From positions 1,751,001 to 1,815,000 of the forward strand of contig NC_081821.1 of the NCBI RefSeq assembly GCF_030704535.1: a stretch of DNA of 64,000 nucleotides, written 5' to 3'. Below, piece by piece: positions 1 to 64,000 of this stretch. The stretch comes from Vitis vinifera. Taxonomy: Eukaryota > Streptophyta > Magnoliopsida > Vitales > Vitaceae. A program made the position numbers and the translations under genes. Numbering within the stretch: position 1 is the first letter of the stretch; the number at the start of each line of letters is the position of its first letter. The notes under the pieces were generated by a model. That model did no database searches. It was given only the letters and a program-made list of their open reading frames with translations, and had not been told where the DNA came from.

Positions 1-398
1 TTCAAAATGGGGAACCTAGTTGGAAGAAACGGAGAAACCAAAACGCTGCGTTTTAGTGGAAGGCCAAATGAATCATTCTATCACACTAGTCATTCAGTTC
101 TGCAACTACCAAGCCAGGTCTTTTTCCTTCGTCAATTCCACCGTTGAATTCAACTATTAGGGTTTCATTCTTGCGAATTGCTCAATGTAGAGACGTCGAA
201 CATAGATGATTCTAAATATTGATTTCCCTTGGTTAGTTGATACAGTAGTCAGTATCTTAATTCGTTATATTATGTGAGTTCTCATATAAAAATTGCTAAT
301 TACCATTAACTTAATTCATGAATTTTTCGGGTTTTTGAATCTTCTCTGTCTTCATCATCAACAGAATAACGCGTTGATTACAAAGAGGGAGGGTCAAG
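1..398. other. Unassigned 5' flank of the WD40 relic
   Basis: No coding region or repeat boundary is visible. The stretch is moderately AT-rich and runs up to a methionine at 399 that starts the WD40-like relic. It may be the old promoter and leader of that gene. Confidence 0.4.
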
Positions 399-765
399 AT
401 GAGCATTGTAGCAGGATCATATGAGAAATTCATATGGGAATTCAAACTCAAAAACCTGAAAAAGTCCCAAACCCTAACCTCTAATCCCGCTCTTGTCTTA
501 TCCCTCCCACCTCTCTTCCATCCAGTCTGTTGTTGTGACTGGCCCCGTCGCGGCCTCCGGCGGCACTGATGACTCCGTCAAGATCTATGACCCAACCTCG
601 TGCCCGAGATCGGAACCATAACTGATCATTCTAACACTATCACCTCCCTCTCATTTCCCCGCAAGCTCCTATCGGCCCCCAATGACTGCTCCATCGACAT
701 CTACGACGTTGACCCCTTCATCCACCTCACAATCATCGCCTCATCATATGAAATCATTGTGTTGT
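399..765 (+). pseudogene. WD40-repeat protein relic, PAK1IP1/MAK11-like, N-terminal part
   Basis: The reading starts MSIVAGSYEKFIWEFKL, which matches the usual start of plant p21-activated-kinase-interacting-protein-1-like WD40 proteins, factors of 60S ribosome assembly. A frame change near 525-535 is needed to reach ASGGTDDSVKIYD, a typical WD40 strand. Another near 600 is needed to reach the next blade (ending in a SIDIYDVDPFIHL-like stretch at about 690-730). Only about two blades remain, against seven normally, and the rest is absent before the retrotransposon at 992. The frameshifts make it a pseudogene. Family assignment rests on these short matches. Confidence 0.6.
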
Positions 766-986
766 AAGTTTGCTTGTCAACCTGGGTCAGCTCAACTATT
801 TGGTTGTATGTCACAATCGCCCCATTGAACCATGACATTTTTTTTCTACACTTCTATATCAATAATTATTAGCAGAAATAGAGAATACATTGAGAAAACC
901 TTAAAAATTGATATTATTTCAATATATCCTTTAGTACTACATGAAAAAAATCAGAAGAGATGTTTGTGCATATACTTCAATTCAAG

Positions 987-991
987 GTAGC
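987..991. repeat. Target-site duplication, left copy (GTAGC)
   Basis: The five bases GTAGC precede the TG of the 5' LTR and recur just after the CA of the 3' LTR at 9984-9988. This fixes both ends of the element. Confidence 0.9.
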
Positions 992-2164
992 TGTCAACCC
1001 CTTAGCCACTTGGAATTTAATTTATATTTATTTAATATTCCGTTATGTCTCCTCAGGCATATTAATGTCTCCGACACATGGACAAGACTCGAGCACGCAC
1101 ACATGGGCTCCACAACATGTGTGGTGTGCACCCCATGGCCGCAACGGCATGGGGCCTGGTGTGGCCTACCTCCTCCCTACGTAGGCACGAGGACGCTTAA
1201 ACCTTGTGCGGTGAACCAGCTGAGAAAGCCATGGGTACAATGTCATGGCCTGATGGGGCACCAGACAACAGCTGACTTGCACCATGATGCCTACGCACAG
1301 CACAGGGGCGCAATGCCCTGTGCACCAAGAGGGATCAGCCATGGGCACAATGTCATGGCTCGTTGCTATGGAGTTGGACTTGACAGTGGAAGCAAGTAAC
1401 ACGCTCAAGCGATGGGCACCTAGACATGGCGTGGGCTCACACATCAGTGTGGGGAAAACACACTGATGCACCAGACACTTGGTCAACTGGTTGGTGCATG
1501 CTGCCTAGATCAGAAGGCCTTGATCAAAGACACGTTGGTGAGCACCCGGTCACAAGAGGCCCCTTGTGGGGAAGAAGACAGCTTATTAGGGGGACTCTCC
1601 AGCAGCTTGGTGAAAAAGGCTAGAGGAGATGGCAGCTAACCAGTGCAGCTAGCTAGTGGCAACTAGTTGGGACAACAAGTGATCAAGTCAAGCAACCAAT
1701 TGACTTCCAGTTGGCTGAGGTGATAATGGCCGGTGCAAGTGGGTGGTTCATGTGCAGGCCACTATCTGGGTGGTGGGTGGTTATGCAAGGCAATTATGGG
1801 CAGTTCTGGCCAGTTGCATAACCACCAGATTGGCTCCAACTTTTGAATTTGGAAATTAAAAAATGTAATTGCAGGCTGAGTCTTTTAAAAGGGCTCCTGC
1901 AACCTTGAGAGAGAGGAAGGGATTGGGGATCTAGTTCTTTTAATGCTTGGGTGTGAAGCATTGTACTCTGACTCAGGGGGAAAACAATTTTTTCTTGTAG
2001 AGTGAATTAATACAAGTTGGGAAAGGTTTCTTGTAAATGTTGGTGTCCCTGTTACTGTGTTTTTACTTTGTTTTTCTAAGAGCTAGGAAGGAAGGTTGGC
2101 TAAGGAAGGGTCCTTAGCATCGCACACTCGTGAAAAATTTAGAGTGATCTTCAGGGGTGTGACA
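992..2164 (+). repeat. 5' LTR (internally deleted)
   Basis: It aligns to the 3' LTR along its length but lacks two blocks that the 3' LTR has, of roughly 300 and 140 bp, near positions 1012 and 1070. It is therefore 1173 bp against 1610 bp. The open frames inside it at 941-1620 have no family match and are LTR sequence by chance open. Confidence 0.9.
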
Positions 2165-2180
2165 ATAGGTATCAAAACTT
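2165..2180 (+). promoter_or_regulatory. Primer-binding site, initiator-Met tRNA type
   Basis: Directly after the LTR lies TAGGTATCAAAACTTG. It resembles TGGTATCAGAGC, the complement of the 3' end of plant initiator Met-tRNA, with a few mismatches. This fits most plant Ty3/gypsy elements. Confidence 0.65.
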
Positions 2181-2189
2181 GCACTAGAG

Positions 2190-2977
2190 ATGACTGGTGG
2201 TAGTGCAATGGATGCCCTACGGGAAAGGATGACTCGGATGGAAGAAACATTGGGAGAATGGCTATGTGATGATGGCACTGTGGCTTAGTAAGCAGAACAC
2301 ACCATTGGAGAAATCCAAGTGCAGAGAAGTCTGCCGGAGACCCATGACAATTTCTTTGAGGAGAAACTTGTTGGGTTGAAATCAGAGATGCAGTCCCTGA
2401 TGGATGACTTCAAGGGCGCCCTGCAGTCCTCAAGAAGGGTGTGTTGCAGGGGTCCTCGTCAGGCCCTGAAGCCCCTTAAAAAATCTGGGTCCCAGAGCCT
2501 AAGGGCTTTAATGGTAACAGGAACGTGAAGGAGTTAGAGAACTTCTTATGGGACATGGAGTAGTTCTTTAAGGCTACTCACATTCCTGAGGCCGAAAAAG
2601 TGTCCATCACCAGTATGTATCTGACTAGTGATGCCAAACTATGATGGCGAACAAGGATGGAAGACGATGCAGAGTCTGGAAGGCCCCAAATCACTACTTG
2701 GAAGACTTTGAAGAAGGAATTGAAGGATCAGTTCCTCCCCACTAACACTGCGTGGGTGGCTAGAGAAGCGCTGAAAAGGCTCAAACACATCGGATCTGTG
2801 AGGGACTACGTCAAGGAATTCAGCTCCTTGATGCTTGACATAAAGAATATGTTAGAGGAGGACAAACTCTTCAATTTCATGTTTGGATTGCAAGAGTGGG
2901 CTCAGACGGAACTTAGGAGGTAAGGGGTTCGTGATTTCCATGCTGCCATGGCTGCAGCAGACTGCCTGGTGGACTAC
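2190..2977 (+). pseudogene. gag remnant of the chromovirus, N-terminal and capsid part
   Basis: A start at 2190 opens a short frame closed by TAG at 2286. The capsid-like region follows in other frames (about 2319-2520 and 2657-2923). The stretch from about 2657 (WKTLKKELKDQFLPTN, RLKHIGSVRDYVKEFSSL) is the retrotransposon gag fold of plant gypsy elements. The coding sequence is then cut at 2977 by a nested solo LTR and resumes at 4719. Several stops and frame changes mean no full Gag can be made. Confidence 0.8.
2973..2977. repeat. Target-site duplication of the nested solo LTR, left copy (ACTAC)
   Basis: ACTAC lies before the TGATT start of the nested LTR and recurs at 4714-4718 after its AATCA end. 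Confidence 0.85.
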
Positions 2978-4713
2978 TGATTATTACTCAAAAAATGTTA
3001 TTTTGTAGCTTGTAATTAACTCTTTTAAACACTCTTGAGTAGTAAATATTACCTTTTAACTCAATTGACATGTTAAGGACCCTTGCAATCGTTTCTAATC
3101 AAATTGTGTTAAGTTTTGGTGTTTTTGATAGCTTTTAGCTACACCAAAGCAATCCAAGAATGAGGGGGAGCTGTATATAGTTCATGGCAAAGCTTTTGGA
3201 AGCTCAAATTCATGAAGAACCAAGCTTTGGAGCTCCATAGCCCTTTTCCAAAGTCGTTCAAAGTATGCAAGGAAAGAACAATGGAGAAGAGGAAAACAGA
3301 GTGAAGAAAATAGAGGACAGCAGCTGCAGTCTTCTTTCACACTTTTGGAGCACTTTCCGAAGTCCATTTTCTACATGCTGTATACCATTTCAAAGCTCAG
3401 GAAGTCAAGAATCCAACGCTTCAAACCATGTACTATTTGGAGCTGAAGTGAGGAAGATATGGCCTTCGGAAGACAACTGCATCAGCTGAAGGACAATTTC
3501 GCACCTTGCGAAATTGGAACTCCAACGTGCGAAATTTAAAGTGGATGGCAGCTGTGCATTCGCGGTGAAGTCCAACATGCGAAAGTGATTTTGCAACTTG
3601 CAAACTTGGATCTCAACGTGCGAAAGTGGATTCTAAGTTGCGAAATCAACTTGCGAAATTTTCGCAAGTCACCATGCAACGTGCGAAACTGGGATATTTG
3701 TGCACCAACTCTTTTAGATCTTTTCTTCAGATATTTTTGTATAAATTTCCATTCTTCTCCTTGTAATCCACCAACCATAAGATTTCTTAGCTAGGAAGGT
3801 TAGAAAAACTTCTCTATATATATTCCCTTGCATCCATTGTAATAGATATAAAAATATAGATAGATATCATATATAGAATCAACAAACAGAGCACTTGCTC
3901 TGTTTTTCATATATATTCTTGTTTTCTCATTAGTTTTCTTGCTAGCCAAACATTCTCTGAGATGTTTTCTCAGAGGATGAGTGGCTAGGCTTTTTGTTTC
4001 TTGGGTGAAGAAAGCTAGGTGAAAAGTCCAGATGCAAAAGCGGAAAACTCTCGTGCATTAAATACAGGTAGTTGGAGTTCATAAATGACTTCTAAATCTA
4101 AAGTTTTGCTTTAAATCCCTTATAATCACTTTGAATGGCCAATACATGGTAAGCTTCAGGTCTCTGTGGATGCTTATTGCTAGATCCATATCAGTCCATT
4201 AGTTATCATATACGAGCCATTGGAAAGTGGTTCAAAGTGAAGACCCATAGTGTCTAAAGCCATTAATGGAACTTGACTACCATTTCTATTGACTTTTTAT
4301 GGATTAAATCTTCATTGTTAAACCTATACCGGTTCGGGAAATAACTATAGGTTAAATCCCCAATGCTAGGAGAAAAATCCGGAATTTCCCACTTTACAGT
4401 TGGCACCTGATCCTAGTAACCTGAGATCCTAAGAAACACCTTTCTTTCTAATTTCTTTCTAGTTAATTTTAGTTACTTTATGTTAGGTTAGCTTAATACC
4501 ATCCGTTTTCATTCAAACTTATGTCTTCTTTTAAAGCTAACTTTGAAATGAAAAAGCACCAATTCATCTTTGAATTAATATCATTTGTGAAGTGAAAACC
4601 TATCCCAGAGTTCGACCCTAGAGCCACTATGCTATAGTAGCTTTGCTACGCTAGTATGAGGTCATAGGTTTGATAAATGTTTTTTATTAAAAGACTCGAC
4701 TGGGCATGAATCA
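2978..4713. mobile_element. Nested solo LTR (1736 bp) inside gag
   Basis: The insert begins TGATT and ends AATCA, a perfect 5-bp terminal inversion with TG/CA ends. It is flanked by ACTAC duplications, and removing it with one ACTAC rejoins the host gag reading. No coding domain is present, and its length suits one LTR, so the parent probably recombined away its interior. Near 3840-3905 it has TATA-like and leader-like sequence. Near 4600-4690 is a stretch resembling the LTR ends of large plant gypsy elements. Between about 3495 and 3690 a TTGCGAAATT/CGTGCGAAA motif recurs many times. Confidence 0.85.
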
Positions 4714-4718
4714 ACTAC

Positions 4719-5034
4719 AAGATGGGTGGCACCATCTCCACCATGCAGAGACCCAAGTCAGAAGGAGGCAAGAAGGCTAAGGCTGAGAGTAAGACTTCTA
4801 AGAAGTCTGGATGGAAGAAACAAGAAGCCTGCTGCAGGGGGAAAACTAATGGAGAAGACCACAAAGTTTGTGCAGCAGACCACCCGGATGACAAGATGTT
4901 TCATCTACAATGGCCTTCACCGAGCCAGAGACTGCCCCAAAAGAGATAAACTCTCAGCCCTTGTGACTGCAGACGACAAGGGAGACTCTGACTCAGAGAC
5001 CCCTCCTAGAGTCAACCCACTATAACTCCTGAAC
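4719..5034 (+). pseudogene. gag remnant, nucleocapsid end
   Basis: The continuation of gag after the nested LTR is Lys/Arg-rich and holds one zinc knuckle, CFIYNGLHRARDCPKR (about 4890-4945). The second cysteine of the CX2CX4HX4C pattern is replaced by tyrosine. It ends in an acidic stretch (DDKGDSDSE) typical of the spacer before protease. Confidence 0.75.
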
Positions 5035-6500
5035 GTGATTAATGGTGAGACCCCAGTCCAGAAATCCCTAATGCATGTCCATGTCATTGTAAATGGTGTG
5101 CAGGTGAAGGCCTTGGTGGATAGTAGTGCCACTCACAACTTCGTGGCCACCAGAGAAGCAACCAGGTTGGGATTGAAGTTGGAAGAGGATACTAGTCAGA
5201 TCAAGACAGTCAATAGCAAAGCCCAAAAGATCCAAGGTGTAGCCAAGAACGCCCCCATGCAAATTGGTGACTAGAAGGGGTACGTGCAGCTTACTTTGTG
5301 TGCCATTGGATGACTTTAACTTGATCCTTGGTGTAAATTTCCTCTTGAGGGCTAAGGTGGCCTTGATCCCACATCTTGGTGGGCTGGTGGTGTTGGAAGA
5401 AAAGCAACCTTGTTTTGTGAAGGCTTTGAGGGCAAATGATGGTGCTAAGGGACAACCTGAGATGTTCTCTGCCATCCAGTTGAAAAAGGGATTGAAGAAG
5501 GGTCAGGGGACTTATGTTGCAGCCTTGATCGAGATCAAGGAGGGACAGTCCGTGGAAGTCCCCGATTCAATGGTCAAAATCCTTAAGGAGTTCAGAGATG
5601 TGATGCCTGCAGAACTCCCCAAGGAATTGCCACCCCGGCGACCTATTGATCACAAGATTGAATTGTTGCCTGGAACAAAGGCCCATGCTCAAGCCCCTTA
5701 CAAGATATCTCCTATAGAGTTGTTGGAGTTACGTAAGCAACTGAAGGAATTGTTGGATGCAGGCTTGATCCAGCCCTCAAGGGTCCCATATGGTGCACTA
5801 GTGCTGTTCCAAAAGAAGCATGATGACTCTCTCCGCATGTGTGTGGATTATAGAGCTCTCAACAAGGTGACCATCAAGAACAAGTACCCGATCCCCTTGG
5901 CTGCTGAGCTGTTTGACAAACTGTCAAAAGCCTCTTACTTCACCAAGTTGGACCTGAGATCGGGTTATTAGCAAGTGCGAAGTGCAGCAGGAGATGAGGG
6001 GAAAACCACCTGTGTAACTCGGTATGGATCATACGAGTTTCTGGTAATGCCCTTTGGACTGACTAATACCCCTACTACATTCTGCAATTTGATGAATGAT
6101 GTTTTGTTTGACTATTTAGATGCATTTGTGGTAGTATATCTGATAATATTGTGGTTTACAGTAAGACCCTAACAGAACATGAGAAACATTTGAGATTAGT
6201 GTTCCAGAGATTGAGGGAGGATAGGTCTGATCAAGATGGATAAAGGCAAGGTGTAGACTATTATGGAGTGGCTAGTCCCTAACAAAGTGACTGAGTTGCG
6301 GTCCTTCCTTGGCTTGGCCAATTACTACAGAATGTTCATTAAAGGGTATTCAAAGAGGGTGTCTCCCCTTACTGACCTGTTGAAGAGGGATAACCAATGG
6401 GATTAGAGCATGCAGTGTCAGACGACCTTTGAAGGCTTGAAGGAAGCCATCTCCACTAAGCCTGTGTTGCGGTTATCAGACTTGGACTTACCTTTTGAAG
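5035..6500 (+). pseudogene. pol remnant: protease and reverse transcriptase
   Basis: The protease is recognised by ALVDSSATHNFV (about 5110-5145), where the usual Gly after Asp-Ser is Ser. The frame breaks near 5270. Reverse transcriptase follows (about 5590-6170) with [27 protein letters not shown] and FLVMPFGLTN. A TAG closes the frame at 5969-5971, and a shift near 6140 disrupts the catalytic YVDD-type box. The connection to RNase H (about 6250-6500) is read in a further frame. The enzyme is inactive as encoded. Confidence 0.85.
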
Positions 6501-6998
6501 TTCAAATAGATGCCTCAGATAGAGCCTTGGGTTAGAGTCTTGGTGCAAGAAAGGCACCCTGTGGCTTTTGAAAATAGGAAGCTAAACAATGTTGAGCAGA
6601 GGTGTTCCACTCATGAGAAGGAGATGATGGTTGTGATTCACTGCTTGCAGCAATGGAGGCACTACTTATTGGGAAGCATTTTTACAGTGGTCACTAATAA
6701 TGTGGCCAACACCTTCTTCAAAACTCAGAAGAAGCTAAGTCCCAAACAGACGCAATGGCAAGAGTTCCTAGCCGACTTCAAATTTCAATGGTTGCATCGA
6801 CCAATAAGACATAACACTGTTGTTGATGCCTTATGTAGGAAAGAGGTGATTGCTTACATCACGGCCCTCTCAGAAGTCATCTCTGACTTCAATGAGAAAA
6901 TCAAGCAAGTTGCAGAGCAAGATGCTGCATATGGTAGGCTGAAGCAACAAGTTAAGGAGGGTGTGATAAAGAGGTATTGACTAGAGGGAGACCTTCTT
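6501..6998 (+). pseudogene. pol remnant: RNase H domain
   Basis: The stretch HPVAFENRKLN..CSTHEKEMM is the RNase H core of Ty3/gypsy elements, followed by the tether to integrase. An in-frame TGA ends this segment at 6978-6980, so it is not joined to the integrase frame. Confidence 0.8.
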
Positions 6999-7832
6999 GT
7001 GGCAAAAAGAGGAAGATGGTATGTTCCTGCAGGCAGCCTGAGAAATGAATTGTTGCGGGAAACTCATGACGCGAAGTGGGCAGGTCATCCCGGTGAAGAG
7101 AGGACTCTAGCACTGCTAGCCAGATCCTACTACTGGCCTAAGATGGGTGAGGATGTCCAAGCATATGTGAAATCCTGCCTGGTTTGTCAAATGGACAAGA
7201 CCGAGATGAAGAATGCTGCAGGGTTGTTGCAGCCCCTCCCCATTCCAAAGAGACCTTGGGAGAGCATTTCCATGGATTTCATCACTAAATTTCCAAAGGT
7301 TTGTGATTTTAAATCTATCTTTGTTGTTGTAGATAGATTATCTAAGTATGTTGTGTTTATACCTGCCCCTGATGCTTGCCCTGTAGAGGAAGCGACTAAG
7401 TTGTTTTTCAGTAATGTTGTCAAGCACTTTGGGTCGCCTAGGGACATAGTCAGTGATCAGGATGCACAGTTCATAGGCCGGTTTTGGGTTGAGCTGTTCA
7501 AACTCTTGGGTTCAGAGTTGAAGTTTTCTACAACTAACCACCCTCAGACTGATGTGCAGACAGAGAGGATAAATGCCTTGTTGGAGGAATACCTCAGGCA
7601 CTATGTGACAGCAACACAAAAGAATTGGGTGGATTTGTTGGATACTGCCCAGTTGTGCTATAATCTGCAGAGGAGCTCAACAACAGGGATGAGTCCCTTT
7701 AAGCTGGCTATTGGGGTGCAACCACGGATGCCTTTGAAGGTGGCTAAGCAAAAAGTAGGAAGAAATAGTCCTACAACATACAAAATGGCTCAGTCCCGAC
7801 AGGAGATGTTTGATGAAGCCTGGGAAGTCTAG
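6999..7832 (+). pseudogene. pol remnant: integrase zinc finger and catalytic core
   Basis: This is the longest intact frame of the element. It opens with the H-H-C-C zinc finger (ETHDAKWAGHPGEERT and CLVCQ) and the MDFI motif. The DDE core follows: Asp in MDFI, Asp in IVSDQDAQF, and Glu after NHPQTDVQTERINALLEEY. The usual Gly-Gln in the HPQTDGQ motif is Val-Gln. The frame closes with a TAG before the GPY/F region, which continues in 7850-8158 (KVLLKLT, KYDGPFEV). Confidence 0.88.
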
Positions 7833-7849
7833 AGAAGGCAGCTAGACGA

Positions 7850-8373
7850 ATGAAGAAGTATGCAGATCGTGATCGCAGACCCTTGGAATTTCAGGTTGGG
7901 GACAAGGTCCTCCTAAAATTGACTCCTCAGATATGGAAGAAGATCAGTAGTAAGACAAGGCAAAGGGGTTTAATTCTTAAGTATGATGGACCATTCGAAG
8001 TGATAAAACTAGTTGGGCAGGTGGCCTACATGTTGAAGCTGCCTGAGAGGCTCAAGCTTCACCCAACTTTCCATATTAGCATTCTGAAGCCTTACCATGA
8101 GGATCTGGATGCAGAAAGGGTGCAGACAAAGCAGACCCCTCCCTTGGTCATGAAGTAGTTTGATCGAGAGATAGAGAAGATCTTGGATCATAGGACCATA
8201 GGACATAGTAGAAAGAACCGACGAACTGATTTCTTGGTTCAGTGGAAGGGGACTTCAGAAGTAGAAGCTACATGGGAGAGAGATATAACCTTGTGGCAAT
8301 TTGAGACGACGGTCCAAGCATACTGGCAGACTAAGTCGACGAGGGCATCAACTTCAGCAGGCGGGGGTGGGTT
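7850..8373 (+). pseudogene. pol remnant: integrase C-terminal domain and chromodomain
   Basis: The first part has the GPY/F-type module (DGPFEVIKLVGQVAYMLKLP) and the HPTFHISILKPY block. After a TAG at 8156-8158 comes a chromodomain, RTDFLVQWKGTSEVEATWER (about 8220-8280), which in chromoviruses directs integration toward marked heterochromatin. The purine-rich tract around 8355-8371 precedes the 3' LTR. Confidence 0.85.
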
Positions 8374-9983
8374 TGTCAGCCCCTTAGCCACTTGACTCAA
8401 CCATGGAGGAAAAGACCTTATGGATAGGCCTTGCACCCATGAGAGCCAAGCAGAAAGCAAGGAAAGCTTGGAGGTTTGGTGGTTCAAACTCCAGGAGCTA
8501 AGTGAGGAGGCCGCGAGCAAGCCAGACACGCACCACGAGCAAGCCAGACGCGCACCGTGAGCGAGCCAGACGTGCATCGCGGGCGAGCCAGACGCGCACC
8601 GCGAGCGAGTCAGACAGGCACCGCGTGTGCACCAGATGGGCACCGCGCGCACCAAGATTAGGTGGTGCAGATGAAGGCTGAGAGACTTTTGGAATTTAAT
8701 TTATATTTATTTAATATTCCATTATGTCTCCTCAGGCATATTGATGTCTCCTCCAAAAACAATGAAAACGACCTGTATTGCTTTTTAAGGGAGAGGGGGG
8801 TAAGGGGGTAGGTGACTCAAAGGGGGGAGCACCAAGGGAAAGCCTTGACCGCACCAAAGGGGCACCATGGCACGACCTTGGGCGTGCCTAGGACACACGG
8901 ACGGCACTCGAGCACGCACACATGGGCTCCATGACATGTGTGGTGTGCACCCCGTGGCCGCAACAGCACGGGGCCTGGTGTGGCCTACATCTTCCCCGCG
9001 CAGGCACGAGAGCGCCTAAACCTTGTGCGGTGAGCCAGCTGAGGAAGCCATGGGCGTAATGTCATGGCCTAATGGGGCACCAAGCAACAACTAACTCACA
9101 CCATGATGCCTACGCACAACACAGGGGCGCAATGCCCTGTGCACCAAGAGGGATCAGCCATGGGCACAATGCCATGGCTCGTTGCTATGGAGCTGAACTT
9201 GACAGTGGAAGCAAGCAACACGCCCAAGCCATGGGCACCTAGACATGGCGTGGGCTCACACATCAGAGTGGGAAAGGAACACTGATACACCAGACACTTG
9301 GTCAGCTAGTTAGTGCATGCTGTCTAGATCAGAAGACCTTGATCAAAAACACGTTGGTGAACACCCGGTCATAAAAGGCACCTTGCGGGGAAGGAGGCAG
9401 CTTATTAGGGGGACTCTCCAGCAGCTTGGTGAGAAAGGCTCGAGGAAATGGCAGCTAACCAGTGCAGCTAGCTAGTGGCAGCTAGCTGGGACAACAAGTG
9501 ATCAAGTCAAGCAGCCAATTGACTTGCAGTTGGCTGAGGTGATGATGGTTGGTGCAAGTAGGTGGTTCATGTGCAGGCCACTATCTGGGTGGTGGGTGGT
9601 TATGCAAGGCAGTTATGGGCGGTTCTAGCCAGTTGCATAACCACCAGATTGGCTCCAACTTTTGAATTTGGAAATTCAAAAATGTAACTGCAGGTTGAGT
9701 CTTTTAAAAGGGCTCCTACAACCTTGAGAGAGAGGGAGAGATTGGGGATCTGGTTCTCTTAATACTTGGGTGTGAAGCATTGTACTCTGACTCAGGGGGA
9801 AAACAATTTTTTATTGTAGAGTGAATTAATACAAGTTGGGAAAGGTTTCCTGTAAACGTTGGTGTCCCCGTTACTGTGCTTTTACTCTATTTTTCTAAGA
9901 GCTGGGAAGGAAGGTTGGCTAATGAAGGGTCCTTAGCACCGCACACTTGTGAAAAATTTAGAGTGATCTTCAGGGGTGTGACA
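8374..9983 (+). repeat. 3' LTR (longer copy)
   Basis: The 1610-bp LTR starts TGTCAGCCCC and ends TGTGACA, and it contains the two blocks missing from the 5' LTR. It differs from the 5' copy by scattered substitutions, so the insertion is not recent. Confidence 0.9.
8515..8646. repeat. Minisatellite of six 22-bp units inside the 3' LTR
   Basis: Six head-to-tail 22-bp units of the type GAGCGAGCCAGACGCGCACC plus two bases can be read without gaps. The last one is diverged. They sit in the block deleted from the 5' LTR. Confidence 0.85.
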
Positions 9984-9988
9984 GTAGC
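9984..9988. repeat. Target-site duplication, right copy (GTAGC)
   Basis: It is identical to 987-991 and marks the 3' end of the chromovirus. Confidence 0.9.
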
Positions 9989-10590
9989 CTTAGTCCTGGT
10001 AATTTGGGGTCAGTCAGGTGTATTAATCTGTACACACATGCAAATACATAGAAGGATGCTTAAACACATGTATATATGCCATATGTATGTCAAAAATACA
10101 TAGTTAAGAAAACCCTTTCTTTTTTATTTATTTTTATGTTTTTCAGTGTTCTTATCAACTGTGATTTCTTTAGTTTCTTTAGCTGAGCCTACTGGAGTCT
10201 CTTTGCTTTGTTCCTGTTCTGTCCTGTTTTCTCTGACTGTTTGAACTTTCCTGGATCAGTTTCCGCCTGGCAGGTTCTAAGCCTTACGGGTCTAATAAAT
10301 AATGCCTAACCAGCTAAGGGGGCTGGACTCCTGGTCACTGTATGTGGCCATTGCCATGACAAGATCTGAGGGAACATGTTTGTCATTGCAAGAAACAATG
10401 AAAGAAGTGGTTTTCCTTGGATTAAAACATGAAAAATTTAAATAAAAATTGAAGAAAAACCCCATGTTTCAGTGACATATATGAACTGAAAGAACCATAA
10501 AGTTTGCTGCAAGTGATAGGCATCTTTCCATTGCATGTATGGTAAATGGAAGTTACTACTAACTTCTGTTAATCTTCATCCTTGGAGCAG
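9989..10590. other. Gene-free stretch between the chromovirus and the urease relic
   Basis: No coding homology is seen. Since it lies upstream of urease C-terminal exons, it may be decayed intron sequence of that gene. Confidence 0.35.
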
Positions 10591-10592
10591 GT

Positions 10593-10970
10593 GATGATGA
10601 AGCCCGTGTTTGGAGCGTTTGGCATGGCTGGAAACGCAGACTCCATTGCTTTTATCAGCAAGGCATGCCCGGCCTCCGCTTTTTCTAGTAATCCTGTTTG
10701 TGTTGATAGAACTTTATTATATCTGCTAAATTCTTTCCCATAAACAGGCAGCAAAATTGGTGGGAATAGAAACTCTGAATGGGCTCAAGAAGAAGGTTGT
10801 AGCAGTTAGCAATGTATGTGGGCCTCACCAAACTTGATATGAAGCTCAACTCTCTGCTTCCCAGGCTTGAAGTGGATCCAGAGGCACACGCAGTGGCAGT
10901 TCAGCAGATGGTGAAGTTCTCACCTGCTCTTCAGCATCCACAGTTGGTTTAATCTCTGAACTATTTGCTC
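10593..10970 (+). pseudogene. Urease relic, C-terminal exons
   Basis: A stretch reading MMKPVFGAFGMAGNADSIAF is the C-terminal region of plant urease. An intron-like gap (about 10665-10747, ending in an AG) leads to AAKLVGIETLNGLKKKVVAV. After one frame change the reading is LTKLDMKLNSLLPRLEVDPE, and after another ADGEVLTC, the known order of the urease C-terminus. The catalytic nickel-binding part is absent. The frameshifts and missing 5' portion make it a dead fragment. Confidence 0.75.
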
Positions 10971-10979
10971 TTTTAGGGG

Positions 10980-11818
10980 CTTCATCCTCTGTCATTTGAA
11001 CCTTTCTTTCATGTACAATTTTCGCTTTTATGATGGAATCCTATTGTCGTTAATCTTTTTGGCCTCGTTTGAAATCTTATGAGAACCATTCCAACCTCAT
11101 CCTGGATTTAGATGCTTGATGTCTTTGTTTCTTTCTTTTTCAGCTTTATTGTTTGACCCTTTCAAAGAATGAAACAAATAAGGAAAAAGAAAAAAAATAA
11201 AGAACACAAAATTTCTCATTTCATTGTGGTTGAGAGAATTTAAGCCATAAACTGACTGTTTTGATATTCTAAAAAATCATCAAACTCAAAAATTTCAAAA
11301 AAATTGAGATGTTTTTAGTTATTTTTTTTAGAGTGCTATGATGAACAATTGAAAATGCAACCAAAAAAAAAAAAAAAAAGATGGAGAATATATTATATAA
11401 ATACTTCCAAGATTTTATTTTTTAAAATTGATTTCTTAAACATTAAATGAGTAACATCCCCAACTGGAAAAACGTCCAGCTCTTACTACATGTTTTATGA
11501 CCGAAACACCCTCCACACCCTTCAGTGCATCACCATTCTCCCTATAATTCTCCAAGAATCGAAGGGCATATTAGACTTTTCATCCCTTAATCAAGAGCAG
11601 ATATTAGGAGCCATAATCACCCCAAGCTTAAACTATCTGGTCCATCTCTCATTTCCCTCCGTTTATATCTCTCTCATTCTTCATTTTCTCCGTTTCATAC
11701 GCTTCTTGTCTCCACCTCACAGCTGGAAGAGCATCAAGAAGTCCTCCATCACTGTAAATAAAGAAAACCCATCACCCATCACCCATCACCCTTCACAAAG
11801 AATAATCCATCTTCTTCC
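10980..11818. other. Intergenic DNA and probable promoter/leader of the O-fucosyltransferase gene
   Basis: There are AT-rich tracts with a poly-A run (about 11364-11379) and a TATA-like TATTATATAAATAC near 11391-11404. After about 11640 the DNA becomes pyrimidine-rich (CT-rich), like a plant 5' leader, up to the ATG at 11819. The 123-residue open frame at 11490 shows no family features and is treated as chance. Confidence 0.4.
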
Positions 11819-14140
11819 ATGGCTAGGCACAGAAACATCAAGAACAGCTTCATCACTGTAATCCCATCTCCACTCTTCACCCTATTTCGTGTCTCTCCAC
11901 TTACTTCACTTCTCAACAAAACCCCAAGAAGCCACAGGTCGTGTTCTTCATTCCCACCAAGAAGCTCTTTTTTCATGATCTTCCTTCTCATTCTCGTCTC
12001 TTTCTTGGGACTTTCTCTGCTCAGGTTGGTGTTCGTTTCTCAGAACCTAGTGCCATGTCCATGTCCATTAACCTCTTTCCCCACTCTGTTGCCTCCTCCA
12101 AACTCTCATCTATCTTTGGCCTCACTTTCTACTAAGAATCAAGAGCCAGTAGTGCTGTCAAGGAGTGCAACAGTGCCCTTACCAGCTCATGCGGTTTCCA
12201 GGAACATGACAAAGGAGGAGGCAGAGTTCTGGGCACAGCCTGATGGAGAAGGGTACAGGCCTTGTTTGGATTTCAGTATACTGTACCGGAAAGCATCTGC
12301 TAAGATATCAAAGGAGAAGCACAGGTTCTTGGTGGTGGTAGTCTCAGGAGGATTGAATCAACAGAAGAATCAGATTGTTGATGCAGTCGTTATTGCGAGA
12401 ATTCTTGAAGCAGCCCTGGTTGTGCCGGTTCTTGAGATTAATCAGATTTGGAAAGATGAAAGGTAACAATTCAGATCATTATTTCTTCAAACTAAAGAAT
12501 AACAGGGCTTTAGATTTGTAAAAATGAATAAAAGAATGATCTCAAAGAATTGAAAATGGATTGAGTTACATTAATTTATGATCTTCTGCTCATACTTAAG
12601 TCTGCAAATTTTCTTTTTAGTACCTTTTCAGGCTGGGGTAACCATCTTTTTTGGTGTTGTTCGCAGTGAATTTTCTGATATTTTCGATGTGGATCATTTC
12701 AAGAGGACCTTACAAGCTGATGTTCGAGTTGTATCATCTCTTCCCTCCACGCATTTGAGTTCAAAACCAACAATTAACACACGAATGCCCCTCAATGTTT
12801 CGCCCCTTTGGATCCGTACTAAATTCCTCACAGAAGTAAAAAGAAATTGAACTCAAACTCTTCTTTATCATCTTTCCTTCTTTGATTTCTGCTCTCTGTA
12901 CTGCAATTTTCTTTTGTATCTAGCTTCTTCTTTAAGGCCATTTCCCTTTTATATGGCACTGTCTGAAATTTTGGTTAATGCATGTAGCTGAACAAAGAAG
13001 GTGTTCTCATACTAAAAGGGATAGATTCTAAGCTCTCCAAGAATCTTCCACTTGATCTTCAGAAGCTTCGGTGTAAGGTAGAATGGAATTTGATTACCAT
13101 CAACAAGTTCAGACTTCAGATTATGTACATATAAATCCTACTAGTCCCAATACTTGAAGGTTTTTTGGGTTCTTGTTAATTTTGCAGGTAGCTTTCCATG
13201 CACTAAGATTTGCAGCTCCAATTCAGGAGCTTGGCGATAGGTTTGCAAGAAGAATGTGGATTGAGGGGCCATATATCGCTCTCCATCTCCGTCTCGAGAA
13301 GGATGTGTGGGTGAGAACTGGATGTCTTACTGGTTTAGGCCCCGAGTATGATGATATTATTAGGAAGATTCGTGAGTCTCGACCTAGACTCCTCACTGGA
13401 AGGTTGAACATGACCTACACTCAGCGAAGACTTGCTGGACTTTGTCCTCTAAATGCCTTAGAAGTAGCAAGGTTTAGTGACTCTGCATCTTGGGAAATAT
13501 CTTTGTTGGAATGCGATCTGGGACACTATCTGATCTCATTCTACTGCAGGCTGCTTAAGGCTCTAGGGGCTCCGAGGACTGCACGAGTGTACAGGGCAGG
13601 AGGAGAGCCATTTGGGGGAGCCAAGGCGCTGCAGGCCCTTATGGGGGAGTTTCCAAATGTGGTAACAAAGGAAATGCTGGCACGAGAAGGCGAGCTCTCA
13701 CCATACGTCAACAGACCATCTGCTATGGCTGCTCTGGACTACATTGTATCGCTGAGCAGTGACGTGTTCCTACCTTCCCATGGAGGCAACATGGGGCGAG
13801 CCATGCAGGTAAAAGGGGATCAATTAATACTCTTCCAACCCAAACTTCACCAGAAAAATTCACCCATTCACCAGTGTTTCTGTTGGTTACTTGACAGGGT
13901 CATCGCGCATACGTTGGGCATAGGAAATTTGTAAAGCCAGACAAGCGAGAAATGATTGCTTTCTTCGAAGACGCCTCCATTTCTGAGGCAGAGTTCAGAA
14001 GCATCATGAGGAAGCTGCACAGCAGATATCAGGGCCAGCCTGAGAAAAGGACAAACAAGAGAAGTACCCGGGATGTGATTGCTTACCCAGTGCCTGAATG
14101 CATGTGCAGACACAGCAACAGGCCTCTCCTAAGAAGCTAA
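11819..14140 (+). CDS. O-fucosyltransferase family protein (plant DUF246 type)
   Basis: Five exons close in phase: 11819-12462, 12667-12835, 12988-13077, 13188-13808 and 13898-14140, giving 588 residues. A hydrophobic stretch at about residues 50-70 (FFMIFLLILVSFLGLSLL) is a single type II membrane anchor after a basic N-terminus, as expected for a Golgi glycosyltransferase. The family blocks are clear: VVVSGGLNQQKNQIVDAVV, SEFSDIFDVDHFKRTL, RFAAPIQELGDRF, HLRLEKDVWVRTGC and FLPSHGGNMGRAMQ. The His-x-Arg pattern and the C-terminal SHGGN region belong to the GDP-fucose-binding fold (GT65/GT106-like). The substrate is not readable from sequence; relatives act on cell-wall glycans or proteins. 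All splice sites are GT-AG. Its 3' end faces the beta-glucosidase relic. Confidence 0.93.
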
Positions 14141-14366
14141 CAATCTGCAAACACTTTAGAGCATACCCACATTTTTCCTCTTTTACCTCTCAAAATCATG
14201 TACATATGCTACTTTGTTCATACTCCATATGTGAATATAAGGGGAAAAGCCCCAAGCCAAAGTCACACCTACATTAAGAAGACGAGCATCAGTACATTTT
14301 CCACAGTTTCCTTTGCCATATGGGGATGCCCTGAAGTTGCAGCTTTCTTCTGAGTCTGGCTTTGTG

Positions 14367-15734
14367 TCACTGCCTCTTGAGAAAATCAGATACCCACTTG
14401 GCAGACTCTTTGGGGATGATGCCCTTTAGGTTGTCCTTGTAATCTATGTAGTAAAATCCGTATCTTAAGTTGTATCCTGATCCGAATTCAAAGCTGTAGA
14501 ACAGAGACCAGTAGAAATAGCCCTTCACATCCACCCCATTTCTGTGAAATATTGCAGAGTAGCAACAGAGCTTGCATCAATGTCTAAGCTAAATCAGCCC
14601 AATACGGCAAGCAAATATTGAATTGATTCAGATGACTTACTCCAAGGCTTTACTGGTCATATACAGATGTCTAAGGACATAGGCAATTCAGTGCGGATCG
14701 TGTAGAGCCTCCTCAAGTCCATCAACCATAGCCTCATTAATCCCTGAATATGGAAGCCACAGGGATACATCATTCGTTACAAATACAACGTATGACTTGA
14801 AATCATGGCCTAGAAAAGGAGCAGGCACCAACCATTTTCAGTGATGTAGATTTTCGGGTTTTGGTATCTGTCCTTGATGTATTCCAAGAGTTTCTGCAGC
14901 CCTTCAGGGTAAATGTAAAGAAAGAAGCTTCCTTCAGCCTGCAGTGTAAGCAAAATGAATGAATTTATACACCAAACATGACGACAGTTTTTTTTTTTGC
15001 AAATTTTTTCCAGCAAAGATGATGTGAACGGTAGTTGGCTTAGGGATTCATGTGTTCTTTCGCCTCACCTTGTACCGTTCGTATGAGTTGATGGCTATGT
15101 CCCCGGTACTATGGTCTGCAAATTTTGCTGTGTCAAAGAATTATACCAGGATTACATTTCATATGGTGAGAAAAAAAGGAATAATGAAGCAACGAAGGAA
15201 AATTATATAAATTAAGCTTGAAAAAACCTGAGAAGTTGTGAGCGAAAGAGTCCCAAACGCTTGGCCCTCGCACTCCGTTTGCCGATTCTTCTATCTGCAA
15301 TCAAATTTACATTCGCATCAGAACATGAATCTGCTGAGCTTCTCGTGGAAAGGATTCAGAATGAGGAAATGTAGGAGAGCTGGAATGAGGAATGTACCTG
15401 CACAGCAGAGGTAGCTGTTCCAAACATAAAATCTCTTGGGAAATCTGATCTCACAACCTCCAATTTCTCGGTGATCACGTTTACTGCAAGACAGCATATA
15501 CAGAGCCTTTTACCATTCAAATTAAATTTAGATGAACACGATACTCTTAACATTTTGATTATCGATGCTTTTCAATGGAAAAAAACTTGGCTCTACGTTC
15601 TATCTTTCAAATTTGGAGCTTCCTCGAACATGAAGATTAGAGGAGGACGAAGATAACGAACCCGAGGCCTCTGCAAATGGATTCACAAGAAGAGCAAAGA
15701 CACAGACCCTTAGAAGTCGCCAAATTATCTTCAT
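14367..15734 (-). pseudogene. GH1 beta-glucosidase, internally deleted relic
   Basis: Seven exons can be read on the minus strand: 15734-15662 (MKIIWRLLRVCVFALL, signal peptide), 15483-15398 (SDFPRDFMFGTATSAVQ), 15294-15228 (GPSVWDSFAHNF), 15115-15069 (HSTGDIAINSYERYK), 14938-14833 (YITEN), 14743-14641 and 14541-14367 (GVDVKGYFYWSL ... FLKRQ). The ITENG nucleophile site survives. The middle of the enzyme (the RFSISW block, the acid/base TFNEP motif and the NYY region, roughly half the protein) is missing, with only 130 bp between the flanking exons. A TGA at 14690-14688 in the sixth exon replaces what is usually Arg. Plant GH1 enzymes are about 500 residues. This one cannot be an active glycosidase. 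Confidence 0.85.
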
Positions 15735-16392
15735 TGATGATAAAAATCTGAAATTTTCTTTAAGTGTGTGTGTTCTTCTTTCCTCTTTTCTCACAGTTTG
15801 GCTCAGGCTCTCGCGATGAGGACAACGGCACGGCATTAAAGAAATGGTTTCTGCTTTCATTAGAGTCCGGCTGAACAACCTCCACAACTGTCACAGTATA
15901 GCCCTAGTCCAAGGAAGATCACGTGGCTAGTATTAATTCAATTTTATTAATGTTGCGTCAAATCTGTTAGTGGGTAATAATTATTTTTACATAACGGATG
16001 GGAACGCCCTTTTTAGTTTTTCCTTACCAAAGCCTAAATATTATATTACTTAGCTCAACGTGTGATCCATTTAACTAATTTAATAATCATGAATAAAAGG
16101 CTTTTGATTTTGAAGATTTTGAATAAAAGGGCCTTTTTTTTTTTTTCTAATATCTCTATTTTTTTTCCTTTCTATAGTGGAGATAATGATATGTAGTGAC
16201 AGAACATGGTCATATATAATGACATTTGTTTTTTCTAATAGCTCTTTTTTCTTTTCTTTTTTGTTTTATAGTGGAGATAGTGACCCGTAATGACATATCA
16301 TAACAAGTTTGTGGTAAGAATGACTTTCGTTCTAATGCCTAAAAATAATATTCCAAAACTTTTGTATGCTCTTCATTACTTGTGTGGATAAG
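15735..16392. other. Intergenic DNA upstream of the beta-glucosidase relic
   Basis: The part to about 15900 is probably the old leader of the GH1 gene. From 15900 the DNA is AT-rich with a local imperfect repeat. A TTTCTATAGTGGAGATA-like segment near 16170 recurs near 16265, each followed by TAATGACA-like sequence. No gene is seen. Confidence 0.4.
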
Positions 16393-16402
16393 TCTCATGT
16401 TG
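16393..16402. repeat. Target-site duplication of the fold-back element, left copy
   Basis: TCTCATGTTG precedes the element and is repeated exactly at 19062-19071. A 10-bp duplication is within the 9-11 bp range of Mutator-like elements. Confidence 0.85.
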
Positions 16403-16593
16403 GGACTTTTCTTAATAGTACGGTAATTTAAAAAAGTTATGCTTAAATTATTGTAGTAGAAGAAGTTATTACAAATATATGGTAGTTTTTGCCACCTAGG
16501 AGAGAGGAGAGAGGAGAGAGGAGAGAGGATGAACGGATAAATTTTTTTAAAACTAAAATCATCTTTTCAAATTTCAAAAGGCGAAATCGTCTT

Positions 16594-16714
16594 TTCGAAC
16601 AAAGGGAACTCGTCTCTTGAAGAGACAAGTTCCATGAAAAAAAAATATATATATTTTTTAAAAAATTCCCCATTTACTCAAGGGAACTCGTCTCTTCAAG
16701 AGACGAGTTCCATG

Positions 16715-16768
<54 letters not shown>

Positions 16769-17330
16769 AAAAAATTCCCAAATTATTAAAAAAAAAAAAA
16801 GCAATTCCTTAAGGGAACTCATCTCTTGAAGAGACGAGTTCTCTTGGAAAAAAAATATATATATTTTTTTAAAAAAATTCCCAAATTAAAAAAAAAAAAA
16901 AAAATTCCTCAAGGGAACTCGTCTCTTCAAGATACGAGTTCCATGAAAAAATATATATATATATATATATTTTTAAAAAAATTCCCAAATTATTTAAAAA
17001 AAAAAAAAAAAAAAAAACAATTCCTCAAGGGAACTCGTCTCTTCTTCATGAGACGAGTTCCCATGAAAAAAAAATATTTTTTTTTTTTAAAATTCCCAAA
17101 TTAAAAAAAAAAAAATGGTCAAGGTAACTCATCTCTTGAAGAGACGAGTTCACATGAAAAAAAATTAATATATTTTTTTTTAAAAATCCCAAATGTAAAA
17201 AAAAAAATCCAAAAGGGAAATCGTCTCTTGAAAAGACGAGTTCCCATTAAAAAAAATTAATATTTTTTTTTTTAAATCCCAAATTATAAAATAAAAAAAA
17301 ATTCAAAGGGGAAATAGTCTCCTTAAAAAA
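16594..17330 (+). repeat. Left-arm array of palindromic units (about 8)
   Basis: Units of the form GGGAACTCGTCTCTT, one central base, then its reverse complement (31 bp) occur near 16600, 16681, 16814, 16911, 17028, 17125 and 17215, plus a degenerate one near 17310. Each is followed by CCATGAAAA-like sequence, an A/T run and AAAATTCCCAAATT. The unit near 17028 has an altered loop. Confidence 0.85.
16719..16765. repeat. (AT)n microsatellite in the left arm
   Basis: An unbroken run of alternating A and T follows a palindrome unit. A similar run lies at 18239-18285 in the right arm, at a comparable place in the unit. Confidence 0.9.
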
Positions 17331-17394
17331 AACTAATATTTTTAAATTTTTTTTTAAAATCTCAAATTATAAAAAAATAATAATTTGGGAATTT

Positions 17395-18234
17395 TTTGGA
17401 AGAGACGATTTTTTTTTTTTTAATTTGGGAATTTTTTTTAAAAAATATATATTTTTTTCCATGGGAGCTCGTCTCTTCAAGAGACGAGTTCCCTTGAGGA
17501 ATTGTTTTTTTTTTTTTTTAATTTAATAATTTGGGAATTTTTTTAAATATATATATATATATATATTTTCATGGAACTCGTCTCTTGAAAAGACGAGTTC
17601 CCTTGAGGAAATTCCTTTATTTATTTTGGGAATTTTTTTAAATATATATATATATATATATATTTTTAAATATTTTTTTTCCATGGGAACTCGTCTCTTG
17701 AAGAGACGAGTTCCCTTGAGGAAATTCCTTTTTTTTTTTTTAATTATATATTTTTTTTAAAAAAATATTTTTTTTTTCCATGGGAACTCGTCTCTTGAAG
17801 AGACGAGTTCCCCGGAGGAAATTCCTCTTTTTTTTTTCTTTTTTTTAATTTGGGAATTTTTTTTTCCCATGGGAACTCGTCTCTTCAAGAGACGAGTTCC
17901 CTTGAGGAAATTATTTATTTATTTATTTATTTATTTTTAATTTAATTTGGGATTTTTTAAAAAAAATATATATTTTTTTTCCATAGGAACTCGTCTCTTC
18001 AAGAGACGAGTTCCCTTGAGGAATTTTTTTTATTTTTTTTTAAAAATTATATACTTTTAAAAAATATATATTTTTTTTTTCCATGGGAACTCGTCTCTTG
18101 AAGAGACGAGTTCCCTTGAGGAATTGCTTTTTTTTTTTTTTTTTCCTTAATTTGGGAATTTTTTTTTCCCATGGGTGAAGAGACGAGTTCCCTTGCCTTT
18201 TTTTTTTTTTTTTTTAATAATTTGGGAATTTTTT

Positions 18235-18287
<53 letters not shown>

Positions 18288-18875
18288 CATGGAACTCGTC
18301 TCTTCAAGAGACGAGTTCCATTGAGGAATTGTTTTTTTTTTTTTTTTTTAATTTGGGAATTTAAAAAAAATATATATATTTTTTTTCCATGGGAACTCGT
18401 CTCTTGAAGAAACGAGTTCCCTTGAGGAATTGTTTTTTTTTAGGAATTTTCTTTTTTTTTTTAATTTGGAAAAAAAAATTTCCATGGGAACTCCTCTCTT
18501 CAAGAGACGAGTTCCCTTGAGGAATTTTTTTTTTTTTTTAAATTTGGGAATTTTTTTTAAATTTTTTTCCATGGGAACTCGTCTCTTCAAGAGACGAGTT
18601 CCCTTGAGCAATGTTTTTTTTTTATTTTTTTTATTTTATAATTTGGAAATTTTTTTAAATATATATATATATATATATTTTCAAGGAACTCGTCTCTTGA
18701 AGAGACGAGTTCCCTTGAGGAATTGTTATTTTATTTTTTATTTTTTATATCATGGAACTCATCTCTTGAATAGACGAGTTCCTTTAAGAAGTTTTTTTAA
18801 TAAATGAGGAATTTTTTTAAAAAAATATATATATTTTTTTTCATGGAACTCGTCTCTTGAAGAGACGAGTTCCCT
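17395..18875 (-). repeat. Right-arm array of palindromic units (about 15)
   Basis: The same palindrome recurs near 17463, 17572, 17687, 17786, 17870, 17985, 18087, 18178 (half unit), 18293, 18388, 18486, 18570, 18685, 18752 and 18843. The spacers are the reverse of those in the left arm: TTGAGGAATT after the palindrome and TTTCCATGG before it. The right arm is longer because it has more units. Confidence 0.85.
18239..18285. repeat. (AT)n microsatellite in the right arm
   Basis: An unbroken run of alternating T and A sits just before a palindrome unit, mirroring 16719-16765. Confidence 0.9.
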
Positions 18876-19061
18876 TTCTTTGAAAAGACGATTTCGTCTT
18901 TTGAAATTTGAAAAGATGATTTTGGTTTTAAAAAAATTTATCCGTTCACTCTCTCTCCTCTCTCCTATGTGGCAAAAACTACCATATATTTGTAATAACT
19001 TCTTCTACTATAATAATTTAAGCATAACTTTTTTAAATTACCGTACTATTGAGAAAAGTCC

Positions 19062-19071
19062 TCTCATGTTG
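19062..19071. repeat. Target-site duplication of the fold-back element, right copy
   Basis: TCTCATGTTG, identical to 16393-16402. Confidence 0.85.
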
Positions 19072-20337
19072 TATAACATGTAACTTTCATTATGGGGATC
19101 AATTTCTAATTGCGTAACTTCATAATAGTTATATAAAGCTTCTGCATAATTTCCTTGGAATCGAGTTGACGTCTATTATCATCGTCATTTAAAAAAATCT
19201 TTGTTCCAAAACTATATTTGAGATTTTCATCTCATACAACTCCTTCATTACGTGCATAATGAAAATAATACATAAAATAAAATAAAACGAAAATATTCTC
19301 ATTATAAATTGGGTGGGGCTAGTGGTGCAATAATCAATACTGTCTCATATCATTAAACAAATATGAGATAAGATATATTATCCCCTCTTTTATCTTATTC
19401 CATGTTATATCTAGCAATTCAACATAGCCTAAAGGCATATTTGAATAATTATCTATTTAGTATTTATTTAAGAAGTACTATAAATGATTTTTCAACTTTT
19501 ATAAATACTTTTAAAATTTTGTTAAATATGTGATTTAAAAAAAAACATTTTTTATGCTATAAATGTTTTATAAAAACATCGTCGAATAGATTCCTAAAAT
19601 GTGTTTGTTCTTATTTCTATTCAAAGTATTTTTAATAACAGTATTTTATTTTTAAAATATATTTAGAAGAATTACCAATGAAACGTTCTTCACGAAACAC
19701 TATGAAAGTGTATTTTACAATATTTTTATTTAAAGTACCTCTCTTAAAAAATTATTTCCTTTGAAAGTATATATTTTTAAAAATCACTTATCAAGTATTT
19801 GTTGTAAAACAATATAAGTAATTTTTCAAAATTTTTGAAGTACTTTTTAAAAATTTTGTGTTTTTATTTCTTTTCAAAATTTTTTTTTTACCATAAGTGT
19901 TTTTAAAATAACTATTTGAAAGTATTTTCTAAATTGTCTCAAATATCTATTTTTTTTTAAAAAAATAATAATTAAAACCAAAATATTTTTTTAAAAGCAC
20001 TCCCAAACGAATATTAATCCATGTCTTGCAAAAAATGATTGACATTGAGGGGTTGGTTAGGCACAAGGTCCTAATTTGCCGATCTAGTAAGTTGTTGCCT
20101 GCAAGTTGAAGACAAACAAGAAACGGTTGTGGTAAATAATTAACTTAGAAGCTTTCCGATTTTGGCTGATTTTTGGATCTTAAATTAAAATAAAATTTTT
20201 GGTGGGTTAAACATGAAAGAAGAATAAAAATAAGGTATCATGAAAATTATCTGAAATTTTATTTATATTTTAATTTTTTTTTCATTATATAAAATAGATT
20301 AGATTGGAGATAAAGTAGTAGACATGAAATGAAATTA
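19072..20337. other. AT-rich intergenic DNA
   Basis: No gene is visible. From about 19430 to 20010 the sequence is full of TTTTTAAAAA-like segments and ends with AGCACTCCCAAACGAATA. That is the style of decayed fold-back MITEs, but I could not fix the ends. Confidence 0.4.
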
Positions 20338-20791
20338 TGGGTTAAGTACATTTTACCTACCCCTCAACTTGTTTTATATTTGGCCCTCTCACATTTAAAA
20401 CCCGACATTTTACCCCTAATTACAAATCTTTCATAAAATTATAAAAATGATTACTTTTTTTTATACTTTGGTTTGAATACTGGTATGAAATTAAGTAAAA
20501 TCAATTTTGAAAATGAAAATTTTCAAATGTTTTCAAAATATAATAATAAGTAGTTCTTAATTTTTATTTTAAAGAGATATTCATATAAAGTGTGGTGGGT
20601 CAAACGTAGGCAATAGATGTTTTTCTTATATTTATCATTATTTATAAACTATTTATTGACTTTTTAATAAGTTTAAGGGGTAAAATGTTACGTTTTAATA
20701 AATTTAAGAAATAAAGAGATGAATTTTAAATATGAGAAAACAAAGTATAAAACATGTCAAAAATTAAGAGGCACAATGTATTTAATCTTAA
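20338..20791. mobile_element. MITE, family C, copy 1
   Basis: The left end reads GGTTAAGTACATTTTACC, then CACATTTAAAACCCGACATT and a TTTTACCCC block. The right end carries the reverse forms (GGGGTAAAATGTTACG, then AATTTTAAATATGAGAAAA, then AATGTATTTAATCTTA). The interior matches another copy at about 40090-40511. The target duplication is not certain. Confidence 0.65.
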
Positions 20792-21189
20792 AATGATTTA
20801 AAAACATATTTATGTTTTATTTATTTTTTATTCCTCTTATATTTAAAACAATGTATTATTTTAAATTTTATTCATATTTTTATTTAAAACAATTTTGTTT
20901 ATGTTCAAATTCATGGATGCTAAACAAAGAAAATACATATTTTGTTCCTAATTATTTTTTAATAATATTTTATATATATTTTTAAAATATAATTTTTCTA
21001 ATTTAGAGCCCATTTGTAATGATTTTTAAAAGTGTTTTTGAGGTGAAAATGGGATGTTTGACAAATTTTACAAAACCCTTTTGAAAAATTGGGAAAACAT
21101 TTAAAAGAGATTTATCGAGAATCACTTGACAGGTGTGTTTTAAGAAAACATTTCAAAATTTTTGGAAATTCCAAAAATGCCCCCAATGA

Positions 21190-21319
21190 TTCCCGATACC
21201 TCCCTTTCCTGTTGACTCATACGTCTCTCCTTCATTGTCCTCCTCCATCGCTCTCCATCCGAGACTACACGGTAGGAAAGACGCTCCACTTTCATTAGAC
21301 ATCGTTGATCGGATCGAAG
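21190..21319 (+). other. Possible 5'UTR exon of MPC1
   Basis: This CT-rich, gene-like stretch ends GGATCGAAG just before a good donor (GTAACC). A T-rich stretch with GTTAGGGTTTTGG, common in plant leader introns, follows. No long coding frame is present. The next downstream coding exon on this strand is MPC1 at 27733, which itself starts with an acceptor before its ATG, so it needs an upstream leader exon. The link spans about 6.4 kb and is inference. Confidence 0.35.
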
Positions 21320-23486
21320 GTAACCCTCTGTTCTCTTCTTTCTTTTTTTTTCCCTTCTTTTTTAATGTCTGATTGTCTTGAAATGTTAGTTAGGGTTTTG
21401 GTTTTAGGATTGTTTGGTTAGGAGGAAAGTATGAGAAAATGAAATCTGTAAATCCTCAAATGTTTTTACGGGAATTACTTCCAAGCCTTAACAGTTTTAG
21501 ATCTATTTTTCAATAGAGCAGTCGAGTCTCATTTCCCAGTACTTCTCTCTCTACAACTCTCATTCTCTTCTGGTTCACATATGCAATTGCTCTGTTTAGG
21601 GTTTTTGGGTTCAAGTGTTGCAGGTTCGTTTCTTTTTTAAGGAAGAAAAACTTTGTTTGGTGATATCTTGTTATTTAGAGCCCGTTTGATATGGTTGTTG
21701 TCTCATTGCTGTTTATTTGTCTTTAATTTTGTGATTTTTATTCTTCACATTATTATTATTTATTTATTTATTTATTTATTATTTTTTATTTTTTATTTTT
21801 TTCCATATGGGTACTCGAGAATCATCTCCAAGATAAAGATCCACTGCTAGCATTTTTATTTATTTATTTACATTTAGCATTTTAGAAATGAAAATGTAGG
21901 AATAGGTCCCGCCATAATTCAAGCTTGTCCTTTCATCTTGGGATGGCAATTCTGCTCATGAATCCTATTGTTCATTTCTATATATGTTTTTACTTGATAA
22001 CCTTAGTGGCCTTCTCCATGTCTCTGTACTTTCATTTAACTTGAATCATATCTACCAAGGGAGTACACAAGAGAGGAAAGACATGTAAATGAAAAGGGAA
22101 AAAAATATATATATATATTCCTTTGAAAATTTAATTCTTTCATAATGGACGAACTTTAGCTGCAACTCATCTTGTTTTATTTGTATCGACTCCAACCACA
22201 TGTCTTTGCTGCCATCACCTTGCTTAAACTAGAGCCACTAGTTCACTGGGCTAAAATAAGGTCTGAAATAATTTTTTGGTCAATTTTCAATTCAAAGATG
22301 ACGAGCCCTGAAATTAGCCAAGTCAATCTTGTTCCCAAGTGAACATAGTGCATATGCGATCCTGAGAAAATGTATTAGCCTAGAACTAGAGAATTCGAGC
22401 TCTAAACCATGTGGGTTGATCATGCCCGGTGATGGTAAAAAATGGGGAACCCTGTCGTGTACACTTTGCCTAACTTACCTAAGAAGGCTTCAATAATTTC
22501 ACTTTATCAAGGGTTGTGCAAATTAGAGAGCCAAATCTAATTTAAGCTATTTGATAATAGGTTAAACTAGTAGAAAAGTAAATATGCAGAAAAGTAAAGA
22601 AACTAGAATAGTGTGCAGGAATTTGAAGTGTGTAGAAAATTAAAATAATTGGAAATGGATGATTGACAAGCAATTAAAAGTTACTTCCAGTAAAGTTGCT
22701 TCTTGTGATTTGAAAAAAGTTTGGAGTCTGTAATTGAAGCCCTAGACCTTTCTGGTATAACCTCTAATCATATCTATGGCCTTTGAAGAGTCTTGACTTT
22801 AATAAGTTGCCCCCTTTCTTTGGTGTTCTAGATCATGAAGAGTCTTATATGAGCCTGACCATGAGTTCTATGCCTATTTTATAGCGGTCTGCTATTTGTA
22901 GGCAGGGTTCTGCTCAGGTCTTAGACTCATTTCCAAGAGAAACAAGATCTCAATTCTATTGTCAAAAAATATAAGTTTTATAACTTAGATACTGAAATTA
23001 CCTTTCTTATGATTGTTTTCTTCATCAAATAGCTCTCTACCTTGCCAATTGGAACAATCCATTTATCAATGATACATACTAAGTTTTTCACTTGTCCATC
23101 TGGTTTAAAGGCAGCTTTTTGCTACTTTTGCTTATTTTATTTTGTCTATCTGATTATTTTTTTGTCCAATTATGTTGGTATGGTGTTAGGCTAAACTGCA
23201 CAGAATTCCTACTTCATAGAGGCCAAGTCTAATTAAAGTCATGAGTTGATGCTCTTCTTTCCCTTTACTTGTGTCTAACTAGAAAGCCAGTTCATTGTTA
23301 TCATCAACATACAAAGTGTACAACTGTGCTCAATCAGGTGCAGTATATATTTCCATGATTAGACACTAGTGCTTTACTCCAATATCTACTAGGCCAGCCC
23401 AACAACCTCAATTTGAGATTGGGAAAGCCCCCTGGTCACTGAGATGACTTAGAATTTAGAACAAAAATAACAATGCTGATGACTTC

Positions 23487-24290
23487 ATGGCGGCCGTGAG
23501 GTGCGAGGAGTGGAGTGGTGCAAGACGAGGCCCTTGGTCTCCGCTAGAATCTCGTGTAGTGATCACAGACAAGTCTCTTGTGGTAGAGGCGAATAGACAT
23601 GCTAGGAGTTCTACCCTCCTGTCTGTGGAACCTTTGAGCCTTGGATACCAGCCCTTAGTGATGTTGCTTTAGGATGGCCCTTTTTTGGAGCTTTCGGGAA
23701 ATGCAGTGAAGAGTCCTTCTAGTAAGGAGTTTGTGGTAAGGGATGAGGAGATGGTTTCACCTTATGATCTGGGCTTCGAAAGTGCTGCGGAGGGGGAGGA
23801 ATTTGTTAGTTTGCCCAGTAGCTTTGTCAAGGTCAGTAGCAGTTTGGGGGTGCTAGTTGTGGGCTTAGAAAAGGAAATCAGTCTTCTTCTTAAGAATCTG
23901 GATTTGAGAAAAAAGGGGGTAAAGGGGTCAGGGGGAAAGAAGAAATCTTTGCCTTCTCCCCGTTTTGAGAAGGAAATCCGAAAGCTAGAGAGTTAAGTTA
24001 ACTATGATTGCTCTCCATCCACTGTAAGGGGAAAGGGGAGGGGGTGCCAGAATTTAGGGAAGGGGTCAGGAAGCTTTAGAGCCCAGTAGGAGTTTCTTTT
24101 TTGGGGTTGCAATAGGGGTTCCTTTTTTCTCTTGCGTCTTAGTTTCTTTTGTGGCTATTTGTTGTTAGGGTGGTGGGTTTTTCTTTTCTTTTCTCCTGCT
24201 TGCCAATCGACCCTATTTGTATTGAGTGTACTTTGTTGTGCCTTTTGGCAAGTGTTTTTAATATATCTTGCTTATTTACCTATAAAAAAA
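23487..24290 (+). mobile_element. LINE fragment: end of ORF1 joined to the 3' tail
   Basis: A partly open frame (23685-23996) ends in a Lys/Ser-rich, Leu-Glu-Ser segment like the C-terminus of plant L1-type ORF1. It continues in DCSPST and a GKGRG stretch that usually leads into ORF2. Instead of the endonuclease/RT there is a T-rich 3' region ending in ACCTATAAAAAAAAAC, a LINE poly-A end. The middle is therefore deleted. Confidence 0.55.
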
Positions 24291-24747
24291 AACAAATAAC
24301 CATTGTAACACATCCTGGAAGTTACCCTTGGTGCAACATTCACATTTCCAAAGACCCCAATGTCCCAAGCTTTTAAATCCTTTTTCAAAGCTTTCAACTT
24401 TGAGAGCAGACTAAACCATAAGAACCATAAAACTCATAACTCTATCACCACTAATTAACCATGTCTATGAACCTTCCACTTTAAGTCACATATTCTCAAA
24501 CCAAGAAGGGCGGAGCCCCATTCTCACCCCACCTCATCTGAATGAGGGAAATGATCCATTCCAACCATGCTTTGCACCAAATTAGAGAAGTGATCCTCCG
24601 AATCACCCATTACCAAAACCTGATCAAGTTGATGAGATCATGAGAGTCTATTTAGAACCCCTAGTTTACTCGCCTCTCATCTCAGGATCCTCCATTACCC
24701 TTTGTCTTTCCAACATCAAATCAACTTGTAAACACTTCCTTTGTAGA

Positions 24748-24925
24748 TAAAATGTTTTTAATATTGCAAAAAGGAGTAATCATAATGGTTGGATCGATTT
24801 ATTTGATATAATCACTCAAATTCAAGCTTACAAATTATCATAATAAAATATTTTTAATATTGCTAAGAGGAGTAGTCATAATGGTTTTATTTGATATCAT
24901 CACTAAAATTCAAGCTTTCAAACAT
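24748..24925. repeat. Imperfect tandem duplication, about 90 bp
   Basis: The segment with TTTTTAATATTGC, GGAGTA(A/G)TCATAATGG, ATTTGATAT and ATTCAAGCTT occurs twice in direct order (about 24748-24835 and 24843-24925). Confidence 0.65.
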
Positions 24926-25611
24926 CCTCTACAAAGAAGTTCCAAAAGACTACAAGAAAGAGTTTCCACTTAAGACAAACAATAAAACCATTTCCATTGA
25001 AGACAAACAAACCATAGACGCTTTGCGAAACATGTATCCACACAGTCTAACAAACTTTAGAAATTCACAAACACTACCTAGAATTTTTGCTAAGCAGAAA
25101 AAAATTTATGCAATTTAATTCTTATTGTTATTATTATTTTTCAGTGTGAACAAATATGATTGAATTATGAAGTATTTGGCCAAAAGAGGATCTTGCCTAT
25201 TTATAGTCATCAAACAGCCATCTACAACATAGGTTTTGGACTTTAAATAAGTCTATAAAACTCAAGGACTTCCACTCAACTTCTAGATTATCTCCATAAG
25301 ATTCTTCTAACCATCAGAAAGAAATTACCACATTAATTTTTCATTCCATGAGTCTCCGATTGGATCTCAGATGTTCTCAAAGATCCAAACAGCGCCTTAC
25401 GGACGATCAAGGTAATTTACAACAGAGAAAGCTCAACAAACCCTAATCCGAACTTGTTTTAAGATTTCCAAAAAATGGGGATTCACTTTTATGAACAACA
25501 ACACAGCCTTTGATTTATGTTTCAGAAATTTTCAGTTCATTTGGATTTCTACAAATTACTTGAAAAAATAAAATGAAAAAGAATGAAAAGAGACTTAGGG
25601 TTAGGGTTAGG

Positions 25612-25690
25612 TTACCTTAAGGCGATGGATGATTCAATTGAATCGAATGAGAAATGCCCTGTCTTCTCTTCACTCTTCCCCTTTCAACCA
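25612..25690 (-). other. Orphan leader-like segment with a donor site
   Basis: On the minus strand, a GA-rich leader-like stretch with TTCTCATTCGATTCAATTGA runs into CGCCTTAAG and a donor (GTAACC), then CCTAACCCTAACCCTAAG. This looks like a noncoding first exon plus telo-box at the intron start. No matching coding exon was found further down the minus strand, so it may be a dead promoter or a noncoding transcript. Confidence 0.25.
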
Positions 25691-26227
25691 AACGCTAACG
25701 TTAGATAGAAACCACTTCACGTTGTTTATTAACTAATTTTATTATTCTAGTTTAAGTAAAATTATTTTACTATTTTTGTTTTATTTTTTTCCCTTTTTTT
25801 TTTACCAAATTAAAACACACAATAGTTTAGTCTCAATCATATGCCATCATAGATGATAAATGAGTTGAAATTTTAATAAAATATTTAAATAGTGGAAATT
25901 TTGTTTTAAAATAACTTATCCTAATTATTTTTTATTTATTACTCAAACCGACGTTTTGAGAGATTAGAAAATTTTGAATAAAAAGTATACATTTTATGAT
26001 TATTTCATTTTAATTTTGTGATTAATTCATAATAATTGATATAATTTTATTTTATATATATTTATATTTTGGACCTCTTGTTTGATATTAACTAGGAATT
26101 TTAACTACATCATTATAATTAAAGGGTAAAAGAAATACCATAATGTATAATTGTACTGTTGGTGCACTTAATGTTGAACAATATTCAATCTGTCCTTAAT
26201 GTATAATTGTACATCATTATAATTGTA

Positions 26228-26640
26228 CTACAGATTAGATAAAAAGGCTGTGTCATCGTCCACAGCAACAAACCCACCACAACAGTCCCCTGTTTTCTTT
26301 AAAACCTCTTGACTCCACAGATGCAGAGGAATGCCTAACACCCTCACCCAGACCTCCTTGACAACACCACTCTTAAGAAAACAACCAGCCTCAGGGGTAC
26401 ATCTTGCTAAATGCAAAAAATTATCCTTGATCCTTCTAGAACCTCTGGCAAGCACCCTCTCTGCCTCAAATTTATCCTCAAATTCAAATAACAGCAAAGC
26501 TCCCCCAAAAGCTGAAATCTTCACGGCCCTTTTCAATGAACAAAGATTGGTCATACAATTTTTCAATGAGGACAAAACAGGAGATGTGTCTGACCCATCC
26601 CCAAACCACCCAACGAAGATGTGTTACAATGGTTATTGTT
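26228..26640 (-). mobile_element. LINE fragment: ORF1 DUF4283 region
   Basis: On the minus strand a 115-residue frame reads LLLFEFEDKFEAERVLARGS and later VWVRVLGIPLHLWSQEVLKK. This is the DUF4283 plus WVRVxGLPLHLW pattern of plant non-LTR ORF1 proteins. The reading extends upstream to about 26625 (VGWFGDGSDTSP). Neither the start of ORF1 nor ORF2 is present. Confidence 0.75.
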
Positions 26641-26744
26641 ATATACAATGAAGAAAATATGATACTGTTTTCTAATTAATTCTGTTGTGGCATCAGCATC
26701 GTGAAATATCAATCTGATAATGCTTTAGTAGCACTATAAGGTCA

Positions 26745-26965
26745 TGTTTGTAATGCTAGAATAGAAAATGAGAATGAGAAAGTAATTCCATTTTCCATTC
26801 ATTAATGTGTTTGGATTGTTTTTTAAAATGAGAATATAAATGAAAAATTCATTTTCATGGGAACCTCATCTCACCCCTACTAGAATTTTGATTCCTCTCT
26901 TCTATATAGTATTATAATTCGCTCCCGTTTCCATCCTATTTCCGTATGTCAAACACATCCTAGAT
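26745..26965. mobile_element. MITE-like element, hAT style
   Basis: The left part reads TAAGGTCATGTTTGTAATGC with GAATGAGAAAG. The right part reads CGTATGTCAAACACATCCTA. The imperfect inverted ends and the GAATGAGAATG-type interior are common in plant hAT-derived MITEs. The ends are approximate. Confidence 0.4.
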
Positions 26966-27164
26966 GCCCTACGTCAAGTCATGAGGCTATCTATGGTCTT
27001 GTACCTTGCAAACTCATTTTTGTTTAACATTTGAATTTCATAACTAATGTCCTTATTGGTTTTACATGAATTTTTTTGAATGTGGGCATCAGACCGTGTT
27101 GGGGTTCATCTCCTTTGAATAGGTTGTCTCTCTTTGGGCCATGGATGGGTTGGTGGGACATAAT

Positions 27165-27460
27165 AGGTGGGTTTGGGAATTCAGATATGAAAAACAGTTT
27201 TCTTAGTTTATTTTTGAATGTGGGCACTACTGTACACTTATGGACAATGCAATAGTTTCCAATGTATTTTTTATATTTTCAATTATTGCTCAGAACACTA
27301 TGTAAAAAACCAGAATAGGTGAATTTGGAAACTCAAATATGAAAAACAGTTTTCTTAGTTTATTTTTCATGAAGACTACTGTATATTTACATACAATGCA
27401 AAAGTTTCCAATGTATTTTTTATATTTTCAATTATTGCTCAGAACACTCTGTAGAAAACA
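27165..27460. repeat. Tandem duplication, about 148-bp unit
   Basis: The block with ATATGAAAAACAGTTTTCTT, AGTTTCCAATGTATTTTTTA and ATTGCTCAGAACACT occurs twice in direct order (about 27165-27312 and 27313-27460), with moderate divergence. Confidence 0.8.
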
Positions 27461-27758
27461 ATTGAAAACATCTCAAATTTCTTCTAAAAAACATCTTTTT
27501 TTGAGAACAAATTTTAAAAAATTGTTGTTCAGTCAAAAGTTTGTCAAACATCTTTTTTGAGTTATAAAATTGTTTTTAAAAATAGTTTGCAAACAAACCC
27601 TAAGTTTCTCCATTCCTGTTTTGCAACTCATTCTGAATTGCTTCTACATAATACATGTTTCTCCTTTTGCACATTTGATATCATATCTAATTGATTTTGT
27701 TTTGCCTGGCCTTTTTAATTAAACTATTACAGGGGTATTTGAGCAGCAGTGGTAATAT

Positions 27759-29481
27759 ATGGCTTCCTTCCGAGCATTCTTGAACAGTCCAGTTGGTCCA
27801 AAAACAACTCATTTTTGGGGACCTATTGCCAACTGGGGATTCGTTGCTGCTGTATGTTTCACTTCCATAAAACTTTAGATATACAAGTTTAGATACCCGA
27901 CATATTTACAGAGAGAGATTTATTTCATGCTGGTGAACATTTTCTATTACTATGGAATGGCAGGGGTTGGCGGACATGAATAAACCCCCAGAAATGATAT
28001 CTGGCAACATGACAGCAGGTTAAAAAATTCGGGTTTGCAAAGGAGGTGAAATTTTCTTGGTATTAATTGGACTTCTGAGATTCTAATTTGGCTTTTGAAA
28101 TTGGTGCTGCAGCTATGTGTGTTTATTCGGCCCTGTTTATGAGGTTTGCATGGATGGTTCAGCCTCGCAACTACCTACTTCTCGCATGCCATGCCTCAAA
28201 TGAGACTGTGCAGCTTTATCAACTCTCCCGTTGGGCAAAGGGTCAGGGGTAAGTAACTAAGGATGCTTCTATTTCTTTCTTTTTATTTTTATTTTTTATT
28301 TTTTAGTGCTTGTTTGGATACACTTTCTGTGTGTTTTTGCATAATTATAACTTCTATATAAAATATGGTAATTCTTATATAAAAAATATGGACTTATCTT
28401 ATGTCTTTAAAAAATTACTTTTAAAATTTTTAAAATTTGAGGTAGTAAAATTTTGTTATTATCTCAATTTTTTCAAACAGTTATTAAAGTCCATTGTCTT
28501 TTTAAGATTAGTCTTAAGAAGTTCTTACATTTTATATAGAAATTGTTATCATTTTCTGTTTTTAAAAATAGAAAATAGTGGATGTATTCAAATGATGCTT
28601 TAATTTTTTAAATCCACTCCATTTATCGGAACTGCTGATGCTCTACCTCTACACCACTTAAATACCGTGGAGGCTTCATTCCTATTTGGCACTAACTACC
28701 TTTCAGTCCTAATTGCATTTCGTATGGTTGTCCTATTGAATTTTGCTCAACTATATGATAGCTCTGTCGGTTCTTCAGAAACCTATTTTCCTTTCCATGC
28801 TAGGCCACAGAAAAAATTTGGGAAAAATATTAGTTTTGGATTATATATATTCTCAATCCAGTTGCATTTTATGTGGTTTTCTGATCTACTGTCATTGTGT
28901 TTACCCGCTTTCATGTAACTGTGAAACAGAGGAACCTTATCGGGTTTAGGAGTAGTGTATGAAACAAAGAAAATGAATAAGAATTTTAGATACGTGCTAT
29001 ATTTGTGTGTTTTCTTTTTGTGTCTATATAATTCTTCAATACTTGGTATCATTTAGTATTTTGGAACATCATATTGGAAATTTTGGACCCGAAAACAGGT
29101 TGTTTGAAAATTTGTTATGAAACAGGGTGATTTTCAAAAACGTATTTCTTTGTAGACCATTATGAGAATTAAGAAAATACAGAGAAATCACTTTTCTGTG
29201 ATCTTAACCCAAACCCCCTTCATCATGATCTTCTCCCTTTTCATCTTATTAAAATTGAGTTTGTAAGCATAACTTTATTCTTAAAAATAACATATACCTG
29301 TTTTTAGAAATTGTTCTAAAAGACTAATTTGTGAGAGCTGCTTCTGAAAGCGTTGCCAAATAAGCCCTAATATTCTCTTGGTACATCAAGTCCCAGTATA
29401 TTAACTAACAAAACTCTTCCCCTTTGCTTGCTTTATAACAGGTACTTGCAGGAGAAGAAAGACGAAGCTGCATCTAACTGA
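27759..29481 (+). CDS. MPC1: Mitochondrial pyruvate carrier 1
   Basis: Four coding exons (27759-27851, 27964-28018, 28113-28248, 29442-29481) give 107 residues, the usual size of plant MPC1. [20 protein letters not shown], then [40 protein letters not shown] and [16 protein letters not shown] match the family almost word for word. The protein is a small inner-membrane subunit with two to three hydrophobic segments. It pairs with an MPC2-type partner to import pyruvate into the mitochondrial matrix. All introns are GT-AG. An acceptor lies 26 bases before the ATG, so the leader is spliced. The last intron (28249-29441) is long and AT-rich. The short last exon adds a charged tail (EKKDEAASN). 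Confidence 0.96.
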
Positions 29482-29670
29482 CTTGGTGCTGCCTTCTTCT
29501 ACTTTGCTCGATCAGCGATTTCTGTCGGGGTTCCTGGAAACCACTGGCATCTTGTGTCAGACTCCTCTGAAACACTTCACTTTCAATTTTATTGCATGTA
29601 TTAGCAGAACCAAGCAGATCACAGTCGAATGAATCTTGATTCCTATTGTGGCTTTGCTTTTATGGCAATT

Positions 29671-29676
29671 AATAAA
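29671..29676 (+). promoter_or_regulatory. Poly(A) signal of MPC1 (AATAAA)
   Basis: A perfect AATAAA lies about 190 bp past the stop codon of MPC1, a normal plant 3'UTR length. Confidence 0.5.
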
Positions 29677-29954
29677 TCTGTAAGATAGTAGTATTTGATC
29701 CATGATTTCATTACTGAAATGTAGCACTGCCCAGAGATGAATGTTGATTTTCCTCCTCTGTGAAGCCTTACATGGATGGTTTAGTAGTATTTACATGAAT
29801 GATACAGATAGAGGAGAGACTTAGATTAGTTAGATGTATCTTTGGGCAGTCTCTGCTTCCCCACAAGTCTAAGAAATATGTAGATTTTTTTATTTTCATG
29901 GAAAATGAGTACAATGAAGATTAAACAGGGAGAAATACAGAGTCAAAAGAATAA

Positions 29955-30130
29955 CCTTGAGGGGTAGTTTAGTTGGTTCGGCTATGGGTTTGCTTCTTAA
30001 TGGTTACCAGTTTGAGTGTCCTCAGGGCCAGGGCCATTGGAGGTTTATCCAGTCGTTAACTTCAGGTCCCTGTAGGATTAGTCAAGGTGCGCGTAAGTTA
30101 ACCCGGAGATACATGGTTATAAAAAAAATA
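29955..30130 (+). mobile_element. tRNA-derived SINE
   Basis: The unit starts TTGAGGGGTAGTTTAGTTGG, whose TAGTTTAGTTGG (29966-29977) fits the pol III A box. It has a B-box-like CAGTTTGAGTGTCC near 30008-30021, then a non-tRNA body and an A-rich tail. AGAGTCAAAAGAATAA before it and AGAGGCAAAAGGAGAATAA after it look like a diverged target duplication. Confidence 0.65.
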
Positions 30131-30325
30131 TATAGAGGCAAAAGGAGAATAATGAAAAATAAAATATAAGTTTAAACTTAAAGCTTAATATATATTGGGG
30201 GTTTTAGATGTTAATTTCTTTATATAAAAATATATTTTTATTTTACTTCTTATATATTATTTTTAATACTCCAATTGGATTGGTTTTTGAGAAGTTATAA
30301 GCATGGTTTTAAGTTTAGTACAAGG

Positions 30326-30624
30326 GTGTTTGGTAAAACTTAATAATTATTATTTAATTATTTATATTGATTTTAAGTTTAATTATATTTAAGTTATTGA
30401 TTTAAAATTTGTTATTTAATTATCGTTATAAGTATTAAGGTTATTTGATAAAATTAACTAACTAAAATAAATGAATGTAAAAATACGAAATAAAAATATA
30501 GATTATTTTTACTTATTACTTAAATTTATTTTATCAAATATATTTAATTTACTTTATAACTTAAATTAAGTTATTAATTCATTTTAAGCCATTAAATTGG
30601 CTTATCAAAACACCTATTGATATA
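30326..30624. mobile_element. MITE, family D, copy 1
   Basis: The left end AGGGTGTTTGGTAAAACTTA and the right end TTGGCTTATCAAAACACCT are inverted. The interior is AT-rich and non-coding. A related copy is at 32571-32792. Confidence 0.6.
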
Positions 30625-32570
30625 TCTTTGTATAAAATTTTATGAAAAGAATTATAACTTTAAAAAAAAGAAAATTTAGTATAAGTCAATAAAATATTAT
30701 TTTTTTTGTAGACATTATTTTTAATTTATATAAAAAAAATTATTTTATCTTTATGAAAAATTTATAATATTAATATTAATTTTAAAATATTATAATTTTT
30801 GTCTTAGTTGAAAAGTTCAAACAAAAACAATAAATTATTCCAAACGAAACCTAATTCTTATTTAAAGAACTCTTATGGAAATAGTTTTTGAAGATCAAAC
30901 AGAACTTTTGATAAAAATTTTATCTAAGAATATTTTATACAATGATTTACCAAGGAAGACTTGCTCCCCACATAACACCCAAATTTTTAGTTATTAAAAA
31001 AAAAATTATCATAATTGTTCATACATAACATAACAGTCAAACTAAGATTGATACTAGGGACATCTACTTACTTTTTGAACGTGAAAAGTCAACCATAATC
31101 CAAGTACGCTTAAATACAGTGAGAGAAAGAAAGAGACCACAAACCAAATACCCTTGAATAAAGAGAGAGAAGACTTTTGGGGCCGCGTGGTTTTTCAATT
31201 TTTATTTTTTTAATAATAATTAAAAAGATAAAAAATTAAATTGATTATTTTTTATCATATTTAAGTAGACAACATCTTGTTGAAAAATAAGTTGAAAACA
31301 CTACTTTCACTTTTTTATTTTTTTATTTTTTATTTATTTTTCGGTCTCCAAACAAAAATTTTATACCCAAAATATTTTATTTTTTTTATTTAAAAAAAAA
31401 AGAAAAACATCTCAATCGATCCCTTTTGGATATTTAAAGCTCTAATACTTTTCATGGTCCATTAGGTGGGAAATGTCAATCTGAGTGTGAGACTGCGTGC
31501 ATGAATGATTTGGCGGCTAAACATTAAGCAAGTTTACACATTCAAAGCCAGCCTCCTATGAATGCTTTTAAAAAGGAGATGATCATGTGTTTTTTGAATT
31601 TGGTAATCGAAAAGTGCCTGAAATTCAAAAAAAGTGCAACCATTTTTGCTCCCTCTACATCATTTTCACATGTTTTATATCAAATCGTTCTAGAAAATAT
31701 AAAATGAGTTTAAGATCAGAAGTTGTTATCAAAATATTTACCTCATTCACGTGACTCTCTTTTTTGGGGATAATTGATTAAAAGAAATAAAATAAACATA
31801 AAATTACAAATCTAATATTTTACTCTCTTTTTTTAATCCAAAAAAAATACTTTTACATTTTTTTTTACAAAAATAATTTTTTCTTTTAAAATACAAATGT
31901 AAATAATGAAAGTGTTAAAAGGGTATTTATATCAAAATTATATTATTCTTCAAGTTAAAAAATGGAAAAAATTGTTTCTATAAATTTTTTATATTTTCAT
32001 TAATTAATCCATTTTTTTTAGTGTAGATAAATAAATAAAGTGTAACTTATTATTTGAAATGTTTTTTATTTTTTTATTTTCTATTTATAACTTATTTTTC
32101 TACGCCTAATAATTAGTAATAAAAAAGTTATTAAAAAAAAAAGAAGTAAGAATAGGGTTACGAGTGGCCTAAGGAGAACTATAAGTGTAACTTATTTAAA
32201 TTAATGTTTGATAAAATTTTAAAAATTATTTTAGTGTGATTACTTAAAAAAATTAATTTAGTTTATTATAACATTTTTTTAAAAATGTGTATTTGAATTA
32301 AAATCATAATCAATCACACTCTAAAATACATATGATCTTTCGAGGGGTTTTGTTTTAAACCTAAAACCATGTTTCAATAGATGAATATCCGATTTTTAAT
32401 ATTGTATCAAAAAATAGATGAATACTCAATTTTCAATGTAGGTTTTTAATGGATGGTTTATATCTAATCACATACTTTAAAGTTCACAATTTAGATTACT
32501 ATATAAAAAGATCTTATTTTATTCTTTTATTTATAATTATATGTATCACTGTTTTATCTATTTGTAGAAA

Positions 32571-32792
32571 GTATTTGATAAATTAATTTAAAAGTGATTT
32601 TAATAACTTAATTTCAGTTATTACATAAATTTAATATTATAATTTAAAATTAAAAATCATTTAAATATTAAATCAAAATAATTAATTTAATTTTCATTTT
32701 AATTTAAAATTATGTATATTTTTAAATTTAGATTGATATAAATTACGTTATTAAGTTATTTTAAACCATTAAATTAATTTATCAAATATCTC
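32571..32792. mobile_element. MITE, family D, copy 2
   Basis: The left end GTATTTGATAAATTAATTTA is the inverse of the right end TTAAATTAATTTATCAAATA. The central part resembles copy 1. Confidence 0.6.
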
Positions 32793-33103
32793 CTATTATA
32801 AAATTTTTAAGTTAAAAAAAAAACAAAAAAACCTTTCATAAAATCATTGTAAACGGCACTCTTATTTTTGTTATTAGGCGAGCGAAAAATCAAATTTCTA
32901 CCAAGCCATTAAGCCACTAAATCAAATTTAAAGGTAAAAAAAGGCTTCAACATTGAGCTTGAAGACATATTTCCCTCGCGAAACAAATATTTTCTATTCC
33001 CCGCCCCGGTTTCGGACTCGGCCAGTGATTTTTGTTGCTTGAATTTAATCATCATTTACCATAGGAGCAAAATTAGCATGCTAGACGGAAAACAGAAAAT
33101 ATC

Positions 33104-33114
33104 TTTATATATAA
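33104..33114 (+). promoter_or_regulatory. TATA-like box of the acyl-CoA synthetase gene
   Basis: TTTATATATAA lies about 150 bp before the ATG, a suitable distance for a short leader. Confidence 0.4.
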
Positions 33115-33262
33115 TCTTCAGTCTTCACACGTGAGAAGGAAGGTTACAAAAATGGTAAGAGGGACATTCGACAATCCAATCAATGCTCAGCCAAAATCAA
33201 AGAAAGCCTCAGGTCCCAGCTCTCATCAGTGATCTCGACTCTCTGAGCGCCAGTGGCTTGCA

Positions 33263-36200
33263 ATGGCGGAAATGAATGGGAACCACTGGATCGATCCGAA
33301 GAGCGGGTTCTCCCCTACAACCAAGACCTACCATAGCCTCCGACCTCCGGTACCTTTTCCGCCGAAGCACCGCCCTCTTTCCCTCGCCGAGTACGTCATC
33401 TCCCTCCTCCGCTCCGCCCCTGACTCACCGCTCGAAACCACCAACGTTCTTATCGACGCTTCCTCCGACTACCGCCTCTCGTATTCTCAGTTCCTCCGGC
33501 AAGTCCAATCCTTGGCCGCCTCTCTTCAGCGCATCACCGGCCTTTCCAAAGGCGATACTGCTTTCATTCTCTGCCCTCCTTCTCTCAAAATCCCTGTTAT
33601 CTACTTTTCTCTCCTCTCTCTCGGCGTCACCATTTCTCCCACCAATCCGCTCGGCTCCGACTCCGAAGTTTCTCACCAGATTCACCTCTGCAAACCTGCG
33701 ATTGCATTCGCTTCTTCGAAAACTGCTCACAAGCTGCCGAGCCTGCGGCTCGGCACGGTGCTTGTTGATTCGCTGGAGTTCGACTCTATGATGACAGAGA
33801 ATGGAGCAGGTTATGGTAAACGAGTGGAGGTGAGTCAGTCTGACCCGGCCGCGATTCTCTATTCGTCCGGGACCACGGGACGAGTGAAGGGAGTGTTGTT
33901 GACCCACCGGAACCTGATCACGCTTATCGCTGGATTCCACCATAACCGGCTAGAGAAAGAGGAGGATGGGCCGCGCCCAGTGTCGCTGTTCACGCTGCCG
34001 CTATTTCACGTGTTCGGATTTTTCATGCTTGTGAGGGCAGTCTCGTTGGCGGAGACCTTGGTTCTGATGGAGAGGTTTGATTTCGAGAATATGTTGAAGG
34101 CCGTAGAGAAGTACCGAATCACGTATATGCCGGTGTCGCCGCCCCTTGTGGTGGCGCTCGCAAAGTCGGAGTTCGTCGGCAAGTACGACCTTAGCTCGCT
34201 TCAGTTGCTTGGATCAGGCGGGGCGCCGCTGGGAAAGGAGGTTTCCGAGCGGTTCTCCGCACGATTCCCCAATGTACAGATGGTACAGGTGAGAAACTTT
34301 AATGGGCCCCTGACTCATGTGGGCCCACAATCTTACTGTCTGATGGACCCCTCACGTACTCATGGCTGCCACTGCAGGATAATAGCTCCAAAAATTAAAT
34401 GATAATTTTAATGTCTTAGAAATGGTTGGGTAAGTGATTTCTTACTATTTAATTCTAAGGAAATTAGATTATTATATTGCTGGATGAGTTTATCAAGAAT
34501 TAGAAAAATTGAATAAAATCACTATCAAATACATACACTCTACGTTTGATAGTAAAAATATTTTTATTAGAAGTGTTTTATTTGAAAATGATCTGAGGAG
34601 AATCTCATATAAAAAATGCTTTTTCCAAAAACATTATAAGTACTTGAAAATGATACTAAAAAATGTTTCTAACTTTCTAGTACTTGAAAGATAAAATTTT
34701 TTGATGCATTATAAATATTAAAAACACCTTTTAGAATCACTATCAAATACATTCTAAAAGTTTTTGTTAAATTTGGTCAAACACCTAATTTTTTTCAAAA
34801 ATACCTTTTGAATTAAAAGTGTTTTTTTAGAATGACTACGGATTTTAAGTGTTCCTGTATAAATATTTTTTAGAAATAGGATACGAATATATCCTATACA
34901 GCATTGTGAAAGCTGTCATAGTGTGTGTATAGCTACTTTATTTATGCAGATTGGAGGCTCTTAATCTCGTTGTTAAACATTTTGGCAGCTTCATGTATAT
35001 TATTATGGGTTGTTGAATGTTAATCTACTTTATTGTTATATGTCTTAGGGATATGGTTTGACTGAAAGTGGGGGAGGGGCAGCAGGGATGGCAGACCTTG
35101 ATGAGGCTAAGCGGCATGGATCTGTTGGTCGCCTAATGCATGATATGGAAGCCAAGATAGTTGATCCTAAAACTGGAGAGGCCTTACCACCTGGCCAGCA
35201 AGGGGAGCTGTGGTTGCGCGGTCCAACAATCATGAAAGGTGGTGCATATTTGTGCAAAGAATTGTTCCTTTCTCTATTTGTGATAATGATAATGCATGTT
35301 AAACATTTTAATTACATGGAGATAGACAGTGGCACTATACAAAGGATATATCGAACTCCTATACTAGATTGTGAAGCCCATGATGTTTAAAATTTCTGAA
35401 TTTATTTATTTATTTATGAGTTCCGTGGCATTATACATAGGAATATATTCTGTTTTTATTGTGATAGCTCATGAAGTTTGTGTATATCAGATTTGAATCC
35501 TAAACATATGCTACCCCCTCAACTGCCTTGCTTTGTGAGTGATACTTGTTTCCTTTGCTCTTGGTTAGCTTTTCCATGAGATACTGTTGAGAGCATAGCA
35601 ATAAGGGAATAATTTCTCATTATTCAAGCTAGCTCCTCTGAGTTGGTCTCTGTCATTCCTTTCTCCATGCCATTGATCTCCCCTTGCCCACTGTGAATGT
35701 AATGGAAGCCCATGCCTTGGTCATCCTGTCCAATTAAGCTCATCAGCCTTTCCTTAGGCAGATTCACTTAAAGGTGAATATCATTTCTGAAGAAATTTGC
35801 TGAGATTTGTCCATCTTTTTGTGGACTTTCTGACATTCTGTTTTGAAACTTGACTTTCATGTTCACAATTTTTGCCACACATATTTTTCTCCATTCTTAC
35901 ATTTACATGCATAAGTCAGCTTGTGTGAACTACTTGGTTTCAGCTATCTGGATATTATTTCACTACTCAGCTGTGTCTAGGGCAATATCTCCATTATACC
36001 ATAGACTGTCATGTCTTTTTCCCTGCTTATCCCTCCTTAAGCTATAGGTGTCTGGCACAATATCTTCCACTACACCATAAGACATTAGTTCACCACCTTC
36101 ACTTCCTGCTTATCCCTGCAGCATCCCTAACTTGAATGGAATCTCTAACGCTTACTCGTGAATTTTCGTCTGTGTCGTATATGCCTGAGCCATTTTAAAC

Positions 36201-38693
36201 AACTTTCTTCAGTATAAGTGAATAGAGCCATGCATAGAGGAGCAACTTATCTTACCTTGTGCTTTTTGTTACTGAATGTTGCAAGTTGCACACTTGGCTT
36301 CAATTTTGCTTTTTCCTTCCTTCAAGTATGCTCTGTAGATGTTAGAACTAAAGGTTTGGAATCTTATGAAATTGAAAAGCTATTTTTCTTCTGATTGCCA
36401 CCGAAATGCCCTTTCATTTTCATTCATTGCATTCATTTTTATTACATCTCAAAGCCACCCATTGAGGGTTGGATTTTTGCTATCACCACTTCTAATTACT
36501 TGCAATTTAACTTCAGCCTTCTCAAAACCATTACAATGCTTCCTGCTTAACAAGAAGAATGATGGTGTAAGTGCAGGTTATGTAGGAGATGATGAGGCAA
36601 CTGCTGCAACCTTGGATCAAGAGGGCTGGTTAAAAACTGGCGATCTTTGTTACTTTGACTCTGATGGATTCCTATTCATTGTTGATAGGTTAAAGGAATT
36701 GATCAAATACAAAGCATATCAGGTGATTGAATTACTTTAATAGGTTTATTAGACTCATAGCAGACACATGTTTCAGGTGTCATTTCTTTGCCTTTAGATA
36801 GTTTTAACTCAACGTCAAGAAAAAATTGCAGGTTCCTCCTGCTGAGTTGGAACATTTACTGCAATCCAATCCAGAAATTGCTGATGCTGCTGTAATCCCG
36901 TATGTATCTCTTACTACCATCTTCTGTCTGGGTGTAGCAAATCACATCTGCACAGGTGTATGTTGGGTCCAAAATGGTCCAAAAGTCAAATTTTGTTGGA
37001 TTAATATAACCAGTTCTACTTCTCATTCTTGATTTTACAAATAGTAATTCCTAGGTTTCATGGGTTTCAGAATGTTTTTCCTTTGTAGAAACATTCAGGT
37101 AATATAGAAAATTAAAGTGTATGATCAGATATGTCATGTTTTCAACTTCCTTCTTTCTTGTTGAGCACCAAAATAGGAGAGGAGATGTTAATTAGCTACT
37201 TTAATTCAAATTTCAAATGCCTAGTGAAGAAAGCCCCAATATTTTTGCTTCTTACAACAGACAATTGGAAAGGAAACAGAAATTGATAACAAAGATTTTC
37301 TCTACTGGACTCTAATAATGCCTATAGCAGTTCTGATATGGAGAAATACGAGAAAGAGGAAGGGGGTTATTGGAAAAAATAATAAAAGTGTGGTTCTGGA
37401 ACTAACATTTTTTCCCTATGTTGAAGTGCTTCTATTCATTAGCAGTAGGGTTTAAAATGACATCAATTGCTTGAGTCCCACTGACGGTAGAAAAGTATTT
37501 TATTTCAAGGAACATATAGTAAAGTAGCATGCCCTTGCAATTTTAGTTCTGATGGTGTTTCCATTCTTACTATTATCCTTCTCCATTACATAAATGCAGG
37601 TATCCTGATGAAGAAGCAGGACAGATACCAATGGCCTTTGTGGTGAGAAAACCGGGAAGCAGCATCACTGAGGCTCAAGTTATGGAATTCATTGCAAAAC
37701 AGGCATGCTCACTTCTGTATACCTATGAAAAACTTCATTGATGTTTTTAAATATTATACATTCATACATGGGAGTGTGTTCTGTTAGCAATTTATCCAAA
37801 TCATCACTAGATAATGTACATTCATATCTTGGTCTCTTCCACACAGAACAGCATAATGACTAATGTGATGCTAGTTATGTATCATAATAATAATATTTCT
37901 TCACATGATACATACCATATGAGAATAAATAGAATTTGCATTATAGATAGATGGTTTACCCAGAATTTGGTGCACACCAGTCTCCTTAATCCTCATCAGC
38001 TGCCTTTCCTGATCCCAGTTAGTTTGTTCCAAATTCCTTTTTTTCATCCTGGGCTTTTTCCCCCAGACCGAACCGCAAATGACTAGTTTAAGCTTGTGGG
38101 TGTTCATATGGTGTGAATTCGAAAAATACCGAAGGCAAAGTTGTTATTTTTTCTGTCCTGAAACAGACTCAATTAAATAGTTTTCATTGAATCTGTGCAT
38201 ATTCTCATGATGAAGTGTACTCCTACCTATGTGGATCATTTAACTGGTTCTTTAGCTCCAGTTGAATCATCTGAAAAGAAAGGAAAAAATAACGAAAAGA
38301 AATAATCTATATCCTACTTTTGCAATTTTCCTTTTTCTACTGATATGGGAGGAAATTATGGATTGATGAATAGGCCGTCATTTGACAGCTGACTTGTCTA
38401 TAAACCAAGTACATAATGTATTTAGGAGGATCCTATCAAATTAAACATCCCTGCATTTGTACTAATAGGTTGCTTTTGTATCACAATGTTATTGAACATT
38501 TTTATCTTGAGATGCAGTTTGATTTTGTTTTCTTTGTTGCTCTTATGCTATATTGATGCATTTCTGCTTGCAGGTTGCACCATACAAGAAGATACGGCGC
38601 GTAGCTTTTGTCAACTCCATTCCAAAATCTCCTGCAGGAAAGATCTTACGAAGAGAACTGGTCAATCATGCGCTCTCTAAACCTAGACTATGA
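33263..38693 (+). CDS. 4-coumarate:CoA ligase-like acyl-CoA synthetase (4CLL9/OPCL type)
   Basis: Six exons (33263-34288, 35049-35238, 36577-36722, 36832-36899, 37600-37702, 38574-38693) give 550 residues, normal for 4CL-like enzymes. The AMP-binding motif [10 protein letters not shown] is at about residue 200. The [15 protein letters not shown] and [16 protein letters not shown] blocks follow, and the catalytic lysine is in PKSPAGK at about residue 534. The reaction is ATP-dependent CoA-thioester formation on a carboxylic acid. Relatives of this clade act on jasmonate precursors or fatty acids rather than on coumarate, but the substrate is not readable here. The protein ends in PRL, a tripeptide of the plant peroxisomal-signal type. 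Intron 5 begins with GC rather than GT. Intron 1 carries a MITE. Confidence 0.93.
34519..34757. mobile_element. MITE, family A, in intron 1 of the acyl-CoA synthetase
   Basis: The segment from about 34519 (ACTATCAAATACA, then TTTGATAGTAAAAATA) to 34757 (TTTTAGAATCACTATCAAAT) has inverted ends of the TTTGATAGTGATTCTAAAA type. The same ends occur at 46310-46535, 50325-50435 and 61630-61770. Confidence 0.5.
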
Positions 38694-41105
38694 TCCATTT
38701 ATCTATTCAATCAGAGTGGGAGCAAAGAGCAAGAAGTAAACATGCCCAAAATATTTTCATCTTACTCTGGCATGGAAGCCATCACCGGCATATTGAAATC
38801 ACAACTGAACCAAATGGCCTCAAAATAAAAATTTTCTATTTCCCAATATACCTGTCTGAGTTTCCTCACCCCAGGCCCTCATGTAGCCTATAACCATAAT
38901 ACAGTTATTATAATTGTTTTGTATACTACCTATAGCTTTAGGAAGTCGCGGAATTGTGTTGATTAAAACCATTTTCAGCTACGTGATTCATCAATTATCA
39001 ACCTTCTTGAGTTCTTTTAGTTTGATTCTTTGTCAGCTTTCAGGGTTTAATTCATTGATTTGAGACACACTGGTCCATCTCTGAAGGTCAGAAATTGATT
39101 CTCTTTATATTATTGAACCAATAACAATAAGAAGGATTATGGTTTGGATTTTGAGAACATTAGTACAGTTTGATAAATTGTTTCTGTGGCTGCTGTCATT
39201 TGCCAGATGTCCTTTGAACATGATTTAAATGCTTGCTGTTACCCATTCAATTCTGTGTTTTTCTTTTCATTAATTCAAATTATTTTCTAAAATGATTGTA
39301 GAATTGCCTTATTACAAACATGTTTTAATATGGAATGTGATGGATACAGTGGAAACGATAATGAAGTGATCTTGCAATTTTTTGATTGAGCCTGTCCAAA
39401 GCTTTTTGGGCCAAAGTCCAGCCTGGCCCAAGCCTAACCCGGGTCGAATGCCCGCTTGAGTCCTGATCGGGACGGCCTGAACCTATACCAAGAGGTTTGA
39501 ATGTTTGAGTTCGAGCCAATCGAGCTCATTCACATGCCTAACAATTAGGGTTACAACTTGGATGAATTAGGAGGTTTTCAAACCCAACCCAACGTTGGAT
39601 TAGGAATTCCCAACTCATGCCGAGCTCCCGGATAATTAAGGTTTTTATGAATTCTTATGGGTTATCAAGCAAAATAATTGTTTTACAAAATACAAAAATA
39701 AAATATTTTATAATTTTAGATAAATCATTAGTTACTAATTTAACATAAATAATTATTCATTAAAACAAACTTTAATTATCAAAGATATTTTTAAAATTAA
39801 ATAAAGATGATAAACTCGTTACTCTAAAATAAGAAATGTTCGTTTTTTATTTATTTAACATTTTTATGTTTTTTTGTATTTAAATAAAATAATATATATA
39901 TTAATAATAATATGCATGTTTAGTTAATAATATAATTTAGTGGATTAGTTGACTTATTACTTATTTTCTAATTTTTTTTTATCAAATATAAAAAGTTGAA
40001 ACATTTAACTTTTTGTGAATGTTAAAAATAATTAATCATAAAAAGTGAGCTAATTGCCTTTTTTTTAATAGTAATTAATACTTAATAGAAATAAGGTGAA
40101 ATGCATTTTACTTTTTTAAACCTTTTATCCTTTCACATTTAAAACTTAACACTTCTTCCATGAATTTATTAGAGAGTAACGATTAACCTCGTGATTACAA
40201 AAATTTCATAAGATTATAAAATAAATTATTCTTTTTCACTCTTTGATTCGAATATTAGTTTGAATTTGGTAGAATTAATTTTAAATTAGTAATCTTGAAG
40301 TGAAAATTTTTAAACCCATGACAACTTTGAACTTGAAAAAAAAAAAATATTTTTTAGTCTTATTTTTTTTTAACTTAACATGCTATTTATCAACTTTTTT
40401 TTTATAAATTTAAAGGATAAAATGTTATTTTTTAACAAATTTAAAAGAGGAAGTGTTGAGTTTTGAATATAAGAAAATAAATGTTAAAAAGATAAAGTAT
40501 ATTTAACCTTAAAAATAAAATATTAAAAAAATAAATAATTTAATATTTAATATTTAATATTATTAAACTCTTTAATCCTATTTAGAATTAAGTATAAAAA
40601 AAAACCAAACACCGTCCTGATATGACCTACAACTACAAGGCATGACATGATTGGCCTGAATGCATCAACTTTCAATGCTTATAAAGTGGAGTTTATTAAT
40701 TGGTCAAAAAGAAATTAAGTCGAGTAGTGATTAATTACTGTGGTACCAGAGCAGTATTGCGTCTTTTTTCAAACTAGCTTAAGTGTTTGGGAGCTTTATT
40801 TGGAAGTTAATGTATTGGGATTGAGGAATGAAGCTATGGCTGACAGGCGAGTCTTCAACATTCTTTGTGGGAAACCTCATCAGACCAAAAAAAGTAAGCC
40901 TACATTGAAATGAAGTTACCTAACCACGGAAAACGATGAACACCTAACATTCCTACCTAATTCACAATGTTGGTAAATCCTATTCTTTACCATAATATCC
41001 CATTAACTAACTGTCAATTGCTAAATGCTAAAATCCTAATCACTTTTTATCTCTATATGTATATACGTATGGAGAGAGCTTGACAATTTGCAGTCAAAAA
41101 ATGAC
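38694..41105. other. Intergenic DNA downstream of the acyl-CoA synthetase
   Basis: The first few hundred bases are the 3'UTR. A GC-richer piece at about 39380-39640 (GGCCTGA, AACCCGGG) looks like part of an old repeat, but I could not classify it. A MITE lies at 40090-40511. No gene is seen. The antisense frame at 39325-39519 is not supported. Confidence 0.45.
40090..40511. mobile_element. MITE, family C, copy 2
   Basis: It matches copy 1 (20338-20791) in ends and interior: TGCATTTTACTTTTT, TTTCACATTTAAAACTTAAC, TTTCATAAGATTATAAAA, TTGATTCGAATATTAG and the inverted right end GTTTTGAATATAAGAAAATA, AAGTATATTTAACC. Confidence 0.6.
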
Positions 41106-41113
41106 CTCACAAT
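41106..41113. repeat. Target-site duplication of the hAT-like element, left copy
   Basis: CTCACAAT, repeated at 42329-42336. Confidence 0.85.
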
Positions 41114-42328
41114 CATGGAGGAAAATATCGGGATATATCGGCGATATATCGCCGATATATCGTGTATCGGGAGGAGGCGACACGATATTTCATGGAGAAA
41201 AATCGGAGAGGAGATATTTCCGTAAATATCGCCAAAATATTGGCGATATATCGGCGATATATCGGTTCGGGGAGATATATCAGAGATTTTTTCAAAAAAT
41301 CTCCTCTGGTGGCAAAAAATCGGTGATATATCGGTGATATATCGGAGATATATCGGTGATTTTTTGGTGATATTTCCCCTCCTTCATGCAACGTGATCTG
41401 ACGGCCCAGATCACACCCGTGTTGATTCGACGATCTAGACGTAATTCCAATGGTAATATGGCAATCCAACGGCCCGATTGCTCCTAGTTTTTTATCCAAC
41501 GGCTAAAATTGATTTTCAACAGTAAATTAATGTTCCAACGGCTATTTTGGCCCAAATTTCATCTATTTCATCCATTTTTGCTTTCATTCTTCATTTGCTC
41601 TCTCATTACTCCAATTTTTATTAAGGTTGCTCAATTATTTAATTATTTTAAGGTATATTTGTTTTAAATTATAATTAATTTTGTTTGCAATTGTAATTAA
41701 TTCATATATTTTCAATTAATTAGTATGTTTGCAATATGGATGATTTAATGCTATTTTTACATTCAATTGTAATTAATTTTTATATTTTTATTGAATTAAC
41801 TTAGGTTGATTTGATTATTTAATTATAAATTGATATGTTTATTTTAGATGATTATTTGTGATTTATTTTCACATTTAAAATTAAATTAAACTAGTTAACT
41901 TAGCTAAATTATTTAATTAATTTAATTAACATGAAATAATATATTTTGAATATGAAATATGTTTATTTAATGAATTTAATGTGTACAAATTATTGATATT
42001 TAATGAAATGAAATATTTTATGTGACTTTATAATGAGAACAATTACCAAAATTAACATTTCTTATAAATCGACATGATGTAATTACATCTAATATCGTAA
42101 ATTATATCATATATATATCAAATTTTTCAATAAAACAACTTTAAAATGTCAATTATACTTCTAATTATATTATTATGAGGTTTTTCTTGCATTTTCATGA
42201 GTTTTTAACAATTTTAAGTCTACCGATATTTTTTTCCAGAATATCCGCCGATATATCTCCGATATATCCGATATATCCGTAAAATCGAAGTACCGATATA
42301 TCCGTGATTACCGATATTTTCTTCCATG
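41114..42328. mobile_element. hAT-like non-autonomous element with ATATATCG subterminal arrays
   Basis: The 1215-bp element starts CATGGAGGAAAATATCGG and ends with its near-perfect inverse (CCGATATTTTCTTCCATG). The flanking 8-bp duplication is the hAT size. Both ends hold many copies of CGATATATCGG-like words, dense in 41130-41370 and again in 42235-42320, as expected of subterminal transposase-binding repeats. The interior is AT-rich (about 41600-42180) and has no transposase. The open frames at 41080-41499 on both strands arise from the repeats. Confidence 0.82.
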
Positions 42329-42336
42329 CTCACAAT
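42329..42336. repeat. Target-site duplication of the hAT-like element, right copy
   Basis: CTCACAAT, identical to 41106-41113. Confidence 0.85.
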
Positions 42337-42350
42337 CTCTCATTTTCAAG

Positions 42351-42678
42351 AGCTTTGACTAAAAATAGTATATTTTAAAAAAAATTCAAAAATTAAACTT
42401 GTTTCCAAAATAATACTCAATTTAGTGTGTCTGTACTACATAAGCTGTCATGTCATAAAACTGTTTTAATTTTATTTTTTTAAAATGGTTAGAAATCACG
42501 ATTGATGACTACGGTTTTTATCTATTTTAGAAAAATAAAATCGTAGTCATCAATTATGATTTTATGATATGACAATTTATATGATACATATATAATATAT
42601 AGTAGATTCAACATTATTTTGAAAATAAGTTTAGTTTTAAAATTTTTTAAAAAAATGTACTATTCTGGGTCAATGGTC
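42351..42678. mobile_element. Mutator-like MITE, 328 bp
   Basis: It is flanked by CATTTTCAAG at 42341-42350 and 42679-42688, a 10-bp duplication. The two halves fold on each other: AATAGTATATTTTAAAAAAA against its inverse near 42640-42665, and GATTGATGACTACGGTTTTT against AAATCGTAGTCATCAATT in the centre. There is no coding capacity. Confidence 0.75.
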
Positions 42679-42688
42679 CATTTTCAAG

Positions 42689-43292
42689 GCCTTTGGTGCA
42701 TCATTTTTTTTCCCACCTGTCAGGCCACGGGACCTCAACAACCGATCCAAACTACCTAGGTAGACCATCATACCCCCGGTGTCATATCATCACTTTGTCT
42801 CACTTCTCGCTTTCTCAAAAATCTTCAGATGTTGCCTAGGACTTCTGAAAAATTTTCTTAATTTTATTACTAGGTTTTTGAAGGTGTTTATTTGTGTAGT
42901 TTAAATAATTTTTATAAAACTACTTGTATTTTTTAGCTAAGTTAGAAGTGTTTTTTAATTTTTGAAAATGTTTTCTTGTTTTGCAAAAATGTTTTACATT
43001 CTAAATTCAAATCGTCCTTCTATATTTGTTTCGTCTTGTCAACTTTTCCATAAATAAACCGGTCAGCAAGTATTATGCATCTGACAGATGAACACCTGCG
43101 GAACTATTATATTACAATGAGACGCTCCGCATCACGCCATCCACGTCCACAGAAACATGGGTCCCACTCACGTTCTCCTGCTCTCTGCCTCACACGATAT
43201 CTCCCTCTCCCTCTCCCTCTTCATTAAGAAAAACGCCGCTTCTCCTTTTCCTTTCCTTTCCTTTACTTTCTCTCCCCTCGCCTCTCTTTTTC
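42689..43292. other. Upstream region of the DUF3537 gene
   Basis: The first part is AT-rich. From about 43080 the DNA turns C/T-rich with CTCTCCCTCTCCCTCT repeats, typical of a plant core promoter and leader. I see no clear TATA box. Confidence 0.4.
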
Positions 43293-46136
43293 ATGGAAGT
43301 TCTTCAAACAACAACAGAGGGATCATCTTCTCGAACCTCTCTCCTTGATTCATCTCCGCAACAACCAAGGCATGACGAAGACGATGGAGACGGCGACGGA
43401 GACAGAACCATAGATGAAGCTCTTCGGCAGCTGGAGACATTCCTCAGAGTCTTCGGCTTCTGCCAGTATTCTCTGCTGAGCTTCGCCCTCTCTTCTCTCT
43501 CATTTCTCGTTTTCGGAGTCGTCACTCCGCTTCTCTGTATCGAGCTTTCCAACTGCTCCAACTGCGAGAAGTACCAGATCAAGAGGTTCGAGCTTGAGAT
43601 TTTGGTTTCTGAGGTCGTCGTTGCTGCTATATCTCTTTTGTGCATTTCTCACAATCTCCGCAAGTACGGTGTGCGGAGATTTCTCTTCGTGGATCGCTAC
43701 CATGGCCGTCTGATCCAGTTCCGCGAGGAGTACGTGCAGAGAGTCCGTGTGAGTAGATACACACAACTCTTCTTTGTCTCTGTAAAATTCTTTTTATTCT
43801 ATTTTATTATTCCTTTCTTTTCTTGGACGCTTGGAAGTATCAGTATTATGATATTATCTTCTCAAGAAGGCGGGCGGTACTGAAGATTTTTTTTTAATAT
43901 TTTCCATTTTTCCCTTTCCGTTACTGTTTTTTGACTTCCTCTTCTTCTTTATTTTTTTTTAACTTTGATTTTCTAATGCATACTGATTACTGAGAAACAG
44001 ATGCTAATCGAAAGAGGAACACACACAGTGATGTGATTTAGCTCTAATTTCGAAAATGAAGGGGAAAAAAGCTAAAAAAACTAAAGTAGTGATTTGAATA
44101 TGGTATATATATATATATATAGGCCAATGTCATCTGCTTTTCAATTTCAATCTACTTTTAGACAAGTTTTTACTTGTATCACTTCAGCAAATTTGGAGTT
44201 TACGAAGATTCGTGAGCTTGGGGAGCTAGAATTGTTAAATATTCTGCTTCTTATTTTGAACGCCTTTTTCTTCCGAGGTAAATTATACCAATTATAAGAA
44301 GTTTGATCCTGGAATTCTATTTGTTCAGGGGTTTTTCCGGTTGCTGGTGATCTGGATACTACCTTGCCTCCTTGTGAAGACTATCCGTGAGATCATTCGG
44401 ATTATATATGCTCATCAAAATTCATGGTGGCAATCTGTTGCGATTTTGTTTGCTTTGATTGTGTCATGGTCTTATTCAACTATAATCTATTTCTCAGCTT
44501 GTGCTTTGTTCAATTTGGTTTGCAACTTACAAGTGATACACTATGAGAATTATGGGAAGCTTTTAGAAAGGGATTTAGATATTTTGGTATATATTGAGGA
44601 GCACATAGTTTTAACTCACCATTTATCGAAGATAAGTCACAGATTTCGGATATTTCTTCTTCTGGAGTTCTTGGTTGTCACAGCCAGTCAGTTTGTGGCT
44701 CTATTCCAGACAACAGGGAACCGCGGGATCATCAATTTCGTCAATGGAAGTGATTTTGTTGTAAGTATAAAGTTTTAAGTTTCTTCATATAATGTAGAAG
44801 GATCTCACTACTACACATCATCTAAAACTATAAAGGCCTGACTGGGAATGTTTTCAATAGAAGCTCTCAAAAAAAGTTTTCGAGAACAATTCTTAAAAAC
44901 AGTTTTCAAATTTCAATAACAAAAAAACCGTTTTCCATTCTAAAAAACATAACTGTCTTCAAGAACTTCGTCCAAACAACGCCAGAATCTCTACATAGAA
45001 ATGTTTTTCTATTTCATTTAGATGGCTGAGATATGAGGCCTACTGCGGGGTTTGAAACCTATGGAGCTTTTGCTCACAATATTATTCACACCAATGGTTA
45101 TTCTGTGCGTGCTCCTCTAAATGCTTAAACTGAATATCAGCACTGATAATTTATAATCATTTGCCACATGGCAGGTCTCCTCTATTGTTCAGGTTGTTGG
45201 TATAATTCTGTGCTTGCATGGAGCTACAAAGATTTCACATAGAGCCCGAGGTATTTCATCAGTTGGCAGCAGATGGCATGCGTTAGTTACATGCAATTCT
45301 AATGAGGCTTCTCAGTCGGGAACTTTAAACAGCCGGGGAAACATGGAGGCTTCACAAGCACTGGGCTCATTACCTATAAACTACTCAGAAAGTGATTTGG
45401 AATCAATTGATGTGCCCTTGCCTGTAAACACACAATTGGTTTCTTATATGGCCACGTACCAAAAGAGACAAGCCTTCGGTATGTATGCCCCAATACTCAT
45501 TAATTTGTCTTCTTTTGAGCGTTTTTCCTGATGAATATCAATAGAAGAATATTCCCATTTTATTATGTTTGATTGAGTATGATCTTCAATTGCCCATATC
45601 CCACATGGCGACTAGTTTCTCCTTTGCAAATAGTTTGGACAAAGACTTTGGAGTGATGTGGAATAACTCAATTGTATGGTACAAGTATAGTTTCTGGCAC
45701 AGAAGTAGGAATATATATATAATCCAACTGTCATATGGAATGATACTTCTATGATGTAAATCAAGAGGCACCACCAATAAGATGGTTCCAACGCTGATCT
45801 CATTGTTTTCCATTTCATAGATCATTGCATTATTTTATATCGATTTATACCTTAATCTTATTATTTTATTATCTAATTCTTTTATACCTTTAATCTCTTA
45901 TATAAGCATACCCATGTGTTTATAACAATTTTTCTTTATACTAGGATTATATTTGTTGCCTGGATTACTTAAAAGGTGGTTTTGGCCTTGCAGTTTCTTA
46001 TCTGCAATCGAACCCTGGGGGGTTCACTGTTTTTGGATGGATAGTTGACCGGGGACTCATCATCACAATCTTATTCGTTGAGCTCTCGCTGGTTCTCTTT
46101 GTACTCGGGAAGACCATAACTTATACTACCACTTGA
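43293..46136 (+). CDS. DUF3537 multi-pass membrane protein (plant gustatory-receptor-like family)
   Basis: Four exons (43293-43748, 44329-44760, 45175-45478, 45994-46136) close in phase and give 444 residues, the family size. After an acidic, Ser-rich N-terminus come several hydrophobic spans: FALSSLSFLVFGVVTPLLCI, then AAISLLCISH, LLVIWILPCLLVKTI and VAILFALIVSWSYS. More lie at LLLEFLVVTASQFVALF, SSIVQVVGIILCLHGATKIS and ITILFVELSLVLFVLGKTI near the end. YLQSNPGGFTVFGWIVDRGL is a conserved block of the family. Members are distantly related to insect gustatory/odorant receptors, and their role in plants is largely unknown. All introns are GT-AG. An alternative ATG in another frame at 43157 is not used. 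Confidence 0.9.
44848..44995. mobile_element. MITE, family B, in intron 2 of the DUF3537 gene
   Basis: From CCTGACTGGGAATGTTTTCA to CTTCGTCCAAACAACGCCAG, the ends are roughly inverted and the middle carries AAAACAGTTTTC-type words. The same style occurs at 57186-57560 and 59333-59692. Confidence 0.45.
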
Positions 46137-46914
46137 CTTGTTGAAACAACCCCTCAGGCGGGGCATACTTAGGACGGGGCAAAAATAGCATCAACTACAC
46201 ATGTAAGCTAAGCGTCTACACATCTGCCTTTCTGTTTGCCTCGCGACATTGAAATTTGAGGAACCTAGCACCACATTAATTATTTTTTTAGGATCAAATA
46301 AGGTTTTGTAACATTTAGTTTAGGCAGTGTCATTAAAAATGCAATTCTAAGTGTTTTTACCAAGTCTGACACTTAGAAAAATAAAATTTCTATTTTTTAA
46401 GTATTAAAAAAAATTAAAAACACTTTGATTTTAGAGAACGTTTATAATCCTTTTAACACTTTAATGATAAAATTTTTTAAATGTTAAAATTATTGAAAGT
46501 ATTTCTTAAAATCACTACCAAACAGACTTTAAATCAACTGTAGAAACCTTTTTAGGCGGATAATTAAATATTTCCCATAATGAAATATTAAGAATGAACA
46601 TTGCCATTATAGTGTCGTACATGTAGTGCCCTAACGTAAACTTCATGACTCCTTAGATATGGAATCACAACCAACCTATTATACAGTTTTTGAAATTTCA
46701 CCATTCCGTTCAGAACGAATATTTTTGCATCACTGCATTATATCCTCAGCAGCCCTCATTTCAAAAAGGCACTTCTCTACGGGCATTTTGGCAATGTACA
46801 CGCAATACAAAACCCACTGCGCAAGAAGTGACTATTTAACATCTCAGCATGACAATCAATCTGATTTTATCTTATTGAAAATTAGATATACCGTTAAAAT
46901 CTAAACCATCATTA

Positions 46915-46945
<31 letters not shown>

Positions 46946-49217
46946 AATAAAAAGCCACACCCTTTCCATTTGATAACTAATAATTTGGACCTAACTGTCA
47001 CCAAAATTTCATAAAACACATCCTAGATTTTAGATCAGCCTTCGGTAGAACTTTCAAGTACTTGTTTCAACACTTGCACAAAAAGATAATATCAAAATCG
47101 CACTGGGACATTCTACATGCCCCGTCATCCATCACTATCATTCTTTCGGCCTGCTTTATTCTTTTTGGCATCATCACCCTCAAGCTGAATATCAAAGTTC
47201 CGAGATAATAACAAATTCAGGAAGTTAGAAGAAAAAGTAAAATCGGAGATCATCCACTCCCTTTTCTGTACTCGTTAAATTCAATCACAGAGGTTAAGTG
47301 GAGACAAGACACATGAACACAGAGAAACCAAAAATCATTCAATTATTACTAAAAAGGAATAGAAATGAAAGGATATTTGACAGCATTCTGTCGGGAAATA
47401 GAAAATGATTAAAAAAAACCAATAATAGCCAAAAGAATGATGCCTAGTATTGATTTGTCATCATTTTTTGGGAGTTGACACAGATTTAGGTTATTTAGTA
47501 ATTTTTAGATGGCAAAAATATCAACAGAGATCTCAAGTAATAAAATAATCGAGTATTTGATAATTATAGCATGCAGGCAATGGGTTTTGTACCTTCAATC
47601 CAAGTATTGAGATCCAATGCATAATAAGCACCAGGGGAAAATAGTGCAATTGAAGATGTGCATAAAAAGGGGAAACCTTACAAGTGATCACATTGAGCAA
47701 GCCGAGTGCTTGCCAACCTCCATTGCTTCAAACGCATGATAATTTTGTTACTATGAAGGAATGGTTGAGAACTTGGACCTTACATGGGCAGGCAGCACCA
47801 GCCAAAACCAATAAATAAACGGAAAAGAAGATGCTGAACAAATTTTAAGAACGTTGTGTAAGACTTCTGAACCTGAAATAACTTACAACTGTAATGCTAG
47901 AACAAGTCCTCCCGTCATTTGCCTTCACAAAGTTCTGTCCAACACCAAACTAGAAAATGCTATGTACAACGGGCAATGTTAACCTAAGCAGGAATGTGAC
48001 AGGTATGAAAGTATTATTCCCATGAACCAGGACAAAATCAAATGAATTTATGAATGCATAGGCAAAGTTTTGGTACAGCCTTTCCCCTAAATAAATAAAA
48101 CAAAGTGGAACCGCATAAATACAAAACATCTATTTGAGACAAGTAGCAACACAACCAACCACCTTTTTAAAGATATCAAATCTAATACAAGTCAATTTGG
48201 AACGTTATCCTGGCACCACCATGTCTATTCACTCAAATTGCTGACATATTTATAAAGGTTTCCTCCTTGGGGGTTCAGGGTGAGGTTGAGGCAATTGCAT
48301 CTCATTTTGATTTTACTTGTTACCATCTTTTTATGATAGGTCAATCTGCTTAATTCTATCTTTAACTGATTAGAAAAGATGTTGACAATAATCACGAAAA
48401 GTACCAGTTGAAGCATCACAAGTGAACATAAATAAATAAGCAGGTGAATATAATTCAAAGATAAAACTTCCCTTGCAACTCCACAATGTGAGGATGCAGC
48501 AAGATGTGCCGTCACTTGCATATGTTTCAGCAGAAAACCAGGAAGAATGGACCTATGGTCATCACCTTGATTATAATAGAAAAGAATCCATCATGAAGAC
48601 AAAATCCTGATATTTGCTGACATGGTACAAATATCATATCAGTAAAACAACTTACAGATGTAATGTTATCTGTTGTCCAGGTATGAAACGCCAAGAATGC
48701 TCCCTCCACTTTGTCATTGACTTATACCAGTAATTTCTTGCAAGCAAAGTGCAAACATTTAAAGGAACAGTAGAGCAAGGCAGGGAAATAAATCCATAAC
48801 ATTTCAAACTTTATAGCTAGTATAAAAGCATCTTTAGAATAAAATATTTACATAAGTTTCAACTGTAACTGACCAAATATAAAAAGGAAAAAGAGAGTGT
48901 AAAGATCATTCAGCCCCACCTTGAGATTCAAGCACAAGGGACCATCAAACAATTACATAGCCAGGGACAAAACCATCCTTAAATCAATCTTGCTGACATG
49001 ATGCTAATTTCTGCAACACATCGCATTTGTGTCTGCCAAAATATCAATTCCTCAATAAAAGTTTTCACAACTTGGTACACAATGTCAGTATCTCACCTCA
49101 AAATTGCTTATCTGTAAACAAATAATATGTGAAGGATATGAACAGATGATCATCCGCCATTTCCATCTCTTAAGAACAAACCACCAGAGTCAGCGACCCT
49201 TGCAGGAAATTCTTGCT
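46137..49217. other. Gene-free stretch between the DUF3537 gene and the CDKG-2 gene
   Basis: The left part holds the 3'UTR of the DUF3537 gene and a MITE (46310-46535). There is an (AAT)n run at 46913-46940. The right part (47000-49217) is of middling composition and may include the 3'UTR of the kinase gene on the minus strand. No further coding exon is convincing. Confidence 0.4.
46310..46535. mobile_element. MITE, family A
   Basis: The left end GTTTAGGCAGTGTCATTAAA and the right end CTTAAAATCACTACCAAACA are inverted versions of TTTGGTAGTGATTTTAAG. The interior is rich in AAGTGTTTTT-type words. Confidence 0.5.
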
Positions 49218-52170
49218 TCATGGCTCTTCTATAGGATGCAAGCTGTCAATTATTCTCTGCAGATGCCTAGTAATTACATACACAGAATTTGAAGAGAAGC
49301 TATGATGGGATCATTGTTGTAACTTGTAACATTATCTCATGTTCATTGATGCTCCTAGTTATCTGCTTAATCTACCTGTCCTGAGCATGTTGAGCAGGGA
49401 AAAAAGGCATGAAACCTTCACATTTGGGAAGGGGTACTTCATGAAACCAGTCATGGTCCAATGCAGCTTCTGCGGTTATTCGCTGCACAAGCAAGGGAAT
49501 ACATCGATAAATTCAACAAACCCTAAAATTTTAAAAAACAGAGGTAATTTCAGATTCCAATTAAAACTCAATGGAGGATAATGACTTACCTTCTCAGGGT
49601 CGTAGGTTAGAAGTTTGCTCAACAGGTCAAACCCTGAATCAGAGAGAACTGGAAATCCAGTGAAAGATGTAGCTGGAAATTTCTTCCTCAACAGATTATA
49701 CCTGAAAATAAAAATAGAACAGTTACTAAAACTGTGAACATATACCAACTAAACCACTCCATTCTAATCCAGGAAGCCACACAAGGTTTAGCAAAAGCTG
49801 GAATCTTGGACAAAAAATAGCTTATATGGAGAATAATAAGATAGAAAAGCAGCATAACCTATCTGAGGATTGTAACTAGGGAGACACTTACGGTTGCTTG
49901 ACAAAGTTGGCTTTGAATCCAGGCAAATTGGAAACCCCTGGCCAAATCGTTTTATTGGGTGTTCCAAGAATCTTAAAAATCTGCAAAAATTTAATGAAAT
50001 GTTTCACTGGACAGACAGAAGGAATGAATGAGAAAACAAACTCAGCAAATAAAACACAATAATTACCTTGTCAAGCTGATCCAATTCAGTTTTCCCTTGG
50101 AATAGTGGCTCTTTCGCTAAAAGTTCAGCCATTATACAACCCACAGACCACATGTCAATTGCCGTTGAGTATTGTTTTGTTCCCAGCAGAAGTTCAGGAG
50201 CCCTGCAAAGATAACATCAAACAATTACTTAAAGCTCGCTAAAACTAATGACAAATAGGTAACAAAAAAAGTTCTTTTTCATTTTTTGATGGGTGACAAA
50301 AAGACAGAATACTTAACCTACAAGTTTAAGAGCCCGTTTGGCAATGATTTTAAGAAGTATTTTTAATTTTTTTAATATTTAAGTGTTAGATAGACTAAAA
50401 ACGTTTTTTAGAATCACTACCAAACACAACTTAACTAACATACAAGCTTAAATCTGATCCATAATCAGTATGTAAATAACTAAAACTTGCCTATACAAGC
50501 CAAGTGGACTGTGAATATTTGTTGCAAGTACATTGTTAATGTGCAAAGTAAGGGCAACACAAGAACTGTCAATATAAGAGTGCAACTCACCTGTACCATA
50601 GAGTGACCACCAACTGAGTATATGGTTTAGATGGGCTTGCATACTGGCGAGACAACCCAAAGTCACAGATTTTCAACTCACCATTGTCGTTCAAAAGAAG
50701 ATTTGATGTCTTCAAATCCCTGTGTAGCACCCAATTATGATGAAGATGCTGGACACCCTCCAACAGCTGTAGCATCAGGCCTTTAACTTCACTTAAAGAG
50801 AAAGACCGTTTCTTCAATTCAATCAGCCGCTTAAGGTCATGTTCCATGTACTCCATAACCATGTAAACAGTACCAAAGTCATCCATAACAACTTCTTTAA
50901 CATCCACAATCGAGGGGTGATGAAAAGACAAGAGAATGTTTATTTCCCTCAAAGCTGACATAGGGAAACCATCTGTTTCTGCTATCTTCATTTTCATTTT
51001 CTTCAATGCCACGATTTCCCCCGTTTTTTTGTCCCTGGCTCTATACACTACACCATATGCACCTTCGTTTATTTTATTGAGCCTATCATATTCAAACACA
51101 CTTCTACATTCCTGAAGCATGTTTACACTCCTTTGTGGGGGAGGCAGCGACTCTACTGGAAGATGAACCTCATTACCATCCTCAGAATCCAAGCCCGACT
51201 GATAATCAACACGAGTCTCATCCTCACCGTCATTGATTTCCATACAATCATTGTTGTCTAATTCATTTCCAGAACATTCTTCTCCACCAGCACGCCCTAT
51301 GAAAATACCAACTTCATCGGTTACAGAAGATTCAGCCCTATCTCCTTCTGAGTCTTCTCTTTGAAACTCCCCACTCTCAGGACTGGATGCCTTTCCATCT
51401 AATAGAGTTCTTGAAGGTGAATCCATAGGAGAACTCATTTTACTTCGCTTCGGCATATTTCCATTATCAGAGAAACATTTTTCTCTTGGAGAATCACTTT
51501 CAGATGCCCACCTAGATGTGGCGATATTCCAGGAACAAACAACTTCCTCCTCCAGCTGCTCCACTTCTTCACCACTCCTCCCACAGCGCTGACCAGGCAT
51601 CAGAGAAGACAAACATGCAGGAGGCTCCACAACAGCAGTTTCAGCAGAGCCGCTCACCACATGGGACTCTATAATAGAAGACTGCAAGCACTGAATCCGA
51701 TCAGCATCACTGTGCACCGCAACAACCTCATCTGAAACAACTTCACCCAACAATTTAGGATGAGACAACGCAGTGCTCATAGATACAACCCCATTCTTAG
51801 ACGAAATCCTCACTTCCTTCTCCGCGTTCCACACAATAGGCGAAAACTTCCTCTTCCTATCACAGTTCATCTTAACCCCATTATCAACCTCAGAAGTCTC
51901 ACTATCCACCATCTGAGATCCAATTTTACGCCCAGAGGATAACTTACCAAGCTCTTTTTCACCGATCCTAACACGGAACACATTACGACGACCACCAACA
52001 TCACTGCTCACCCTCGACAACGAATCGAACCCATTCCTACCCGTAACGCCCCGATCGCGATCTCGACTCAACTCCACACCACGATTAGGGTTTCTATGAT
52101 AATCATGTTCCTTTTTGGAGTACTTGTAAAAATCATTCCTCCTGGAAACACCGACTCTTCCAGCCGCCAT
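49218..52170 (-). CDS. CDKG-2: Cyclin-dependent kinase G-2-like (PITSLRE/CDK11 type)
   Basis: Exons on the minus strand: 52170-50591, 50202-50067, 49980-49892, 49701-49590 and 49482-49376, then a probable last exon 49266-49218, giving about 690 residues. If the fifth exon is read on to its own TAG (49374-49372) the product is 675 residues. The N-terminal 350 residues are Arg/Ser/Glu-rich and of low complexity. The kinase domain starts near residue 358: [10 protein letters not shown] loop, Lys in IVALKK (about 390), PMSALRE in place of [15 protein letters not shown] (Asp about 485), DFG (about 503) and TLWYRAPE. Relatives bind cyclin L and regulate splicing and meiotic pairing in the nucleus. 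The usual C-terminal tail is degraded (see findings). Confidence 0.92.
50325..50435. mobile_element. MITE, family A, in intron 1 of CDKG-2
   Basis: GCCCGTTTGGCAATGATTTT at the left is inverse to AGAATCACTACCAAACACAA at the right, enclosing about 60 bp of AT-rich DNA. Confidence 0.6.
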
Positions 52171-52197
52171 GTAATCAAAAGGCCAAGAATTGGGAGG

Positions 52198-52218
52198 AAA
52201 ACCCTAACCCTAACCCTA
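52198..52218. promoter_or_regulatory. Telo-box-like repeat in the CDKG-2 leader
   Basis: Three to four AACCCTA units stand in a row about 30 bp before the start codon on the kinase strand (read there as TTAGGG). Telo-boxes are common in plant promoters and leaders of growth-related genes. Confidence 0.5.
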
Positions 52219-52484
52219 AAAATCGACAGCCCAACAAGAAAAAGGGAAAATTTATCGAGAACCAAAGAATCGAGTATCGAAAAAAAAAAGCCCTAGAACC
52301 GTATTCCGCACTGATTCTTCTCCCCAGGGAAATCACGAGATGAAAAAGAACACTCACCGAAGACCGATCGAAGAGCGAAACCGCCACGAAGAGTAGGAGA
52401 CGCGCAAAAGAAACCGCCTCCAACTTTCTGATACGCGTTATCGTGTGGTTGAGCGGCGAACAATGGGTATTATATACTACCACT

Positions 52485-54041
52485 TGTGAGCCACGTGTTA
52501 TGCACGTGATATATGCAAGATGTTTTCCCGGTTTTGTTTACCCGATCCTGGTTACGTCATCCATTACGTGTTAAGCACCTATTTGTAACATTAAAAAATA
52601 TATATATTATTGGGATATAGAAAATATAATTAAAATATTAATAATTTAAATAATGCGATAAACTCCCATATCATATCATACCTCTTCTATATGCAAAAAT
52701 TGAAAAAAAAAATAATTAATTTTTTTTTCTCATTTTCTATTTTTTAAAAACAAGCATTAATAAATAACTCCTATATAAAAGTATAAACTTATTTTTAAAA
52801 AATTACTTGAATTTTATACATATGCTTATTTTTTTCATTTTTATAAAAACTTGAAATACATAGAAATTAGTGAGTGAAAAAAAAAAACCTTAAAGTATTT
52901 GTGGTTTTGAGAAAATATCAAAAAATGATTATCATAAAAAATTAAATATAATTAAAATTAGTTAAAAATTTATATATTTTTTTAATATGGATATTATCTC
53001 AGTTTTTTGGCACGAGTATTTCTTTAAACAAAAGAATATATGAAATAATAATTTATTAACTTTAATTCAATTTTTTATTTTCTTTAATGTTTGGTTTATT
53101 TTCTTAATCTTTTTTTTCTTCCATTTTCTCTTTATGATTAGTTTTTGGGAAGTACTAAGGGAAAATGAAAAAATGGGAAGGAAATTTATTTTCTTATGTT
53201 TTGGCTTGCAAAGAAAAATACAAAATAAAATCAAATATAATTTAAATTAATTAAAAATTAAAAATTATTTAATTTTTATATAAAATAAATAAATAAAACA
53301 AATTTAAAAATAATATATAAAAATAATTTATTATTTTCATCGTTTATTTTTTTTTTATCATTTGGTTTTTCTTTCCTTTTACTTTTCTTTCGACCAAACA
53401 TAACCTTAAAAGTTTCAAAAACCAAACATAAACTTAAATTATATACTCTAAAGAGAAAAAACAAAAATTTGAGAAAAATTATTTAAGTAAAAGTTATAAT
53501 TTATTAAACTTCTCTTTATTTTATTTTTCTTCTCCTGCAAGTCATGCAAGCTATGAAAAGAGTATTGCATGGATATCAAGATTTTAGTTGCAATTAGGAA
53601 AAGACTTCTCCATCCCATTATTTGGAACACATATATATACCAAAACCAAAATTATTAACAAGAGTATGCAACCATCCATCAAACAAAAACAAAAGCAAAA
53701 AAGCACCATCTCAAAGAGGCTAAAAGGATGTTTGTTCTTTTGGCTTTTTGTTGAAAATAATTTATTTTTAAAATTTAAGTTATTTGTTTTTCTATTTTTT
53801 CATAACTTATTATAAATTTTTTAATTAATATAAAAAATCAAAATATGTAGTTTTTTCTATAAAAAAAAAAATATATTGACTTTTCTTTACTTTTTAATAT
53901 TTAATAAAAATAAAATACTATAAAAATAAGTAATATAATATTTAATACTATTAAACATTAAAATTATATTTAAAATTAAGTAGAAAAACAAACACTGATT
54001 CTTATTTCACTTGAATGAGAACGGGTACCCATTTCAAAGAA
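52485..54041. other. AT-rich intergenic DNA
   Basis: It lies between the CDKG-2 promoter (both genes are on the minus strand) and the end of the next gene. It consists of A/T runs and decayed repeat-like segments. The small open frames here show no family features. Confidence 0.45.
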
Positions 54042-54602
54042 CTACAAAGTACCATCTAACATCATTTCTACCATTTCTTCTTTTTCGACATCCGAAAGGC
54101 TCAGAAACAGATGAACAACTGCCTGGTTTGTAGCGATTCTAGTCACTACCCGAAGTCGATCCCTTGAACTAAACCCAGGCAACTTGCTAAGTTCTTCAAC
54201 AACCCTTCTTCGATCTTCAGACTCGTCATCATCATGCCCTATTTGTCTGAGCAGCATACTCTTGATCTGGACGCTCACGACTATGTAAATTTTGGCGACC
54301 TTGATCAAATACCCCAATCCTGATGCCTCATTGTCACCGTCTCTGCTCCTCTTTCGCGGGTTTTGATTCTCAGATGCTGCATTATCAGTAAAATCTAATT
54401 CAATTTCTTCAGAGCCAGTTTCTTCATCATCCACACATTCTCCAGAGAGACTCTCAGAATCATCACCCTCAGTATTATCATTCTCTTCTGATCTTTCAGC
54501 TGGAACTTGTGCTAAAGTAAGGACAATGAACATAAATGTTGTCTCCATGATCAGCTGCTGTAGGAACATGCCTAACACTACCTCAGAATTTATGTCAGCC
54601 AT
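54042..54602 (-). CDS. 186-residue acidic protein of unknown function
   Basis: A single coding exon opens at an ATG just two bases after an acceptor (TTTTGCAG at 54605-54612), so a leader exon must lie upstream. A fitting one is at about 55930-55850, ending in a donor. The protein starts MADINSEVVLGMFLQQLIME and has a hydrophobic stretch (TFMFIVLTLAQ) that may be a helix in a fold rather than a membrane span. A long Glu/Asp/Ser-rich segment with a basic PRKRSR patch (possible nuclear signal) follows. The C-terminal half is predicted helical (LSKLPGFSSRDRLRVVTRIA ... VHLFLSLSDVEKEEMVEMML). That half resembles the tail of plant Myb/SANT-like, transposase-derived proteins, but I do not recognise the family with certainty. 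Confidence 0.7.
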   Translation of the reverse strand: MADINSEVVLGMFLQQLIMETTFMFIVLTLAQVPAERSEENDNTEGDDSESLSGECVDDEETGSEEIELDFTDNAASENQNPRKRSRDGDNEASGLGYLIKVAKIYIVVSVQIKSMLLRQIGHDDDESEDRRRVVEELSKLPGFSSRDRLRVVTRIATNQAVVHLFLSLSDVEKEEMVEMMLDGTL

Positions 54603-54604
54603 AT

Positions 54605-55849
54605 CTGCAAAACAGAAACCCGCAAAAATATGTGAAGAGCTTATATTTATGGGTCATCCACAAATACCCAGTGAAGAAATGGGAGAAAAAGAGCAAAAGA
54701 TCCTCCTGGGACTATGAATTATAGCACTTATAATCAATCCATACCAACCAAACAACCAAATCAATGTTCTTGCTCAATGTCAGATTCTGTCCCAAAAAAT
54801 CATAGCCTAATGGCATTCATGCACTATGGACATCAACCAAGCAATGGAAGTTAATCCATATTTCGTGTTTTTTTTTTCTTTTCTTTTCTTTTCTTACCAA
54901 ACAGAAAACAAGAAAGAAAGCTACAGAGTTTACACAACCATCCATGAATTGGATTATTCATATTCACAAATCACACCCAAGAGGACAACCAACGACAATG
55001 CCATACAAATCCCAGTCGAAACAAAAACCTTTGAAACCAGAGGTGGAATGGGGAGTCCCTGAGAATAGCATTTTCCCAAGAAAATATATACATCCAATAA
55101 GTATCACACCTTGGAAGAGAATTCTATCTAGAGGTCACCTAAGAGAAAATATAAACAACATACAACAAGAACAAAGAAACCCACATTAGAGGGAAATGCA
55201 TTTATGTATACCCCAAATAGAACACATTGCAAAAGGCCAATGAACCCACACCCCAAATAGTTTCTATTCCTAATTAGTTTCTATTTAGTTTAAGGAATAA
55301 AAGATCCCTTTCTTAGGTCAGTTTCAATTGGTTTCTATTTCTATTTAGTAGTTTATCAAATAGAGAGAGGGTAACGGGAAAGAAACGCCAGAAAAGATCA
55401 GTGACTAGTCTCAGAATATTGATGTACTTCCTTCTTCCTTCTTCCTTCCTTTCTTTCTTTCTTTCTTACTTTCTTTTCTTTTTCTCTTTTTTTATTTTTT
55501 GGCTTTGTTTTCTCATCAAACAAACAGATGGCCAGGGAAAATTCAGGGTCAGTTTGATATTTTCACAACTCGGCCACAACAAAAATACCCACTCTTTTTC
55601 CACACCTAACCCGCTTTGTTTGTTTCCACGGAAAAGGACTGGAAAATCTTCACACATCAAAATATCACCCAAACCGGCCCCACTTCACAGACACATAAAG
55701 GGTCCCGTCTGTTTCTCGGGAAAATCAAATGCTCTGAAATCAATTTCCCATCTTAGTCAATTTTCAATATCTTCTTTTCTTTTCCCTTCTGCTAAGACTT
55801 TCCTATGAACCAAAAAAAAAGAGAGAGAGACGGGGAGAAAGAGTTACCG
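54605..55849 (-). other. Leader intron of the 186-residue protein gene
   Basis: It has a donor at 55849 and an acceptor at 54605. It holds a TTTCTTTTCTTTTC tract near 54870 and a CTTTCTTTC tract near 55450. No coding family is seen in any frame. Confidence 0.45.
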
Positions 55850-55930
55850 GCGACGACGACGATGATCCGCCGACCGGTGACGTTGGAGGGGTTTTGTAAA
55901 CAGACTGAGACTAGGGTTCCACCGCATAAT
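55850..55930 (-). other. Probable noncoding first exon of the 186-residue protein gene
   Basis: On the minus strand a GC-rich leader (GGTGGAACCCTAGTCTCAGT, then a CGTCGTCGTCGCCG end) runs into the donor GTAACTC. Joined to the acceptor at 54605 it leaves no upstream in-frame ATG. The intron of about 1.2 kb contains CT-rich and T-rich runs (55430-55500) but no gene. Confidence 0.5.
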
Positions 55931-58229
55931 TTCAATGCCAAGGTGGAATTAAAAAAACAATAAATATACTAACCCTAAAATTATGGATAATTAATAAATC
56001 ATATATATTTATTAATGTGTAAAAAATTTATAAATGTTAAATTAATTATCCCAAATTGAATTAAAAACTAACAATTCTTTTTAAGTTGCATGACCTCAAC
56101 ATGATAATAACCCCTTTTGGCATAATTAAATTATTATTTTTTTGGAAAAAATAATAATGGTGTGAAATGGCTTTAGTCAACATGTTTGAAAACACTCCTC
56201 GGAAGGGCATGAAAATAGTTTTTAAAAAGAGTCCATTTGCTTTTTAACCTCTTTCAAAATATTTTAAACTTTTTTATGTTTTAAATTATTTCATTTTTTG
56301 GATTATCTTGTGAAATGTTCAAGAAACTTGATTGTTTATTCCTCGATCAATTTTCTTATTTCAAGTCATGAATAAAATTACGATAATGAAAATTATTTTT
56401 TTTTATAACACAAAAATCTTAATTTTTATTTTTACCAAAAAAAATATAAAAAACTTTGAGAAGAAAAATATATGTTTATTTTATATTTAAGAAGAGAAGA
56501 AGGAAAAACTTATTTGTCTTTTTTGATGTTTTTCAAGGAGAGAATTGTTAAAGAGAGAAAAAAACTTGTTTCTTTTTTTATTTACTAGTGGCAATTTTTA
56601 AATAGTTTTTAAAATTTCGTAAACTATTCATCTTATTTCTCTCATATATATGAGTCAAGTTGGGTCAATCTAGTTGGGCATTCAAAACCGACTCCAACAA
56701 TTCATAATCAATCATGATATAAATGTGAGGATGTCGGTTGAAAGTAATTTTAATGTTCAAAAGAGAAAACCTAATTTTGTACTCATTTTTGTTAAAAAAG
56801 AAAGGAAAAATTAATAAACCAAAGAGGGTTTAGACAAGGTGAATAAGGCTTATCAATAAGGATCTCTACCTCTTCCTCATAAGCAAATATACAAAATATA
56901 AAGCTTGTAATAGAGTGATTTTGTTTATTAAAACACTTTTAATATGGACTTGTTTATATAAATAATGTTTTTAAAAATCATTTTTTTATACTTGAATAAA
57001 AAAATAATTTTTAGGAATCATTTAAAGTGAGTCTAATTTGGCAGGATCGAAAGAATTCACTTAAAAATGTTTTCAACTCTCGCAAATTCTTTCTCAAATA
57101 AAAACTGAAGTTTCAAATAAAAATGAAAAAAAATTTACAAAGTAAAATTGTTTTAATTAGACCACTCGCAAAGGGAATCATATGATTTGTTTGGTAATTG
57201 TTTTCTAGTATTTTGTAAAATAAAAGTTTATTTTGAAACCTAAAATGTTTTTTTTTAAATAAAAGTTTATTTTGAAACCCAAAATGTTTTTAACATATTT
57301 TTTATATTTTAAAATATGTTTTAAAAACATTTTTATATCTAATATTTTATTTTTAATCATTTTATATATTTTTGTATAATTTTATTTTTTTAAAACCACC
57401 ATTGCAAAATAAGTAAAAACAAAATGTGTTTTTTTTTTAAAACACATTATTTTTTGTTATTGAGAACAAAAAGAGTTTTTAATTATCAAACATATTTTTT
57501 TATTTTTTTATTTTGAAGAACAAAAAAATGTTCTCGAAAATAATTATCAAATAAGCCCATAAAAAAATCAACATCATCTACTAGGAGTTTGTATGACAAT
57601 ATTTTTAATAAAAAAATCACTTTACAACGTGTTTAATTTGGAAGTGTTATTAAAAGAATTATTAATTAAATATTTATCTACCAAAGTCAAACAAATGATT
57701 TTTATGTAAGAAATTAGATAAGATTTTTCAATTAAAAATGTTTTCTTGGAATTTTATCCGACTTTTGATTTTTTTTTCTTTAAAAAACTTTTTATATTAG
57801 AAGTATTTTTCCAAAACCGCTAACGTAGAGCAATTGTTCACAATGAATGAAGCCCATCCTGCAAAATAATCCAGTCAGCTATCATCAAACATTACCGCTC
57901 ACCCACCCACAGCACCCTTTACATACACCATCTGTCCTACATAGGCCATCATGCATCTTCCCCCAATGCCTACTTACCAAATGAAAGCAACCGATATGCC
58001 AATAATGCCATCAAGACATCAAAGCCCCCAATAAAAATATTTAGCCATGTGGCATTGGCCCACCATATCCTAACAAACCGCACCTCCCGAGGAAGGCACA
58101 TACACCAAAAACACCCATATCCTTAGCCTTCCCATTCAATATTCTTACGCACATAAGGCCATGCACTCCCCATATATAGCCCACTGTGATAACACTCTCA
58201 ATAGCTATCCACTTCCACTCACCTTCTCC
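55931..58229. other. Intergenic DNA upstream of malate synthase
   Basis: It is AT-rich to about 57830, with a MITE at 57186-57560. From 57840 it becomes C/A-rich with CCATATATAGCCC, ACCCACCCACAGCACCC and several GCC/CAT words, a plausible proximal promoter of malate synthase. No gene is visible. Confidence 0.45.
57186..57560. mobile_element. MITE, family B
   Basis: The left end TTTGTTTGGTAATTGTTTTC is inverse to the right end GAAAATAATTATCAAATAAG. The interior has repeated AAAACATTTT words and a local direct repeat (AAAGTTTATTTTGAAACC at about 57226 and 57263). Confidence 0.6.
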
Positions 58230-58238
58230 TTTATATAC
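58230..58238 (+). promoter_or_regulatory. TATA box of malate synthase
   Basis: TTTATATAC stands about 68 bp before the ATG, so transcription would start about 35 bp before it. This suits a strongly regulated storage-mobilisation gene with a short leader. Confidence 0.6.
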
Positions 58239-58298
58239 TCCCCTTTTGCCACCCCATTTTCACATCAACTCATATAGAGATCATAGTAGTGAAAGAAA

Positions 58299-61200
58299 AT
58301 GTTAGGCATTGGAACATATGGTTATACTGCCCCTATGGCCAAAAAGACTGTCGTGGGCTATGAAGCTCCCGATGGGGTTGATATCAGGGGCCGATATGAT
58401 GAAGAACTTGCAAAGATTTTGACTAAGGATGCCCTGCAGTTTGTGGCTGATCTGCAGAGGGAGTTTTGGAGTCAAATTAAGTATGCAATGGAGTGTAGGA
58501 GGGAGGCGAAGAGGCGGTACAATGAGGGGGCGCTGCCGAGTTTCGATCCGGCTACAAGGTATGTGAGGGAAGGTGACTGGGTGTGTGCGCCTGTGCCACC
58601 GGCTGTCGCTGATCGGAAGGTGGAGATTACCGGTCCCGTGGAAAGGAAGATGATCATCAATGCTCTCAACTCCGGTGCTAAAGTTTTCATGGTAAGTGGT
58701 ACTTGTTCTTCATGTTAAAGAGTACGGTATAAATGGTGAACCCAAATCCAACAAGTTTAAGTTTTTAGGAGAATTTGTATTTTTACATCAAAGCTTCTTT
58801 TGCGTGGGAGGTCATGTGTTCGAGCCGTCTCTCCGCAATTTGCATAATATTAACCTATTTTGCAGGCTGATTTTGAAGATGCGCTCTCACCAAGTTGGGA
58901 GAATCTGATGAGAGGGCAAGTTAACTTGAAGGATGCTGTGGACGGGACTATAAGCTTCCATGACCAGGCCAGGAACCGGGTTTACAGGCTCAATGACCAG
59001 ACAGCCCAGCTTTTTGTCCGCCCGCGAGGTTGGCATCTGCCTGAGGCTCATATTCTCATTGATGGCGAGCCTGCAACAGGTTGCCTTGTGGATTTTGGCC
59101 TCTACTTCTTCCATAACTACGCAACCTTCCGCCGGAGACAGGGTGAAGGGTTTGGGCCTTTTTTCTACCTCCCTAAAATGGAGCACTCAAGGTAAGGAGA
59201 AATCCCCCATTTTAAATGTTTTCAGTCTTCAATTGTGAGGGAAAATGATTGATCTCTGAATATATTCTTTAATTTCAATCTTTTTCAACGATACAGAACA
59301 TGCACTGCATCTTTTGGTGAGCCAGAGTTAAGGCCTGTTTGCATACTGTTTTTGAAAACGATTTCTAGCTCAGAAGAACATTTTTACAAACTTTTGATAG
59401 AAAAACGTTTTTATAATAATTTGTTTTGAAAACGGTTTGTTTTTATACATAAACTTGAGGTGTTATCAGTTGTTTATTGTATAATATTTTGAAAAATAAT
59501 TGAAAATAGAGAAAATACTTTTAAAACTATTGTATCATACATAATTGTACATTACTTTTATGGAGAATAAACAAAGAAAGCTTTTTCATATTTGTATTTT
59601 CAAACAAAATTTTGTTTTTAAAAACTATTGAAAACAGTTTTTAAAAATTATTTTTGATAATTATTTTCGAAAATGTTTCCAAATAGACCCTAATAAGTTT
59701 CCTTCTTGTCGGACAGCTTATTTTGGGAAACCCTTTAAGAAATTGTAGCATAATTCAACATGAAAATTTCGATGAAGAGTGACACAAACTTTATTATGTT
59801 TTCAGGGAAGCTAAAATATGGAACTGTGTGTTTGAGAGGGCAGAGAAAATGGCTGGAATAGAAAGAGGAAGCATCAGGGCCACAGTCCTAATAGAAACAC
59901 TACCAGCTGTTTTTCAAATGGATGAAATCCTCTATGAGCTCAGAGATCACTCTGTTGGTTTGAATTGTGGCAGATGGGATTACATTTTCAGCTATGTCAA
60001 AACCTTCCAGGGTCACTCTGATCGGTTGCTGCCGGACAGGGTTCAGGTTGGGATGACTCAACACTTCATGAAGAGCTACTCTGATCTTCTCATTAGGACG
60101 TGCCACAGGCGCGGAGCCCATGCAATGGGCGGCATGGTATGCAATTTTCCTTCACCTCTCACACACTCACACTATGGTAGTTATACTTTATAAGCATCCA
60201 TAGGCCCAATGTAAGAACCTATTCTAGATATTGTCTAGTTTAAACTTCTAGGTAAAAACTTTTTCCCTCTCTATTGTGTCCTATAGAATTCCAAGACTTC
60301 ACAAACTCCTACATTATGGTCAAGATCCGGCTTTGATACCATTTGTAATAATTCACTCCCAATCGTAAAGATATTATCAACTTTTAGCTCAAAGAACTAT
60401 CACGACTTTAAAACATAGTTATATAATTAAGAGAAATGTATGCATATATATATATATATATAGTGTCAAATTTTTTCGCTCCCTATCATATCAGGGGATC
60501 AAACAAACTTTCTCAAGGTTGAAAATCGACTTTAATACCATTTATGATAACTTGTTTTAATCATGTAAATATTATCAGTTTTGAACTCAATGGACTTTCA
60601 CAACTTTAAAAGAGAAGCCTAAACATGCATAGCGCTAAGAATTTTTTTTCCCCTGTGCGATATTGTTGCGGAGTATCACACTCAACTAGATTGCTATCCT
60701 TCAAATTTTTGAACAGGCGGCTCAGATTCCAATTAGAGATGACCCGGCAGCAAATGAGGCAGCTCTTGATCTGGTGAGGAAGGACAAGCAGAGAGAAGTG
60801 AGGGCAGGGCATGATGGAACGTGGGCAGCCCACCCTGGGCTCATTCCGGCCTGCATGGAAGTCTTCAACAACAACATGGGCAATGCAGCGAATCAGATCC
60901 AAACCATGAAGCGGGAGGATGCAGCAAACATAACCGAAGAGGACCTCATACAGAGGCCTAGAGGGGTCCGAACCATGGAGGGCCTGCGCCTAAACACCCG
61001 GGTCGGGATCCAGTACTTGGCCGCATGGCTCACTGGAACTGGCTCAGTGCCTCTTTACAACCTTATGGAGGATGCCGCCACAGCTGAGATCAGCAGGGTT
61101 CAGAACTGGCAGTGGCTGAAATATGGAGTGGAATTGGATGGAGATGGGCTTGGAGTGAAGGTGAGTTTAGACCTTTTCGGGCGAGTGGTGGAAGAGGAGA

Positions 61201-61373
61201 TGGCCAGGATTGAGAGAGAGGTTGGGCGTGAGAAGTTCAAGAAGGGAATGTACAAGGAGGCCTGCAAGATCTTCACCAGGCAATGCACAACCCCAACTCT
61301 AGATGATTTTCTGACTCTAGATGCATATAACCATATCGTCACACACCACCCTAAGCCATCATCTAGACTCTGA
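58299..61373 (+). CDS. MLS: Malate synthase, glyoxysomal
   Basis: Four exons (58299-58691, 58866-59191, 59806-60136, 60717-61373) close in phase and give 568 residues, the plant family size. The enzyme condenses glyoxylate with acetyl-CoA to malate in the glyoxylate cycle. The active-site loop [12 protein letters not shown] is at about residues 180-191, and the family signature [16 protein letters not shown] is at about 285-300. [14 protein letters not shown] and [20 protein letters not shown] follow. The last three residues, SRL, are a classical peroxisomal targeting signal. All introns are GT-AG. Intron 2 holds a MITE. Expression in germinating seed and senescing tissue is known for the family, and nothing in the sequence contradicts it. 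Confidence 0.97.
59333..59692. mobile_element. MITE, family B, in intron 2 of malate synthase
   Basis: GGCCTGTTTGCATACTGTTT at the left and ATGTTTCCAAATAGACCCTA at the right are imperfect inverses. The inner parts (TTTGAAAACGATTT and AATTATTTTCGAAAA) also pair. It makes up more than half of the intron. Confidence 0.6.
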
Positions 61374-61460
61374 AAGAGTTCATGACTTCATGGTTCCTTG
61401 CTGTTATTATCTGGTTTGATTTCAGCTTTGTGTTCATCTTCTGTTACTACTACTGTTGCC

Positions 61461-61466
61461 AATAAA
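61461..61466 (+). promoter_or_regulatory. Poly(A) signal of malate synthase (AATAAA)
   Basis: A perfect AATAAA stands about 90 bp after the stop codon. Confidence 0.55.
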
Positions 61467-61629
61467 AGAATAACTGATCATTTCTGATGATGCTCCCAGT
61501 TCTAAATGATGAGTTGGCTTGAAAGTATTTCTAGATAAGACTTCTAGACCAGGCGTAGTATTGTTCTCAAAAGTGTTTTTTTAAAAACAAATAAAGCATT
61601 TGGTAAAATTTATGAAAAATCTTTAAAAA

Positions 61630-61770
61630 TTGTAAATCACTTTAAGTGTGTTTGATAGTGATTTTATGAACTATATTTGATATTTCTAATATCTAAAAAC
61701 TTAAAATTTTCAAATAAAAAAAATATTAGAAATGTTTTCTAAAATCATTGTCAAACGCATTCTTAATATT
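61630..61770. mobile_element. MITE, family A
   Basis: AGTGTGTTTGATAGTGATTT at the left is inverse to AAATCATTGTCAAACGCATT at the right. A short AT-rich middle lies between. Confidence 0.6.
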
Positions 61771-64000
61771 TTCTAAACATTTCATAAATCATTCTTCTAA
61801 AAATAAGAAAATACTTTCACTAAAAACACTTCAATCATCAATATTCACATTTCTTTTTCTTTTTTTTTATCGATAAATAGATTTCTTTACTTTGGATGAC
61901 TTACCCGTCTCATATTTCTCGAAAAAAGTGATTACATTGATGAGATTTTATATGATACTTATGAGATTGATATTCAAATATTTCTTCTTAAAACATATTG
62001 ATGTGACCCCATAAACCGAACCACCACCCAATAACATGAATAAAAACACTATCAAACATATTTTAAGTATAAAAATAGGTATTAAGAAAATATTATATTT
62101 GATAAAATTTAGAAAACATTTTTAAAAAGTGAAAAATCACTTATAATATTTTTTTTTTAAAATAGCTAATAAATGATTTTCCTAAAAATATTTTTGAAGA
62201 AAATACTTTTTATATTCAACTGACTTTTCATATTTAGTATTATATATATTTTTTGTATTATGTTAAAATAATTTATTGTCACTACACCACATTCAAATTA
62301 ATTTTTAAACACACATTATATGTTGGGTTATAAATTTTAAATGTATTTTAAACTTCATGCTCAAATTAACCTGCATTCAACCGATCATCTAAATCGAATC
62401 AAATTGATCTTAAACCAGCATTTAATTCATTTAATTTTTTCTATCACTAAAATTCAGTTGAATTTTGATTCACTCACAATATATACATTTAGTTCTGGAG
62501 GTGGAAAGGCAGAGGATTTGATACTTGTTGATTGTAAAGGAAAAAATTAGAGTGGGCCAACATATATAACGATCATAGATTTCTGTATAGGACTGCAGAT
62601 ATAACAACTCTAATTATAGAAAAGGAAGGTTGACAATCACTCCTCAATGTCCCTTTCTCTGGTATCTTCCAATACAAAACTCCAACAAGTAGATATCAGG
62701 CATGATGCATTTGCCAGTTAGAATAAATGAAAGGGTAGATATAGCGCCTACTTTCATCTACCTGCTGATTTTTAATTGATAAGTCTTTTGTCCTACACAA
62801 TCGTATTGATTTTTTTAATTGTTTTATATGTTCTTGAGGAGGAAAATGAATGGGAGGTTAAGGTTACGTTTGGTTATGGAAAAATTGGAAAATGAAATTA
62901 AAGGAAAATTTAGAAGAAAATAAAAAATAGAATTAAAATCATGAAATTAATTTTGTTTATTACTTTAAACTTATTTCACTTATTTTGATTCTTGATATAA
63001 TAATTAAATAATTTAAAAATGAATAAGTTTCTCAATAATTTTAATTATATTTGTTTGTTTTTTTCATATTACAATAAGAAAATATATTTTTAATACTTTT
63101 TGGGAATCAAACTTAACCTAAAGTTATGTCTGATCTTGAAAAGTTTGAATGAAAATTGAAGGAAAAGAAAATAAAAAATAAATTTAAAATCAAAAAAATT
63201 ATTTTTATATATCACTTAAAAAAATTCATTTATTTAATTCTTTTATATAAATATTAAATAATTTAAATATATATAAATTTTTTAATAATTTTAATTATAT
63301 TTAACTTTTTTTGTTTTTTTTTTTTCTAAAATCCCAAGTTGAGCATGTAAATCCAATAGTACTTGGTAATATTTTTATAAACTTGGCTTATGTCTTAAGT
63401 CTTAACTACTAACCCTATCCTATAAACATAAAGCCGCGTCTTCAGCGGTGAGTGAGGCCTATCAGAAGTCAGAACTTCATTCTATTGCAACAACTACCCA
63501 CATGAAACACACTATATTCCAACTCATTTAACAAGAACAATTTTCTTCTTTTCTTTCCATAATTGAGGAACATGTTTCTGGCCTCCACAATTTATTACTC
63601 AAACTACACCCTTAAATATCTACCCACACTAAAACTTGACGGGGATATCAAAATAAGATACGTAAAGATGAACAAAGAAAGGTATGAGAAAAAAATATAT
63701 TGATCGGTGATTATGAGACCTTAATTTTTAACAGATTGAATCAAAATTTTTCTTTTATGATCGATCGATATAAATATCAATAATTTCGAATTAGATCAGT
63801 TTTCCCTTAATAAATAAATATGAAATTTCTCTATAAAATTTTTTTTGAAAGTTTTATTTATGATTGAAGGTGAAAACATTTTTTTTATTGTTCCACGATA
63901 TGGTCCGATTCTCCATCTTGTTGGGGGAGAAACCCACCTGGTACCCCCCACTATTTTTGCAACGTGAAAATATCCTTAATCCTAGTATTTTCTCTTTTAT
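61771..64000. other. AT-rich intergenic DNA to the window end
   Basis: No coding family is found on either strand. Several T-rich and A-rich blocks near 62870-63120 and 63120-63310 look alike (GTTTGGTTATGGAAAAATTGG-like starts, AAATGAATAAGTTT-like middles), suggesting two decayed copies of one short repeat. The 69-residue frame at 62341 is not supported. Confidence 0.45.

Follow-up and report, generated by a model that had tools for sequence, protein, structure and literature searches.

A grapevine foldback transposon built of tandem palindromes whose hairpin tips are split between C and G

In grapevine (Vitis vinifera), a 2,659 bp element with a GC content of 25% consists mostly of short palindromes repeated in tandem; it occupies positions 16403–19061 of the window, by which we mean the whole 64-kb stretch of DNA that was analysed. 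What kind of element is it, how might its palindromes have multiplied, and why is the single base at the tip of its hairpins C in half of them and G in the other half? An original prediction, made from the sequence alone, described a Mutator-like fold-back element of about 23 perfect or near-perfect hairpin palindromes. Here, we combine an analysis of its ends and repeat units with searches for other copies and a comparison of the hairpin tips, and find a genuine, structurally complete, non-autonomous foldback transposon that belongs to a multi-copy family.

The element starts with GGACTTTTCT and ends with AGAAAAGTCC, and a perfect 10-bp target-site duplication, TCTCATGTTG, stands on both sides of it with the same letters (16393–16402 and 19062–19071, plus strand). 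With inverted ends flanked by identical repeats, the predicted coordinates proved exact to the base. Outside the array, the left terminal inverted repeat covers 16403–16603 on the plus strand and the right one 18875–19061 on the minus strand; as aligned, 202 bp on the left (16403–16604, the final base being the first base of the palindrome) pair with 187 bp on the right, with 180 identities and 7 mismatches in 187 aligned bases plus 15 gap positions. Inside the left terminal repeat lies a degenerate half-core near 16582. The same repeat holds an AGGAGAG minisatellite (16498–16529), whose copy number apparently varies among other copies of the element, where SLLSPLS-like peptides differ in length.

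Between these ends, the palindrome array (16604–18874) makes up 2,271 of the 2,659 bp, or 85% of the element. A 25-base core pattern, with at most three mismatches, has 20 sites in the 64-kb window, all of them at 16607–18871, and none in 100 dinucleotide shuffles; the predicted tandem palindromes in each arm are confirmed. We counted 21 palindromes, 20 with a one-base centre and one with a longer loop (around 17044), together with three half-copies near 17311, 17399 and 18175; the predicted number of about 23 thus becomes 21 palindromes, or 24 core sites when half-copies are included. Calling them perfect or near-perfect is fair, as only 13 arm substitutions occur in 20 palindromes, each of which has 26 arm positions.

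The left arm array (16604–17321, minus strand) has seven units, centred on 16619, 16697, 16828, 16928, 17044, 17138 and 17230, and the half-copy near 17311. All seven are oriented opposite to the 14 units of the right arm array (17399–18874, plus strand), which are centred on 17478, 17587, 17700, 17797, 17886, 18000, 18100, 18305, 18406, 18501, 18588, 18699, 18768 and 18859 and accompanied by the half-copies near 17399 and 18175. Judged by sequence and unit orientation, the two arrays meet in an AT-rich junction at 17322–17398. Units are spaced 69–131 bp apart, except at the element centre (248 bp) and across one half-copy (205 bp). The outermost palindromes, at 16604–16634 and 18844–18874 (both listed on the plus strand), are mirror partners with opposite centre bases in the alignment of the ends, and a spacer stretch at 16716–16800 (plus strand) is 99% complementary to 18203–18287 in the other arm, with (AT)24 in both. 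Over 18 spacers, the mean pairwise identity is 62%, gaps counted. The earlier description of one long inverted repeat therefore suits the outer ends, which form a close inverted repeat, but not the arms, which are unequal (7 versus 14 units) and have diverged spacers.

To find other copies, we searched a protein collection with chance open reading frames (ORFs) of the element, and the 45 relatives described below are likewise chance ORFs, that is, ORF fragments of other copies. A 151-aa ORF of the array gave one weak match, P0121 (E = 0.13), which contains both the palindrome peptide and the end, and a 91-aa ORF across the right end matched 45 proteins (E values up to 7.9e-6), P0121 included, all from ENA contigs. 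The end motif (TIEKSP or close, allowing at most four substitutions over 11 residues) is present in 43 of the 45 and positioned at the terminus inferred from the window; it is missing in P0161, which stops short, and in P0160, which has a gap in the motif. At least five residues follow the motif in 38 of these 43 proteins, and all 38 differ there, the pattern expected of independent insertions. The element thus belongs to a multi-copy transposon family with a common terminus and different flanks, which removes a doubt voiced in the original prediction, namely that no other copy might share the ends. The other copies are probably grapevine's own. The palindrome had no exact-pattern match in viral contigs or prokaryote genomes, as expected for plant DNA, and a viral-contig scan with the end peptide returned 39 stretches by pattern and no relatives by tblastn.

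Ahead of the end, a palindrome-coded peptide appears in 32 of the 45 proteins, 13–43 residues before a conserved WQKLPYI stretch. The remaining 13 have no recognisable palindrome peptide within the ORF (P0144, with a rearranged remnant, is among them), and P0121, P0130 and P0132 have two or three palindromes in one ORF. Palindrome number differs between the arms of the element (7 versus 14) and may vary from copy to copy; 0–3 palindromes are visible in the ORF fragments of the others. Palindromic AT-rich arrays are difficult to assemble, and the number of units rests on a single assembly, so one may ask whether the array is an artefact of assembling or sequencing repetitive DNA. The exactness of the duplication and of the ends, and the recurrence of the same end and palindromes in other contigs, make this very improbable.

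In the surroundings of the element, a Pfam search covered ten ORFs. An O-fucosyltransferase gene (two ORFs) ends 2.5 kb upstream of the element; protein kinase, AMP-binding enzyme, DUF3537, DUF4283 and malate synthase matches occupy one ORF each, and one ORF has no match. A 4CL-like 9 exon at 33263–34290 is identical in 342 of 342 residues to the Vitis vinifera protein P0001, which is why we treat the window as nuclear DNA of grapevine. The DUF4283 fragment (26231–26623, minus strand) is probably a retroelement remnant, and at 1010–9987 lies an LTR-type retrotransposon with direct repeats at 1073–2168 and 8892–9987 (92% identical), integrase domains and a reverse transcriptase match below the cut-off (two ORFs, Pfam), which we read as Ty3-like. 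Other repeats in the window are an array of GATATATCGGC-like repeats at 41111–41379, spaced mostly 11 bp apart and with inverted pairs too; a second, imperfect inverted-repeat structure at 42373–42654 (about 280–340 bp, its 52-nt arms being 79% complementary), which may be an old MITE; and a dispersed repeat of about 280 bp at 27324–27603 and 59328–59604, in opposite orientation and 74% identical, whose first copy shares part of its length with a tandem duplication (about 150 bp, 27159–27459).

With respect to class, we assign the element with good confidence to the non-autonomous foldback DNA transposons, as a member of a multi-copy Vitis vinifera family; a Mutator-type transposase acting in trans most likely mobilises it. 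Its long inverted ends contain tandem sub-repeats, as in foldback elements, and several copies share the terminus and differ in their flanks, as in a transposon family. MULEs duplicate about 8–11 bp of target, usually 9, and many of them, not all, have long inverted ends; here, the duplication is perfect at 10 bp rather than the usual 9, and the ends measure 202 and 187 bp. Of the predicted Mutator-like fold-back element, the fold-back thus stands, and the 10-bp duplication, the long inverted ends and the terminus shared among different flanks make Mutator membership probable for an element seen without a transposase or an autonomous partner. Among the four element ORFs of at least 90 residues, Pfam gave no match to a transposase or other coding sequence, apart from one below the cut-off (E = 0.085).

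Those four ORFs without a transposase match would also fit a foldback element of a non-Mutator superfamily that has only its architecture in common with MULEs. FB-like structures arose in different transposase lineages, according to the available text of PMC3169594, and where duplications of grapevine MULEs were found they are always 9 nt in the accessible part of PMC2528002, so that the 10 bp seen here count against Mutator. A 10-bp duplication combined with inverted ends of about 190–200 bp is nevertheless typical of MULEs, and we consider a non-Mutator origin unlikely. Galileo of Drosophila is reportedly such a case, a foldback of P type. Duplications made by P and hAT elements are usually 8 bp long, a further point against this alternative. 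Two narrower labels were set aside: MITEs are usually under about 800 bp, which makes the element, at 2,659 bp, too long for one, even if the ORFs tested are non-coding as a MITE's would be; and membership of MuTAnT is at odds with the flanks and the duplication TCTCATGTTG, which are not TA repeats.

How unusual is this architecture? The original prediction held that a Mutator-like element would not normally carry a palindrome array, which is too strong: in the parts of the papers available, Tm1 (PMC3169594) and Tetris (PMC4079207) have foldback inverted ends of variable tandem-repeat number, and FARE (PMC4486113) and Mcmar (PMC3169594) are mentioned as having palindromes there. Tetris of Drosophila virilis resembles our element in being non-autonomous, in its outer domain and internal tandem repeats of variable number, in its 8–10-bp duplications and in its assignment to Mutator by inference; it differs in its units of about 220 bp, its animal host and the presence of its repeats in larger satellite arrays, and the accessible text describes no palindrome array (PMC4079207). 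The Tm1 Mutator/Foldback elements of root-knot nematodes likewise have composite inverted ends in which tandem repeats vary in number, duplications of mostly 9 bp and MITE-like members, whereas, as far as the available text goes, their repeats are 13–15 bp long, their terminal motifs asymmetric and a transposase-bearing member is known (PMC3169594).

Among plants, MuTAnT of Medicago truncatula and FARE of Arabidopsis are Mutator-type elements whose long inverted ends form a foldback, and FARE has long palindromic repeats at both ends, a comparison made by description only (PMC4486113, in part). MuTAnT, in contrast, is about 200 bp long at its shortest and over 1.6 kb at its longest and inserts into TA microsatellites, with no tandem palindrome array described in the accessible portion of the same paper (PMC4486113). 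Mcmar, a Tc1/Mariner-like element of Meloidogyne chitwoodi, belongs to a different superfamily and host and is likewise compared by description only (PMC3169594, available text). The Mutavine families, which are MULEs of the same host, include several with inverted ends of about 140–440 bp and some with 9-nt duplications, but they are defined by their transposase (PMC2528002, accessible part). Among the open-licence papers listed by literature searches, judged by titles and abstract beginnings, we found neither a foldback with palindromic units nor a grapevine foldback of this architecture. Foldback elements with repeat-built inverted ends are thus already known, and what distinguishes this one is its tandem palindromic unit and the C/G split at the tip.

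As to how the array grew, a palindrome beside each terminus was probably part of the ancestral end, possibly as a secondary transposase site, and arrays of unequal length would then have grown from the palindrome-plus-spacer unit by unequal exchange or replication slippage. No host function is necessary to account for the array. Selection could instead maintain the hairpins, for instance because they give rise to small RNAs or because proteins bind them. For this speaks that 32 of the 45 proteins have a palindrome peptide ahead of the end, as does the lower divergence of the cores relative to the spacers (mean 0.049 versus 0.105, the spacer figure perhaps being inflated by low-complexity alignment). 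Core divergence, however, resembles that of the inverted ends (7 of 187), none of the 13 core-arm substitutions is symmetric or compensated (all 13 are one-sided), and no Rfam family reaches its gathering score, which together make selection on the hairpins rather improbable.

The original prediction also had any transcript fold at two levels, as small hairpins and as one arm-to-arm duplex. In the predicted lowest-energy RNA fold of 16401–19055, the arm-to-arm duplex indeed dominates, with 687 of 1,059 pairs joining positions at least 600 nt apart, but only 5 of 20 small hairpins keep at least 10 of their 15 pairs, which indicates that the two levels compete; as isolated hairpins, they have predicted energies of −9.5 to −24.3 kcal/mol. 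It is possible that such transcripts would yield small RNAs, and the DNA itself may be prone to the cruciform-driven instability that the original prediction suggested. An Rfam search of 16000–19500 gave 43 matches up to E = 1, mostly to miRNA families and all below the gathering score, and we did not take them as evidence of miRNA identity. When the literature was searched for the two 13-base arms, one paper matched: in the available text of PMC3936892, the arm GAACTCGTCTCTT occurs within a listed 24-nt Brassica small RNA. The match may be a coincidence or may reflect a motif common to plant transposons.

For the hairpin tips, all units were turned to one orientation and compared, omitting the longer-loop unit (n = 20). 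The central base is C in 10 units and G in 10, whereas no variant at any other position of the 27-base core exceeds 2 of 20. Pairwise difference reaches 0.526 at the centre; the 26 arm columns average 0.049, with a largest value of 0.195, and the inverted ends differ at 7 of 187. The tips could have been inverted repeatedly when polymerases switched template, or hairpins were resolved, at the palindromes, which would leave the single central base half C and half G, with arm mutations remaining one-sided and decaying at about the rate of the inverted ends. We put the chances that recurrent tip inversion explains the split at about even, and regard as similarly balanced the proposal that each tip works as a reversible one-bit switch that template switching or hairpin resolution flips in a plant nuclear genome.

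There are precedents for such flips. In yeast, where inverted repeats have arms of more than 9 bp, template switching reversibly flips the spacer and can also make the arms alike (PMC8604942, available text); the likeness lies in the reversible flips between arms of over 9 bp that we propose for the grapevine tips, whereas the yeast events are in genes and the grapevine case concerns a tandem transposon array with one-base tips. Recurrent small inversions are said to occur in chloroplast hairpins, and the avian hotspots in the same paper have no tie to stem-loops in its accessible part (PMC3123225). Frequent template switching should homogenise the arms, yet all 13 arm substitutions are one-sided, and this counts against it. 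One unit, 18305, behaves as arm copying predicts: among nine units with a base other than G at position −15, it is the sole case in which that base is matched at +15, and its centre is C.

The split could also have arisen without repeated inversion, if unit duplication and gene conversion passed one or a few ordinary G-to-C substitutions on to other units. The mirror pair of end palindromes (16619 and 18859), whose flanks match closely on both sides, is in opposite states, which argues against this route, as does the fact that the centre is the sole column of 27 with a minor state above 2 of 20. Units 16697 and 18305, both beside the shared (AT)24 spacer, also differ at the centre. Tip states nevertheless look partly inherited, in keeping with ordinary substitution: the centre is G in five of the six units with an AT run of at least 20 alongside (C only in 18305), and the best-matched spacer pair (90% identical) has agreeing tip bases at both ends. 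In a second pair (88% identical), the tip bases disagree at both ends. Position −15, just outside the core, is mixed as well (11 G, 7 T, 2 A), with a distribution that apparently goes with unit type, again as ordinary substitution would have it.

Across units, tip state showed no association with flank similarity in top-pair permutations (p 0.29–0.69), nearest-flank agreement (13 of 20 and 11 of 20) or Mantel tests. The controls (A-flank versus B-flank, flanks within one spacer) were equally null, with no descent signal in the AT-rich flanks, which makes these tests of tip descent uninformative and so leaves room for ordinary substitution. Other copies can be read in two frames that stay open for either centre, and in a third that is open only for C; most end palindromes sit in this C-only frame, so the C:G ratio among other copies is biased. 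In the either-centre frames, the last palindrome before the end is centred on G in two proteins (P0131, P0136) and on C in two others (P0121, P0135), whereas the right end in the window has G; of the palindromes further inward, two in P0121 and one in P0130 are centred on C, and P0132 shows G. The end subtype HYSNLRITFLNYC comprises eight proteins; in these, the last palindrome before the end carries a central G in two (P0131, P0136) and a central C in five (P0128, P0132, P0143, P0147, P0148), and it is rearranged in P0144. Both states thus occur within one end subtype, a further point against ordinary substitution, which we consider plausible at somewhat less than an even chance.

Foldback elements are thought to lengthen their ends by multiplying internal repeats, and a family with hairpin units would show whether such units favour array growth. 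The element is otherwise ordinary as a transposon, and the tip base is the part worth following. A hairpin unit with an apparently flipping tip would let in-vivo rates of template switching at short palindromes be estimated from long-read grapevine genomes and clones. If the tips do flip, the many homologous tips per element, multiplied by many copies, would form a natural recorder of palindrome template switching in plants.
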